Made by a program: the position numbers and the translations under genes. DNA of 59,077 bases from positions 1-59,077 of the forward strand of contig JAMCUI010000020.1 in assembly GCA_023379265.1 (NCBI GenBank), written 5' to 3'. Within the stretch, counting starts at the first letter, position 1; each line of letters begins with the position of its first letter. Under the pieces are notes generated by a model. It had not been told where the DNA came from and did not search any database. It worked only from the letters and a program-made list of their open reading frames with translations. Positions 1 to 59,077 of this stretch are shown in pieces. This DNA comes from Patescibacteria group bacterium (lineage in GTDB: Bacteria; Patescibacteriota; Microgenomatia; 2-02-FULL-39-11).

Positions 1-1
1 T

Positions 2-859
2 TTCCACAAGAAGGTTAAGGCAGGGAAGGATGAAATAACTGCCGGAAGCCAAAAAATAAGCGTTTTCAGCTCGGATAATCCATCCGATATACCCTGGGAA
101 AAAGAGAAGATTGATATTGTTATAGACGCAACAGGAAAATTCAGGACAAGCCATGAGCTTGAAGGGCATTTGAAAGGGAGCGTAAAATATGCAGTTTTGT
201 CTGCTCCAGCAAAAGATGATACTAAGACACTAGTCATGGGCGTAAACCAGCAATTGTTTAATCCTACGACAGATAAAGTAATTTCCAATTCGTCTTGCAC
301 GACAAACTGCCTTTCAAATACGCTGAAAGTCATTGACGACAATTTTGCCGTAACTAGGGGTTTTATGACTACTGTCCACGCTATCACTGATTCGCAAAAT
401 CTTCTGGATAATTCCCACAAAAAAGAAGTAAGGCTGAGAAGATCAGCATTTGCATCGATGATACCCGCTTCCACAGGCTCAGCCAAAGATATTGGTAAAC
501 TTTTCCCTAGTCTGAAAGGTAAAATTATATGCCAAGCCATAAGATTACCACTTCTTACGGTCTCAATCATAAACCTGACTGTCCAGACAGAAAAGTCTTG
601 CGATATAGAGATGGTAAACAAAGCCTTTAGAGAAGCTTCCCAGAACGATTTGAAGGGGGTAGTTGAAGTTGCCGAAGAAGAATTGGTGTCAAGGGATTTT
701 ACAGGCAACAGCCATTCAGCCATAATTGACCCTTTTTTGACCAAAGTAAATGGAGGAAACCTGGTAAACGTATATGCCTGGTATGACAATGAATGGGGCT
801 ACACTACCCGATTAGTTGATATGGTGACATATGTCGGAAGAAAGGCCGGAATTATTTAG
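2..859 (+). CDS. gap: glyceraldehyde-3-phosphate dehydrogenase, 5'-truncated by window edge
   Basis: Frame is open from nt 2 (FHKKVKAGKDEITAG...), joins ORF 170-859; SNSSCTTNCL catalytic motif, WYDNEWGY motif. Confidence 0.95.
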   Translation, partial: FHKKVKAGKDEITAGSQKISVFSSDNPSDIPWEKEKIDIVIDATGKFRTSHELEGHLKGSVKYAVLSAPAKDDTKTLVMGVNQQLFNPTTDKVISNSSCTTNCLSNTLKVIDDNFAVTRGFMTTVHAITDSQNLLDNSHKKEVRLRRSAFASMIPASTGSAKDIGKLFPSLKGKIICQAIRLPLLTVSIINLTVQTEKSCDIEMVNKAFREASQNDLKGVVEVAEEELVSRDFTGNSHSAIIDPFLTKVNGGNLVNVYAWYDNEWGYTTRLVDMVTYVGRKAGII

Positions 860-865
860 GAATAT

Positions 866-2044
866 ATGAGAAAAAAGACAGTCAGAGATATACCGCATCT
901 TGAAGGTAAAAGGGTCTTTATGACCGTGGATTTTAATATTTCCCTTGAAGACGGCAAGATCGCCAATGATACAAGAATTGTAGAAACTATCCCTACCATT
1001 AAATATCTTTTGGAACATAAGGCAAAAATTATTTTGGCATCTCATCTTGGCAGACCTCACGGTCCAGACCCTCACTTATCCCTTAGACCGGTAGCTAAAA
1101 GACTTCAGGATTTGACAGGGAAAAAAGTCCACCTTATAGACAGGTTCTGGGAAGAATCTTCACTACCGCGCATCCAAAAGATCAACTCCAACGATCTGAC
1201 CCTTCTTGAGAATATTAGGTTCTTTAAGGGTGAAGAGGATAATGATAAAGAGTTTGCCAAGCATCTTTCCAAAATGGCTGATTATTTTGTCAACGATGCT
1301 TTTGGCACATCTCACAGGGTACATGCTTCAATAGTGGGTATCACCCAATACCTGCCCTCCTATGCCGGTTTTCTGATGGATAAAGAAATCTGTAAGATTT
1401 CAAAAGCGCTTGACAACCCAAAAAGGCCATTTCTCCTCCTTATAGGCGGCGCCAAAACACCAGAGAAAATTTCCGTTATCGAAAAACTTCTTGACAAAGC
1501 CGATACTGTAGCTCTTGGTGGAGCAATTGCCAATACATTTTTGGCGGCATGGGGATTTGGCATGGGCAGATCCCTTGTAGACTATGAGATGGTGGAAATG
1601 GCTAGGGTAGTATTTTGGAAAACAACCCATAAACATTCTGCCCTCATTTTGCCTGCAGACGTAGTCGTATCAGACAATGAAAGGAAAAAGAGACCGATGG
1701 TCGTGGAATACAATAAGGTACCGCATAATGTTGTCATTTACGACATTGGCCCTAAAGCGCAAAAATATTACCAGAAACTGATAAATCAGGCAAAAACCAT
1801 TATATGGAACGGTCCCATGGGACTCTATGAGGACCCCAGGTTTATGAAAGGGACCGATTTGGTTTTACAGACAATTAGCCGCAGCAAAGCTTTTTCCATA
1901 GTGGGAGGAGGAGACACGCTCACTAGTATTAAAAACCGTAAATACCTCAAAGGCATATCCCACATATCTTCAGGGGGGAGTGCCATGTTGGCTTTTCTGG
2001 AAAAAGGAACATTACCTGGAATAGAAGTGCTGAAAGATGCTTGA
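866..2044 (+). CDS. pgk: phosphoglycerate kinase
   Basis: DFNISLEDGKIANDTRI, SHLGRPHG, GGAKTPEKI, WNGPMGLYE motifs; directly downstream of gap. Confidence 0.97.
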   Translation: MRKKTVRDIPHLEGKRVFMTVDFNISLEDGKIANDTRIVETIPTIKYLLEHKAKIILASHLGRPHGPDPHLSLRPVAKRLQDLTGKKVHLIDRFWEESSLPRIQKINSNDLTLLENIRFFKGEEDNDKEFAKHLSKMADYFVNDAFGTSHRVHASIVGITQYLPSYAGFLMDKEICKISKALDNPKRPFLLLIGGAKTPEKISVIEKLLDKADTVALGGAIANTFLAAWGFGMGRSLVDYEMVEMARVVFWKTTHKHSALILPADVVVSDNERKKRPMVVEYNKVPHNVVIYDIGPKAQKYYQKLINQAKTIIWNGPMGLYEDPRFMKGTDLVLQTISRSKAFSIVGGGDTLTSIKNRKYLKGISHISSGGSAMLAFLEKGTLPGIEVLKDA

Positions 2045-2062
2045 AATTTAGCTTTGAATGCA

Positions 2063-2686
2063 TCAGGAATATTTTCTATAGACAGCTATCACTCTTCCCT
2101 GAATCTTGACGTGAGTAGTGAAAATGGGAGACATTGTGGAATTTGCCGGTTCCAGTCTTATCCTGTCTTTTTCAAACTTGATTCTTTTCAAAGTTGCCAG
2201 ACCGTTTGGCAAAACCGCAACTACTATATCACCGCTTTGGGCCTCCTGTTGATGCTGAACTACAACAAAATCCCCATCAAGTATGCCTTCCTCAATCATA
2301 GAGCTTCCTTTTACCTGTAATATATAGCCTGGTTTTTTTCCATTTAGCATATTGGCCGGTACCGGCATATAAAAATTGGGGTCGGTATGCGGTTCAAGAG
2401 GAGCCCCTGCGGCGATGTATCCCAATACAGGAAGTTCCACCGCTGTTTCGTTTTCATTCGCGTGGACCTTATTCTCAACAAGTTCTATTCCCCTTTCAAA
2501 ACCGGCAGTCTTTTTTATATACCCTTTTTGGACAAGCCTCTCCAAATGCTCGTGTACTGTAGATACCGCACTAACTCCCATACTCTCTGCTATCTCTATA
2601 AGGGTCGGTGCATAGCCGTGCCTTTGTATATATTGTGTAATAAATTCTAGTACTTGCCTTTCTTTGCTATATAGTACGGGTGCCAT
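2063..2686 (-). CDS. lexA: LexA repressor (S24 peptidase)
   Basis: N-terminal winged HTH, GYIAAGAPLEP cleavage site, GSSMIEEGILDGDFVVV catalytic Ser region. Confidence 0.95.
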   Translation of the reverse strand: MAPVLYSKERQVLEFITQYIQRHGYAPTLIEIAESMGVSAVSTVHEHLERLVQKGYIKKTAGFERGIELVENKVHANENETAVELPVLGYIAAGAPLEPHTDPNFYMPVPANMLNGKKPGYILQVKGSSMIEEGILDGDFVVVQHQQEAQSGDIVVAVLPNGLATLKRIKFEKDRIRLEPANSTMSPIFTTHVKIQGRVIAVYRKYS

Positions 2687-2920
2687 AATGATTTATGATA
2701 AATAACCGAATTTTGATGTCTTGAAAATAATTATATAAGCCTGATATACTTAAAATAATCCAAAAAAAACCGAATGTCAATACATCGAAACTGTGTTAAA
2801 ATATGTCACTATTGAAAATAGAACCATAAGCAGTTTGAAAGATTTACTATGGAATTTAAGCTGCATTCGTCATTCAGACCGACAGGGGACCAACCAGCAC
2901 GTTAGTTTTACTAAATTACT

Positions 2921-5038
2921 ATGGAATTTAAGCTGCATTCGTCATTCAGACCGACAGGGGACCAACCAAGTGCCATTGAAAAACTTACCAAAGGAATTGG
3001 TTCCGGTTTGAAAAATCAGGTACTTCTCGGAGTCACGGGAAGCGGGAAAACGTACACCATGGCAAATATCATAAAGCGCCTCCAAAGGCCCGCCCTTATT
3101 ATTTCTCATAATAAGACCCTTGCGGCCCAGCTCTATCAGGAATTCCGTGATTTTTTCCCTGAGAATGCAGTCAGCTACTTTGTTTCCTATTACGACTTTT
3201 ATCAGCCGGAGGCGTATATTCCCCAATCCGATACTTATATCGAGAAGGAGACTGAGATAAACGAGGAAATAGACAAGCTTCGTCTTGCTGCTACAACCAA
3301 CCTTCTTACCCGCCGTGATACCATAATAGTAGCCTCGGTTTCATGTATCTACAATATTGGATCTCCGGCTCAGTACCGCAATTTTGTGCTGAAACTCGCT
3401 GTCGGCATGAAAATAGACAGAAAATCACTTTATGACAATCTGGTTGATTTGCAATATGAGAAATCAAATTTTGATTTCAAAAGGGGAACTTTTCGTACAC
3501 GAGGCGATAATATCGATATCTATCCTGCCTATGAGGATACTGCAGTCAGGATAACTGCCAGCGGTGACATAATAGACACTATTTCCGTAATTGACGCGTT
3601 AAACGGAAAAATGATTTCCTCAAAAAAGGAGGAATTTATCTATCCCGCCAAACATTACATCACTGACACACATAAGTATACTGATATATTTGCACAAATC
3701 CGTGACGAGCTAGACAAAAGAGTCAATGAGCTTAAAAAGCACAATAAAATTATAGAAGCCTATAGACTGGCCAAAAGAGTAAATTTCGACCTGGAGATGA
3801 TAAATGAGGTCGGCTATATAAACGGTATTGAAAATTATTCCCGTTATTTTGACGGTAGGAAAGCCGGAGATCCGCCATACAGCCTTCTTGACTACTTCAG
3901 TGAACCATACGGAAAAGATTGGCTGCTGTTTATTGATGAGTCACATATGACGCTTCCCCAGATAAGGGGTATGTATAACGGAGACCGGTCCAGGAAACAG
4001 ACACTTATTGACTTTGGTTTCAGGTTGCCGTCAGCACTTGACAACAGGCCTCTTACTTATGAGGAGTTCTACAGGAGAATAAGCCAAGCCGTATATGTAT
4101 CGGCTACCCCGAATGAATATGAGCTATCCCTGGCAAGAGAGGATGCAAAAAGTCACAACTTTACTCCTCAGGAAGGCATCACAGAACAACTTATAAGGCC
4201 TACTGGTATTTGTGACCCGCAAATTATTATCCGCCCCACAAATGGCCAAATAAAAGATTTGGTCAAAGAGATCCTTTCGCGTAAACAAAGGAAAGAAAGG
4301 GTTCTTGTAACCACATTGACCAAGAGGATGGCGGAGGATTTGTCTTCTTACCTGCAGGATAAGTCATACATCGATAAATTATTGGGAGGCTCAATTTCTT
4401 CAAATCTTCTTCCAAATGTACATTATCTTCATTCTGATATACAGACTTTAGAAAGAAGCGACATACTCGATGAGCTCAGGAGTGGAAAATATGACGTACT
4501 TGTCGGTATAAATCTGCTCCGCGAGGGTCTGGATTTGCCTGAAGTATCTCTTGTAGCCATACTAGATGCAGACAAAGAAGGCTTTTTACGCAGTGATACG
4601 TCACTTGTCCAGACTATGGGTAGAGCCGCCAGACACATTGCGGGAACTGTTATCATGTATGCCGACAATAAAACAGGTTCCATGGCAAGGGCAATCTCAG
4701 AAATTGACAGGAGGAGGCAGGTTCAATTTGATTACAATAAGAGGTATAATATAACACCCCGTAATGTAGAAAAACCCATTAGGGAAAAACTTATTGAGAA
4801 GGAAGAGCTTGACGAAACTCTGGAACTTGTGAGATCACTTGATAGCCGGAAAAGGATGCAATACAGGGAGCTTATGAACATGGATTTTGATGATTTGACT
4901 CCACGTGATCGCACAAAGCTTATTAGGAAAATGGAAACGGAAATGAAACAGGCGGCAGGCGAACTGAATTTTGAATTGGCAGCAGAGATCCGCGATAAAA
5001 TCAAAGAATACAAATATGATTCAAAAGACTCAGGATAA
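2921..5038 (+). CDS. uvrB: excinuclease ABC subunit B
   Basis: [26 protein letters not shown] Walker [14 protein letters not shown]-terminal UVR motif. Confidence 0.98.
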
Positions 5039-7946
5039 AATTATTATTAGAGGAGCACGTGAACACAACCTTAAAAATATCAGTCTGGAACTTCCCAAAT
5101 ACAAACTGATTGTTTTTACTGGAGTATCCGGTAGCGGAAAATCCTCACTTGCTTTTGATACAATTTATGCTGAAGGACAAAGAAGATATGTGGAAAGTCT
5201 GTCTTCTTATGCCAGGCAGTTCTTGGGCGTAATGGATAAACCGGATGTGGATGCCATAGACGGTTTGTCACCAGCCATTTCCATAGACCAGAAATCCACT
5301 TCCCATAACCCCAGGTCTACAGTGGGGACGGTTACGGAAATTTATGATTATCTTAGGCTACTTTTTGCAAGAGTAGGCCGTCCACACTGTCCAAACTGCG
5401 GCAGGGAAATAGTACGGCAAACATCAGACCAAATAGTTGAAAAATTATTTCAGATTTCAGAAAATAGTGGAAAATTGGGAAAGAGGCCTGAGCGTTTTCT
5501 TATACTTTCTCCAGTAGTTAGGGATAGAAAAGGGGAATTTTCCCATCTTTTAGACAATCTCAAATCTAAAGGTTTTACAAAAGTACGTATAGATGGAACT
5601 ATCTTCTCCCTTGACGAAGACCTAGTTCTTATTAAAACAAACAAACATTCCATAGATGTTGTAGTTGATAGAATAACTTTTGATAAAAATAAATTAAAGA
5701 ATAAGGAAGATAAGCAAAGTTTGCGTTCAAGACTTATTGAATCCACTGAGACGGCTACATCACTTTCTGAAGGATTAGTCATATATTCGGCTGTCAATGA
5801 TGCAGACTTCACATTTCCCGACAAGCCCAAAAAACTTTCAGACCAGCTTTATTCCGAAAAGTTTTCCTGTCCGGTATGCAATATCTCCCTGCCTGAAATT
5901 GAACCGCGTATCTTCTCGTTTAATTCTCCCCACGGCGCTTGTCCTAAATGTAGCGGACTGGGTAATCTACTCAGGATTGACCCGAAACTGGTCATAAACC
6001 CCAATCTTTCCATAAGCGAAGGGGGAATCTTACCCTTTGCCAGAATGATCTTGGGCGATACCTGGTTTGGCAGAATTTTGACTACTGTGGCCCAAAAAAT
6101 AGGCATTAAAATAGATCGGCCACTAAAGGAAGCCACAGACAAAAAACTGGAACTGCTTCTTTTTGGCACTGGAGAAGAAATACATGAAATCCAGGGAGAA
6201 AACCGGTACGGTCGGGAAGTGACCATATATGAAGAATTTGCAGGAGTGGTGCCGGAATTGGAAAAGAGATTCTCATCTACTGAATCAGAGTATGTCAGAA
6301 ATGAAATCGGAAAATACCTCAGGGAAGAGATTTGCCCACTTTGTGCCGGGAAAAGACTGAAAAAGGAAGCCTTATCGGTGACAATAGACGAAAAATCAAT
6401 TGTTGACGTTACAACCCTCTCCATAAAGCAGATGAGTGACTGGATACACAAAATTCAGCTTTCGTTGTCCAACCGGGAGAAAACAATAGGTTCTCTCATA
6501 ATAAAGGAAATACAAAACAGGTTATCTTTTCTCATTTCTGTCGGGTTGGACTACCTGACTCTTGAACGAAGCGCCAATACGCTTGCAGGCGGTGAAGCGC
6601 AAAGGATAAGGCTTGCCTCTCAGATCGGCTCAGGGCTTTCCGGAGTGCTTTATGTTTTGGATGAACCGTCCATAGGGCTCCATCCCCGCGATAATTTTCG
6701 TCTTATCACCACGCTTAAAAAATTGAGAGATTTGGGAAATACCGTCATCGTAGTCGAACACGATAGGGAAATGATGCACAATGCAGACCTTATAGTGGAT
6801 TTTGGCCCGGCAGCCGGTAAGCATGGCGGCAACGTAATCGCCAGCGGGACAACCGAACAGATAATAAAGGACAAAAATTCACTGACAGGACTATATTTAT
6901 CCGGCAAAAGGAAAATTGTCCAATCTTCAAGTGAAAACGGCAATATTGTCAGTGCAAAACATCTTACAATAAGAAAATGCCAGGAAAACAACCTGAAAGA
7001 TATAGACGTCACTTTTCCCTTAGGCAAACTGATATGCATCACTGGGGTTTCAGGAAGCGGGAAATCGACTCTTATAGTTGATACACTTTATCATGCTTTA
7101 GCAAGCCGGTTCAATCCTTATCACAAGGAAAAAGGAGGCCTTTATTATTCACTGGAAGGTGAGAATCAGCTAAAAAGAGTCATCCTTATTGATCAATCAC
7201 CCATCGGCAGGACTCCGCGCAGCAATCCCGCTACTTATACAGGCGCTTTTACGTTTATTAGGGATCTTTTTTCCCAGACTCCGGATGCCAAGGCGCGCGG
7301 TTTTAAGGCAGGAAGGTTTTCCTTTAATGTCAAAGGCGGCAGGTGTGAGGCATGTGAGGGTGAAGGCCAAACAAAAATAGAAATGCAGTTTCTACCAGAT
7401 GTCTATGTCAGTTGTGAAGTTTGCCGCGGTACGCGCTTTAACTCGGAGACTCTTGAAGTTCTTTTTAAGAATAAGAGCATATCTGACGTGTTAAACATGA
7501 CAGTTGAAGAAGCTGCAAACTTTTTTGCCAATATACCGGGCCTATCGGGAAAACTTGAGACACTAAAGGATGTAGGTTTGTCCTATATACAGCTTGGTCA
7601 ACCCGCACCCCAACTTTCAGGTGGGGAGGCGCAAAGAGTCAAACTGGCAACAGAGCTGTCCAAAAAAGGCTCAAACGACATATTATACATATTGGATGAA
7701 CCCACCACAGGCCTGCACTTTGCGGACCTGGAAAAACTTCTTTATGTGCTGCGTCAACTTGTGAAAATGGGCAACACCGTGATTGTCATAGAACACAATC
7801 TCGATATTATAAAAAATGCTGATTGGATAATAGATCTGGGGCCGGAAGGAGGAGAAGCTGGAGGAAAGGTTATTGGTACTGGATCAGTAAAAGATATTAT
7901 AAATAATCCGGCTTCATATACGGGAAAATCCCTTCAGCATGAATAA
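5016..7946 (+). CDS. uvrA: excinuclease ABC subunit A (start set at ATG 5016, overlapping uvrB)
   Basis: Two ABC ATPase domains ([30 protein letters not shown]), zinc-finger CxxC motifs. Confidence 0.98.
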
Positions 7947-9324
7947 AAATAATACCGGGAACGCTCAGACCTCTCCACCTCATATAAAGGAATTATCCTA
8001 TATCACAGTAAAAGCCGTTTCTTTTATCCCGAAAAATATAAACAAACTGCCGGAAATACCCGGTGTCTACCGGTATTTGGATACCAATGGTGGAATAATT
8101 TATATCGGTAAGGCTATAAATTTGAAAAGAAGGGTCTCTTCTTATTTCCAGAAGCAAACCAAAGACGCCAAAACGGAAAATCTGGTCAGGAACATACATA
8201 AAATAGAGATTATTCCCGTCAGGTATGAATTTGAGGCTCTTCTTCTTGAGGCAAATCTCATCAGAATTTATAAACCGAAATACAACGTCATCTGGAAGGA
8301 TGACAAACACTATATCTATATCCAGATCACAATGGAAGAGTTCCCGCGATTGATTTTGACAAGGAGAAAAGAAGACGGAAGATCTTTTTTTTCTGGTCCT
8401 TTTCCCTCATCCCGCATTGCCAGGGAAATTCTCGCAAATATCAGAAGGATCATACCATATTGCACACAGAGCCCGAACCGAAAAAGATCTTGTTTTTACA
8501 CGTATCTTGGTTTATGCAATCCATGCCCAGCTGTCATCAAAAAACTCGAACAAAAGGAGTACGCAAGACAAAAAAAAATTTACCTCCGAAACATCAGTCG
8601 TATCAAAAATCTCCTGTCGGGTGACTTTGAACCTTTATCCCGCTATTTATTGGCAAAAATGCAGCATCTCTCCAGTGAAAATAAGTTTGAAGAAGCGGCC
8701 ACGTATCGTGACAAATTAAAGCATCTCAACTATCTCTTGAATATAAATATTACCAATGAATATATGGCTGATCCCAGATATATAAGCCATGTCTTCAAAT
8801 TGGAGAAGGATGAGCTACTGTGGATACTAAAAGAACACTATCCGTCTTTGACCCGTATCGAAAGAATCGAATGTTATGACATAAGTAATACTTCAGGTAC
8901 ATTTGCCACCGGCTCAATGATATCTTTTAAGCATAATTTACCGGACAAGTCCTACTACAGACGTTTCCGCATAAGAATTCACAATAAAATAGACGATTTT
9001 GGTATGTTAAAGGAGATGCTTGAGAGGAGACTGAAACATAGGGAATGGAAGTTGCCTGATCTTATGGTTGTAGACGGCGGAAAACCACAACTTAGAATTT
9101 TTAACAAAGTCCTAGCAAATTTTACTCTCAATGTCCCTGCGATCGGGTTAGCCAAGCAAAATGAGGAAATCGTCGTCTGCGCAAACGGCAATTATTTTAA
9201 GGTTATTCTGCCCAGACGGTCAAATGCCCTGCACCTGGTCCAAAGAGTCAGGGATGAAGCTCACAGGTTTGCGCACAAATACCACGAACTTTTGCGACTT
9301 AAAAACATGGTATCAAACGAATAA
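7939..9324 (+). CDS. uvrC: excinuclease ABC subunit C, short form
   Basis: GIY-YIG domain (GVYRYLDTNGGIIYIGKAINLKRRV), UVR motif, RNase H-like UvrC domain (YDISNTSGTFATGSM); ends without the usual C-terminal HhH region. Confidence 0.95.
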   Translation: MNKNNTGNAQTSPPHIKELSYITVKAVSFIPKNINKLPEIPGVYRYLDTNGGIIYIGKAINLKRRVSSYFQKQTKDAKTENLVRNIHKIEIIPVRYEFEALLLEANLIRIYKPKYNVIWKDDKHYIYIQITMEEFPRLILTRRKEDGRSFFSGPFPSSRIAREILANIRRIIPYCTQSPNRKRSCFYTYLGLCNPCPAVIKKLEQKEYARQKKIYLRNISRIKNLLSGDFEPLSRYLLAKMQHLSSENKFEEAATYRDKLKHLNYLLNINITNEYMADPRYISHVFKLEKDELLWILKEHYPSLTRIERIECYDISNTSGTFATGSMISFKHNLPDKSYYRRFRIRIHNKIDDFGMLKEMLERRLKHREWKLPDLMVVDGGKPQLRIFNKVLANFTLNVPAIGLAKQNEEIVVCANGNYFKVILPRRSNALHLVQRVRDEAHRFAHKYHELLRLKNMVSNE

Positions 9325-9382
9325 ATTGCATTGAAAAAGAAGAAATGTTACTCTGAATAAACTGCAAAATAAGACGGTTGAT

Positions 9383-9784
9383 ATGAAATTTATATTAAGA
9401 AAGTATTTTACTATCACTCTCTCAGTTTTTAGCCTTACTCAGATAATCTATTCTATTTCAATTTCGGGAGGCTGGAAAAGTTTTCTTTATTCCTGCCTTA
9501 TACTCACGATACTTGTCTATATAGGAAAACCGGTTGCCAACCTTATCATGTTACCAATCAATATTTTGACTTTGAACCTTTTTTCATGGATAATAAACAT
9601 CCTGATATTTTATATCTGGACTCTATTAGAAACAAATGTTCGGATATCATCATTTCAATCATCAGGATTTTTAGTCGGTCCGTTGCGGATTTCCGCCTTT
9701 GGGTTGGCAAACTGGCAGGTGATAATTGTGGGAGGGATACTTCTGACATTTCTTACCCAATTTTTCAATTGGATTATGAAATAA
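9383..9784 (+). CDS. phage holin family 4 / DUF360-like four-TM membrane protein
   Basis: Four hydrophobic segments, KPVANLIMLPINILTLNLFSWIINILIFYI pattern. Confidence 0.7.
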   Translation: MKFILRKYFTITLSVFSLTQIIYSISISGGWKSFLYSCLILTILVYIGKPVANLIMLPINILTLNLFSWIINILIFYIWTLLETNVRISSFQSSGFLVGPLRISAFGLANWQVIIVGGILLTFLTQFFNWIMK

Positions 9785-9809
9785 ACTGTAGTTGTTCTGT
9801 TTCATACAC

Positions 9810-10823
9810 ATGAAGAAAGAAAACGCTATAAGTAACAAAAAATTTGTCGTCATCGGAGGGGGAACCGGAACTTTTAGCGTGCTATCAGGACTGAAGAAAT
9901 ATACAGATCACATTACCGCCATAGTTACCATGGCGGATTCAGGCGGAAGCGCAAAGAAAGAGAGGGATGAATGGGGTCTTTTACCAAGCAGCGATGTGAG
10001 AAAGTCGCTTATTGCCTTGAGTAACGGATCCTCAGGCGATTCACTTCTTTTAAGAAAACTTTTCCAGTACCGTTATAGTGAGGGAAGAGGCATACGAGGT
10101 ATGAGCTTTGGTAATCTTTTTCTGGTCGCGCTAACCAAACTTTTGGGTTCGCAGGAAAAAGCAATTGAAAAGGCAGGAGACATTTTGAAAATTAGGGGCA
10201 GGGTGCTGCCAGTTTCTTTTGACAAAGTGGATTTGGTAGCCAAATATGAAAACGGGTCCACAGTTGTCGGCGAACACTTCATAGATGATCCCAAGGACAA
10301 CGGTAAAGTAAAAATTACGCAGTTGGCTACTAAGCCGCGTACCAAAATTACAAATGAGGCAAAAAAGGCAATTCTGGAAAGCGATGTGATAATTATTGGA
10401 CCGGGAGGTTTTTACACTACAATCTTGGCTAATTTTGCCGTTTCAGGGGTAAAAGAGGCTATCATGCAAAGCAGGTCCCAAAAAATATTCATACTGAACC
10501 TTATGACTGAATACGGACAGACATATGAGTTTTCTGCTTCCACTTTTATTAAGGAACTGGATAAATATTTACCTGTTACGTCATTGGACTTTGTATTTGC
10601 CAACAATGCGCATATTCCCGACGACGTACTGAAGAAATACAGAAAATATCACGCAATTCCTGTATTAAATGACCTCCCCAAAAAAATCCCTTTTAAGCTT
10701 GTGAGCGCCGATCTCCTTTCTTCGCAAAAAATTGCTATGGAAAAAGGTGACACTCTCAAAAGAAGCCTCATACGCCACGACCCCGAAAAAATAGTCTCGT
10801 TATGTATAAAACTCTTAACTTAA
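9810..10823 (+). CDS. yvcK: YvcK/CofD-family gluconeogenesis factor
   Basis: VVIGGGTGTFSVLSGLKKY, VTMADSGGSAKKERDEWG, GNLFL; start set at ATG 9810. Confidence 0.92.
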   Translation: MKKENAISNKKFVVIGGGTGTFSVLSGLKKYTDHITAIVTMADSGGSAKKERDEWGLLPSSDVRKSLIALSNGSSGDSLLLRKLFQYRYSEGRGIRGMSFGNLFLVALTKLLGSQEKAIEKAGDILKIRGRVLPVSFDKVDLVAKYENGSTVVGEHFIDDPKDNGKVKITQLATKPRTKITNEAKKAILESDVIIIGPGGFYTTILANFAVSGVKEAIMQSRSQKIFILNLMTEYGQTYEFSASTFIKELDKYLPVTSLDFVFANNAHIPDDVLKKYRKYHAIPVLNDLPKKIPFKLVSADLLSSQKIAMEKGDTLKRSLIRHDPEKIVSLCIKLLT

Positions 10824-10836
10824 AATGTGTTAAAAT

Positions 10837-11061
10837 ATGCAAATGAGTAACGTCATTATCATACTTCAGATAATAATCTCGGTATCGCTTAGCACCCTTA
10901 TCATTTTGCAGTCAAAAGGAGTCGGGTTGGGAAGAGCCTGGGGTGGCGGTGGAGGCTTTTACAAAAGCAGGCGTGGAGTAGAAAAAATTATTTTTAATCT
11001 CACGATAGTACTGGCTGCGTTATTTCTTATCACTTCAATTTTATCGCTACTTTATACCTGA
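10837..11061 (+). CDS. secG: preprotein translocase subunit SecG
   Basis: Short two-TM protein with LIILQSKGVGLGRAWGGGGGFYKSRRGVEK. Confidence 0.88.
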   Translation: MQMSNVIIILQIIISVSLSTLIILQSKGVGLGRAWGGGGGFYKSRRGVEKIIFNLTIVLAALFLITSILSLLYT

Positions 11062-11070
11062 GTATAAAAA

Positions 11071-12405
11071 ATGGGCAAACGGATTCAGTTTGTCTTCCTA
11101 GTAGTAAAAACTTTTATTAGCCGCCACATAAAATTCCTGGCCTTGGGATTTCTTGGCGGATTTTTCTTCATCCTTCTCCTTCTTCAAATTTATCCTCTTT
11201 ATATCCAGATTGCAGGACAAAAAGAGCAAATCATCGGCATGGTAGGAAGATATGATGAGTCCAATTTACCCGTATCTATCAGAAATAAAATATCGTTGGG
11301 CTTGACGGCTCTTACTGCATCCGGTTCAGCCACTTCTTCTCTGGCCCTGTCATGGAAAGTGGAAAACAATGGCAAGGACTATATTTTTAGCCTTCCCCAC
11401 AATGTTTATTGGCAAGACGGTACCCAATTTTCTTCTTCAGATGTCAACTACCATCTCAGCGATGTAAAATTTATGCCTATCGATAAATATCTCCTCAAGG
11501 TCAGTCTGAAGGAACCGTATACACCATTACCTATTCTTTTGTCCGAACCGCTTTTTAAGCCTAACCTGGTAGGTCTGGGAGTCTATAAAGTCGCAAAGAT
11601 AGAATACAATGGTGATTACATCACTTCTTTATCTCTTGAACCAATAAAAAGCGGATTGCCGGACATCACTTATAAATTCTATCTTAGTACGGATGACGCT
11701 ATTCTTGCCTTTAAGATTGGGGAAGTAAACACTCTTGAAAATTTAGGCAGGATCGATGATCTTGCCAACTGGAAGAATGTAAAAATCACGCCAGAAACCG
11801 AATTCAATAAATTTGTGGGCATATTCCTGAATCTGAATAATTCCTTTTTCAAGGAAAAGGATATCCGCCAAGCGCTTTACTACGCTACTCCAAACTTTGA
11901 CGATTTTGAAAAAGTGTACACTCCCGTCTCCCCATTGTCCTGGGCATACAGCCAGAAAGTAAGGTTATATAAATTTGATCCTGCAACGGCACAAAAAATC
12001 CTGGCAAAAAGCCCTCTCAGTTCATCTTCAGCACAATTGACCATATCCACTTTCGTAAACCTTCTGGATACAGCACAGACCGTCTCAGATGCCTGGAATA
12101 ATATAGGACTACACACCAAAGTCAAAGTGCAATCCACAGTTCCTTCAGATTACCAAGTGTTTGTCCTGACGTTTAGCATTCCTCCTGACCCTGACCAATA
12201 TCAGTTCTGGCAATCAACACAGGATGCTACCAATATTTCCCACTATAGCTCGTTAAAAGTGGATAAGCTGCTTGAAGACGGGAGAAGAACTCTGAATATG
12301 GATGACAGGAAGAAAATTTACGCAGATTTCCAAAGATACCTTGTCGAGGATGCTCCCGTTATATTCCTTTATCATCCTAAAGTTTATATTGTGGAGAGAA
12401 AATAA
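11071..12405 (+). CDS. ABC transporter substrate-binding protein, family 5 (peptide/oligopeptide)
   Basis: N-terminal membrane anchor; WQDGTQFSSSDVNYHL, SBP_bac_5-like C-terminal region. Confidence 0.8.
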   Translation: MGKRIQFVFLVVKTFISRHIKFLALGFLGGFFFILLLLQIYPLYIQIAGQKEQIIGMVGRYDESNLPVSIRNKISLGLTALTASGSATSSLALSWKVENNGKDYIFSLPHNVYWQDGTQFSSSDVNYHLSDVKFMPIDKYLLKVSLKEPYTPLPILLSEPLFKPNLVGLGVYKVAKIEYNGDYITSLSLEPIKSGLPDITYKFYLSTDDAILAFKIGEVNTLENLGRIDDLANWKNVKITPETEFNKFVGIFLNLNNSFFKEKDIRQALYYATPNFDDFEKVYTPVSPLSWAYSQKVRLYKFDPATAQKILAKSPLSSSSAQLTISTFVNLLDTAQTVSDAWNNIGLHTKVKVQSTVPSDYQVFVLTFSIPPDPDQYQFWQSTQDATNISHYSSLKVDKLLEDGRRTLNMDDRKKIYADFQRYLVEDAPVIFLYHPKVYIVERK

Positions 12406-12411
12406 GTGTTT

Positions 12412-12446
12412 ACCCAGTAAATTTATGATCACAAATTTAACTGGGT
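12412..12446. repeat. tRNA-associated palindrome, copy A (acccagtaaattt-N8-aaatttaactgggt)
   Basis: Inverted repeat with one bulged base; abuts a tRNA-Leu 3'-end fragment. Confidence 0.8.
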
Positions 12447-12467
12447 GCCGCGGGTGGGAATCTAACC
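12446..12467 (-). pseudogene. partial copy of tRNA-Leu(TAA) 3' end
   Basis: tgccgcgggtgggaatctaacc vs tgccgcgggtgggaatcgaacc at 12519, 21/22 identical. Confidence 0.75.
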
Positions 12468-12518
12468 GGATGCGTCTAAATCAGGCCTACCTTTGTTTTA
12501 GGTTTATATGCTTAACTG

Positions 12519-12606
12519 TGCCGCGGGTGGGAATCGAACCCACACAACCGGATTGACGGTTACAGGATTTTAAGTCCTGCGCGTATACCTGTTTCGCCAC
12601 CGCGGC
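12519..12606 (-). tRNA. tRNA-Leu(TAA)
   Basis: 7-bp acceptor GCCGCGG/CCGCGGC, long variable arm, anticodon loop CTTAAAA, T arm GTGGG-TTCGATT-CCCAC. Confidence 0.92.
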
Positions 12607-12661
12607 ATTCTTTGATATATTATATCAATATTAACACACTTATCGTTAGCTTCAGCTCCCA

Positions 12662-13093
12662 ATGACTAAAAAAACAAATGTCATCAGCATAAGATTCTAT
12701 AAACCAGCTGATTATAAAGAATTATCTGAAAACTTAAAATCAGCAAGGATGCTGCACCTTCCTACTGATTCAGAAATAAATTTCAACAAGAAAATAAAAA
12801 GAAACCCAGATTCAATCCTTATTGGGCAAATCGATGGAAAATTCGCCGGAAATATAGTAATAAGCGAAGACGGCTGGAATGCAGTCCTTTTCAGGTTGGC
12901 AGTGAGTCAAAAATACAGAAAGCAGGGGATAGGTACAAAATTGCTGGAAAAAGCAGTCAATATATTAAAAAGGAAAAGATATGACAATGTACTCCTTATG
13001 GCAGACCCAAACGACAAGGCTCTTATAAAATTCTACAAACACCGCGGATTTCATCCTCTTGTTGAAAGGCTTTTGATGGTAAAGAAACTATAA
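12662..13093 (+). CDS. GNAT-family N-acetyltransferase
   Basis: LAVSQKYRKQGIGTKLLEKAV acetyl-CoA binding motif, FYKHRGF. Confidence 0.88.
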   Translation: MTKKTNVISIRFYKPADYKELSENLKSARMLHLPTDSEINFNKKIKRNPDSILIGQIDGKFAGNIVISEDGWNAVLFRLAVSQKYRKQGIGTKLLEKAVNILKRKRYDNVLLMADPNDKALIKFYKHRGFHPLVERLLMVKKL

Positions 13094-13098
13094 GTTTC

Positions 13099-13335
13099 CT
13101 ACTTTTTAACAAAATTCTTTGAAAAATATTCTTTGAGCATCGTCATTAAAGTAGTTCTCCTCTTATTTGATTTCAAATATTTTTCTCTTCTTTTTGCATC
13201 TCTCATGTTTTTATATGCCTCATAGTGGATTATCTCTAACGGAATATACAGCTTTGTGGAAATATTTTCGCCCTTATTGTGAGAAATAATCCGTTGTTTT
13301 AAGTCTTCTGAGTAACCGATCTGTACCCGCCCCAG
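13099..13335 (-). pseudogene. GIY-YIG endonuclease C-terminal remnant
   Basis: Minus-strand reading gives VQIGYSEDLKQRIISHNKGENISTKLYIPLEIIHYEAYKNMRDAKRREKYLKSNKRRTTLMTMLKEYFSKNFVKK*; N-terminal part missing. Confidence 0.75.
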
Positions 13336-13543
13336 TCACATTCGTATCTGGTTTCTTGCGAAGCCAAGCTCCGAATGGTGCCTGGCTGAGATCTACGGTC
13401 TGGAACCTTCAGATTATTATAGCATTCGCTTCCGGCTATGCTGCCCCTAAAGAACTTATTCTGTAACCGACAGTTAGAGTTTAGTATAACCCTAAGCGAT
13501 CTCGAAATCCTCTTTGAAAACTTGGGGTTGAAACAGCCCGGCC

Positions 13544-13864
13544 TTGCTTACTTACCAATACGACAGCCCTAAAAAGTTCTTTGCTGGCTTTTTAACCACA
13601 AATCCCAAAGTTAAACTAACGCCCGCCCTGAAAATGCTAGGCATGAGGGTATTGCTTGATGAGACAGGCTTAAGAGAGTTTAGGAAAATAACTAAGCGAT
13701 ATGGCAACTCTGTTTGGTACAGCCTGAACAAAGAAATGAAAAGGCTAGACAGAACAGACGAGATTAGCGTGTTCTCACTGCTTAGAAAGCAGATAACCAA
13801 GTTTGAACCGTTAAAACTACTTGCGTTTCAGAATAAAATGTTAAATAATGTTAAATATAACTAA
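13544..13864 (+). CDS. hypothetical protein at start of mobile/RM module
   Basis: Open frame overlapping the downstream HTH gene start. Confidence 0.45.
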   Translation: MLTYQYDSPKKFFAGFLTTNPKVKLTPALKMLGMRVLLDETGLREFRKITKRYGNSVWYSLNKEMKRLDRTDEISVFSLLRKQITKFEPLKLLAFQNKMLNNVKYN

Positions 13865-13865
13865 T

Positions 13866-14048
13866 ATGACAGAAGAACAATACTACTCCATAGAAGAAGT
13901 GGCAAAGATGTTAAAAGTTGTCTATCTCACGGTTTATCGCTGGATACAGGCAAGCAAACTAAATGCTTGTAAAGCTGGCAAACAATACAGAATAAAAAAG
14001 AAAGATTTAGATGTTTTTTTAACAAACAAAAACAAAATATATGGATAA
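13866..14048 (+). CDS. excisionase/MerR-type helix-turn-helix DNA-binding protein
   Basis: YYSIEEVAKMLKVVYLTVYRWIQASKLNACKAGKQYRIKKKDLDVFL. Confidence 0.85.
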   Translation: MTEEQYYSIEEVAKMLKVVYLTVYRWIQASKLNACKAGKQYRIKKKDLDVFLTNKNKIYG

Positions 14049-14856
14049 AAAAATATCATCAAGCGAAACTATTAAAGCACTTGTTAAAACAGCTGTAGAA
14101 TCTTACGCTGTTGGTTTTAAGGGAAGACATGAGGGTGAAGTAGATAATCCCGATGGAACTCTCAATATGAAAATACACAATGTTTTTATTGCTGCTTTAG
14201 GTCCAGAAATTCAATATTTTACTGCGTTAGTTCGTTCATTGGATAGCTCTCTTGGTAACATGCTCGAGAAGTTAGCAATAAGCATTGCTGAACTTTTTTA
14301 CGAGGTCGATAGAAAAGTAGAGGGCCCTTTAACCGTTAACCAAACCAGAGCTATTGCCGAATTATTAGAGAAATACAAAAGCCACGAAAGAAAACCATCA
14401 GTGGGAGATTACAAAGTCCTAAGAGAAAAACCTCAGGAAAAAATATTAGTTACAAAAAGACACGATAGTGATTACTATTTAATTGATAAGGAAACAGGAC
14501 ATCATTACTTAATTGAATTAAAAATAGGAGGAGATTTAGATAATAAAAAGGCTCGCTCGGAAAAAGAAGCAATCTTAGAGCAATTTGCTATTTTGTCTAA
14601 TACGCTAGACAAGAATACAGAAATTACTATACATTTTGCTACTGCATATAACAGATTTGGAGAAGATAAAGAATGGCAGCAAGAAAGAGTTAAACAATTC
14701 TTCGCAAAAGAGGAGCTTCTTATTGGGAGAGATTTTTGGAATTTTATTTGCAAATCTGATGAAGGCTACAATCTTGTTTTGGGAGCATATAAAGAAAATG
14801 CTTATCTTATTAAAAATGTACTTGGTGAAATTAAAAAATTATACCTAAAACAATGA
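14041..14856 (+). CDS. TdeIII-like type II restriction endonuclease
   Basis: Family resemblance (HNVFIAALGPEIQYFTALVRSLDSSLGNMLEKLA; YLIELKIGGDLDNKKARSEKEAILEQFAIL); 4-nt overlap with a DNA methyltransferase. Confidence 0.7.
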   Translation: MDKKISSSETIKALVKTAVESYAVGFKGRHEGEVDNPDGTLNMKIHNVFIAALGPEIQYFTALVRSLDSSLGNMLEKLAISIAELFYEVDRKVEGPLTVNQTRAIAELLEKYKSHERKPSVGDYKVLREKPQEKILVTKRHDSDYYLIDKETGHHYLIELKIGGDLDNKKARSEKEAILEQFAILSNTLDKNTEITIHFATAYNRFGEDKEWQQERVKQFFAKEELLIGRDFWNFICKSDEGYNLVLGAYKENAYLIKNVLGEIKKLYLKQ

Positions 14857-15668
14857 GCAAATATAAAATATACTTGGAAGATAGTAGAAAATTCATAAAA
14901 ACAGTCCCAGATAAATCAATAGATTTAATTTTTACAGACCCTCCTTACAACCTAAGTCCCTATTCTACCGGAAATATGAAGTTTAAATGGAGAAAGGAAA
15001 TAAATAATGATTTAGCTCATTGGGATAATATAGATTTCAATCCAAAAGAATGGATTCATGAGTTTAAGAGAATACTAAAACCCACGGGAAACATTTTTGC
15101 GTTCACAAGTTATAACTTATTAGGAAAATGGCATGAAATTTTTGATCCTGAATTTGATACTTTTCAATTCGTAGTTTGGCACAAAACCAATCCAGCTCCA
15201 AAAATAAGAAGAGCAGGTTTTTTAAATAGCTGTGAACTAATTGTTTGTGTTTGGAATAAAGGACATACATGGAATTTTGGAAAACAAAGTGAAATGCACA
15301 ATTTTGTTGAAACTCCTATATGCATGGGTAATGAAAGAGTAAAAAATCCTGTTCATCCAACCCAAAAACCACTCAAGGTACTGAGACATATAATCAAACT
15401 CGCAAGTAATAAAAATGATTTAGTTTTTGACCCATTTATGGGGGTTGGTTCTACTGGTGTTGCGGCCTTAGAACTGGAGAGAAAATTTATAGGTGTTGAT
15501 ATAGATAAAAGTTATTACAATGCGGCAGAAAAACGATTAAAGAATGCATCAAATCCTAATCTCTTTGAGGACTTATCTAACGGAAATGGAATAAAAGAAA
15601 ATGGGAAAACGAAAAGCAAACCCCAACTGATATATCAAAACGATATATTTCAAAAAGAATTTATATGA
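14853..15668 (+). CDS. site-specific DNA methyltransferase (N4/N6 amino type)
   Basis: TDPPYNLS catalytic motif and DPFMGVGSTGVAALELERKFIGVDID SAM-binding motif. Confidence 0.93.
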   Translation: MSKYKIYLEDSRKFIKTVPDKSIDLIFTDPPYNLSPYSTGNMKFKWRKEINNDLAHWDNIDFNPKEWIHEFKRILKPTGNIFAFTSYNLLGKWHEIFDPEFDTFQFVVWHKTNPAPKIRRAGFLNSCELIVCVWNKGHTWNFGKQSEMHNFVETPICMGNERVKNPVHPTQKPLKVLRHIIKLASNKNDLVFDPFMGVGSTGVAALELERKFIGVDIDKSYYNAAEKRLKNASNPNLFEDLSNGNGIKENGKTKSKPQLIYQNDIFQKEFI

Positions 15669-17153
15669 AAGCAGTTATTTTAACCAGAGTATCAACGCTC
15701 AAACAGGAAAAAGAAGGTCTTTCACTTAAAGATATTCAACTTCCTGAACTTGGGGATTACGCAACCAAAAGAGACTTTGAAGTGGTCAAAGAATTTGTTT
15801 TTAGCGAAAGTGCCGATTACAAGATTAGAAAAAAGTTTAACACGATGATTGATTTTGTCAAAGGGAATGAGGATATAAAAGCTATTATCTCTTACCGAGT
15901 TGACCGCATAACCAGAAACTACTGAGGCGCAGTTAAAATTGACGAGCTGAGGCTTGATTATGGCAAAGAAATTCACTTCGTTTACGACCATTTAACCATC
16001 AATAAGGACAGTGTAGTTAGGGATATACAGGACTGGGACTTAAAGGTCTTTTTAGCCAAGTAATATCTTAACCGATTAAAAGAAGGTGCAATAAATACAG
16101 TCAAATTCAAAATTAGCAGAAACGAGTGGACTGGTAAAGCCCCTTAAGGCTAAAGAAACATAACAAAAGAGGACAGCACTAAGTGGATTGAGATTGAAAA
16201 ATCTGAGGCTCAAGTAATTGAGAAAATGTATGAGTGGTATTCAACTGGCAGTTTTTCAATGCTTGAAGTGAGAAACAGACTAAAAGATGTATTTAACCTC
16301 ACTTTTTCCGAAGGTAAAATTGACTTCATCCTTAAAAATCCTTTCCCTTGTGGGACGATGATTTACGATGGGCAAGAATACCCGCATAACTACGATAGGA
16401 TAATCAGCCCAGATTTATTTGATAAAGCCCAAGAGGTCAAGGCTGGTTACAATAAAAAGCACTACAAATTCGCAGGTTTGCCCTTCCCATATAGGGGGTT
16501 GATTAGGTGTGGCGACTGCGGTTGCATCATTACCCTGGAAAGGAAAACCAAGAAAAGCGGTAAGACCTATCACTACTACCACTGCACTCAATATAACGGC
16601 AAGCACGGGGCAGAATGGCTCACAGAAGACGACCTGACCAAGCTGTTCTCAGAAGCCTTTAGTAAGCTCCAAATGCCAAAAAATGTGTTAATGACATAAC
16701 CACTACTCTCAAAAGTTCACATAAAGACAAATCAGAATTTCATAGAAATCTATTCAATAGTTATCAAGCCGAGTATAAGAAATATGAAAACAGCATTGAG
16801 AAAGCTTGGGAAGACAAAATAGACGGCAGTATTACTAGAGCTACTATGAGGAAAAACGAAAAGAGTAACGGGCAAAACAGAAGGAAATTGAAACTAAGAT
16901 GTCCAAGCTACGATTTGCCTATGAGGAATACTATATAACCTCAGAATACCTCCTAAAACTGGCTTCTAACGCAGGAAAATTGTTTGAGAGTTCTGAAGCC
17001 TACGAAAAAAAGCTACTTTTGAAGATGACACTTCAGAACTTGGAGTTGAAAGGCAAAAAAGCCCGATTTGATTGGATAAAACCGTTTGACAAGATAGCTT
17101 TTTACGCCTCTCGTCTATCTTGGCTGCGGGGCTTGGATTCGAACCAAGAATAA
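15665..17153 (+). pseudogene. large serine recombinase, degraded by several stops/frameshifts
   Basis: Fragments MKAVILTRVSTLKQEKEGLS, SYRVDRITRNY*, KISRNEWTGKAP*G*RNIT, recombinase zinc ribbon FPYRGLIRCGDCGCIITLERK..., ending KPFDKIAFYASRLSWL. Confidence 0.88.
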
Positions 17154-17195
17154 ACAGCTCCAAAGGCTGCTGTCCTACCATTAGACGACCCCGCA
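17121..17195 (-). tRNA. tRNA-Gln(TTG), CCA encoded
   Basis: TGCGGGG/CCCCGCA acceptor, anticodon loop CTTTGGA, T arm TTGG-TTCGAAT-CCAA, 3' CCA. Confidence 0.92.
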
Positions 17196-17300
17196 ATTTA
17201 TTGTCAAAATAAGTGCTATAAAGTGAACGTATATAAACTGATGTTTTACCAATGGACAACCTTGCAATTCACTTTATAAGAAATCGTGCAGTGTGTTTAC

Positions 17301-17328
17301 ACAGTAAATTTCCTCAGAAATTTACTGT
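17301..17328. repeat. tRNA-associated palindrome, copy B (ACAGTAAATTT-CCTCAG-AAATTTACTGT)
   Basis: 11-bp perfect stem, 6-nt loop, flush with tRNA-Leu-like 3' end at 17328. Confidence 0.85.
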
Positions 17329-17511
17329 GCCGAAGGTGGGAGTTGAACCCACATCCAATTTCTTGAACCAAGTACAAAATTTTGTGTGGGCTGGAGAGGA
17401 GTTGAACCTCCACGGGTTGCCCCATACGCCCCTGAAGCGTACGCGTCTTCCAGTTCCGCCACCAGCCCAAAATTTTTACGGGGCTTCGTCTGCCAATTCC
17501 GCCACTTCGGC
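17328..17511 (-). pseudogene. split tRNA-Leu-like gene (3' half 17328-17352, 5' half about 17486-17511)
   Basis: Complementary acceptor halves GCCGAAG...CTTCGGC and D/T arms present, interior replaced by another tRNA-Leu. Confidence 0.65.
17387..17468 (-). tRNA. tRNA-Leu(CAG)
   Basis: GGGCTGG/CCAGCCC acceptor, anticodon loop TTCAGGG, long variable arm. Confidence 0.9.
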
Positions 17512-17710
17512 TTTTAATAAAATTAATCAACTTTTAAGACATTACAGTCTATCTTGTATTTTCTACACTTCGGCAAAAAAAAGTTGTAAGTTGTAGTCAT
17601 ATAACTTTGGTATAGTAACTAACAACTTATAACTGTTTTGAGCGGGCGAATATACAAACCCAAATGACATTCTTTTTTTGCAAATTCCGCATTTTCAAAG
17701 ACAATTTATG

Positions 17711-17782
17711 AGCGGGCGAGGGGACTTGAACCCCTGACCTTCTCCTTGGAAGGGAGACATTCTACCGCTGAACTACGCCCGC
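17711..17782 (-). tRNA. tRNA-Gly(TCC)
   Basis: GCGGGCG/CGCCCGC acceptor, anticodon loop CTTCCAA. Confidence 0.93.
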
Positions 17783-17852
17783 AGTAAATGAGGCTATTTT
17801 TCCCTAGCATATCTCCCTTATAAGAATATGCTACTGATAGAAGGAGGGAAAG

Positions 17853-18092
17853 ATGGACCTCAAAACTACTTTAATTTCCTATGTTAATGACGGGATTCTC
17901 GCTGAAAAGTCACCCGCAACGCTAAAAGAATACCATTATAGTCTTAATCAGCTGTTTGAGTATATCAAATGTAAGTTTTTACCTCAAGACACATATACTT
18001 TACCACAAGAACAATCAGTGGATTTACAAACAAATTTCTATATACAGGAATCCTTTTTAACCAAATTTTTATCATTTGAAGTATCTCTATGA
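17853..18092 (+). pseudogene. tyrosine recombinase N-terminal (core-binding/SAM-like) fragment
   Basis: LISYVNDGILAEKSPATLKEYHYSLNQLFEYIK; no catalytic domain; 70 bp from tRNA-Gly. Confidence 0.65.
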
Positions 18093-18724
18093 TAATCTGA
18101 TAATCTAATCTGTGGATAATAGACTAAAAACTTTATACCAAGAATATCTTGAGAATCAACAAATCCTGTGATTAGCGAATCAGCCGCTCCTTGCTCACGA
18201 TTATCCGGTAGAACAAAATACATTCCATCTGGTACATCTATTTCTTGACAATTTTTACCTAATACAGCGGTCTTAGGAACAATGGTTTTCTCAGGATTTA
18301 AGGTATAGGGCTCCACAAGTAATTTTCCATTAAGATGAACAAATCCTCCTTTTATCACAATTTTATCTCCATCTACTCCAATAATTCTACCAATATTAAC
18401 TTTATCTTGATTTTGATTTACTCTATAAACGATGATATCTCCTCTTTGAGGATGTTGAGTTATTTGAAAAAGTAACGGTTTAATCATATAGAAATAATCT
18501 CCCTTGTGTAAAGTTGGACTCATAGAGTCATCTACAATATTATTAGGTTGAATTACAAAAAGGTTACTTAAAATGAGTAAGCCAACAAATATTCCGATTA
18601 CCTTGAATATATCTAAGCCAAGATTTTTAATCGGAGAATTCTTTTTAACTTTTTTTAACAAAATTAAGATTAAAATTGCTAATAAAAGAAGGGAAAGGGG
18701 ATATATGAAAGCAAATATATACAT
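18038..18724 (-). CDS. lepB: signal peptidase I (S26)
   Basis: DDSMSPTLHKGDYF, PQRGDIIVYR, GRIIGVDGDKIVIKGGFVHLNGK, FVLPDNREQGAADS. Confidence 0.88.
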   Translation of the reverse strand: MYIFAFIYPLSLLLLAILILILLKKVKKNSPIKNLGLDIFKVIGIFVGLLILSNLFVIQPNNIVDDSMSPTLHKGDYFYMIKPLLFQITQHPQRGDIIVYRVNQNQDKVNIGRIIGVDGDKIVIKGGFVHLNGKLLVEPYTLNPEKTIVPKTAVLGKNCQEIDVPDGMYFVLPDNREQGAADSLITGFVDSQDILGIKFLVYYPQIRLSDYHRDTSNDKNLVKKDSCI

Positions 18725-18945
18725 ATCAACCTTTGAGTTACTTCATCATGACTACCCTGTCAATTAATATGCAAAGAATAACCGTTAGATGAGTATTAAG
18801 AATTTATCTTAGAAACTCACCTATTGGTGTTATTATAAAACTAAGTTAAATAACTTTATCATACAAAATAGTATAGAATGTCTGGAGGCTGTTTTTACGA
18901 GTCATTAAATAATTAAATATCCATACAAGGTAGAAATATACGACG

Positions 18946-19584
18946 TTATCTAATTGTTGCTTTTGGGTCACCAAAACAAACCTGGTGATTATAGTTCCAA
19001 ATCATAAGTGGAAGCATAGACAAATCTTGATCTGGATCAGTACCTGCAACTATTTGTAGTATGTTCTTTCTTATCATATTTTTAGATCTTCTATTCGCTT
19101 CTTCAGCAGTCAGACCTTTAAGAAGCCAAATAGCAACATAGTTTGAAGGTTCTAAAAATTTCTCAGCTGTTTTATCGGTTAAAGGACGGAACAGCTTCTC
19201 TAAATCAAACATAAAATAATAATCTCCGGTATAACCTATGTATGTAGTATTTACATTTTTTGAACATGATAATCCTAAACCATTAGCCGAGCTACACGAT
19301 CTGGCAAAGACAATGGTATTCTTAAAAACATTTTCATTCTCGCCCTTTTTTACCAGAACTTCATTATCATGCCCGGTAACACAATCATCATTACCATGAC
19401 CATTAATCATAATAAAAGTTGGTTGAATTTTTCTTACATAACTTGATAAATTTTTTTTGGTTACTTTTTCACCTGAAATATCAATCATTTTTACTTTTGC
19501 TTCAGCAGCGAATTGGAGGATGTGTTGAGACCACGTATAGAGATAATTTGTGGTGTTATCGTGGTAAGGACGGGTGATGATCAT
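18946..19584 (-). CDS. caspase/CHAT-like (clan CD) cysteine peptidase
   Basis: His-Cys dyad context FIMINGHGNDD and IVFARSCSSANGLGLS. Confidence 0.72.
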   Translation of the reverse strand: MIITRPYHDNTTNYLYTWSQHILQFAAEAKVKMIDISGEKVTKKNLSSYVRKIQPTFIMINGHGNDDCVTGHDNEVLVKKGENENVFKNTIVFARSCSSANGLGLSCSKNVNTTYIGYTGDYYFMFDLEKLFRPLTDKTAEKFLEPSNYVAIWLLKGLTAEEANRRSKNMIRKNILQIVAGTDPDQDLSMLPLMIWNYNHQVCFGDPKATIR

Positions 19585-19831
19585 TTAAATCTTCATTTAA
19601 CAGATCTTTAAGCGACCTTAGATAGTCAAGTTGCATTTCAATAATTTTCCCGCCAATATTTTTATCTGTCTCTACTAATTTAATTAATTCTTCACCTGTA
19701 AAATCACCTTCCGATCCAATAGATATTTTTTTTCCAGGAGGAATTCTTCTTAATCTTTCAATTACTAACTGTTTTATTTCTTCACTGGTTATTTTTGGTG
19801 TTTTTATATTTATATCCATATGTATAAACAA
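19556..19831 (-). CDS. small protein co-encoded (overlapping) with caspase-like peptidase
   Basis: 91-aa ORF; 29-nt overlap with downstream peptidase start. Confidence 0.65.
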   Translation of the reverse strand: MFIHMDINIKTPKITSEEIKQLVIERLRRIPPGKKISIGSEGDFTGEELIKLVETDKNIGGKIIEMQLDYLRSLKDLLNEDLNDHHPSLPR

Positions 19832-19841
19832 TTAATTTACT

Positions 19842-20024
19842 TTAGATGATTTTAAGTGCATCCAATTTATCAAGAATTTCCTGTGAAATAGAAGAATTTT
19901 GATCAATATAAAGTTTGGCTACTTTCCACGATATTCCTTCACCATTTATAGTTAATATTATTTCATCTCGTGTTGCTAGAGGCAGGTTTCCGTATATTTT
20001 GTAAAATTTTTCTTTTGGGGACAT
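19842..20024 (-). CDS. small protein, first gene of caspase-like operon
   Basis: 60-aa ORF 10 nt upstream of the 91-aa ORF, same strand. Confidence 0.6.
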   Translation of the reverse strand: MSPKEKFYKIYGNLPLATRDEIILTINGEGISWKVAKLYIDQNSSISQEILDKLDALKII

Positions 20025-20283
20025 GTAGTCTATAAATACTGTATCCTGTATTTATATAAATAGCAATATTCAATCTTTACCTGTATTATACCAATAATAA
20101 TCAATACTATACTATTTATAATATACACTTTTACTACCATGACAATATAAATAATATTAATTTATCTTTTAATAAAGATAAATTAATATGATATGATTAA
20201 ATTATTATTTTTATTATGTAGTTACGAAGGGAATAAAGGGGAATAATAATCATCAATTAGACTATTTTAAGGCTCTTTTGGCG

Positions 20284-20321
20284 TTGGCAAGGAGACATTC
20301 TACCGCTGAACTACGCCCGCA
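20284..20321 (-). pseudogene. tRNA-Gly 5'-half fragment (candidate att site)
   Basis: 31-nt exact match to tRNA-Gly(TCC): ggagacattctaccgctgaactacgcccgca; anticodon-loop side resembles tRNA-Gly(GCC). Confidence 0.85.
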
Positions 20322-20510
20322 CTGTATTTTCCAAACTAACTTATTTTAATTCCGACTTACTCAAACTCTCAATAAAACATCTTTTAACAACTCAAAATAA
20401 GCTTTCCACACCTTTGTAAGTATAATATAAGATGATAAATGGTGCAATAAAACTTATATAGTACTCTTTATCCTGTCTCCCATGGCAAATCAGTTGACCC
20501 ATTTTCCCTA

Positions 20511-20864
20511 TTGAATTTGAACCGGACGTTTACATCTGATAGTATTTGCCCTATGTCCTTAAAAGAAGACGCCCCTGAAATTGAAAGAATATTGGAACAA
20601 TATTCACCGTCCAAAAGAAGTTGTAATTTTCCCGGAACGGGTGGAAATACGGGATGTTTATTTTATTACATGCCTCCAGGTCAACAATTAGAGAATGCCC
20701 TAGACGCTTTTTTAGGTAGTTTGAAGGGAAGTACGTCCACGGTTGAAGTTCAAATACCAAAAGTATTTTGCAAGGTGACTGGGGTAACAATTCCACCAGG
20801 AAGTAAATGCAAAATAAGCCAGGATCTTTTCAGGAGAGTTGTGATGGATAAATACGAAAAATAG
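20511..20864 (+). CDS. hypothetical protein
   Basis: Open frame, possible start at 20556; no recognised family. Confidence 0.45.
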   Translation: MNLNRTFTSDSICPMSLKEDAPEIERILEQYSPSKRSCNFPGTGGNTGCLFYYMPPGQQLENALDAFLGSLKGSTSTVEVQIPKVFCKVTGVTIPPGSKCKISQDLFRRVVMDKYEK

Positions 20865-21046
20865 AAACTTTAATGCTTTTCTTATCCACTCTTCTTTATG
20901 CTTAGAGACGTTTCCGTTTTACTCTTAAGGACAAACTCCTATCGACTCTACTATATCTGCGGTTGTTTTTGAATTTCTTGCTGCCAATACCTGAAAATTG
21001 TCTATATCTCTTCTTAATATAAAAATTCAATTTATGAATAAGTTTG

Positions 21047-21119
21047 TGCCGAGGGTCAGAGTCGAACTGACATAACGTGTTTTTCAGACACGCACCGTGA
21101 CCACCTTGGATACCTCGGC
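21047..21119 (-). tRNA. tRNA-Phe(GAA)
   Basis: GCCGAGG/CCTCGGC acceptor, anticodon loop CTGAAAA, T arm GTCAG-TTCGACT-CTGAC. Confidence 0.85.
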
Positions 21120-21243
21120 AAGGTTGAATTGACCTGCAACGAATTATTATAACAAGCTTATTTCCTAATATTGTAAATTAGATCATATAATGTTTCAAGA
21201 ATCAATGAAAAAGTATAAATGATTATTATGGTAAAATATTCAT

Positions 21244-22077
21244 ATGTCAGTCCCTAAATATGATGAAATGTTCAATGTACTTCTTCAGGCTCTTCATGAA
21301 CTAGGAGGATCTGCTTCTGTACAGGAAATGTTGGATAAAGTTGCTGAAATCCTGAAACTTACTGATAGGGATATAAATGAGGTACATCGTGGAAACAGAA
21401 CTAAACTTGATTACCGTCTGGCGTGGACAAGAAATTACCTGAAAAGATATGGTCTGCTTGAGAACTCATCAAGAGGTGTATGGGCTCTTACTGCCAAAGG
21501 TCTTCAAGTGAAAACTGTTGATAAGGATGAAGTAAACAGAACTGTAAAGAAGTATGATATCAATCATGATACAGCAGAATTATCCGATGATAGTGATCAT
21601 GATCTAAAAGTATCGGAGTCATGGAGAGAGGAAATGCTTGACATGATTAAAAAGCTTCCTCCTGATGTATTTGAAAGATTATGCCAGCGTATCCTTCGTG
21701 AAGCCGGATTCATTGAAGTAAAAGTGGAAGGAAGGTCAGGAGATGGAGGTATTGATGGAAGAGGAATTGTCAGGCTTGGTGGGTTTGTATCATTCAGAAT
21801 AATTTTCCAGTGTAAAAGATATCAGGGATCAGTTACATCACAAGAGATAAGAGAGTTCAAAGGAACCATGTCAGGAAGGGCTGATAAAGGCTTATTTATA
21901 ACAACTGGCAATTTCACTAGGGATGCTAAGCAGGAAGCTAACAGAGATGGTTCAACACCTATTGATCTAATTGATGGAAGGGATCTCACTGAGAAAATGA
22001 AAGAACTTCGACTAGGTATTAAATTAAAAACAGAAGAAGTAGTTACAGTTGATCAGGAATGGTTCAGCAATTTCTAG
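21244..22077 (+). CDS. mrr: Mrr-family restriction endonuclease
   Basis: N-terminal Mrr_N winged helix; FERLCQRILREAGF, GDGGIDGRGIV, FQCKRYQGSVTSQEIREFKGTM (PD-QxK-like core). Confidence 0.93.
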   Translation: MSVPKYDEMFNVLLQALHELGGSASVQEMLDKVAEILKLTDRDINEVHRGNRTKLDYRLAWTRNYLKRYGLLENSSRGVWALTAKGLQVKTVDKDEVNRTVKKYDINHDTAELSDDSDHDLKVSESWREEMLDMIKKLPPDVFERLCQRILREAGFIEVKVEGRSGDGGIDGRGIVRLGGFVSFRIIFQCKRYQGSVTSQEIREFKGTMSGRADKGLFITTGNFTRDAKQEANRDGSTPIDLIDGRDLTEKMKELRLGIKLKTEEVVTVDQEWFSNF

Positions 22078-22086
22078 TTCTTCTCA

Positions 22087-22788
22087 TCATTTCCTTTTTC
22101 GTCTTTTACGATATTCTAATATCTGTTTTGGTAAGTTATATAAATAGGTCATTGTAAAATCCATAAACTCAACAATATCTTTAGCGTCATTATCAGTAGT
22201 TGGATCTTGGTTAGGCTTTGGATGTGCAGAATCGTTTCCTAATTCGCGTATTTCGTGAGACCATTCTTTCATAAGAGGAGGAAGAATCCCTTTTAATGCT
22301 AGATCGTTAATTTCTTCCTTTAAGTTATCTCCTACAGCTTTAGAATGTCTTAATGCTACTTGTAAGGCGCTCCTTGCCATTACTGCAGCAGCGTCCCAGT
22401 TTTCATCTTCTAAAGAGCGTTGTGCTTGAAGCCAGAACCTCTGTACATCAGAAGGCCAATGTTCGGGTGCTTGTGTTGTTCTTTGTGGCCATGGTAAGAC
22501 TCGATATGCGTGTAAACCACCACTGTAACTACTTGCTGACCAAAGGACCATTATAAATCCTGCACAACTACCGCATTTATATGTATCAAAGTTTAATACT
22601 TTTTGACCGTTTGGTTTTTTCTTCTCTTCATGATGAACAAGGGTAAAATTGCCTTCTTCTTCACAAAAAGGACATTCTATACGGTGTAAAGCTAATTCAT
22701 TACCATCAAAACCATATCCTTCCCCTAAATCCCACCAGCTTTTCATACAACCGCATTCTACCATATTATGACTATAATTAAGATTCAA
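22087..22788 (-). CDS. DUF4145-domain protein with N-terminal CxxC pairs
   Basis: CPFCEE..., YKCGSCAG, AAAVMARSALQVALRH, EIRELGNDSAHP. Confidence 0.8.
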   Translation of the reverse strand: MNLNYSHNMVECGCMKSWWDLGEGYGFDGNELALHRIECPFCEEEGNFTLVHHEEKKKPNGQKVLNFDTYKCGSCAGFIMVLWSASSYSGGLHAYRVLPWPQRTTQAPEHWPSDVQRFWLQAQRSLEDENWDAAAVMARSALQVALRHSKAVGDNLKEEINDLALKGILPPLMKEWSHEIRELGNDSAHPKPNQDPTTDNDAKDIVEFMDFTMTYLYNLPKQILEYRKRRKRK

Positions 22789-23226
22789 TTACTCGACTTT
22801 TAGATAAGGCAAAAGTAGTTGGTAGGGACCGCTTTTTTTAATTATATATTTGCTTTCAGAATCACCTAAAATGATTGCAGGCAATTTATCAAATCCCTTT
22901 TGAAGATATAAATTGAACGATACGTAATCATCACTTAGACGGAACTTTTGTTCACTGATTGGATAGAGGTAAAGAGGCAGCAACTCACCCTTTCTTATAT
23001 GAGATTCAAAATAGTTTCTGAAAGAATCTGGAATATCCGGTTTGTAATCGGAAAATGGAACAATTGCCTCTTTTTTAATTTCAGCTATCCAGCAGAACAG
23101 TAGGCCATTATAAGCGCATCGTAATCTTCTGATAAGCTCATCATCTCTAGGAGAAGTTTTCCCATCCCAATCAATTATCAGTTTACTTGTTTCAACAAGA
23201 TCCATAATACATTCCTTTCTTAACAT
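22789..23226 (-). CDS. hypothetical protein adjacent to DUF4145 gene
   Basis: Open frame ending at the DUF4145 start. Confidence 0.55.
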   Translation of the reverse strand: MLRKECIMDLVETSKLIIDWDGKTSPRDDELIRRLRCAYNGLLFCWIAEIKKEAIVPFSDYKPDIPDSFRNYFESHIRKGELLPLYLYPISEQKFRLSDDYVSFNLYLQKGFDKLPAIILGDSESKYIIKKSGPYQLLLPYLKVE

Positions 23227-23376
23227 TTAATAATCGTATTCTTAGCAAGTTCAGTCCTTCCTACTGGCATAAGATCAGCCATCTCAAGCTCTGGTACCTG
23301 TAACAGGTAGATACTTGATACTGCTGCACCCTCTGCGCCAGATGATCCGGCTGTTACTTCTAAGAATCATTTAATT

Positions 23377-24129
23377 TTATTCCACTAGAAAGGGTATAAA
23401 TGGAAGAATCTGATCAATCACTGATATATAGGGGAGATAATTGTATTCGTACTCCCTTTTTAGTATATTCATCAGCCTAGCCTGAAATAATCTATAGTTC
23501 GGACCTTTCATCTTTTTGTGGCACGATTCACAGAGTGTAATAAGATTCCACAGGGCATTTGCTTCCTCAGGCATCAATTTATACATAATCCTACGATCAA
23601 TGATATGATTTACAATCAAATGCTCCTTACTTCCGCATTTCATACATTTGCATTCATCTCTAATTAGTGCCAGTCGCTTTTGTTCTGCTTCCTCCTTCAA
23701 TCTGTAATTGAACGAAGGATAATTTTCCATATCTTCTTTTGATTCATATCCGAAAGATTTTGCAATACCATCTATTATGTTCAAATGGGCTATTCCGGAT
23801 CTTTTCTTACCGATTAGGGCTTTTCTTCGTCTCTCAATTTCGTCTTGTGGCTGTATCCTTCCCCGTACTCCAATCATCCTTCGTTCAATAAGTTCAGGAG
23901 ATTGTTTTACTCCTCTTTTACTGGCTGCCATTTTTTCAATATGTTCAGGAGACAGTTTTTTCCCTTTGAAAGTTATTCTGTAAACTTCTTTATGTTCTTT
24001 TGATTTCTGCCAGCATATTGGTGAACAATATAGCCCTTTAGTATCTCTTTTCCACGGGAATGATTTTTTACAGTTCAGACAAAATCTTGTTAACGGTGTA
24101 CCATTAAGGGTCATATATCCTTTTGGCAT
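23377..24129 (-). CDS. HNH endonuclease with NUMOD3-like repeats
   Basis: GKKLSPEHIEKMAASKRGVKQSPELIERR; CKCMKCGSKEHLIVNHIIDRR...NLITLCESCHKKM. Confidence 0.88.
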   Translation of the reverse strand: MPKGYMTLNGTPLTRFCLNCKKSFPWKRDTKGLYCSPICWQKSKEHKEVYRITFKGKKLSPEHIEKMAASKRGVKQSPELIERRMIGVRGRIQPQDEIERRRKALIGKKRSGIAHLNIIDGIAKSFGYESKEDMENYPSFNYRLKEEAEQKRLALIRDECKCMKCGSKEHLIVNHIIDRRIMYKLMPEEANALWNLITLCESCHKKMKGPNYRLFQARLMNILKREYEYNYLPYISVIDQILPFIPFLVE

Positions 24130-24162
24130 ATTTTCTCCTTATAAAATGTTAATAATAATTGA

Positions 24163-25143
24163 TTACTTTGTAACTTTAATTAGCAGACTGTTACTGTTTT
24201 CTTCAACTGTAAGATTGAAATGTTGTGTATCTACATTCTGATTGATATTAGTTTTGATTTTCTGACACAACATTTCCCAGCTTATGTTGTGTTTCAGTAG
24301 GGGATGAGCAAGAACAATCTGAGAATAAAACTTTAACGAGGAATTAAGATACCGCATGGTTGTTCGGGGATCACGATGACCGACAATTTTAGCCACATAC
24401 ATCAGATCAACACCATTCTGACCCATTATGTCTATGTAACTGTAGCGAAAAAGATGATTCCAGATTTTTTTATTCAGTCCTATGGCTTTAGCCCTTCTTT
24501 TCAGATCAAGTAGTATCTGTTGAGAGTTTAATGTCCCGTTTCTGGCTGAACTGAAAATGTATTCTCCTTTATGGGGAAGCTGGAAAAGTAGATTAAAAAT
24601 ATCCGGTCCGATACATACAGTACGATCTTCACCATTCTTTGTGTCTCTGAAAATAACTCTTTCTGGACCACTGTGAAGGTCCTTCCAAGTCAGATTTAGC
24701 ACTTCCCCTATTCTTGCACCTGTTGTACCAAGTAGTAAAATCATAGCTTTCTGACGCTGATTGATATAACACTGAAACTTTTTGTATTGAATAATTACTT
24801 CTGCCAGTTTTTTTATATCTTCCGGGGTCAAATTATCCACCTCTGACAGTCTTTTTTCACGAAAATATGTATAATCATCAAAGTCGTGGATCTTGAAGTA
24901 TTTTCCAAGCAATTTGACAGTTTTTATAAAATTGTTGATATAGGAGATTGCATAGCCTTTATTCCGCATTTCAGCGATAAAAATGTTGAAATTATCACGG
25001 GTGAAGTCTCTAGTGGAAAAGTAGTCAAGCAGCTTGTTGAATCGGGACTTCTCGGCCATAAAAGCCGATGGTTTATCAGACAGTTTCCTGTCTACAAACA
25101 AAAAAACTTGTAGTTTCGGCCACAAAGATCTGTTCAGCAACAT
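24163..25143 (-). CDS. tyrosine recombinase/integrase
   Basis: TTGARIGEVLNLTWKDL, WNHLFRYSYIDIM, VAKIVGHRDPRTTMRYLN catalytic motifs. Confidence 0.92.
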   Translation of the reverse strand: MLLNRSLWPKLQVFLFVDRKLSDKPSAFMAEKSRFNKLLDYFSTRDFTRDNFNIFIAEMRNKGYAISYINNFIKTVKLLGKYFKIHDFDDYTYFREKRLSEVDNLTPEDIKKLAEVIIQYKKFQCYINQRQKAMILLLGTTGARIGEVLNLTWKDLHSGPERVIFRDTKNGEDRTVCIGPDIFNLLFQLPHKGEYIFSSARNGTLNSQQILLDLKRRAKAIGLNKKIWNHLFRYSYIDIMGQNGVDLMYVAKIVGHRDPRTTMRYLNSSLKFYSQIVLAHPLLKHNISWEMLCQKIKTNINQNVDTQHFNLTVEENSNSLLIKVTK

Positions 25144-25157
25144 AAGCTGTTCAGATC
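25127..25157. promoter_or_regulatory. inverted repeat over recombinase start codon (GATCTGTTCAGC-N7-GCTGTTCAGATC)
   Basis: Near-symmetrical 12-nt arms around the ATG at 25143. Confidence 0.6.
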
Positions 25158-25362
25158 ATTTGAACTTATGCCACAAGCTAACAGATCGTCCGTCTGATCT
25201 CTAAATCTGTAATTACCTTATATTAAAAATATCATTTTCAATATGCCTACCTCGGCATCTTACTATTTAATTTTAAGTTTAAGATTTCTAATTTGCAATG
25301 ACTATAGTATCTGCATCAAGCGAAGTGCTTTCGCTAAGTACCTCATCTATTCGGTACGAAGT

Positions 25363-25435
25363 GGACGCTGAGGGATTCGAACCCCCGACATTTGCGATGT
25401 AAACGCAACGCTCTAACCAGCTGAGCTAAGCGTCC
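25363..25435 (-). tRNA. tRNA-Val(TAC)
   Basis: GGACGCT acceptor, anticodon loop TTTACAT. Confidence 0.92.
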
Positions 25436-25543
25436 AAATAAATCTTCTTCATATCCAGTCTACTTGAGTACTGGTATTTTATCCAATAGTACAATCTGTT
25501 GCAAGAATTTTGTGGGATTGGTACAATTAACTGCACTATTTAT

Positions 25544-25565
25544 GGCGAGGTGGTGAAATTGGAAT
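25544..25565 (+). pseudogene. partial copy of tRNA-Leu(GAG) 5' end
   Basis: ggcgaggtggtgaaattggaatac vs gccgaggtggtgaaattggtatac. Confidence 0.75.
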
Positions 25566-25611
25566 ACTCAGTTATAGCAGTCAAAATCGAGAAAAAAACA
25601 CACTAAATATT

Positions 25612-25693
25612 GCCGAGGTGGTGAAATTGGTATACACGCAGTCTTGAGGAGGCTGTGCCGTAAGGCGTGGAGGTTCAAGTCCTCTCCTCGGCA
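25612..25693 (+). tRNA. tRNA-Leu(GAG)
   Basis: GCCGAGG/CCTCGGC acceptor, anticodon loop TTGAGGA, long variable arm. Confidence 0.93.
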
Positions 25694-25725
25694 CTGAAGA
25701 ATTTCTTTCAGAAATTCTGAAGTGC
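25691..25725. repeat. palindrome bridging tRNA-Leu 3' end and tRNA-Arg 5' end
   Basis: GCACT-GA-AGAATTTCT-TTC-AGAAATTCT-GA-AGTGC. Confidence 0.75.
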
Positions 25726-25796
25726 GCCTGTAGCTCAATGGATAGAGCAACTCCCTTCTAAGGAGTAGGTTGTGGGTTCGACTCCCGCCAGGCGCG
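25724..25796 (+). tRNA. tRNA-Arg(TCT)
   Basis: GCGCCTG/CAGGCGC acceptor, anticodon loop CTTCTAA. Confidence 0.93.
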
Positions 25797-25899
25797 CAAA
25801 TAGGATTTATTAACTTCGACTCCCGAGAGGTGCTCTTCGTCGCTTTGAAGAAATTGAAAAGCTCCACAGCGCAAGCGCATTTTTTTTCTATTTCTGATG

Positions 25900-25971
25900 A
25901 GCGGGCGATGGGATTCGCACCCACGGCCTCTTCCTTGGCAAGGAAGCATTCTACTGCTGAACTACGCCCGC
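25900..25971 (-). tRNA. tRNA-Gly(GCC)
   Basis: GCGGGCG/CGCCCGC acceptor, GCC anticodon. Confidence 0.92.
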
Positions 25972-26101
25972 AATTTTAAAACTATTTTCAATTTTATTTC
26001 TTAAAACTTCTCTACCGTATCCGGATTTGTAAAAGAATTCCTGTTGCCATTATTGCCTTTTCGGAATGTAAGAAATAAAGTCCAAACATTATATCAATTT
26101 A

Positions 26102-26263
26102 TCACCTACGCCACAATCCGCTAAGTGTATCAATGATGAAATGGATCGTACCAAAAAAAAGGTCATTTATTGTCCTATACACTGAAGGCCATATACCCTG
26201 TATAAAATGTAAAAGCCTTGTCGAAAAAGGCTCATTCTGGTAGGAACCGTAACTTTCATCCAT
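26102..26263 (-). CDS. small hydrophobic protein (53 aa, below ORF-track cutoff)
   Basis: MDESYGSYQNEPFSTRLLHFIQGIWPSVYRTINDLFFGTIHFIIDTLSGLWRR*. Confidence 0.5.
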   Translation of the reverse strand: MDESYGSYQNEPFSTRLLHFIQGIWPSVYRTINDLFFGTIHFIIDTLSGLWRR

Positions 26264-26282
26264 AATTTATCATTATATCAAA

Positions 26283-26762
26283 TCAATAACTTATCTTTTC
26301 TCCAATTTTGATACCTTCTTTTGTTACGACACCCGAATTTACCTCCAAAACTTTATCAGCAGGTGACTGTGGCGCATAAGTAGGCAAATCAGTTGTGTTG
26401 GGATCTTGTGGATTGGGCACATTTTGCGTCAGATCGACAATTTTATTGCCATTTATCCAGATGAAGTCAAGAGGAAAATTCATTCCTTTCATCCAAAATC
26501 GATAATACTCCGGATGATCGAAAATAAACAGCATACCACATCCAGAACACAAGCTTTTCCTATAAGATAAACCAAGAGTCCTTAGAGTATCAGTATCTGC
26601 TATTTGCACTTGGAAGTTATTGTTGCCTATATGAAGTGTCGTATTTTTGTATTCGTTTTTGTCTTTCTCTCTAGAAAAAAAAAGATAACTACCGGCAAAT
26701 AGTATTATACAAAAGATAATAACCAATAAAACGATCTGTGACTGAAGACTTGTAGATTTCAT
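26283..26762 (-). CDS. DUF192-domain membrane-anchored protein
   Basis: RTLGLSYRKSLCSGCGMLFIFDHPEYYRFWMKGMNFPLDFIWI...VLEVNSGVV. Confidence 0.92.
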   Translation of the reverse strand: MKSTSLQSQIVLLVIIFCIILFAGSYLFFSREKDKNEYKNTTLHIGNNNFQVQIADTDTLRTLGLSYRKSLCSGCGMLFIFDHPEYYRFWMKGMNFPLDFIWINGNKIVDLTQNVPNPQDPNTTDLPTYAPQSPADKVLEVNSGVVTKEGIKIGEKISY

Positions 26763-26802
26763 GTACCCTGTGTTAGGCTATAAACGACGTTGCAAATATA
26801 TG

Positions 26803-26877
26803 TCGGGGATACCCGACTTGAACGGGTGGCCTCGCGCTCCCAAAGCGCGCGCTCTGAGCCAACTGAGCTAATCCCCG
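26803..26877 (-). tRNA. tRNA-Pro(TGG)
   Basis: CGGGGAT/ATCCCCG acceptor, anticodon loop TTTGGGA. Confidence 0.92.
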
Positions 26878-26995
26878 AAATGGCACAAATTACCAAAAGC
26901 GCTGATAGATATTGTAAGTGAAGCCCAAAAACATTGCAACATCGTATACATACTGATACAATATATATCCTTTCTTTAACCAAATTTCTCAAAAA

Positions 26996-28207
26996 ATGAA
27001 ACTGAAATCTTTGTTTATATTTTCAGCACTCTTTTTCTTTTCCGTGGTACTTCCTGGTAGACAGATTTATGCTATTTATGATCCACTATCTTTACCCAAC
27101 AATAAATACGGCATACATATTATAGATGAGAACGACATGGACAATGCAGCCAAACTGGTCAATTCGGCAGGAGGGGATTGGGGATATGTGACCATGGTCA
27201 TCACTCAAAATGACCGTGACACTGACAAATGGAATAAAATTTTTGATCAGCTAAGAAATCTGCATCTTATACCAATCATCAGACTTGCCACTTTCCTAAA
27301 CGGCTATTATTGGGAAAAACCTACTCTGGACCAGGTTTTACCCTGGGCTCAATTTCTAAATAGATTACACTGGGTTGTCAAAAACCGCTATATCGTGGTT
27401 TTCAACGAACCCAACCATGCCAAGGAATGGGGTGGTGAGATAAATCCGGCTTCATACTCAGACATACTTAGCTCTATGTCTGCCTCACTTAAAACTGAAT
27501 CACCCGACTTTTTCATACTCCCTGCAGGTTTGGATGCATCAGCGCCCAATGCCAAAGATACTATGGATGAAAAACTTTTTATACAGGAAATGCTCCGCTA
27601 CAATCATGACATTTACAACTTTGTCGACGGATGGACATCCCATTCATATCCCAATCCAGGATACGTTGGCGGGAGTGATGCAGTTGGCCGTGGCACAGTA
27701 CGGACTTTCCAATGGGAAGAGACTCTTCTGAAATCGCTGGGAATAGAAAGACAACTACCCGTATTTATTACAGAGACCGGCTGGCCGCATCAGGATGGCA
27801 ATCCCTATAATCCGTGGTATTTTTCGCCTGATGAGGTATCGGATCTTATACTGCAGGCGTCAAAAACAGTCTGGACTGACAAAAACATTGTCGCTATCAC
27901 TCCCTTTGTCCTAAACTATCAATCATATCCATTTTCCAATTTCTCCTGGCAAAAAGAGGCGACAAGCTCTTTTTATCCCCAATATGATTCATACCAGAAA
28001 CTGGTAAAAACAGCAGGAAAACCGGTACTTGATATGAGCTACAAGAAGATATTGGGAGAAGAAACCACAGCCAAATCTACAAATTCCAGTATGCGCAGGC
28101 TACCGGTTAAAACATCCAAACATACCTTTTCTGACAATTTTTTACCCATGATGGATTTCCTTTCACATCTACCTTTTATCGGCCCTTTCATTTCTAAAAT
28201 ATTCTAA
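26996..28207 (+). CDS. exported glycoside-hydrolase-like protein
   Basis: Signal peptide; TIM-barrel-like motifs VVFNEPNHAKEWGG and VFITETGWPHQDG. Confidence 0.75.
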   Translation: MKLKSLFIFSALFFFSVVLPGRQIYAIYDPLSLPNNKYGIHIIDENDMDNAAKLVNSAGGDWGYVTMVITQNDRDTDKWNKIFDQLRNLHLIPIIRLATFLNGYYWEKPTLDQVLPWAQFLNRLHWVVKNRYIVVFNEPNHAKEWGGEINPASYSDILSSMSASLKTESPDFFILPAGLDASAPNAKDTMDEKLFIQEMLRYNHDIYNFVDGWTSHSYPNPGYVGGSDAVGRGTVRTFQWEETLLKSLGIERQLPVFITETGWPHQDGNPYNPWYFSPDEVSDLILQASKTVWTDKNIVAITPFVLNYQSYPFSNFSWQKEATSSFYPQYDSYQKLVKTAGKPVLDMSYKKILGEETTAKSTNSSMRRLPVKTSKHTFSDNFLPMMDFLSHLPFIGPFISKIF

Positions 28208-28428
28208 TTTATAATATAAATTACATTCCTCAAAGGAAAATAGGAAATTAAGCCCAATCGTGATAAAATTGGACGGTGCCACGAAAGAATAGAATGGTGG
28301 CATAATCTTGGTGTAAATCAATTGCACCGTATAAGTTAAAAAGATATAGAAATCGCAACTATGGCGGCATGAGCTCTGAAGTAAACTAATAACAAGATTT
28401 TAGTAAAGTACAGAGGAACAGTAATTAC

Positions 28429-28501
28429 GGTGGCATTAGCTCAATGGCAGAGCGCTGCCCTGTGGAGGCAGATGTTGCCGGTTCAAATCCGGTATGCCAC
28501 C
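28429..28501 (+). tRNA. tRNA-His(GTG)
   Basis: Extra G-1, GTGGCAT/ATGCCAC acceptor, anticodon loop CTGTGGA. Confidence 0.92.
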
Positions 28502-28582
28502 CAAAAGGTTGGTACTGCTGGTTCAAATCCGGTATGCCACCCAAAAGGTTGGTACTGCTGGTTCAAATCCGGTATGCCACCC
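28480..28582 (+). repeat. 40-bp tandem repeat derived from tRNA-His T arm and acceptor 3' end (three copies)
   Basis: ggttcaaatccggtatgccacccaaaa...ggttggtactgct at 28480, 28520, 28560. Confidence 0.95.
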
Positions 28583-28616
28583 AAAAAAATCTAACAACCT
28601 AAAGTTTGTCAAATTT

Positions 28617-30320
28617 ATGGAACACCCGACAGAAGAACACGGACATTCAAATGCGCCACAGCTGGATACACATGCTGCCGGCGGCGGCGAACATGTTTCT
28701 TCCCATGAAGAAGAAAGTGGAGAAGTCATTGAGTTATCAAAATACTCCAAAGCTTTACTAAAAAGCTGGGAGGAGGGTCATACCAAGCCTTCCCTCTCCT
28801 CCACTAAAATTTCCGTCTCGCAGACAGTTTCTTTTCTTGCATTTCTGTATGAAAAGATGAGGAACGCCATAGAATTCCAGGAAGATAACCTCATCAGGAA
28901 AGCAGCAATAGAGCGAATCATAAAGCGTCGTATGCTTTTGAATGAAAACGGTAGAAATATTGCCGAGCTTCTGATAAAAGAACTTCTTTGGGCACGCTAT
29001 TATGAAAACAATACATTGGGAGAGGAAAAAATTCCCGAAATTCAAGCCATAATAGACAAATATTTCTTCCTGAGAAACGAAATTGCTTCCGGACGCTCTG
29101 GAAAAGAGCAGGAAAAAATAGGTCAATTTATGATAGAAGTCCTTTCCTGTGAAATAGAGGAAAATTTATCACCGAACCCTAGGCTTGAAGCTCTGACTGA
29201 TTACACCTACCAGATTTTACGGCCCTCCGTAGCTCCATTTGACGATGACAGTCTGACACGTGACATACAGGTATATATTGCTGTTGAGCGAACATTCGCA
29301 CATAGTGATGATTCTCTTATCCGCTATCATCTATTAAAACTCATGCTTCCGGAAATCACCCAAATCAGCTGGAAAGAAGGCGAGAAAATATTGCCTAGGT
29401 TGTTTGACATCTATGAAGACATAGAAAAGAACCTTCGTTTTCCTTTTGCAGATAAAATCAGGAATTTCATACGGAAACAAATCCCTCCGTTTATGATCCT
29501 GCAGGACTTGTTTAACCAGAACCCGCGGACAATGTCCAAGATACTATCTGACGAGACCAAATTGAAAAGCAAAGTGGATGAAGCCTGCCGTAAACGTTAT
29601 GAGGAAACAAAGGATAGACTGCGCCGAACTGGCATCCGATCCTTTATTTATATTATTCTCACCAAAGTAGTCTTTGCCTTCATACTGGAAATACCTTATG
29701 ACCTTTATATAGAAAAATCAATCTCCTACATTCCCATCATCATAAACGTCATATTTCCACCGGCTCTTATGGCGGTAATTATCCTTTCAGTCACCGTTCC
29801 CGGAGACGAAAATACAAGAAAGATATTTAATCTACTGAAGGGTATCATTACAGTCGACCCGGAGGACCCTGATATGATCAAAAAAGGCATAGTACTGGGT
29901 AAAAAACTGAAACCAAGAAGTTTTGCCTTTACTGCCATGTTCTCACTGATTTACCTTCTGACTTACCTTCTTTCATTCGGCACTATCATTTATATACTGA
30001 CCAAACTCCACTTCAACCCGGTCAGCCAGACAATATTCATATTCTTTGTCACGCTCGTAACATTCTTTGCATTTAAGGTTACCAGTATTACTGGAGAATA
30101 TCTGGTGGTAGACAAAGATGGACCTATGGCTCCGATCGTAGATATATTTTTCCTGCCTGTCATGCGCGTCGGACAATGGCTGTCCGGGGAGGTGCTGACA
30201 AAATTTAATGTATTCAAATTCTTTTTTGACTTTATCATAGAGATGCCTCTCAAAGCCATAGTTGAGGTGATAGATGAATGGGCCCATTTCGTTAAGCTGA
30301 AGAAAGAAGAGATAGTATAA
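28617..30320 (+). CDS. multi-pass membrane protein of unknown function
   Basis: Start MEHPTEEHGHSNAPQ; several TM helices in the C-terminal half; upstream part of the ORF is tRNA-derived repeat. Confidence 0.75.
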   Translation: MEHPTEEHGHSNAPQLDTHAAGGGEHVSSHEEESGEVIELSKYSKALLKSWEEGHTKPSLSSTKISVSQTVSFLAFLYEKMRNAIEFQEDNLIRKAAIERIIKRRMLLNENGRNIAELLIKELLWARYYENNTLGEEKIPEIQAIIDKYFFLRNEIASGRSGKEQEKIGQFMIEVLSCEIEENLSPNPRLEALTDYTYQILRPSVAPFDDDSLTRDIQVYIAVERTFAHSDDSLIRYHLLKLMLPEITQISWKEGEKILPRLFDIYEDIEKNLRFPFADKIRNFIRKQIPPFMILQDLFNQNPRTMSKILSDETKLKSKVDEACRKRYEETKDRLRRTGIRSFIYIILTKVVFAFILEIPYDLYIEKSISYIPIIINVIFPPALMAVIILSVTVPGDENTRKIFNLLKGIITVDPEDPDMIKKGIVLGKKLKPRSFAFTAMFSLIYLLTYLLSFGTIIYILTKLHFNPVSQTIFIFFVTLVTFFAFKVTSITGEYLVVDKDGPMAPIVDIFFLPVMRVGQWLSGEVLTKFNVFKFFFDFIIEMPLKAIVEVIDEWAHFVKLKKEEIV

Positions 30321-30466
30321 AAGTTTTATCAGCTGAATCTTAGAAGTATAGTACGGGCCCATTTCGTTAAGCTGAAGAAAGAAGAGATAGTATAAAAGTT
30401 TTATCAGCTGAATCTTAGAAGTATAGTACGGGCCCATTTCGTTAAGCTGAAGAAAGAAGAGATAGT
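30280..30466 (+). repeat. 75-bp tandem repeat of the membrane-protein gene 3' end (2.5 copies)
   Basis: gggcccatttcgttaagctgaagaaagaagagatagt... at 30280, 30355, 30430. Confidence 0.95.
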
Positions 30467-32266
30467 CTAAGTATTTTTATATAAATCAAAAAAAATTTCC
30501 TGAGGCAAATCCACGTTCCCCACAGACCTCATCTTTTTCTTTCCTTTTTTTTGTGCTTCAAGAAGCTTATCTTTCCTCGTCCTGTCTCCTCCATAAAGTT
30601 TTTGGGTGACGTCCTTCCTGAATGACTTTACATCCGATCTTGCTACAACTTTACCGCCTATAGCAGCTTGGATAGGTATCTGAAACTGATGGCGGGGAAT
30701 AAGCTCCTTTAATCGGGATACCATTTTTTCCGCGACATTCTGCACTTTTTCCCGGACTACAATTTGTGCAAATGCGTCAACCTTTTTATGGTTTATGAGA
30801 ATATCAACTTTTACTGCATCCACTTTCCTCATCTCATAAAATTCATAGTCCAGGCTGGCATAACCGGAGGTTTGTGATTTGAGACCGTCAAAAAAATCAA
30901 CTATCATCTCTGAAAGCGGAATAAGGTATGTAAATTTCGCCTGGCTTCCGATATATTCCAAATTGACATATTCTGCTCTCTTTGTTTCGCAAAGTTGCAT
31001 GACATTCCCCACATATTCAGAAGGTGAGTAGATGGTAGTATACATGAGCGGCTCTTTTATCTCCTTTATCTGGGATGGGTCGGGAAAATCATCAGGCGTA
31101 TGCACATTTTTTATTTCTCCAGTAACTATCACGATTCCATACTCTACAGTGGGAGCGGTAGCAATTACATTCAAAAGGAATTCCTTTTCCAGCCTTTCCC
31201 TTATGATATCGGCATGCAATAACCCCAAAAAGCCACAAAGATATCCTTTCCCCAAAGCCAGGGATGAATGCAATTTATAGGTGAATGAGCTGTCTGACAA
31301 ATGTAATTTCTCAAGTGACTCCCTCAAGATGAGGAAATCATTGCTGTCGGTTGGGTAAAGTGAGAGATACACCATTGGCTTTGGCTCTTTGTAACCGGGC
31401 AAAGGCTCCGTATTTTGGTTCACAGCCGATACCGTATCACCGACTCTAGCCAAAGATAGATCTTTGAGACCGGTTGATATATATCCCACTTCCCCGGTAG
31501 ACAGTTTACCGGTTGTTTTCATTTCAGGAGTAAAAACACCTATGTCCACAGGGTGAAAAACTGCTTTGGAAGCCATAAACCGAAATTGTGCCTGCTCGAC
31601 TATCCCATCGACTATTTTTACAAATATCACCACTCCCTTATGGATGTCATAAACCGAGGAAAATACCAACGCTTTGACCGGATCGGTTTCACTTCCGCCC
31701 GGAGCAGGAATCCTTTCTATTACTGCACCCAACACTTTGTCTATATTGGTACCGCTTTTTGCCGATATTTCGATCATTTCCTCCTTATCAAATCCGAAGA
31801 GTTGTGAAAGCGCGGATTTTGTCTCTTCAATCTTTGCAGTCGGAAGGTCAATCTTGTTTATGACAGGTATCACTTTTAGGTTTTTATCCTTTATCAGCGC
31901 CATATGAGCTACAGTTTGGGCTTGTATACCCTGTGTGGCGTCTACTACAAGGATGATCCCTTCACAAGCTGCCAGAGACCTCGATACTTCATAGGAAAAA
32001 TCCACATGTCCCGGTGTATCGATAAGGTTTAGTATGTATTCCTCTCCGTTTGACATATATTTCATTCTGACCGGAGCAAGCTTTATAGTGATACCCCTCT
32101 CCCTCTCGATAGGATTGCTGTCTAGCACCTGCTCTTTCATAAGACGGGGTTCAATAGTTCCCGTGGCTTCAAGCAATCTGTCTGCCAGGGTGCTTTTACC
32201 GTGGTCAATATGTGCTACGATGGCAAAATTTCTGGTATATTTCTGGTTGTCCATAGAATAATCCAT
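30467..32266 (-). CDS. lepA: elongation factor 4
   Basis: AHIDHGKSTLADRLLE, DTPGHVDFSYEVSRSLAACEG, C-terminal GGDRTRKDKLLEAQKKGKKKMRSVGNVDLPQ. Confidence 0.97.
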   Translation of the reverse strand: MDYSMDNQKYTRNFAIVAHIDHGKSTLADRLLEATGTIEPRLMKEQVLDSNPIERERGITIKLAPVRMKYMSNGEEYILNLIDTPGHVDFSYEVSRSLAACEGIILVVDATQGIQAQTVAHMALIKDKNLKVIPVINKIDLPTAKIEETKSALSQLFGFDKEEMIEISAKSGTNIDKVLGAVIERIPAPGGSETDPVKALVFSSVYDIHKGVVIFVKIVDGIVEQAQFRFMASKAVFHPVDIGVFTPEMKTTGKLSTGEVGYISTGLKDLSLARVGDTVSAVNQNTEPLPGYKEPKPMVYLSLYPTDSNDFLILRESLEKLHLSDSSFTYKLHSSLALGKGYLCGFLGLLHADIIRERLEKEFLLNVIATAPTVEYGIVIVTGEIKNVHTPDDFPDPSQIKEIKEPLMYTTIYSPSEYVGNVMQLCETKRAEYVNLEYIGSQAKFTYLIPLSEMIVDFFDGLKSQTSGYASLDYEFYEMRKVDAVKVDILINHKKVDAFAQIVVREKVQNVAEKMVSRLKELIPRHQFQIPIQAAIGGKVVARSDVKSFRKDVTQKLYGGDRTRKDKLLEAQKKGKKKMRSVGNVDLPQEIFFDLYKNT

Positions 32267-32307
32267 ATTATATAGTAAAAATGCTATAATCGGAGATGGT
32301 CAAATGC

Positions 32308-32342
32308 GTCGCGTCTAACGCGACAGCCACGTTTGACGTGGC
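32308..32342. repeat. two tandem 17-nt micro-hairpins abutting tRNA-Arg 5' end
   Basis: GTCGCGT-CTA-ACGCGAC and GCCACGT-TTG-ACGTGGC, each 7-bp stem. Confidence 0.85.
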
Positions 32343-32413
32343 GCTCGTAGCTTAACGGATAAAGCACTTGTCTTCGGAACAAGGGATTGGGTGTTCGAAT
32401 CACCCCGAGCGCG
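32341..32413 (+). tRNA. tRNA-Arg(TCG)
   Basis: GCGCTCG/CGAGCGC acceptor, anticodon loop CTTCGGA. Confidence 0.93.
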
Positions 32414-32443
32414 CCCAGTAAATTTCTGAAGAAATTTACTGGG
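32414..32443. repeat. tRNA-associated palindrome, copy C (CCCAGTAAATTTC-TGAA-GAAATTTACTGGG)
   Basis: 13-bp perfect stem directly after tRNA-Arg discriminator base. Confidence 0.93.
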
Positions 32444-32458
32444 TAAACAGTTTAATAT

Positions 32459-32710
32459 ATGTGGTATTTGTATATTGTAAAATGCAATGATAACTCTTTA
32501 TACACAGGTATAACTACTGATCTAAAAAGAAGGGAAATTGAACACAACACAGATAACAAACGGGGAGCCAAATCTCTTCGTGGAAAACGTCCTGTAACAA
32601 TGGTATATTATGAAACATACTTTTCCCAGTCTGAAGCAAGAAAACGTGAAGCTCAAATTAAGAAATGGAGTACAAGTTATAAGTGGAAATTGATAAGTCC
32701 TAAATACTAA
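32459..32710 (+). CDS. GIY-YIG nuclease family protein
   Basis: WYLYIVKCNDNSLYTGITTDLKRREIEHN... Confidence 0.93.
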   Translation: MWYLYIVKCNDNSLYTGITTDLKRREIEHNTDNKRGAKSLRGKRPVTMVYYETYFSQSEARKREAQIKKWSTSYKWKLISPKY

Positions 32711-32732
32711 AAAGTTAATATTACTGGGTTTA

Positions 32733-32762
32733 CCCAGTAAAATTGGTCGCAATTTTACTGGG
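32733..32762. repeat. tRNA-associated palindrome, copy D (CCCAGTAAAATT-GGTCGC-AATTTTACTGGG)
   Basis: 12-bp perfect stem; last GGG is the tRNA-Lys 5' GGG; preceded by inverted TTACTGGGTTTACCCAGTAA. Confidence 0.93.
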
Positions 32763-32832
32763 CCGCTAGCTCAATTGGCAGAGCAATTCCCTCTTAAGGA
32801 ATCGGTTCCGAGTTCGACTCTCGGGCGGCTCA
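32760..32832 (+). tRNA. tRNA-Lys(CTT)
   Basis: GGGCCGC/GCGGCTC acceptor (one G.U), anticodon loop CTCTTAA. Confidence 0.9.
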
Positions 32833-32968
32833 CAAACTGGTAACGAAACTGGTAAAAATCATCACTTAGCCGATACATGGCTCCATTTTATGGGTTCCAA
32901 AAACGATACAGTTAGCTCTCACAAACTGTCATACAGTTACAAGTAAGGCTTGATACTTAAAGGGAAAA

Positions 32969-33736
32969 CTAAAGAAGATCCAATTTCAGATTTCTGATCA
33001 TATCCTGAGTAACTTTAGTTAAAACCAAGCCGTCCTTAAAATTGGTCAAAATCTGGTCTGGAGTTATATCTGCATAGAGTACAGCAACACCTCTCTCTTC
33101 TAAATACTTTAACCGCTCGAGATTCAGTCTGGTTCGAATATCTTGATAGGAAGCTTTTCCAAGAAATCTTTTTACTAACTTGCCGTATGCTTTGTTTAAA
33201 TAGCGGAGGATTAGATTCTCTGTGACCAAAGGTATGGTTGGAGTATCAATTTCATATTTAGTTCTAAATAGTGCCACTACTCGTTTTGGGGATGCCATTG
33301 CTTCTATCAAATCGGTGTTTGAATTTCCCAACGCAACTGCCAAATCACCTTCAGACAATGTATCTCTACCTTGAGGATGGGTATGGAATGATAAAAAAGC
33401 TCTCTCTCCGATTGCTGCCCTCAGTCTCCGTTTTAATTCTCCGGTTTTGCTAGTACCAGATTCCGAGCCTATTGATATATCAGATTTTACAAAGTTGCCT
33501 TTTTGAAAAAAGACATTTTGATCTCGTTCACGATGCTTCGGATCCTCAGAAGTTAACTTAACTACATATCCCAAATCGCCAATTACCTCCCGCGGCAGTC
33601 TCACATGATGAGGTACTTCACTAGGACTTCGAGGAAATTCCCTTAAACCCAAAATTGAAGTATATTGACTAAATACATCTTTGGGTTTAGCTGAATCTAT
33701 ACGCGGTATATAAGGGAGTTCCCGTGCATCAAGCAT
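32969..33736 (-). CDS. JAMM/JAB-like metalloprotease-domain protein
   Basis: SFHTHPQGRDTLSEGD fits H-x-H-P-x6-S-x2-D. Confidence 0.6.
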   Translation of the reverse strand: MLDARELPYIPRIDSAKPKDVFSQYTSILGLREFPRSPSEVPHHVRLPREVIGDLGYVVKLTSEDPKHRERDQNVFFQKGNFVKSDISIGSESGTSKTGELKRRLRAAIGERAFLSFHTHPQGRDTLSEGDLAVALGNSNTDLIEAMASPKRVVALFRTKYEIDTPTIPLVTENLILRYLNKAYGKLVKRFLGKASYQDIRTRLNLERLKYLEERGVAVLYADITPDQILTNFKDGLVLTKVTQDMIRNLKLDLL

Positions 33737-33866
33737 AACTTTTCAGTGAAAACTAAAAAGTGATAATTTTCTTATCTTATACGTATCATTTATAGGTTAC
33801 AACTTTTTTACATAGTTTTCAGTCAAATCGGAAAAGAATTTTATAGGGAGAATATCAATCAAAGGG

Positions 33867-34377
33867 TTAAGGGGTAAGCCTTCCCTGGTACAATGGGTTT
33901 TGGACAACCTTTCTCCAGGCGTTTAAGGAATTTTGAGAAGAGTCAACAGCCCAGTTTATTATTGCTTTACCCGGTTTTTGCGGATTTGTATCGCTTGGAC
34001 CATTGAACCAGTTAACAGTTTAACACCAGGAAACTGCTGGGGAATTGCGGTCAAAAACCCTTGAGTTATCCAATTGGCCTTAGTCATGGAATTATTCGGG
34101 TCTTCCGTAGCTCCCACTTCATAAAAAGCTATCGGTTTATGGGAGATAGACTTAAGGAAATTATAGCTGGGTCCAAAAACATCCTGTAAAGATCTATTGG
34201 GCGTTGCCGCCAAATTGCTATAACCATCCAGAGCAACCCGGTCAACATAGCCGTCTCCGGGATAAAGTTGTTTAAGAGTATCTCCATATTGGTTAATTCT
34301 GCCATTTTGGAATTATGTCTAAACAGTATGAAAAATCCCCCTAAAACCGCTATTACTGTCAATAAATATTTAGTCAT
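33867..34377 (-). pseudogene. degraded GH26-like beta-mannanase/glycosidase C-terminal region
   Basis: Successive frames give NQYGDTLKQLYPGDGYVD, AATPNRSLQDVFGPSYNFLKSISHKPIAFYEVGATED, FNGPSDTNPQKPGKAIINWAVDSSQNSLNAWRKVVQNPLYQGRLTP*. Confidence 0.75.
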
Positions 34378-34422
34378 GTCTTTTTAGCTATTATTGTAAT
34401 ATAAATTACAATTATATACCTA

Positions 34423-35772
34423 TCAAAACTTGACATCAATCAGGCCGGGAAACCTGTTGTATAAATTAAGTATCAATTCCCCAAAAAGTGAGTTTGCCCA
34501 TGAAAACCAGTGCCTGGTAAATTTATGGGGATCGTCAATATCTATTGCCTCATGTATAAAAAAAGTGTTTGCGTGAGTATTTTTCAGAATTGAGAGACAA
34601 TGCCTTATCTCCTCCTCATTGTTTGATGTTATGGCCTGAATGATTGTCGACATAGGCCAAAACTTATCAACTACCCCCACGTGAGGCGATGTTATACCCG
34701 TTGCTATATTTCCTTTGGCAAAAAAAGGGTTGTGTTTACCTAATAAAAATTTTCTGGTATTTTGATAGACTACATTGTCTTCCCTCACGTACCCTATGTA
34801 CGGCAGGCTTAACAAACTGGGTACATTTGGGTCATCCATCAGGCAATATGATCCGAATCCGTCAACTTCATAGGCAAAAATTTCGCCAAATTGCCTGTGT
34901 TTTATGACTGAATACTCTTTTATCCCGCGGTCTATACTATGTGCCAGGCTTAAAGCCTTTTGTGACTCTTCATACGCCAAAACTTTCTCAAGAATTATAG
35001 AAATTTTCTTCAGGAAAACTGAAACCATAGCATTTGAGGAGGTGATATATGGGAAAACCGTCTCATCATCAGATGGCCTGAAAACCGAGCGCACCAACCC
35101 GCAATGTCTACCAGGATAGCCAAAACCGCTGAGTCTGACCGCGGGATGATGATGGCCCGATTTAGTCCTATATCCAAATAATAGGCTCAAATTTTCCTTT
35201 CTGAGAGTACTGCGCTCAAGCGTCAACACCTGGAGGCTTTTTTGGACTGCCTGTATCCAGTTTTCCCCAAATGGGTATAAATCACCAGTTTTCTCAAAAT
35301 ATCCGGCAGATAACCTGTAAAAAGAGCCAAGACTATCAAGTTCATACTTTTTTTCCCACACCGAACAATCTTTTTCGAAAGCATTGGCATAAGGGTCTTT
35401 CAGGACACACTTCACCTGGCGGTTAATCAGGCCAATAAAAAGGTTCCTCAACTCCTCATCACTTTTTATGAACGGTAAATACGGCCAGATTTGGTTGGTC
35501 GCGTCACGGAGCCACATCGCTGGTATATCCCCGGTGATTACAAATGAATCCTTATTTTTACCGTCACTATCCTCTGAGTAATATACTGTAGTATCCAGAG
35601 CGTTGGGAAAGCACTGCGAAAACATTCTTCTCAGATCCGGATCTTTTATCTCTCCTTCCAATTTTGCTGTTATGTCATCAATCGTCTTACTGCAAAACAA
35701 TCTTTCGTGTGGAGAAGGCCTCTCATGCAGATGTGAAAAGTTTATTATCTGGTCGCATTTCCGATAGGGCAT
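34423..35772 (-). CDS. glycoside hydrolase family 125 (metal-independent alpha-mannosidase)
   Basis: [46 protein letters not shown]. Confidence 0.92.
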
Positions 35773-36123
35773 ATATTTATTATACTTTTTATTGTACTCA
35801 AGCCCAAGGCTATTTGACAGGGAAAGAGTACTTCTATTACAATTCTCCCCTGAAAGGAGAAATACTCCTGCTACTTGCGGCAGGTATGTCGTTTTCCTTT
35901 TAATTTTATTCTTGCACTTTGATATCTTGCAGAAAAATTAATTTTCTTTCGTAGTAATGGGGAGAAATATGTATATACCAATTAAAAATATCGATTACAT
36001 TTTTCTCCCCATTCCCTTCCCGGTGAAAACATATCTGGCTTAAAGAGGAAAGTTGGACATGGACTAACCTTTATCTGCTCACCGCAGAAGAAAAGGAAGG
36101 AGAGGAGACTAGAAGGGATATAA

Positions 36124-36342
36124 ATGGATGTTTACGTTGACTGGAACGATGGAAATGGAAAACATATCCTTCCAGTTCCAGCTGGAACTACGGTTTTCCG
36201 GTTGTACCAGCTTGCCGGTGGACATGATGGTCAAGCAATGCATTACCATGCCGACGTTGACCGCGAATCAATCACCAACTGGTCCAAAAAAGTTTTGAGG
36301 GCAGGGCAAACCGTCAGTTTCAAAAAACAACTTTCGGACTAA
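36124..36342 (+). CDS. small protein, possible beta-grasp (ThiS/MoaD/Ub-like) fold
   Basis: RBS-like ggaaggagagg upstream; PAGTTVFRLYQLAGG...NWSKKVLRAGQTVSFKK resembles ThiS-like pattern. Confidence 0.5.
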   Translation: MDVYVDWNDGNGKHILPVPAGTTVFRLYQLAGGHDGQAMHYHADVDRESITNWSKKVLRAGQTVSFKKQLSD

Positions 36343-36496
36343 AATTCAACCGGCAGGTCCGATATTCTTTCATTCGGAGAAATGAAAGAAAGATAAACGA
36401 GCATTGGGATACTTAAAAGGTATTCTTTCCTCAACAACTCGTTGAAAATCCTGCCATATCTGTTTCGAAAAAATACCCTAACGAAAGGCGGACAAA

Positions 36497-36682
36497 ATGA
36501 ACGTAACAATTGAACCCGTAGTAAACGGGTTTGTCATCAAAGCTCTGGATGGTGAACACGCAAATGAATACGTCGCTCAAAAAGACGGCAAGTTCACATC
36601 AGATGTACTTTGGGCAAAATTGTTCACCCGCAAGTCGGATGCGGAAACGCATGCTCACGGTCATAACTGGACGATTAAGTAA
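36497..36682 (+). CDS. small hypothetical protein
   Basis: aaaggcgg upstream of ATG, 61-aa ORF. Confidence 0.45.
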   Translation: MNVTIEPVVNGFVIKALDGEHANEYVAQKDGKFTSDVLWAKLFTRKSDAETHAHGHNWTIK

Positions 36683-36864
36683 TCTACCTCCGACCTGCAA
36701 GTTACACAATGTTGCAAGAGCCCCACCCGCACTACCTGGGTGATTTCTACCGGAAGGTAGTTTTGCTTGGTTAGTGTGTGGGTTCTTGTTTTCAAAGATC
36801 TTTTTCCACCAAACTCCCATTTTCTTCTTGATAAAACCTATAACTTAAATTATAATTTCCTTTC

Positions 36865-38370
36865 ATGGCAAAAAGACTTTTCCAAAAACCCATTATGAAG
36901 CGCTCAGTAAGAAACTTAAAAAAAGTGCAAGTTCACGTACTATCACACAGTAGGGAAACCTATAAAAAAATACGGACGGAAATCAAGACAAGACTGAAAA
37001 CAAATCCTCTCCCGACATTTTTTACCATACTAGCTGCCATATTCATCCTTATTGTTGCCAGCAACTTTTTCACATCCCCAAAAACCACAGGAAACACTTC
37101 TTTGTCCACTGCAAAAGCGGTAACGGTTTATACCATCGGTTCTGCTCCTACAGTCACCTTAGAGGGACAGGTGGAGAAAAGCGGCGTAGTCACGATTGTT
37201 GCCCAATCTTCAGGCATTATACAAAAAATTTATAAAACAGAAGGGCAGGAAGTGGACAAGGGAAACTGGATTGCGTATCTCTCTACCAATTACCAGGGAG
37301 GCAATTTAGCTTCTTCACAAAGACAGCTTGCCCAAGTCCAGTACCAGAACATACTTGATACATACGACATGCAAAAAGGCCTTATTGGTAAGCAACGCGA
37401 TCTGGCAAGTAAAAATGCAGACAATTCTGATCAGTTGAGGGATATAGCATCACAATCAGTAAATGATACACAGAATCTTATAAACCTTGACCAGGATATA
37501 CTAAACTCACTAAATGGCACCATAAATAGCCTGTCACAGTCACCCAGTGCTTCAAACGACGCCATGATTGTCTCAACCAAGGAAATCGAAGCTCAGGTGA
37601 TGGCCGGACTCAACCAGGCTCAAAATCAGATAAAAACAGTCCAGTATCAGACGGACATTTCAAAATCAGCAGCCCAGATACCCGATTTACAAAAGGATAT
37701 CACCTTAAAACAACTCGATCTGCAGGAAAAAATGCTTGACCTGAATAGGGAAACGGCACGTATTCAACTTTCTCTTGCTCAAATATCAGAAGGAATGATG
37801 TACCCTTCTGCACCCTTCGCCGGAGTAATCCAAAAAATTTTTGTCAGAACTGGACAAATGGTAAATCCGGGGACTCCTATTGCCGTACTGTCCGCCAAAA
37901 ACCAACAATCAGCCAAAATCACTCTATACATGACCAAAGAATTATCAGTTCAAATTTCAAAGCTCCAGGATAGTAATATCCGTATCGGAAACGAAAATAT
38001 TCCAGCCAAACCTTTCTATATATCATCCGATCCTGTACAGGGGACTCTTTACGCCGTCACTTATCTTATTCCGCAGGAATATGTCAACAAAGTCACTGAT
38101 AAAGGTTATCTGGCAGTTGATGTCCCAATAGGTTATACCGACACGACATCCTCAGACCCCTTTATACCTATTGATGCTGTTTACCAGACATCGGATTCTT
38201 CCTATGTCTACATTGATAAAGACGGGAAAGCCGTAAGCCAACAGGTAAACCTCGGTATTATTTACGGCCGCTTCATAGAAGTGACAAAAGGATTATCCGA
38301 TAAAGATAAGATAATCCTGGACCGGACAGTCATCGATGGTGACCCGGTTACATTGGGTCGCAATCCTTAA
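36865..38370 (+). CDS. RND efflux periplasmic-adaptor (HlyD/AcrA-like) protein
   Basis: N-terminal TM, lipoyl-like VAQSSGIIQKIYKTEGQEVDKG, coiled coil, APFAGVIQKIFVRTGQMVNPGTPI. Confidence 0.85.
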   Translation: MAKRLFQKPIMKRSVRNLKKVQVHVLSHSRETYKKIRTEIKTRLKTNPLPTFFTILAAIFILIVASNFFTSPKTTGNTSLSTAKAVTVYTIGSAPTVTLEGQVEKSGVVTIVAQSSGIIQKIYKTEGQEVDKGNWIAYLSTNYQGGNLASSQRQLAQVQYQNILDTYDMQKGLIGKQRDLASKNADNSDQLRDIASQSVNDTQNLINLDQDILNSLNGTINSLSQSPSASNDAMIVSTKEIEAQVMAGLNQAQNQIKTVQYQTDISKSAAQIPDLQKDITLKQLDLQEKMLDLNRETARIQLSLAQISEGMMYPSAPFAGVIQKIFVRTGQMVNPGTPIAVLSAKNQQSAKITLYMTKELSVQISKLQDSNIRIGNENIPAKPFYISSDPVQGTLYAVTYLIPQEYVNKVTDKGYLAVDVPIGYTDTTSSDPFIPIDAVYQTSDSSYVYIDKDGKAVSQQVNLGIIYGRFIEVTKGLSDKDKIILDRTVIDGDPVTLGRNP

Positions 38371-38431
38371 AAGAATTTTTTCTTCCTGCCTAAACCGTTT
38401 TTTCTATATTCTCACAACCCTGATTTACAAC

Positions 38432-41400
38432 ATGAAGAAGTTTCGCAGTTACATTGACCAGCTGAAATTCGATAAAAACTTATGGAATAGCCTACCGGCA
38501 AAGTGGATATTCAATATCAGGCTGGTAGTCCTTCTTGTCACAAGCGTCTTTATTCTGGGTATTTTCAGTATGTTTTCTCTTCCCAGAAGGCTGAACCCTC
38601 AAGTCCAGATACCGATCGTGGTGGTTTCGACAATACTTCCGGGAGCAGGACCTTCCGACATCGAACAACTTGTCACTAAACCCCTTGAGGAACAGCTAGT
38701 AGGGATGGACCAGTTGGACACAATTACTTCCACTTCAAAGGATGATGTTTCCATAATTACCCTCCAGTTTTTTTCTTCTGCCAATAGGGATAAGGTCAGA
38801 AACGACGTACAGTCACAGGTAAACAATGTGGCTATACCAGAGGACGCGCAGACACCGCAAGTAATCGCCATAGATTTTGAAAACCAGCCGGTTTGGACAT
38901 TTGCTCTTTCTACCACCAAAGACATCGGTAGCCTTATGCGTTTTTCCAAGCGCCTTAAAGATGATATAAAAAATCTGCCGTCGGTGAAGGAAGTGGACCT
39001 TGGAGGATATGACCAGCAGGAAGTCTCAATTTTTATTGATCCGGAAAAAGCGTCCCAATATGGCTTAAATCCACTACAATTATCGCAAATCATTAAAACT
39101 CTTTCCGCTTCTTATCCTGCGGGGACTATTGACACTGCCAATTCTTCTTTCTCACTCACAATTGATTCTTCTGTCAACACGATTGATGATTTAAGAAACA
39201 TAGTCATAAACCCGTTAGGACCGCAACAGACACTTGTACATTTAGGCGATATTGCCCAAATATCAGAAAAGCCACCCACAAAAATTGATAAATCTTATAT
39301 CGCCACCAAAAACACACCCGCCAGGCAAGCGGTGACGTTTAGTGTTTATAAAACTTCAAGCGGCAATATCGACCAGACCGCCTCGGAAGTGGAAAAACTC
39401 GTTAACGATACGATCACAAAACAAAAAGGCTTGTTTCAGGTGACATCAGAAGTAAATCTGGGCAATCAAATAAAAAAGCAGTACACCGATCTTCTTGGGG
39501 ATTTTATTACTACTTTGGCTCTGGTGTTTGTTGACCTTTTCATCTTTTTAGGATTAAAAGAAGCGGCGCTGGCCACATTTGCCACCCCTCTTACTTTTCT
39601 CTCTGGATTGATATTCATGTACATTTTTGGCCTGTCAATTAACTTTATCTCTCTTTTTGCCTTTCTATTGGCGCTGGGTACATCAATTGATGATACCATC
39701 GTTACTGTCTCTGCCATGACCAGTTATTACCGTTCAGGCAAATTCTCTCCGGCTGAGACAGGGCTTCTTGTCTGGAGGGACTTTATCGTTCCTATCTGGT
39801 CGACTACCATCACCACAGTATGGGCTTATGTGCCTCTTCTTATAACTTCAGGGATAATAGGGGAATTCATCAAACCAATTCCAATTGTCGTAACAGCCAC
39901 CATGTACTCCTCGACTTTTTTTGCCGTTATGGTTACGCTTCCTCTTCTTATCGTCATCCTAAAACCAAAACTGCCAAAAAGAGTCTTTACTTTTGCCAGG
40001 ATAACATCTTTTATACTCTTAGATATCCTCCTCTTCTTCATTCTTCCCAAAACAATTTTGTTACCGCTTTTGATTATCCTTTCTGACATCCTTCTTTATA
40101 TGCTCATAAAGGACCATAAACAGATCTTTTCTTTCTCAAAACTCAAACTTGAAAAAAACTCCTGGGTAAACCCGTTTAGGGAAAAAGTTAAAAATATGCT
40201 TTCCCATGGACTGGTAAGCACCAGAAAAATCCGCTTTCTTTATCAAAGAAGTATCATGCATGTTTTGGAATCCAAAAACGGACGTCGCGACACACTCATC
40301 GTCGTCAGCTGTTTTGCCATTTTTTCCTATCTTCTGGTTCCTCTGGGCCTGGTAAAAAACGAATTTTTCCCCAAAACTGACGCAGATACGCTACATGTCA
40401 CCCTTGAAATGCCCCCAGGCACAAACACTTCCACTCTTGAAAATCATGCGCAACACCTTATAAACGAGTTGAGAAATGTACCTTATGTAAATTCTGTGGT
40501 TGAAGATACCGGAAAAGGTGCCCCTGGATTTGGATCTGTAGGAGGCTCAAATGAAGCTTTATTGACTTTGGATCTTTCTCCCAAGGAGAATCGTAGCGTA
40601 ACATCCATCACCATTGCCCAAAACCTGAGAGACAAGTATAAAAATTATGCTTCAGGAATAATCACGGTACAGGAGGAATCAGGCGGTCCTCCTGTAGGCG
40701 CCGACATACAAATCAAACTTCTTGGAGATGACCTTTCTACATTGAATTCTTATGCGGATAAAATTGTGGATTATCTCAAAAGCCAAAAGGGTGTCACAGA
40801 CGTTTCAAAATCCGTTAAACCTGGCATCAGCAAAATGGTATTTTTACCGGATAAGGAAAAACTGGCCTCTAGTGGAATCAGCCAGGATCAACTTGGGCTT
40901 CTCTTGCGCTCTTATGCTTCAGGTTTCACTTTGGATAAAATCAGATTTAATGAGAGCCAGGATATCAAAACTGAGGTAAATTTCCGTTTTTCCAATACCG
41001 TATCTTCTCCGGAAAAGCTTGACAGCTTATCAGTACTCACCCCACTAGGACCGGTGCCTCTCCTATCGCTTGGAAAATTCACCTTGCGTAATAATCCGAC
41101 TGTCATAAACCATGAAGCCGGCAAAAGAACGCTGTCAGTATCAGCAACTGTTAAGAGTGGTTTTGTGGTTTCCGATATAAACACAAGGCTGGAAAGATAT
41201 GCTTCAGAAAAACTGAAACTTCCAGAAGGCTATACTTGGAAAACCGGAGGGGTGAATGAGGAAAACAACAAATCAGTGATGTCCATATTTCAGGCAATGC
41301 TTTTGTCATTTATTCTTATTCTGGTGACAATGGTAGTGCAATTCCGCTCCTTTCGCCAGGCAGTCATCGTCCTACTTCTTATCCCTTTGGCCATATCAGG

Positions 41401-41761
41401 AGTTTTTATAATTTTTGGACTTACTGCTACACCGTTATCTTTTCCTGCTCTAATTGGAGTACTGGCTCTTTTCGGAATTGTGGTAACCAATGCCATGTTT
41501 ATTGTCGATAAAATCAACCGCAACCGGTCTATGGGAATGAAACTAAAGGAAGCATTAGCAGATGCAGCCGAAAGCAGACTGGAACCCATAATGCTTACTT
41601 CACTTACTACAATCCTTGGACTAATACCGATTTCCATTTCAAATCCTCTATGGCGAGGACTTGGGGGCGCAATCATCGCCGGCTTGACTTTCTCAGGTTT
41701 AATCATGCTTTTCTTTGTCCCGGTTATGTATTACCTTCTATACAAAAAAGAGTCTAAATAA
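38432..41761 (+). CDS. RND-family efflux transporter permease (AcrB/MdtB-like)
   Basis: Twelve-TM architecture; PGAGPSDIEQLVTKPLEEQL, LALGTSIDDTIVTVSAM, ALIGVLALFGIVVTNAMFIVDKINR. Confidence 0.92.
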   Translation: MKKFRSYIDQLKFDKNLWNSLPAKWIFNIRLVVLLVTSVFILGIFSMFSLPRRLNPQVQIPIVVVSTILPGAGPSDIEQLVTKPLEEQLVGMDQLDTITSTSKDDVSIITLQFFSSANRDKVRNDVQSQVNNVAIPEDAQTPQVIAIDFENQPVWTFALSTTKDIGSLMRFSKRLKDDIKNLPSVKEVDLGGYDQQEVSIFIDPEKASQYGLNPLQLSQIIKTLSASYPAGTIDTANSSFSLTIDSSVNTIDDLRNIVINPLGPQQTLVHLGDIAQISEKPPTKIDKSYIATKNTPARQAVTFSVYKTSSGNIDQTASEVEKLVNDTITKQKGLFQVTSEVNLGNQIKKQYTDLLGDFITTLALVFVDLFIFLGLKEAALATFATPLTFLSGLIFMYIFGLSINFISLFAFLLALGTSIDDTIVTVSAMTSYYRSGKFSPAETGLLVWRDFIVPIWSTTITTVWAYVPLLITSGIIGEFIKPIPIVVTATMYSSTFFAVMVTLPLLIVILKPKLPKRVFTFARITSFILLDILLFFILPKTILLPLLIILSDILLYMLIKDHKQIFSFSKLKLEKNSWVNPFREKVKNMLSHGLVSTRKIRFLYQRSIMHVLESKNGRRDTLIVVSCFAIFSYLLVPLGLVKNEFFPKTDADTLHVTLEMPPGTNTSTLENHAQHLINELRNVPYVNSVVEDTGKGAPGFGSVGGSNEALLTLDLSPKENRSVTSITIAQNLRDKYKNYASGIITVQEESGGPPVGADIQIKLLGDDLSTLNSYADKIVDYLKSQKGVTDVSKSVKPGISKMVFLPDKEKLASSGISQDQLGLLLRSYASGFTLDKIRFNESQDIKTEVNFRFSNTVSSPEKLDSLSVLTPLGPVPLLSLGKFTLRNNPTVINHEAGKRTLSVSATVKSGFVVSDINTRLERYASEKLKLPEGYTWKTGGVNEENNKSVMSIFQAMLLSFILILVTMVVQFRSFRQAVIVLLLIPLAISGVFIIFGLTATPLSFPALIGVLALFGIVVTNAMFIVDKINRNRSMGMKLKEALADAAESRLEPIMLTSLTTILGLIPISISNPLWRGLGGAIIAGLTFSGLIMLFFVPVMYYLLYKKESK

Positions 41762-41839
41762 CCTCTCATACAACCAATCCCAACAAAATCAGTCAAAATT
41801 TATATGCTATAATCTTTTCATAAATTTATCCTAAATTAT

Positions 41840-42820
41840 ATGAAGTATCAGACTTTGGGCAAGACATTGCTAAATGTCTCCAGGATCGGATTTGGCGGAT
41901 GGGGGATTGGGGGAGGTGCTCCGGTTTTGAGATGGAAGGACATGTGGAGGGCAGATGATAAATCCTCCAAACAATCCCTACTTAATGCTTATAATAACGG
42001 TGTCAATTTCTTTGATACGGCTCTCGTTTATGGTGACGGGCATAGTGAAAAGCTTATAGCTGATGTTTTAGGAGACAAAGAAATTGTCGTTGCGACTAAA
42101 GTACCTCCCATGGACTGGCATTGGCCTGCAAGAAATAAAGACATAGAAGAGGTTTTTCCAAAAGAATGGATTATAGAAAAGGCAAAAGAAAGTTATAAAA
42201 ACCTAGGCAACCGCACTATTGACATACTTTTCCTTCACACCTGGCTTGACGATTGGATAAATTCAGCAAGCTGGAGGGAAGCTTTCCGAACCTTAAAAAA
42301 GGAAGGCATAGCCAAATACTTCGGTATTTCCATAAATGACAATGACCCCAACTCCGCATTAAAACTGGTTGACACCGGAGAAATAGACGTGACTGAGGTC
42401 GTATACAACATATTTGACCAGTCTCCTAAAGATAAACTATTTCCCCTTGCCAAAAAGAGAAATATAGGCATTATCGCAAGAGTACCGCTTGATGAAGGAT
42501 CGCTTAGTGCAACTTTTAACTATGAAACTACATTTGATGATTGGCGAAAAGATTATTTCACTCCCGACAGGCTAAAAACCACAGTCGATAAGGTAAATTC
42601 AATCAAAAATCTTCTCACAGACGGTAAACGAACTATGACTCAAATCGCACTGAGATTTTGCCTTCTTCCCGAAGCTGCTGATACGACCATAGTAGGCATG
42701 AGAAACCCCAACCATGTCGAGGAAAACATAAAAAGCCTGGATATCACACTCACCAGTGAAGAAATTGTGTATCTCAATAAGCAAAAATGGTTGAGAAGCT
42801 TTTACCCCGAAGACGTATAA
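41840..42820 (+). CDS. aldo/keto reductase
   Basis: RIGFGGWGIGG, NFFDTALVYGDGHSEKLI, IDILFLHTW. Confidence 0.93.
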   Translation: MKYQTLGKTLLNVSRIGFGGWGIGGGAPVLRWKDMWRADDKSSKQSLLNAYNNGVNFFDTALVYGDGHSEKLIADVLGDKEIVVATKVPPMDWHWPARNKDIEEVFPKEWIIEKAKESYKNLGNRTIDILFLHTWLDDWINSASWREAFRTLKKEGIAKYFGISINDNDPNSALKLVDTGEIDVTEVVYNIFDQSPKDKLFPLAKKRNIGIIARVPLDEGSLSATFNYETTFDDWRKDYFTPDRLKTTVDKVNSIKNLLTDGKRTMTQIALRFCLLPEAADTTIVGMRNPNHVEENIKSLDITLTSEEIVYLNKQKWLRSFYPEDV

Positions 42821-42915
42821 AACAATAAAACTGATTAGAGTGGTATATGCTGGCTTAAACCCGAGTTTGAGAAGTATATTGCACAAGATAGCCCTATATG
42901 GCATAATTACCTTTT

Positions 42916-43488
42916 ATGTCAAAAATCACTACAAGCGATTTTGTCAAAGGAATCTTTATAGAATTCAAAGGTGAACCGCATCAGATTATAGAGTTCCAAC
43001 ATGTAAATCCCGGAAAAGGCTCTGCCTTTATACGCACCAGGCTGAAAAGCCTGAAAACAGACCGGGTACAGGAATTCACTTATAAATCCGGTGAGACTGT
43101 TGACGAAGTCCCTATAAATGTCCGGGAAATGCAATATCTTTATAAAACCGACGAACAGTTTTTTTTCATGGATCCAGGAAGCTATGAACAGTATACTCTT
43201 GGAAAAGATATTGTCGGGTCTTTTCAAAACTTCATCAAGGAAGGCGAGACCTACCAAATCCTTATTCATAATGAATCAGCAGTCGGCATGCGATATCCCA
43301 AAAAAGTCCGCATGCAGGTCACAGAAGCTGAAGAAGGATCAAAAGGCAATACGGTTACGGGTGCAAAAAAACTAGTCACAATAGAAACAGGTGTCCAAAT
43401 AGCAGTCCCTCTTTTCATAAAAAAGGGAGATATTATAGGAGTTGACCCTGAAACCGGTGAGTATCTTGAGAGAGTAAGTCAGAAATAA
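42916..43488 (+). CDS. efp: elongation factor P
   Basis: KGIFIEFKGEPHQIIEFQHVNPGKGSAFIRTRLKSL, C-terminal GDIIGVDPETGEYLERV. Confidence 0.96.
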   Translation: MSKITTSDFVKGIFIEFKGEPHQIIEFQHVNPGKGSAFIRTRLKSLKTDRVQEFTYKSGETVDEVPINVREMQYLYKTDEQFFFMDPGSYEQYTLGKDIVGSFQNFIKEGETYQILIHNESAVGMRYPKKVRMQVTEAEEGSKGNTVTGAKKLVTIETGVQIAVPLFIKKGDIIGVDPETGEYLERVSQK

Positions 43489-43640
43489 ATTCTTCAAATA
43501 CTCTATTTCGCTGATTTTTAACCTTTTTTCAAAGACGGTCCGGGTGTCAAAATTAACGGAACTAACTACTAGCGTCCCAACCGATAGACTTTGTACATTA
43601 CTTGACTTTACCACTAATATATGGCATTCTATGCAATATC

Positions 43641-44246
43641 ATGAAAATGGTTGTCCTGAAGTTCATTTTCTGGACATTTTCCACAAGCGCGCTTCTTGTC
43701 TTCTCATTTTCTCTTTTGAAATCCTACGAGAGGCCGGTTGTTGGTACTTTACTAAACCCTCTGGTTGAAGCAAAAAGTTACCAACTGATAAACGATACTC
43801 AGCAACCGACTGTTGATCCAAATATTACTCCAACCCAGGACTACAGAGTAGCAGTATTAAAAAAATTCTTCCATGATTACAATTTACCCCTGACTGGACA
43901 GGAGGAATATATTGTCCAGCAGGCAGACCTAAACGGTATCGATTATGCATTGATACCGGCAATATCCATGCAGGAATCGGGAGGTTGCAAAAATATTCCT
44001 TCAGATTCTTTCAACTGCTGGGGATTTGGCATATACGGAAAAACCGTAACCAGATTCAAATCGTTCAAAGAATCTATCGCTGCCGTTTCTAAATCGATAA
44101 AAGAGGCCTATATTAAAAATGGGTTGACAAATGCAACTTTGGTTGAAGACCGCTGGACTCCATCAAGCAAAGGCACATGGTCATATGCTGTAAACTATTA
44201 CATCGGTAAAATTAGAGATTACGAGAAAAAAATTACTGCTTCATAA
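43641..44246 (+). CDS. exported lysozyme/glucosaminidase-like protein (paralog 1)
   Basis: Signal anchor; GIDYALIPAISMQESGGCKNIPSDSFNCWGFGIYG. Confidence 0.7.
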   Translation: MKMVVLKFIFWTFSTSALLVFSFSLLKSYERPVVGTLLNPLVEAKSYQLINDTQQPTVDPNITPTQDYRVAVLKKFFHDYNLPLTGQEEYIVQQADLNGIDYALIPAISMQESGGCKNIPSDSFNCWGFGIYGKTVTRFKSFKESIAAVSKSIKEAYIKNGLTNATLVEDRWTPSSKGTWSYAVNYYIGKIRDYEKKITAS

Positions 44247-44287
44247 CGCAACTGACCCTCCGGAAATGCCCCCGGAACATAAAAGAC

Positions 44288-44316
44288 TTGACAAGCCTAT
44301 AATATTCTGATATAAT
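44288..44316 (+). promoter_or_regulatory. sigma70-type promoter TTGACA-N17-TATAAT
   Basis: ttgacaagcctataatattctgatataat. Confidence 0.85.
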
Positions 44317-44352
44317 CCCTACCCAGATCCTAAAGTTGTTCTGATTTTTATC

Positions 44353-44697
44353 GGAGCTGGCTTTAGGGTTTTTTTATTCTCTAGAAATTAAAGCCTTAAT
44401 AATCTGCTTTACAGATGAGCCGGAGCTGGCTTTAGGGTTTTTTTATTCTCTAGAAATTAAAGCCTTAATAATCTGCTTTACAGATGAGCCGGAGCTGGCT
44501 TTAGGGTTTTTTTATTCTCTAGAAATTAAAGCCTTAATAATCTGCTTTACAGATGAGCCGGAGCTGGCTTTAGGGTTTTTTTATTCTCTAGAAATTAAAG
44601 CCTTAATAATCTGCTTTACAGATGAGCCGGAGCTGGCTTTAGGGTTTTTTTATTCTCTAGAAATTAAAGCCTTAATAATCTGCTTTACAGATGAGCC
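44353..44697 (+). repeat. five perfect 69-bp tandem repeats, each with terminator-like hairpin and T7
   Basis: Unit ggagctggctttagggtttttttattctctagaaattaaagccttaataatctgctttacagatgagcc at 44353, 44422, 44491, 44560, 44629; partial sixth unit runs into the ATG at 44710. Confidence 0.98.
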
Positions 44698-44709
44698 GGA
44701 GCTGGCTTT

Positions 44710-45285
44710 ATGAACAAGCGTAAATCGAATATGAGTCAAAAAATAAAATATTTGATGTATTTTCTTTTCTTTATAGGGAACCTATTTTTACCAGCTAGAA
44801 TATATGCCGAGGTGAAAATCGCGGCAGAATCGGGAAGACTGAAAGAAGTAACGCCCGTTGAAAACCCAAAGACGGATTACAGGGTTGACCTTCTAAAGGA
44901 TTACTTGAATAAAAATAATTCTATTTTGTCTTCATACGCTCAGGATTTTATTTCCGCGGCGGATGAAAACGGAATCCCGTGGTCACTTGTTCCAGCCATA
45001 GCCGGCGTAGAATCTACTTTTTGCAATGCAGTTCCATCATACTCAACCAACTGTTGGGGCTGGAACAACGGAGCATATCAGTTCGTAAACTATAAGGAAG
45101 CAATATCAACAGTTTCCCAAACATTAAAAAGAAATTATTTCGATAGGGGATTAGACACGCCAGAGAAAATCGCTCACGTTTATGCTCCTCCCTCAAAAAC
45201 TTGGGCCGGAAAGGTACGGTTTTTTATGGGTAAAATAGAAAACCACCAGACTTCAATATTTCCCCAACCACTAATTTCTGGATAA
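44710..45285 (+). CDS. exported lysozyme/glucosaminidase-like protein (paralog 2)
   Basis: Signal peptide; GIPWSLVPAIAGVESTFCNAVPSYSTNCWGWNNG, similar to 43641-44246 product. Confidence 0.7.
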   Translation: MNKRKSNMSQKIKYLMYFLFFIGNLFLPARIYAEVKIAAESGRLKEVTPVENPKTDYRVDLLKDYLNKNNSILSSYAQDFISAADENGIPWSLVPAIAGVESTFCNAVPSYSTNCWGWNNGAYQFVNYKEAISTVSQTLKRNYFDRGLDTPEKIAHVYAPPSKTWAGKVRFFMGKIENHQTSIFPQPLISG

Positions 45286-45378
45286 CCTACACCGTAATAT
45301 TTTTCCTTCCCATAAAATAATATATAATACTCCAAAAGCCCTTACTGATGAGAGTTTATTAAGGAAATAGACAAATAA

Positions 45379-45462
45379 GCCGAGGTGGCGAAATTGGCAG
45401 ACGCGATAGGTTTAGGACCTATTGACCGCAAGGTCTTGGAGGTTCAAGTCCTCTCCTCGGCA
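45379..45462 (+). tRNA. tRNA-Leu(TAG)
   Basis: GCCGAGG/CCTCGGC acceptor, anticodon loop TTTAGGA, long variable arm. Confidence 0.94.
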
Positions 45463-45506
45463 CTTCGTCCTGATGAAAGAAGGACTCATTGCAGGCACAA
45501 AAAGGA

Positions 45507-46205
45507 TTAAACTCTTGATGAGGCACAAATTTTGTTTAGAGGACATTCAGCACAGTTGGGATTTTGAGCTTTGCACAAAGACCTTCCATGGTCAATTATC
45601 CTGTATGTGATACTAAACCATTCATCTTTCTGCAAATTATTCATCAGTTCCTTTTCAATTTTTTGAGGGTCTGCATCTTTTATAAAATCCACTATTTCCT
45701 CTCCCTCCCTGTTAAAGGTTATTTTCCTTTTTCCCCCGATTTTCTCCATATCTACCAGTCTTAATCGCTGGCTGATACGATGGACATGCGTGTCCACGGC
45801 TATACCTTCAACTTTATTATGTGCATTTCCCAAAATAATATTTGCAGTCTTCCTTGCCACTCCGGGTAAGGTAAGCAATTCCTCCATAGTATCAGGAATC
45901 TTTCCCTTAAACTTTTCCTTGACGATTTTTGCCGTAGCGAGTATATTTTTGGCTTTGTTTCGGAAAAATCCTGTGGATTTTATATCCTTTTCGAACTCTT
46001 CTGGTTTGGCGTTTACGTAATCATCAATATTTTTATATTTTAAGAAAAGCTTTCCAGTAACCTGATTGACCATTTTGTCAGTGCACTGTGCGGAAAGAAT
46101 TACGGATACCAAAAGTTCCCAATTATTGCAGTAATTTAAGGCTATTTTAGCCTTCGGATAATATTTTTTCAGTATCGCCAGGATTTTTTCTTTATTTTCT
46201 GTCAT
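45507..46205 (-). CDS. nth: endonuclease III
   Basis: HhH LLTLPGVARKTANIILG, VDTHVHRISQRLRL, CKAQNPNCAECPLNKIC 4Fe-4S. Confidence 0.95.
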   Translation of the reverse strand: MTENKEKILAILKKYYPKAKIALNYCNNWELLVSVILSAQCTDKMVNQVTGKLFLKYKNIDDYVNAKPEEFEKDIKSTGFFRNKAKNILATAKIVKEKFKGKIPDTMEELLTLPGVARKTANIILGNAHNKVEGIAVDTHVHRISQRLRLVDMEKIGGKRKITFNREGEEIVDFIKDADPQKIEKELMNNLQKDEWFSITYRIIDHGRSLCKAQNPNCAECPLNKICASSRV

Positions 46206-46675
46206 ATATAAGTGGAGCTCTTTCTTAGAAAATCAGAAATAATCTTTTTATGATCAAAAGCCAACTTGTCCGGCAATAAATTGATGTCGAAATATTTTAA
46301 GGATAAGGCATCGCTTCCAGCTATAGCTTTCCCCCCGGCTACTTTGACTGAATATGCCAACGCAACAGACTGTTGCGGGTGTCTATGAGGATCACTATAT
46401 ACTCCGATAAAACTGAGTTTTGTACACTCCAATCCCGTCTCTTCCGTGACCTCGCGTTTTACCGCTTCTTCAACAGTCTCATCGAAGCTCACATGCCCTC
46501 CCGGTAAAGCCCAATAATTTATGTAGGGATCCACTTTCCTTTTAATAAGAAGAACCTTATCCCCTTTGAGGATAACACCATCGATTGTCACATCACGATT
46601 CAGGTAACGGTGACAGAAAAAACAGGCTTTGTCTTTGTCGATTTTAACCATCTTTGACAATAGGGAAGTAAACAT
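46202..46675 (-). CDS. NUDIX hydrolase
   Basis: GGHVSFDETVEEAVKREVTEETGL Nudix box. Confidence 0.94.
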   Translation of the reverse strand: MFTSLLSKMVKIDKDKACFFCHRYLNRDVTIDGVILKGDKVLLIKRKVDPYINYWALPGGHVSFDETVEEAVKREVTEETGLECTKLSFIGVYSDPHRHPQQSVALAYSVKVAGGKAIAGSDALSLKYFDINLLPDKLAFDHKKIISDFLRKSSTYI

Positions 46676-46737
46676 TGAAATTATTTTAACATATCAGCTA
46701 TATTACATTAGTCAAATGTTATGATATAATCCCTACC

Positions 46738-47589
46738 ATGATTACATCAGAAGTCAAAAACTTACCAAAAGCTACTGCCGAAATCCAAATCACCATTTCC
46801 TGGGATGAAATAAAGGAAACTTATGGAAAAATCCTGGAAAAATACACCAGAGAAGTGGAACTACCCGGCTTCAGAAAGGGAAAAGCACCAAAAGATCTTG
46901 TCGAAAAGAACATAGATAAATCAAAAGTCTATGAAGAGGTGGTCAGGGAAATTATTCCCAAAGCGTACGCCAAAGCTTTACAGGAGAATAAATTGACACC
47001 GGTTACCGCGCCCAAAGTAGAAGTGGTAAAAGCAAAAGAAGGGGAAGAGTGGATTGTAAAGGCTACTTTGGCCCTCAAACCTAAAATCGTCTTGAAAAAT
47101 TATAAGGAGAAAATAAGAGAACTAAAAAACGGTAAAACAAAAATCTGGACACCTGGTAGCCCAAATGAAAAGAATAAAACAGAAAATAAGCCAAATCTGG
47201 AAGAAATCCTGTCGGCAGTTGTTTCAGAGATCGAAATAGAGCTTTCTGATTTGCTAATTACCGAAGAAGCAAACAGGCTTTTATCAAATCTTGTAGACCA
47301 GACTCAAAAGCTTGGATTGACTGTTGAACAATATCTTATATCAAAAGGAAAAACTTCGGAGCAGTTGCGTGCTGAATATGCCCAACAAGCCTCCAAAAAT
47401 CTAACTGTAGAATTCGCCCTGGCTGAGATAGCCGATAAAGAGAATATTACTGTTAGCCAATCCGATATAGACAAAATACTGGAAAAAGTCGAAGATGTTA
47501 AAGAGAAAGAAAGGTTGAAACAGGATTCTTATTACCTGGCTCACCTTATTAGACAACAAAAAACATTAGACTTCCTTAGTAGCCTATAG
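46738..47589 (+). CDS. tig: trigger factor-like chaperone (short)
   Basis: VELPGFRKGKAPKDLVEKNIDKSKVYEEVVREIIPKAY signature; C-terminal helical domain. Confidence 0.85.
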   Translation: MITSEVKNLPKATAEIQITISWDEIKETYGKILEKYTREVELPGFRKGKAPKDLVEKNIDKSKVYEEVVREIIPKAYAKALQENKLTPVTAPKVEVVKAKEGEEWIVKATLALKPKIVLKNYKEKIRELKNGKTKIWTPGSPNEKNKTENKPNLEEILSAVVSEIEIELSDLLITEEANRLLSNLVDQTQKLGLTVEQYLISKGKTSEQLRAEYAQQASKNLTVEFALAEIADKENITVSQSDIDKILEKVEDVKEKERLKQDSYYLAHLIRQQKTLDFLSSL

Positions 47590-47632
47590 GATTATTTGAC
47601 AGTGCTTATGAAATATGGTATAACGCCACCGT

Positions 47633-48223
47633 ATGTTCAGTAAGCCAACACACAAAATAAATCCGAATCCATGGGGAAACGATAATCCAGAGAAGGATAA
47701 ACAAAGTTCCCCGCCGCTAAAAACTATCGGATTCAAAGACCAGATTAAAGGGCTTACCAATACAGATTCAATCTGGAAACAATTTTTTGGCGAAAAAACT
47801 CAGGTAGAAAAACCTCAACCAATTTCGGAAAAAAAGCCATCCAAGCACACAGAAACACTTGTTTTTTCCTATTCCAAAAATACAGAACAAAAAAAGATGG
47901 TCCAAGAATCACAAATTATCCTTCAAAAACTTCAGGAACAAATAACTCTCCTTGAGAAATCCGAAAAAAGCCTGGCTCATGAAGTGTCAAAAGTCAAAAT
48001 CGATACCCTTCCGGCCAAATCAGGTATTTATTACATACGTTTTCTTGAGTGGTTGTTGACTGTAGTAAGACAATTGAGGCTAAAAGTAGAAGATGGAAGA
48101 GCCTGGCTTTCTACTTTTTCCCAAAGAAAAAAGAAAAGAATGGGTTACTGGAAAATGTACAAAAAACACGGCACCACATTCGGCCTCTCACAGGAAAGAA
48201 CACTCGCTACCCAAACAGGTTAA
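47633..48223 (+). CDS. DUF5660-like CPR-type hypothetical protein
   Basis: N-terminal KINPNPWGNDNPE, C-terminal SGIYYIRFLEWLLTVVRQLRLKVEDGRAWL. Confidence 0.6.
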   Translation: MFSKPTHKINPNPWGNDNPEKDKQSSPPLKTIGFKDQIKGLTNTDSIWKQFFGEKTQVEKPQPISEKKPSKHTETLVFSYSKNTEQKKMVQESQIILQKLQEQITLLEKSEKSLAHEVSKVKIDTLPAKSGIYYIRFLEWLLTVVRQLRLKVEDGRAWLSTFSQRKKKRMGYWKMYKKHGTTFGLSQERTLATQTG

Positions 48224-48247
48224 TCCCCTTATTCATCAATAAATATG

Positions 48248-48321
48248 TGACCGCTAAAGGATTTGAACCTTTGACCTTCACGATGTCAACGTGACGCTCT
48301 AGCCAACTGAGCTAAGCGGTC
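48248..48321 (-). tRNA. tRNA-Val(GAC)
   Basis: GACCGCT/AGCGGTC acceptor, anticodon loop TTGACAT. Confidence 0.92.
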
Positions 48322-48401
48322 TTTTATGATGTATACTTTAGAACTGTTAAGGGCTAAAATCAATTCCGTACCGGATATATTGTCTCAAAAACGTATTCCG
48401 G

Positions 48402-48430
48402 TTGACATATTATAAATAATGATATATTCT
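48402..48430 (+). promoter_or_regulatory. promoter TTGACA-N17-TATTCT upstream of thrS leader
   Basis: ttgacatattataaataatgatatattct. Confidence 0.75.
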
Positions 48431-48439
48431 ATATCAAGT

Positions 48440-48573
48440 TATATTTCAGCGCCTGATAGAGACTCACCAACTCTAGAGCTGGACGAAGCTATTGCGTAAA
48501 ATAATAAATTAAGCCACCAAGCCGGATGGAACCCTCCGATAAAACCGGGGTCCGGCAGAAGGTGGTTTTTTTG
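48440..48573 (+). promoter_or_regulatory. T-box-like leader with antiterminator and terminator before thrS
   Basis: GCCGGA-[TGGAACC]-CTCCG-ATAAAAC-CGGGG-TCCGGC (48521-48556), outer GCCACC...GGTGGTTTTTTT. Confidence 0.7.
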
Positions 48574-48581
48574 TAACTTTC

Positions 48582-50354
48582 ATGAGTAAAAATCAAAACG
48601 ACTATCTGAATAATCTCAGGCATACAGCTGCTCATCTTTTGGCAAAATCAGTAAAGGAGCTCTATCCTGGGGCTAAAAATGCCATCGGACCAGCGATTGA
48701 ACACGGATTTTACCAGGATTTCGATATGGGGAAATATAAAATATCAGATGAGGATTTACCAAAGATTGAGCAAAGAATGAGAGAGAATCTCCCGTCCTGG
48801 ACACATTTTGTCTTTAATGAAATCACTCTTTCTGAAGCCAGAAAATTATTTAAGGACAATCCTTATAAAGTAGAAATGGCCGAAGAATTCGCAAAAGGCG
48901 GTAAAAAACTTTTGACAAATGATCCCGGTAATTTTTTGGACTTATGTAAAATGGGCCACGTGGAAAATCCGTCTAAAGAACTCAATCATTTTAGACTTCT
49001 TAAAGTTGCTGGTGCATATTGGCGCGGAAATGAAAAAAATAAGATGCTAACAAGAATTTACGGAACGGCTTTCCCAACTAAGGAAGCACTCGATAAATAT
49101 GTCTGGCAACAAGAGGAAGCTTTGAAACGCGACCACAAAAAAATCGGTCATGAGCAGGAACTTTTTATAATTTCTGATGAAGTGGGGCCAGGTCTTCCTA
49201 TATTTTTGCCGCAAGGAGCAATTTTAAGACATATTATTGAAGAGTATATCAGAAGGGAAAAAGAGAAACGCAATTATCAGTTTGTCTGGACTCCCCATAT
49301 CGCAAGAAGCAAGCTATATATGAAATCAGGACATTGGAAAAAGTATGACGCCATGTTTAACCCTATGAAACTTGATGATGAGGAATATGTGCCAAAAGCC
49401 ATGAACTGTCCGCATCATTTTCAGGTCTATCTTTCCAAACCGAGAAGTTATAGAGACCTCCCGCTTCGAGTTGCGGAGAATGGAACTGTCTACAGATATG
49501 AAAAAAGCGGTGTGTTAAACGGCCTTTTCCGAGTCCGCTGTTTGACAATCGATGATACGCACACATTTGTACGTCACGACCAAATCGGAGAAGAATATGA
49601 AAATGTCCTTGTGCTTATTAAAGATATAATGTCTGATTTCGGCTTTAATAAATATAAAATGAGAGTCTCCCTCCGCGACGAAAAGCACAAAGGAAAATAT
49701 ATGGGTAATGAAAAACTTTGGAATAAAGCCGAGGACGCCATAAAAACAGTGGCCGAAAATAGCGGTATTGAGTGGTACGAAGGTCCAGGAGAAGCGGCTT
49801 TCTACGGTCCCAAGCTTGATCTGATGTTTGAGGATGCGTTGGGAAGAGAGTGGCAATGTGCCACTGCACAACTGGATTTTGTCCAACCGGAAAATTTTGA
49901 TATGCATTATACTGATGAAAATGGAAAACTTGTCCGGCCGGCGATACTGCATATAGCAATTCTAGGATCTGTGGAAAGATTTATGGGGATCATTATTGAA
50001 CAATTCGGCGGAAAATTCCCCGTCTGGCTTGCCCCTACCCAGCTGAAAATCATCCCAATTGCCGACAGGCACAAGGAATTTGCTGCAAAAATATATAAAA
50101 TTACGTCTCAAAATAGTATCAGGACAGAACTTGACGACAGAAATGAGACAATGCAGGCAAAGATACGCGATGCAACTTTACAAAAGGTACCTTATATGGG
50201 TATAATAGGGGATAAGGAAATGGAAAAATCCGGAATTGATAAGCCGGAAGGTATGTTTTTATCAGTAAGATCAAGAGACGGTAAAAATTTAGGCCAGATT
50301 GACGTGGCCCAACTAATAAATAAACTTAAAGTTGAGATTGAAAAGAAAATTTAA
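48582..50354 (+). CDS. thrS: threonine--tRNA ligase
   Basis: RHTAAHLLAKSVKELYPGAKNAIGPAIEHGFYQDF, MNCPHHFQVY, class II synthetase motifs. Confidence 0.97.
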   Translation: MSKNQNDYLNNLRHTAAHLLAKSVKELYPGAKNAIGPAIEHGFYQDFDMGKYKISDEDLPKIEQRMRENLPSWTHFVFNEITLSEARKLFKDNPYKVEMAEEFAKGGKKLLTNDPGNFLDLCKMGHVENPSKELNHFRLLKVAGAYWRGNEKNKMLTRIYGTAFPTKEALDKYVWQQEEALKRDHKKIGHEQELFIISDEVGPGLPIFLPQGAILRHIIEEYIRREKEKRNYQFVWTPHIARSKLYMKSGHWKKYDAMFNPMKLDDEEYVPKAMNCPHHFQVYLSKPRSYRDLPLRVAENGTVYRYEKSGVLNGLFRVRCLTIDDTHTFVRHDQIGEEYENVLVLIKDIMSDFGFNKYKMRVSLRDEKHKGKYMGNEKLWNKAEDAIKTVAENSGIEWYEGPGEAAFYGPKLDLMFEDALGREWQCATAQLDFVQPENFDMHYTDENGKLVRPAILHIAILGSVERFMGIIIEQFGGKFPVWLAPTQLKIIPIADRHKEFAAKIYKITSQNSIRTELDDRNETMQAKIRDATLQKVPYMGIIGDKEMEKSGIDKPEGMFLSVRSRDGKNLGQIDVAQLINKLKVEIEKKI

Positions 50355-50895
50355 ATATTATCGGTTAAACTATCAGATTACTGCACCCCAGTTGAGACTT
50401 CTTGATGAAACTGGTAAACAGATTGGGATTGTCGATAAGAACGAAGCTTTAAGGCGTGCTCAGGCGGAAGAAAAAGATTTGGTAGAAATAGCGCCAAACT
50501 CCAAACCTCCGGTGGTAAAGCTCATTGATTTCAAGAAGTTTAAGTATTTGGAGGCGAAAAAGGAAAGGGAGTCGAGGAAAAACATAAAACACGTAGGTGT
50601 GAAAGAAATCAGGCTTTCACCTTTTATGGGTGAACATGATTTAAATATCCGCTTGGAACAGGCACAAGGATTCCTAAAAGACGGAAACCAGCTTAAAATT
50701 TCATTACCCTTTAAGGGACGTGAGATTGCACATCAGGAATTCGGCAGGGAAATAATGGGGAAAGCGATACAACATTTGCAGGAAATATCAAAAGTGGTAA
50801 AAAGTCCATACATGGAGGGAAGGGTACTAGTAGCTATCCTGACACCGGCAAAAGCGGTAGGCGGGAATGATAAAAAAGAGAAGAGCACTGATTGA
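50332..50895 (+). CDS. infC: translation initiation factor IF-3
   Basis: YYRLNYQITAPQLRLLDETGKQIGIVDKNEALRRAQ, KEIRLSPFMGEHDLNIRLEQAQ. Confidence 0.96.
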   Translation: MRLKRKFKYYRLNYQITAPQLRLLDETGKQIGIVDKNEALRRAQAEEKDLVEIAPNSKPPVVKLIDFKKFKYLEAKKERESRKNIKHVGVKEIRLSPFMGEHDLNIRLEQAQGFLKDGNQLKISLPFKGREIAHQEFGREIMGKAIQHLQEISKVVKSPYMEGRVLVAILTPAKAVGGNDKKEKSTD

Positions 50896-50930
50896 TAAAG
50901 TTATTAAACGTAAATTCATAGTGAACAAAA

Positions 50931-51125
50931 ATGCCAAAACTCAAAACTAAAAAAACAATTGCGAAAAGATTTAAGATTACGTCTACCGGGAAGGTAATAA
51001 GAGGTCATTTGGCTGCTCGCCACCGTATGTTTCATAAGGACACTAGAAGAAGACGCCGGTTCTCAGAACCGATTGTAGTCGGAGAAAAAATGGCGAAAGC
51101 TATCAAATCAGTTGTTCAAAATTAA
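50931..51125 (+). CDS. rpmI: 50S ribosomal protein L35
   Basis: MPKLKTKKTIAKRFKITSTGKVIRG. Confidence 0.95.
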   Translation: MPKLKTKKTIAKRFKITSTGKVIRGHLAARHRMFHKDTRRRRRFSEPIVVGEKMAKAIKSVVQN

Positions 51126-51137
51126 GTAAGTAAATAT

Positions 51138-51485
51138 ATGAGAATAAAAAGAGGAATTGTCAGCCATAGGAAACATAAGAAACTTTTAGAATCCACATCA
51201 GGGTACAGGATGACCAAAAGGAGGCTGGTAAAAGTTGCCAAGGAAGCCTCCCTTCATGCAGGCCAATATGCCTATGCCGGCAGAAGGTTGAAAAAATCAG
51301 ACTTTCGGAAGCTTTGGATCACAAGAATATCTTCAGCTGTCAAGGAACAAGGAATATCATATAGCTCTTTCATCAATAAATTGAAGAAAGCCAATATTCA
51401 ACTTGACCGTAAAATACTAAGTGATATTCTCTTAAACGACGGTAAAACTTTCAAAGCAATAGTTGACAAAGCAAAATCAGTTTGA
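51138..51485 (+). CDS. rplT: 50S ribosomal protein L20
   Basis: MRIKRGIVSHRKHKKLLESTSGYRM, RRLKKSDFRKLWITRI. Confidence 0.96.
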   Translation: MRIKRGIVSHRKHKKLLESTSGYRMTKRRLVKVAKEASLHAGQYAYAGRRLKKSDFRKLWITRISSAVKEQGISYSSFINKLKKANIQLDRKILSDILLNDGKTFKAIVDKAKSV

Positions 51486-51491
51486 TATATT
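51463..51491 (+). promoter_or_regulatory. promoter TTGACA-N17-TATATT within rplT 3' end, driving the aromatic operon
   Basis: ttgacaaagcaaaatcagtttgatatatt; predicted TSS a few nt before ATG 51505. Confidence 0.8.
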
Positions 51492-51504
51492 CCGATATAA
51501 CAAC

Positions 51505-51558
51505 ATGAATTCACTCACACCAACCTGGTCAAAGTATTACTTTTACTTTACCTCCTAA
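51505..51558 (+). CDS. attenuator leader peptide MNSLTPTWSKYYFYFTS (aromatic-rich)
   Basis: 17-codon ORF with W-S-K-Y-Y-F-Y-F immediately before the attenuator. Confidence 0.85.
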   Translation: MNSLTPTWSKYYFYFTS

Positions 51559-51613
51559 AAAGGGGGTTGGTGTTTGTGTGAAATAAACGAAGTTTAATAA
51601 AATTTATATAACC

Positions 51614-51638
51614 AACCTCCTTAAAAAGGAGGTTTTTT
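51614..51638 (+). terminator. Rho-independent attenuator terminator
   Basis: AACCTCC-TTAAAAA-GGAGGTT-TTTT. Confidence 0.92.
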
Positions 51639-51645
51639 GTGTTTT

Positions 51646-52659
51646 ATGATCATTTTCTTAAAACCGCATCTCACACTCGACAAGGAAAAAGAATTCAGGA
51701 AGTTCCTTGTTGATCGCAATGTTAACGTAATTCCTGTAAGGCGCCGTGATCAAACTCTTCTGGTGGTAGCCGGACGATTTGGCGAATTGGCCAAAAGAGA
51801 GGTAGAAAATCACCACTACGTCGAAAAAATTCTTGAAACTGACAAACCATATAAACTTGCTGGAATGAGTTTCAATAAATCAGGCACCAAGATAAAACTA
51901 CCCAAAGGCACAGTAATCGGAAATAAACATATCGTAATTATGGCAGGACCGTGCTCGGTCGAAACAAAGGAACAAATCATGACAAGCGCCAAGGAAGTCA
52001 AAGATTCAGGTTCACAGATTTTGCGCGGAGGCGCCTTTAAGCCTCGTACCGGGCCTTATGACTTCCAGGGTCTGGGTAAAATAGGGCTTCATTTTCTGCG
52101 TGAAGCGGCAGACAGGATGAACTTATCAGTGATTACCGAAGTTTTGGATGTGCGCGATATCGAAATGATAGAAAAGTATACCGATATTTTCCAAGTCGGA
52201 ACACGCAATATGCAGAATTATCCGCTTCTTAAAGAATTAGGCCACTCTAGAAAACCGGTACTCCTCAAGCGCGGCATGTGGGCAACCTACAAGGAGCTTC
52301 TTTTGGCAGCTGAATATATTCTTTTGGGTGGAAACGAAAATGTCATACTTTGTGAAAGGGGTATCCGCACTCATGTGCCGGAAACCAGATTCACTCTTGA
52401 CCTGAATGCCGTTGCCTACCTGAAACATGAAACCCATCTGCCTGTAATTGTTGATCCCAGCCACGGTACTGGCCGGGCCAATATGGTTCGCGCAATGAGC
52501 AAGGCTGCAATAGCAGCAGGTGCTGACGGGTTACTGATAGAAGCACACACCAATCCGTTGAAATCTGTATCTGACGCCGACCAGGCTATTTCGATGCAGG
52601 AATTGAAAAAATTAGTTAAAGAGGTGAAAAGAGTGGCTGAGGCTGTAGACAGAAAATAG
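51646..52659 (+). CDS. aroF: 3-deoxy-7-phosphoheptulonate synthase (AroF/Thermotoga type with N-terminal ferredoxin-like domain)
   Basis: MAGPCSVETKEQI, LRGGAFKPRTGPYDFQGLG, ILCERGIRT, VIVDPSHGTGR. Confidence 0.95.
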   Translation: MIIFLKPHLTLDKEKEFRKFLVDRNVNVIPVRRRDQTLLVVAGRFGELAKREVENHHYVEKILETDKPYKLAGMSFNKSGTKIKLPKGTVIGNKHIVIMAGPCSVETKEQIMTSAKEVKDSGSQILRGGAFKPRTGPYDFQGLGKIGLHFLREAADRMNLSVITEVLDVRDIEMIEKYTDIFQVGTRNMQNYPLLKELGHSRKPVLLKRGMWATYKELLLAAEYILLGGNENVILCERGIRTHVPETRFTLDLNAVAYLKHETHLPVIVDPSHGTGRANMVRAMSKAAIAAGADGLLIEAHTNPLKSVSDADQAISMQELKKLVKEVKRVAEAVDRK

Positions 52660-52670
52660 ACTAAAAACAT

Positions 52671-53534
52671 ATGTCAAACCCTGACGGCTATAATTATCAA
52701 AAGATTGCATATCTGGGAATTCCCGGATCTTATTCATATGTCGCAGTACATAAATACATGAAAAATAAAAAAAACATGACAGGAGCAAAATCTATAAAGG
52801 AAGTTTTTGGACTAGTAGACTCCGGTAAATGCACAGCCGGAATAGTACCTTTGGAAAATACCACTACCGGAAGTATTTATGAATCATACGACGCTCTTAT
52901 TGATACGGGTCTGAGGATAACAGCGGAGATAATTCTATCTATCCACCACCATGTATTAGGGGTTGATAAAGGAATATCTGAAGATAACTTCAGGAAGGTA
53001 CAAAAGTGTCTGTCCCATCCCCAAGCAATCTCCCAGTGCGGAGATTTTCTGTCTGCTCACCCTTGGATAAAACCCGTCTTTACTACGGACACTGCGTCTG
53101 CCGCCAAAGAGGTGGCGCGGTGCGGAAAATCAGACATTATAGCCATAGCTGGAAAAGAAGCAGCCGATATTTACAACCTTACAATTCTTGGTAAAAATAT
53201 CGAGACTGTTTCACACAACTACACTAGGTTTATAAAAGTGCAGAAAAATATGAACAAGTCAGAAGGGAATAAAATCTCGCTGGCTTTCTCTGTCCGTCAC
53301 GTACCTGGTAGCCTTTCTAAGGTTTTAGACTCATATGCACATGCTGGTCTAAACCTAACCAAGATTGAATCAAGGCCGGTCTTTGGGCGCCCGTGGGAAT
53401 ATATTTTTTTTCTGGAATTTGATATCGGTAACAAGGGTGAATCTGTGGAAAATGTCCTTACCGAAATGAAGGAAAACACAAACTTTCTGACAGTTTTAGG
53501 AAGGTTTCCGAAGGGGAAAATATATGAGACTTAA
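52671..53534 (+). CDS. pheA: prephenate dehydratase
   Basis: YLGIPGSYSYVAVHKY, GIVPLENTTTGSI, ACT domain ESRPVFGRPWEYIFFLE. Confidence 0.93.
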   Translation: MSNPDGYNYQKIAYLGIPGSYSYVAVHKYMKNKKNMTGAKSIKEVFGLVDSGKCTAGIVPLENTTTGSIYESYDALIDTGLRITAEIILSIHHHVLGVDKGISEDNFRKVQKCLSHPQAISQCGDFLSAHPWIKPVFTTDTASAAKEVARCGKSDIIAIAGKEAADIYNLTILGKNIETVSHNYTRFIKVQKNMNKSEGNKISLAFSVRHVPGSLSKVLDSYAHAGLNLTKIESRPVFGRPWEYIFFLEFDIGNKGESVENVLTEMKENTNFLTVLGRFPKGKIYET

Positions 53535-53787
53535 TAAATTCAGGAAAGAAATAAACAAAATTGACGCCAAGATTCTGAAACTTTTGGCAAGACGTTTTCT
53601 GATTGCCAATAAAATCAAAGATATTAAGAAAAAAGAAAAATTGCCAATTCGGGACCAAAAAAGAGAAGAGGAAATTTTCCTTGAGATAAATATTCTTTCC
53701 AAGCAACTGAATCTCAATCCAGTTTTTACTAAGGAAATGTTTAAGAAAATTATTAAAGAGTCACGTAGACTTCAAAATGAAAAATAA
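53524..53787 (+). CDS. chorismate mutase (AroQ-class helical)
   Basis: RKEINKIDAKILKLLARRFLIANKIKDIKKKEKLPIRDQKREEEI. Confidence 0.92.
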   Translation: MRLNKFRKEINKIDAKILKLLARRFLIANKIKDIKKKEKLPIRDQKREEEIFLEINILSKQLNLNPVFTKEMFKKIIKESRRLQNEK

Positions 53788-54670
53788 TTTCCCCGAGAAA
53801 ATTGCCATAATCGGTGTAGGCCTTATAGGAGGATCCATCTCTTTGGGTCTAAAAAGACAATTAGGCTCTAAAATAACCGTTTACGGTATTTGCAGTTCGC
53901 CCAATAGGACTACGCAGGCACAAAAGTCCGGAATCATTGACCGGAAGATTGACGCAATCCATAAGTTACCCAAAGATATATCGCTTATTATCCTTTCGAC
54001 ACCGATAAACAAAATCGTAGACTTCATAGGAAAAATAAACCTAAGTCTTTTACCAAAAGACTGCCTGATTATCGATACGGGAAGCACGAAGGAAATCATA
54101 TGCAGTAAAGCAAAAAAGCGTTTTGCTGGACTTCAAAGGTTTATAGGAAACCATCCTATGGCGGGAAAGGAACAAAACGGATTTGAAAATGCCGATCCGT
54201 ACCTTTTCCGCAACAAACCATGGATTATTTGTCCGGATGAAAAAAGCCGGAAAGCGGATATTTTATTATGCCGGAAAATAGCACTCCATTTGGGAGCACA
54301 TACACTAATAATGAAACCTGAAACACATGACAGGGTTGCAGCTTTAGTTAGCCACTTGCCTTCTGCGGTAGCAAGTATACTGACAATAAGCATTACAGAC
54401 AATTCAGCCTGGAATAAAGAGACAAAAAATATCGCCTCAACTGGTTTTCGTGATACTTCAAGACTTGCCAGTTTAAGCCCGGAAATCAAATGTGACATAT
54501 TGTTTTCCAACAGAAAAAATGTGGTTAGTTCTCTAGAAAATTTTGGACGCCATATCAATATATTTACAATGCTTCTTAAAATGGGTAAAAGAAAACAACT
54601 GTCAGATTTGTTAGCAAATGCAAAATTAGAAAGGGACAGATGGTTATCTGACTATTTTGAAAAAATATGA
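53777..54670 (+). CDS. tyrA: prephenate dehydrogenase
   Basis: IAIIGVGLIGGSISLGLKR, DTGSTKEII, GNHPMAGKEQNGFENAD. Confidence 0.94.
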   Translation: MKNNFPEKIAIIGVGLIGGSISLGLKRQLGSKITVYGICSSPNRTTQAQKSGIIDRKIDAIHKLPKDISLIILSTPINKIVDFIGKINLSLLPKDCLIIDTGSTKEIICSKAKKRFAGLQRFIGNHPMAGKEQNGFENADPYLFRNKPWIICPDEKSRKADILLCRKIALHLGAHTLIMKPETHDRVAALVSHLPSAVASILTISITDNSAWNKETKNIASTGFRDTSRLASLSPEIKCDILFSNRKNVVSSLENFGRHINIFTMLLKMGKRKQLSDLLANAKLERDRWLSDYFEKI

Positions 54671-55782
54671 AAATATCAAGGAGGTTTTATCAAACCGTCC
54701 ATTCAGTAAAAAATGAAGAAACCACGCTTCTTATGGGCTCTGATATTCTGGGTAATTTGCATCAATTACCTGATATAAACAGTCCCGAATATTCGTCTTT
54801 CCTACTTTTTGCCGATAAAAATGTTTTTGATATTTACGGAAGAAAGTTAGTCTCGTCACTCAAAAAAACAGGGAAAAAAGTGTTTGTCTCTCTTTTCGAT
54901 CACGGCGAAAAGGATAAAAACCTAATATCCGTCACTAAAATGATAAAACCTTTTATATCAGCAGGTATAGACAGGAAGGCATGTCTCATCTCTTTCGGCG
55001 GCGGAGTGGCTTCTGACATTGGCGGGTTTATTGCCTCTATACTTTTGCGTGGGATTTCCTCAATAAATCTTCCCACTTCACTTTTGGCCCAGACCGATGC
55101 TGCAATAGGTGGAAAATCCGGTGTCGATTTATGGCTTCCTGACGGTACTATGGCAAAAAACATGATTGGTAGTTTCCGCCAGCCACGTGAAGTTATTACC
55201 GATATAGACACTCTTTCCACACTACCCCGGAAAGAATTATTAAACGGTTTAGGTGAAATGGCCAAATACGCTATCGGATGGGATATTCCCGCTAAAAATC
55301 AGCTTCAAAAATTGGCAAAAGGAAACTTTACTGATAAATCTTTGTTGATGGAGATAGTATTTAGTTGCCAGAAGTTGAAAGCAGAAATCATCCGAAAAGA
55401 CCCTCTTGATATTTTGGGAGAGCGGGAAAAACTGAATTTCGGTCATACTGTAGGCCATGGCGTAGAAGGCGCCAGCAAAGGTAGATTATCACACGGTGAA
55501 GCTGTATCAATCGGTATTGCGGCAGCTGCAAAAGTCAGTCTTCTTCTTGGGCTTTTAGATAATAAAGACTATCTCTTTTTAATAGACTTCCTGAAAAAAC
55601 TAAATCTTCCCGTGAGGATAAACGGTCTAGTAGAAGGAGATATACTTAAGCTTATTGGTCTTGATAAAAAGGCCGGCAGATTTGTACTTATTAAAAACCC
55701 ATTCAGGAAAAATTGTCTAGTTATTAAAGACTCCGTCGAAAAAAAATTACTAGAAAAAGCACTTGAGTATATTCTAATATAA
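54667..55782 (+). CDS. aroB: 3-dehydroquinate synthase
   Basis: ISFGGGVASDIGGFIAS, INLPTSLLAQTDAAIGGKSGVDL, LNFGHTVGHGVE. Confidence 0.96.
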   Translation: MKISRRFYQTVHSVKNEETTLLMGSDILGNLHQLPDINSPEYSSFLLFADKNVFDIYGRKLVSSLKKTGKKVFVSLFDHGEKDKNLISVTKMIKPFISAGIDRKACLISFGGGVASDIGGFIASILLRGISSINLPTSLLAQTDAAIGGKSGVDLWLPDGTMAKNMIGSFRQPREVITDIDTLSTLPRKELLNGLGEMAKYAIGWDIPAKNQLQKLAKGNFTDKSLLMEIVFSCQKLKAEIIRKDPLDILGEREKLNFGHTVGHGVEGASKGRLSHGEAVSIGIAAAAKVSLLLGLLDNKDYLFLIDFLKKLNLPVRINGLVEGDILKLIGLDKKAGRFVLIKNPFRKNCLVIKDSVEKKLLEKALEYILI

Positions 55783-55786
55783 CAAT

Positions 55787-56239
55787 ATGAAAATACTTAT
55801 CTTAAACGGACCGAATCTGAACCTGCTTGGAAAACGTGACCCGTCAAAATACGGCAATCAGACACTTGACAAAATAAATAATAAGCTGCGGGCACTAGCC
55901 GCACAAAAGGATGTATCTCTTGTTTTCTTCCAATCCAACTGCGAAGGTGCTTTGATTGATCTCATCCAGAATGATACTACTAGAAATGACATCTCTGGAG
56001 TAATCATAAACCCAGGAGCGCTTGTACGGTATGGCTATTCGCTTCGCCAGGCACTTATAGATTTGGGTAAACCGGTAATGGAAGTCCACATGTCCGACAT
56101 TGATAAAACGGGTATCAGTAAATCCGTAAATGTCCTTGAGGATATCAGGATTGGCCAGGTGAAAGGGATGAAGGAAGACAGCTATTTTGTAGGATTGCAA
56201 AAACTAATTGAGCATATCAGGTTAAAAGGACAAAAGTAA
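55787..56239 (+). CDS. aroQ: 3-dehydroquinate dehydratase type II
   Basis: ILNGPNLNLLGKRDPSKYG, FFQSNCEGALIDLI, INPGALVRYGYSLRQAL. Confidence 0.96.
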   Translation: MKILILNGPNLNLLGKRDPSKYGNQTLDKINNKLRALAAQKDVSLVFFQSNCEGALIDLIQNDTTRNDISGVIINPGALVRYGYSLRQALIDLGKPVMEVHMSDIDKTGISKSVNVLEDIRIGQVKGMKEDSYFVGLQKLIEHIRLKGQK

Positions 56240-56243
56240 AAAT

Positions 56244-57551
56244 ATGATACTAAAAGTTGAAAAAAGCAATAATCTGCAGGGAGAAATCAGTATGCCGGCG
56301 TCAAAAACCCATTCATTCAGAGCACTTGTTCTTGCATCTCTTGCCAAAGGAACATCAGTAATCAGGAATCCCAAAGTAGGAAATGATTGGGATGAGGCGC
56401 TCAGGACAATGACTATGTACGGTGCAAAAATTGAAAAAGAATCTGATAAAAATATATATCAAGTAAAAGGAGTGGCAGGACAACCTCAGACGCCTGAAAA
56501 TACCATAAATGTCGGCAATTCAGGAACAATGCTTTTTTTTGCAGCAGGAGTAGCAGGAGCATGTCCCGGCTGGTCAGTCATAACGGGAGATGAATCTATA
56601 AGGAAATTACGCAAAATCTCCAAAAATCTTTTTGCTCCATATAAAGAATTAGGTGTAAGCATTATCTCCACAAAGGATGATGGCATGGCGCCTCTTTTAA
56701 TAAAAGGCAGGGTAAACGGCGGGAAAGCACATATGGACGGGGTCGGCTGCCAACCAGTCTTTAGTATTTTAATCGCCTCAGCCCTTTCGCAAGAACCGGT
56801 GGAAATTTTTACCAAAAATCCTGGTGAATGTGCCTACATCGATTTACTTCTTTACTGGTTCGATAAAGTAGGACTGAAATACGAAAATGAGGACAATAAA
56901 CATATGCATTATATTTTCCCTGGAAATGAGTCTCCAAAACCGTTTGACGTAACCATCCCATTTGAATGGTCTTCGCCTCCCTATCCTCTGATTGCGGCTT
57001 TACTTACTCAAAATTCAGAAATCAGTATTAGAGGGATGGATCTAAGTGACCCTTATGGTGATAGGGAAGTGATCTATCTATTGAGGCAAATGGGAGCAGA
57101 TCTGACTATTTCTCCAAATGTTTTAACTGCAAGATCAAGTAACTTGCATGCCATCGAAACGGATATGAATAATCTTCCTGACCAAGTACCCTCAATAGCG
57201 GTAGCAGCTTGTTTTGCCCGGGGAAAAACAGTTATAAAAAATGCAAAAACAGCAAGATGGAAAGAATGCGACAGGATAACTGCCATCTGTAAGGAACTCA
57301 AAAAAATGGGCGCAAAAATTTATGAAAAAGAAGACGGATTAGTCATAAACCAGGATGGCAGTTGGAAATTAAAAGGTACTTCTGTTTCTGGCTACAAGGA
57401 CCACCGCATGGTACTATCCCTTGCTGTTGCCGGCCTGGCAGCTGGTGGAGCACCTACACTCATTAGTGATGCTGAAACTTTAGAAAAATCTTTTGAAACA
57501 TTCATTCCGGAAATGGAAACAGCCGGGGCAAGACTCAGTTTAATAAATTGA
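56244..57551 (+). CDS. aroA: 3-phosphoshikimate 1-carboxyvinyltransferase
   Basis: MPASKTHSFRALVLASLAKGTS, VGNSGTMLFF, YKDHRMVLSLAVAGL. Confidence 0.95.
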   Translation: MILKVEKSNNLQGEISMPASKTHSFRALVLASLAKGTSVIRNPKVGNDWDEALRTMTMYGAKIEKESDKNIYQVKGVAGQPQTPENTINVGNSGTMLFFAAGVAGACPGWSVITGDESIRKLRKISKNLFAPYKELGVSIISTKDDGMAPLLIKGRVNGGKAHMDGVGCQPVFSILIASALSQEPVEIFTKNPGECAYIDLLLYWFDKVGLKYENEDNKHMHYIFPGNESPKPFDVTIPFEWSSPPYPLIAALLTQNSEISIRGMDLSDPYGDREVIYLLRQMGADLTISPNVLTARSSNLHAIETDMNNLPDQVPSIAVAACFARGKTVIKNAKTARWKECDRITAICKELKKMGAKIYEKEDGLVINQDGSWKLKGTSVSGYKDHRMVLSLAVAGLAAGGAPTLISDAETLEKSFETFIPEMETAGARLSLIN

Positions 57552-57552
57552 T

Positions 57553-58089
57553 ATGTCAATAGTCCTTATCGGCATGAAGGCCAGTGGAAAAACTACTGTA
57601 GGAAAAATATTGGCCAAGAAGTTAAACATGCGTTTTGTCGACATGGATAATATTATTGAAAAAAAATACAAAATCAAATCAGGACAAAGTTTGTCGTTTA
57701 GGGAAATATTTAAAAAATACGGAGAGAAGTATTTTACTAATTTAGAGAGTGAATGTTTAAGTGAAGTATGCAAAGAAACAAACGGAAATATCATTCTGGC
57801 ATGCGGAGGAAGAACGCCGTTGACAAAAAGAAACCAAAATCTTTTGAAAAAAATTGGCCCAGCGGTTTATCTTGATGTAGATAAAAAGGAATTGCTTTCC
57901 AGGATATTGAAAAATGGATTGCCTGCTTTCCTAAAATATACCAATAATCCCGGAAAATCGCTTGATATGTTACTAAAAGTACGAAATCCTATCTATGAGG
58001 AAATTGCGGATATAAAAATTAGTTGCTCTGACAAAAAGCCGGACAAAATAGCGGGTTTGATAATAAAAAAATATTATGACCAGAATTGA
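57553..58089 (+). CDS. aroK: shikimate kinase
   Basis: IVLIGMKASGKTTVGKILAKKLNMRFVDMDNIIE, CGGRTPL. Confidence 0.93.
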   Translation: MSIVLIGMKASGKTTVGKILAKKLNMRFVDMDNIIEKKYKIKSGQSLSFREIFKKYGEKYFTNLESECLSEVCKETNGNIILACGGRTPLTKRNQNLLKKIGPAVYLDVDKKELLSRILKNGLPAFLKYTNNPGKSLDMLLKVRNPIYEEIADIKISCSDKKPDKIAGLIIKKYYDQN

Positions 58090-58891
58090 TGGCAATACCA
58101 AAATAGTCTGCTTCTTCGGTACGACTTACAAAACTAGTAAAATGTACGCTGTATATAACGCAGCCTTTGCTGCTTTGGATTTGAATTATATCTATATTCC
58201 GGTAGAAGTGACAGATCTTAAAGCAGCCCTAGAGGGAATTCGCACTCTGGGAATAAAAGCTGTTGGCGTAACTATACCTTATAAAGTTGAAACTGTTCAG
58301 TTTCTTGATGAATTGTCACCGGAAGCTAAACTTATCGGCGCCGTCAATACTGTGATAAATAGTGATGGCGTACTCACTGGATACAACACTGATGGACAGG
58401 GAGCTGTAAAAGCGTTAAAAGAGGTGACCACTCTTAAAAACAAAAATGCGCTATTAATAGGAGCTGGAGGCGCAGGAAGGGCAATTGTTTTTGCCCTTGT
58501 CCGCGAAGGAACCAATCTTACTGTTTTAAACAGGAATAAGGAAAAAGCAGCTAATCTGGCAAAAGCAGCCGGATGCCAATCAGGCGGACTTAATGATTTG
58601 GCAAAAACAATCAAAACAACCGATATTATTATCAATGCCACAACACTCGGCATGTTTCCCAATGTCAACAATTCAGCCATACCTAAAAAACTGTTGAGAC
58701 CTGGTATGATAATACAGGAACTTGTTTCCAATCCTGAAGAAACAAAATTGATAAAAGACGCAAAAGAATCAGGATGCAAAATAGTTACGGCAAAAAGTAT
58801 GCTCTTATGGCAAGCAGTTTTTAAGTTCAAACTTTATACCGGAGAGGAACCTCCAGTAAAAATTATGGAGGAAGCGATAAAAAAAGCTTAA
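58076..58891 (+). CDS. aroE: shikimate dehydrogenase
   Basis: VTIPYKVETVQFLDELSPEAKLIGAVNTV, YNTDGQGAVKAL, LIGAGGAGRAIVFAL. Confidence 0.95.
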   Translation: MTRIDGNTKIVCFFGTTYKTSKMYAVYNAAFAALDLNYIYIPVEVTDLKAALEGIRTLGIKAVGVTIPYKVETVQFLDELSPEAKLIGAVNTVINSDGVLTGYNTDGQGAVKALKEVTTLKNKNALLIGAGGAGRAIVFALVREGTNLTVLNRNKEKAANLAKAAGCQSGGLNDLAKTIKTTDIIINATTLGMFPNVNNSAIPKKLLRPGMIIQELVSNPEETKLIKDAKESGCKIVTAKSMLLWQAVFKFKLYTGEEPPVKIMEEAIKKA

Positions 58892-58964
58892 GAGTATACT
58901 TAGATTCTTGTCTGCGGATAGATCACATAGGCAAACAGTTACATAATTTAATAAAAATATAAAG

Positions 58965-59003
58965 ACTATGCTTAGGTTTCTGACTGCAGGTGAATCACAC
59001 GGA
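58965..59003 (+). repeat. first exact copy of aroC 5' end (encodes MLRFLTAGESHGPLM*)
   Basis: 39 nt identical to 59039-59077. Confidence 0.95.
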
Positions 59004-59041
59004 CCATTAATGTAAATATAATAAGATTTATTAACGATACT

Positions 59042-59077
59042 ATGCTTAGGTTTCTGACTGCAGGTGAATCACACGGA
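59042..59077 (+). CDS. aroC: chorismate synthase, start only, truncated by window edge
   Basis: MLRFLTAGESHG is the AroC N-terminal signature. Confidence 0.85.
   Translation, partial: MLRFLTAGESHG

Follow-up and report, generated by a model that had tools for sequence, protein, structure and literature searches.

Bacteria of the Candidate Phyla Radiation (CPR) are mostly uncultured, have small genomes and usually encode few amino-acid pathways, and we know of almost nothing described about their gene regulation. The stretch of DNA analysed here in full (59,077 nt, hereafter the window) carries an operon for aromatic amino acid biosynthesis behind rplT, preceded by a short open reading frame rich in aromatic codons. 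Is this frame the leader of a transcription attenuator, as the initial annotation had proposed, and where else does such a switch occur? The genes upstream of the leader and those of the regulated operon are the following.

48582-50354, + strand: thrS, ORF named by sequence inspection
50332-50895, + strand: infC, ORF named by sequence inspection
50931-51125, + strand: rpmI, ORF named by sequence inspection
51138-51485, + strand: rplT, ORF named by sequence inspection and rplT homology
51646-52659, + strand: DAHP synthase (DAHPS), first gene of the regulated operon
52671-53534, + strand: prephenate dehydratase (pheA), regulated operon
53524-53787, + strand: chorismate mutase (CM), regulated operon
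53777-54670, + strand: prephenate dehydrogenase (tyrA), regulated operon
54667-55782, + strand: aroB, regulated operon
55787-56239, + strand: aroQ, regulated operon
56244-57551, + strand: aroA, regulated operon
57553-58089, + strand: aroK, regulated operon
58076-58891, + strand: aroE, regulated operon, which as a whole spans 51646-58891

The genes 3' of the leader make the amino acids that it would sense, as in this class of attenuator. The DAHP synthase has its nearest named relatives in Candidatus Gottesmanbacteria (Microgenomates group, Patescibacteria), at 73-76% identity. The operon previously described was recovered as DAHP synthase-pheA-CM-tyrA-aroBQAKE, but its last member, aroC, is unconfirmed, because only its first 12 codons (MLRFLTAGESHG) are present, in two copies, one (58968-59003) reaching a stop after 15 codons and the other (59042-59077) meeting the contig end. 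This repeat is either a contig-end assembly artefact or a real short duplication.

Direct re-reading showed every sequence string and coordinate of the initial annotation to be correct. The elements that would start transcription and translation of the leader are listed below, with their occurrence among the family homologues described further on.

51463-51491, + strand: sigma70-type promoter TTGACA-N17-TATATT with extended -10, canonical copy in 11/12 homologues
51505-51558, + strand: leader ORF MNSLTPTWSKYYFYFTS, kept in 12/12 homologues
51526-51549, + strand: sensor codons W8, Y11, Y12, F13, Y14 and F15, with a conserved YFYF core

The hexamers TTGACA (51463-51468) and TATATT (51486-51491) show an 11/12 consensus match together with the TG extension, and the promoter overlaps the last codons and the stop of rplT, whose TGA contributes to the TGATA motif. 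The leader had been described as near-leaderless, and its start codon indeed lies 13 nt past the -10 hexamer with no Shine-Dalgarno (SD) word. The six aromatic codons within eight residues were found again, and among the short ORFs (8-45 codons) on both strands of the 59-kb window, the leader frame is alone in holding six W/Y/F in eight residues. This aromatic leader arrangement is not due to chance.

Downstream of the promoter, the RNA contains the following regions.

51510-51525, + strand: region 1a (TTCACTCACACCAACC), pairing with the 3' part of region 2 (folding, swap test)
51550-51555, + strand: region 1b (ACCTCC), pairing with the 5' part of region 2, GGGGG at 51562-51566 (folding)
51562-51582, + strand: region 2 (GGGGGTTGGTGTTTGTGTGAA) (folding)
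51611-51620, + strand: region 3 (ACCAACCTCC), partner of region 2 in the antiterminator or of region 4 in the terminator
51614-51638, + strand: intrinsic terminator with a 9-bp stem (51614-51634), a 3-nt loop and a U6 tail, present in 28/28 leaders
51626-51632, + strand: SD of the DAHP synthase gene, AAGGAGG, inside terminator arm 4 and 13 nt before the ATG at 51646 (direct reading)

Subjected to the folding check suggested with the initial annotation, the RNA 51497-51650 gave -44.1 kcal/mol, well below its shuffles at -27.0 +/- 3.6 kcal/mol (z -4.75). With region 1b paired to GGGGG, the two halves of region 1 enclose an internal loop that contains the sensor codons.

From its sequence, we consider the locus to be very probably a trp/phe-type, ribosome-mediated transcription attenuator. 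The transcript would begin only a few bases 5' of the leader ATG, and a ribosome would start on the near-leaderless AUG. When charged tRNA-Trp, -Tyr or -Phe is scarce, this ribosome would stall on W/YYFYF, covering regions 1a and 1b; regions 2 and 3 would then pair, no terminator would form and RNA polymerase would enter DAHP synthase-pheA-CM-tyrA-aroBQAKE. When aromatics are plentiful, the ribosome would reach the stop codon and cover the start of region 2, so that regions 3 and 4 would pair and transcription would stop at the U run, short of DAHP synthase. For the cell, we infer leader translation, stalling and termination; such an attenuator would imply that RNA polymerase and a ribosome initiating on a near-leaderless message are closely coupled.

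To follow the leader in relatives, 15 genomes of the same Gottesmanbacteria-type family were compared, 12 of which encode a full-length homologous DAHP synthase. All 12 have a leader ORF of 15-31 codons with an aromatic run (for example MKLHLVNWFYFYFNPQAGSGFVV, MNLTSTKFFYFYFTS and MSIQTQWYYFYFTPSKKEAGLSGCK) and a terminator, without SD. The canonical TTGACA-17 promoter was found in 11/12, with a variant in L086; where it is canonical, 8-14 nt separate the -10 hexamer from the start codon, the transcription start itself being predicted. Tyr and Phe codons occur in 12/12 leaders and Trp codons in 9/12, and the presence of a leader Trp codon was not significantly associated with that of trpB (8/9 vs 1/3, p = 0.13). 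In the YFYF core (10 sequences), codon positions 1 and 2 are invariant and the third positions of the Tyr codons vary, a pattern as expected of a translated sensor, with translation itself predicted. Outside the aromatic run, the peptide differs among homologues in sequence and in length (15-31 residues), but the pairing of the RNA persists. Conservation of the attenuator suggests that aromatics are synthesised within this lineage and that their synthesis is adjusted to the supply of charged tRNA.

A class-wide pattern search and regional reads added 16 leaders of the same build, from other families and from G004, bringing the total to 28. This search requires a short promoter-to-aromatic-run distance and favours leaderless cases; the family set, collected through the protein, is not affected by this bias. 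An SD-like word is absent in 27/28 leaders, and the sole match (L089) falls in the -10 region. Directly 3' of the terminator U run, five leader loci (L086, L087, L090, L092 and L154) carry a palindromic stretch starting TTTTTTTATGCAGCT or similar, with a GCATAATCCGCC-type sequence, reminiscent of the insertion of a small repeat element at this spot; the exact 12-mer GCATAATCCGCC is of low copy, with 0-3 occurrences per family genome.

Covariation of the pairings was quantified by a swap test, chosen because MAFFT alignment of such short segments slipped register, in which the duplex energy of a region with its own partner was compared with that obtained with partners from other genomes (20000 permutations). 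The mean was -19.1 with own and -14.6 with swapped partners for 2:3 (z -4.1, 2/20000 permutations as good), -12.7 and -8.0 for 3:4 (z -5.1, 0/20000), and -13.2 and -10.5 for 1a:2 (z -3.6, 11/20000), while the control pairs 1a:3 and 1a:4 were not significant. The 2:3 antiterminator previously drawn covaries, as does the 3:4 terminator, which lies exactly where it had been placed and recurs in all 28 leaders. The 1:2 helix is also real and covarying, but its second half (1b) had been omitted, and it is the weakest and least conserved element. Relatives lacking the leader or compensatory changes, which the initial annotation had named as evidence against its own reading, were not encountered among the 12 homologues: 12/12 have the leader and the pairings covary.

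The predicted exchange of structures was followed by ribosome-walk folding, in which a ribosome footprint was shifted codon by codon along the RNA. Its full-length equilibrium version is not a validated predictor, because it yields no switch for the positive controls, E. coli trpL and pheM; in this version, the antiterminator at our locus reached 0.97-0.98 with an aromatic codon in the A site and the terminator 0.95 at the stop codon, and the exchange point lay at the aromatic run in 11/12 homologues. At the first aromatic codon, the mean Panti of the 28 leaders was 0.65 with real spacers vs 0.03 with shuffled spacers, and three leaders (L155, L156 and L164) showed no switch at this codon in full-length folding. 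Given the failure on trpL and pheM, more weight was placed on a co-transcriptional version with the same positive controls, in which the RNA ends before region 4. With the ribosome stalled on aromatic codons, Panti then exceeded 0.5 in 28/28 leaders, and likewise in trpL and pheM. At the stop codon, it was below 0.2 in 21/28 and not in the other 7, this locus giving 0.31. Ribosome-free RNA folded before region 4 favoured the antiterminator in 19/28 leaders, and the 1:2 protector is therefore not dominant everywhere: it is strong and covarying at this locus and not dominant in these 19 homologues. Together, the presence of the leader in 12/12 genomes, the better fit of cognate pairings and the exchange predicted at the aromatic run support the attenuation reading.

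Taken alone, the exchange between terminator and antiterminator would fit equally well a terminator that senses a tRNA, a metabolite or a protein (T-box, riboswitch or TRAP-like) beside an incidental ORF. We regard such a sensor as highly improbable: no Rfam riboswitch or T-box matched at the gathering threshold, 12/12 homologues keep the aromatic codons at the protein level, and the switch point falls on these codons in 11/12.

The position of the DAHPS SD inside arm 4 bears on a second possibility. Antitermination would also free this SD, and translation may therefore be controlled too in this genome, as an effect secondary to transcription attenuation. A purely translational, erm-type attenuator, in which the 3:4 hairpin would mainly hide the SD and stalling free it, with no termination, would also account for the short U run and the ATG close behind it here, and for the ATG located 5-6 nt after the hairpin in L084, L085, L088 and L091. 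We judge it improbable, as a U-rich tail follows the hairpin in 28/28 leaders and several pheST relatives have a separate SD further downstream; moreover, the hairpin lies 87-231 nt before the DAHPS start in 6/12 family homologues and is therefore not just a lock on the SD. Transcription attenuation is preferred because the terminator with its U run is the element common to the leaders.

The leader adjoins the 3' end of rplT in 12/12 family members, at 14-20 nt in 11 of them and at 260 nt in L086, and it also stands behind rplT in L150-L154, L158, L165, L167 and L173. The genes that follow differ: pheST in L151, L152, L155, L158, L165, L167 and L173 (the last found upstream of pheS), DAHP synthases of three kinds in L150 (weak), L154 and L161, and prephenate dehydrogenase/dehydratase in L153 and L156. 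G004 belongs to the family but lacks this DAHP synthase; there, pheST follows the leader behind rplT. Since related Microgenomates leaders precede pheST or other aromatic genes, the cargo appears to have changed behind a constant switch, most simply by exchange or insertion of the controlled genes while the switch kept its place after rplT.

This distribution also bears on whether the short ORF simply encodes a functional small peptide, without attenuation, and the terminator belongs to rplT. With the leader here only 19 nt behind rplT, the terminator might serve to stop transcripts of the upstream operon. Yet rplT and the ORF are separated by a strong promoter, the peptide varies outside the aromatic run while the base pairing stays, and the same leader precedes different aromatic genes and is also found away from rplT, so that we give this explanation hardly any credence.

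The search for related leaders was extended to other loci. At 18 trpB or trpB-like loci of the family and its neighbours, with flanks to ~1.5 kb, no leaderless trp-operon leader with a terminator was found. Among 60 pheS upstream regions across the phylum, there was one match (G065, same class) and one antisense control match; a pheST leader outside Microgenomates is therefore absent or unlike this one. The genome's own pheST is on a different contig, where its pheS (G000:C16:2708-3640, L230) stands behind a gene with an aminotransferase-like end and has no aromatic leader; an aminotransferase-like gene is also found near the leader or pheS in L150 and L151. In Microgenomates, the interval between leader and pheS is occupied by small ORFs of 84-138 aa (L151:496-1245, L152:451-702, L158:903-1217 and L167:3393-3737), which match no Pfam family and may form a new protein family linked to pheST. 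In L160, L161 and L162 (Microgenomates f3), the genes behind the aromatic leader include one for an AlaX-type alanyl-tRNA editing protein; the first of these genes in L161 encodes a type I aroFGH DAHP synthase.

The address of the leader is that of E. coli pheM, which lies directly behind thrS-infC-rpmI-rplT in the order pheM-pheS-pheT. PheM is likewise a short leader whose aromatic run ends in FYF, with a terminator and a stall-dependent 2:3 pairing in the same computation. In contrast to pheM, the leader described here has no SD, senses Tyr and usually Trp besides Phe, and in the family drives an aromatic biosynthetic operon, pheST following only in relatives (e.g. L165, L158, L167 and L173). 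We tentatively entertain, as a possibility that we doubt more than we favour, that the rplT-adjacent attenuator is old and position-conserved, sharing common descent with the gammaproteobacterial pheM-pheST, with its pheST cargo swapped for aromatic operons and an SD-free, leaderless translation coupled to transcription. The common address with pheM and the exchange of cargo make the history of the attenuator traceable.

The E. coli trp (RF00513) and phe (RF01859) leaders also share the leader peptide, the 1:2/2:3/3:4 set and the terminator before the first gene; they differ in that here there is no SD, three amino acids are sensed jointly and another operon follows. The best Rfam matches of the locus were these two, Trp_leader RF00513 at 24.3 bits and Phe_leader RF01859 at 22.9, both below their gathering thresholds of 41 and 55. 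Canestrari et al. are said to have described in 2020 leaderless polycysteine attenuator ORFs of mycobacteria that control the operon behind; these are likewise leaderless short ORFs with a run of the sensed residue, which is cysteine there, and we know of no classical intrinsic-terminator 1:2/2:3/3:4 set in them.

Leaders before DAHP synthase are not confined to this lineage. At the DAHPS loci of other organisms, an aromatic-rich short ORF with a terminator was found within 600 nt upstream in 33/76, against 1/76 in the antisense control, so that such leaders are not CPR-specific and represent a wider phenomenon. In Acholeplasma, attenuation has been proposed for the aroF motif uORFC-13-1, which combines a ribosome-binding site, a uORF with at least one Phe codon and an adjacent intrinsic terminator, and is confined to Acholeplasma and environmental sequences (PMC8632094). 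Compared by description, it resembles our leader in having a uORF and a terminator before DAHP synthase and differs in its ribosome-binding site (PMC8632094). The novelty claimed in the initial annotation therefore holds for the lineage and the arrangement and not for the mechanism, given these loci in other phyla and the Acholeplasma motif; an open-access literature search (subscription papers and preprints lying outside its scope) returned no paper on leader-peptide attenuation in CPR/Patescibacteria. A wider aromatic attenuation of DAHP synthase makes the mechanism less novel and its general interest greater.

The non-family loci include Clostridium, Sporomusa and Treponema (e.g. L008, L012, L019, L025, L033, L041, L060 and L065), and no Rfam leader match was obtained in the 14 of these DAHPS leader loci that were scanned. 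In the Clostridium examples that were read, the leader has an SD, while L007 and some Treponema loci start near a promoter-like -10. The Clostridium leader peptides share a longer conserved motif, FWGF.FSAGYLFCKK.
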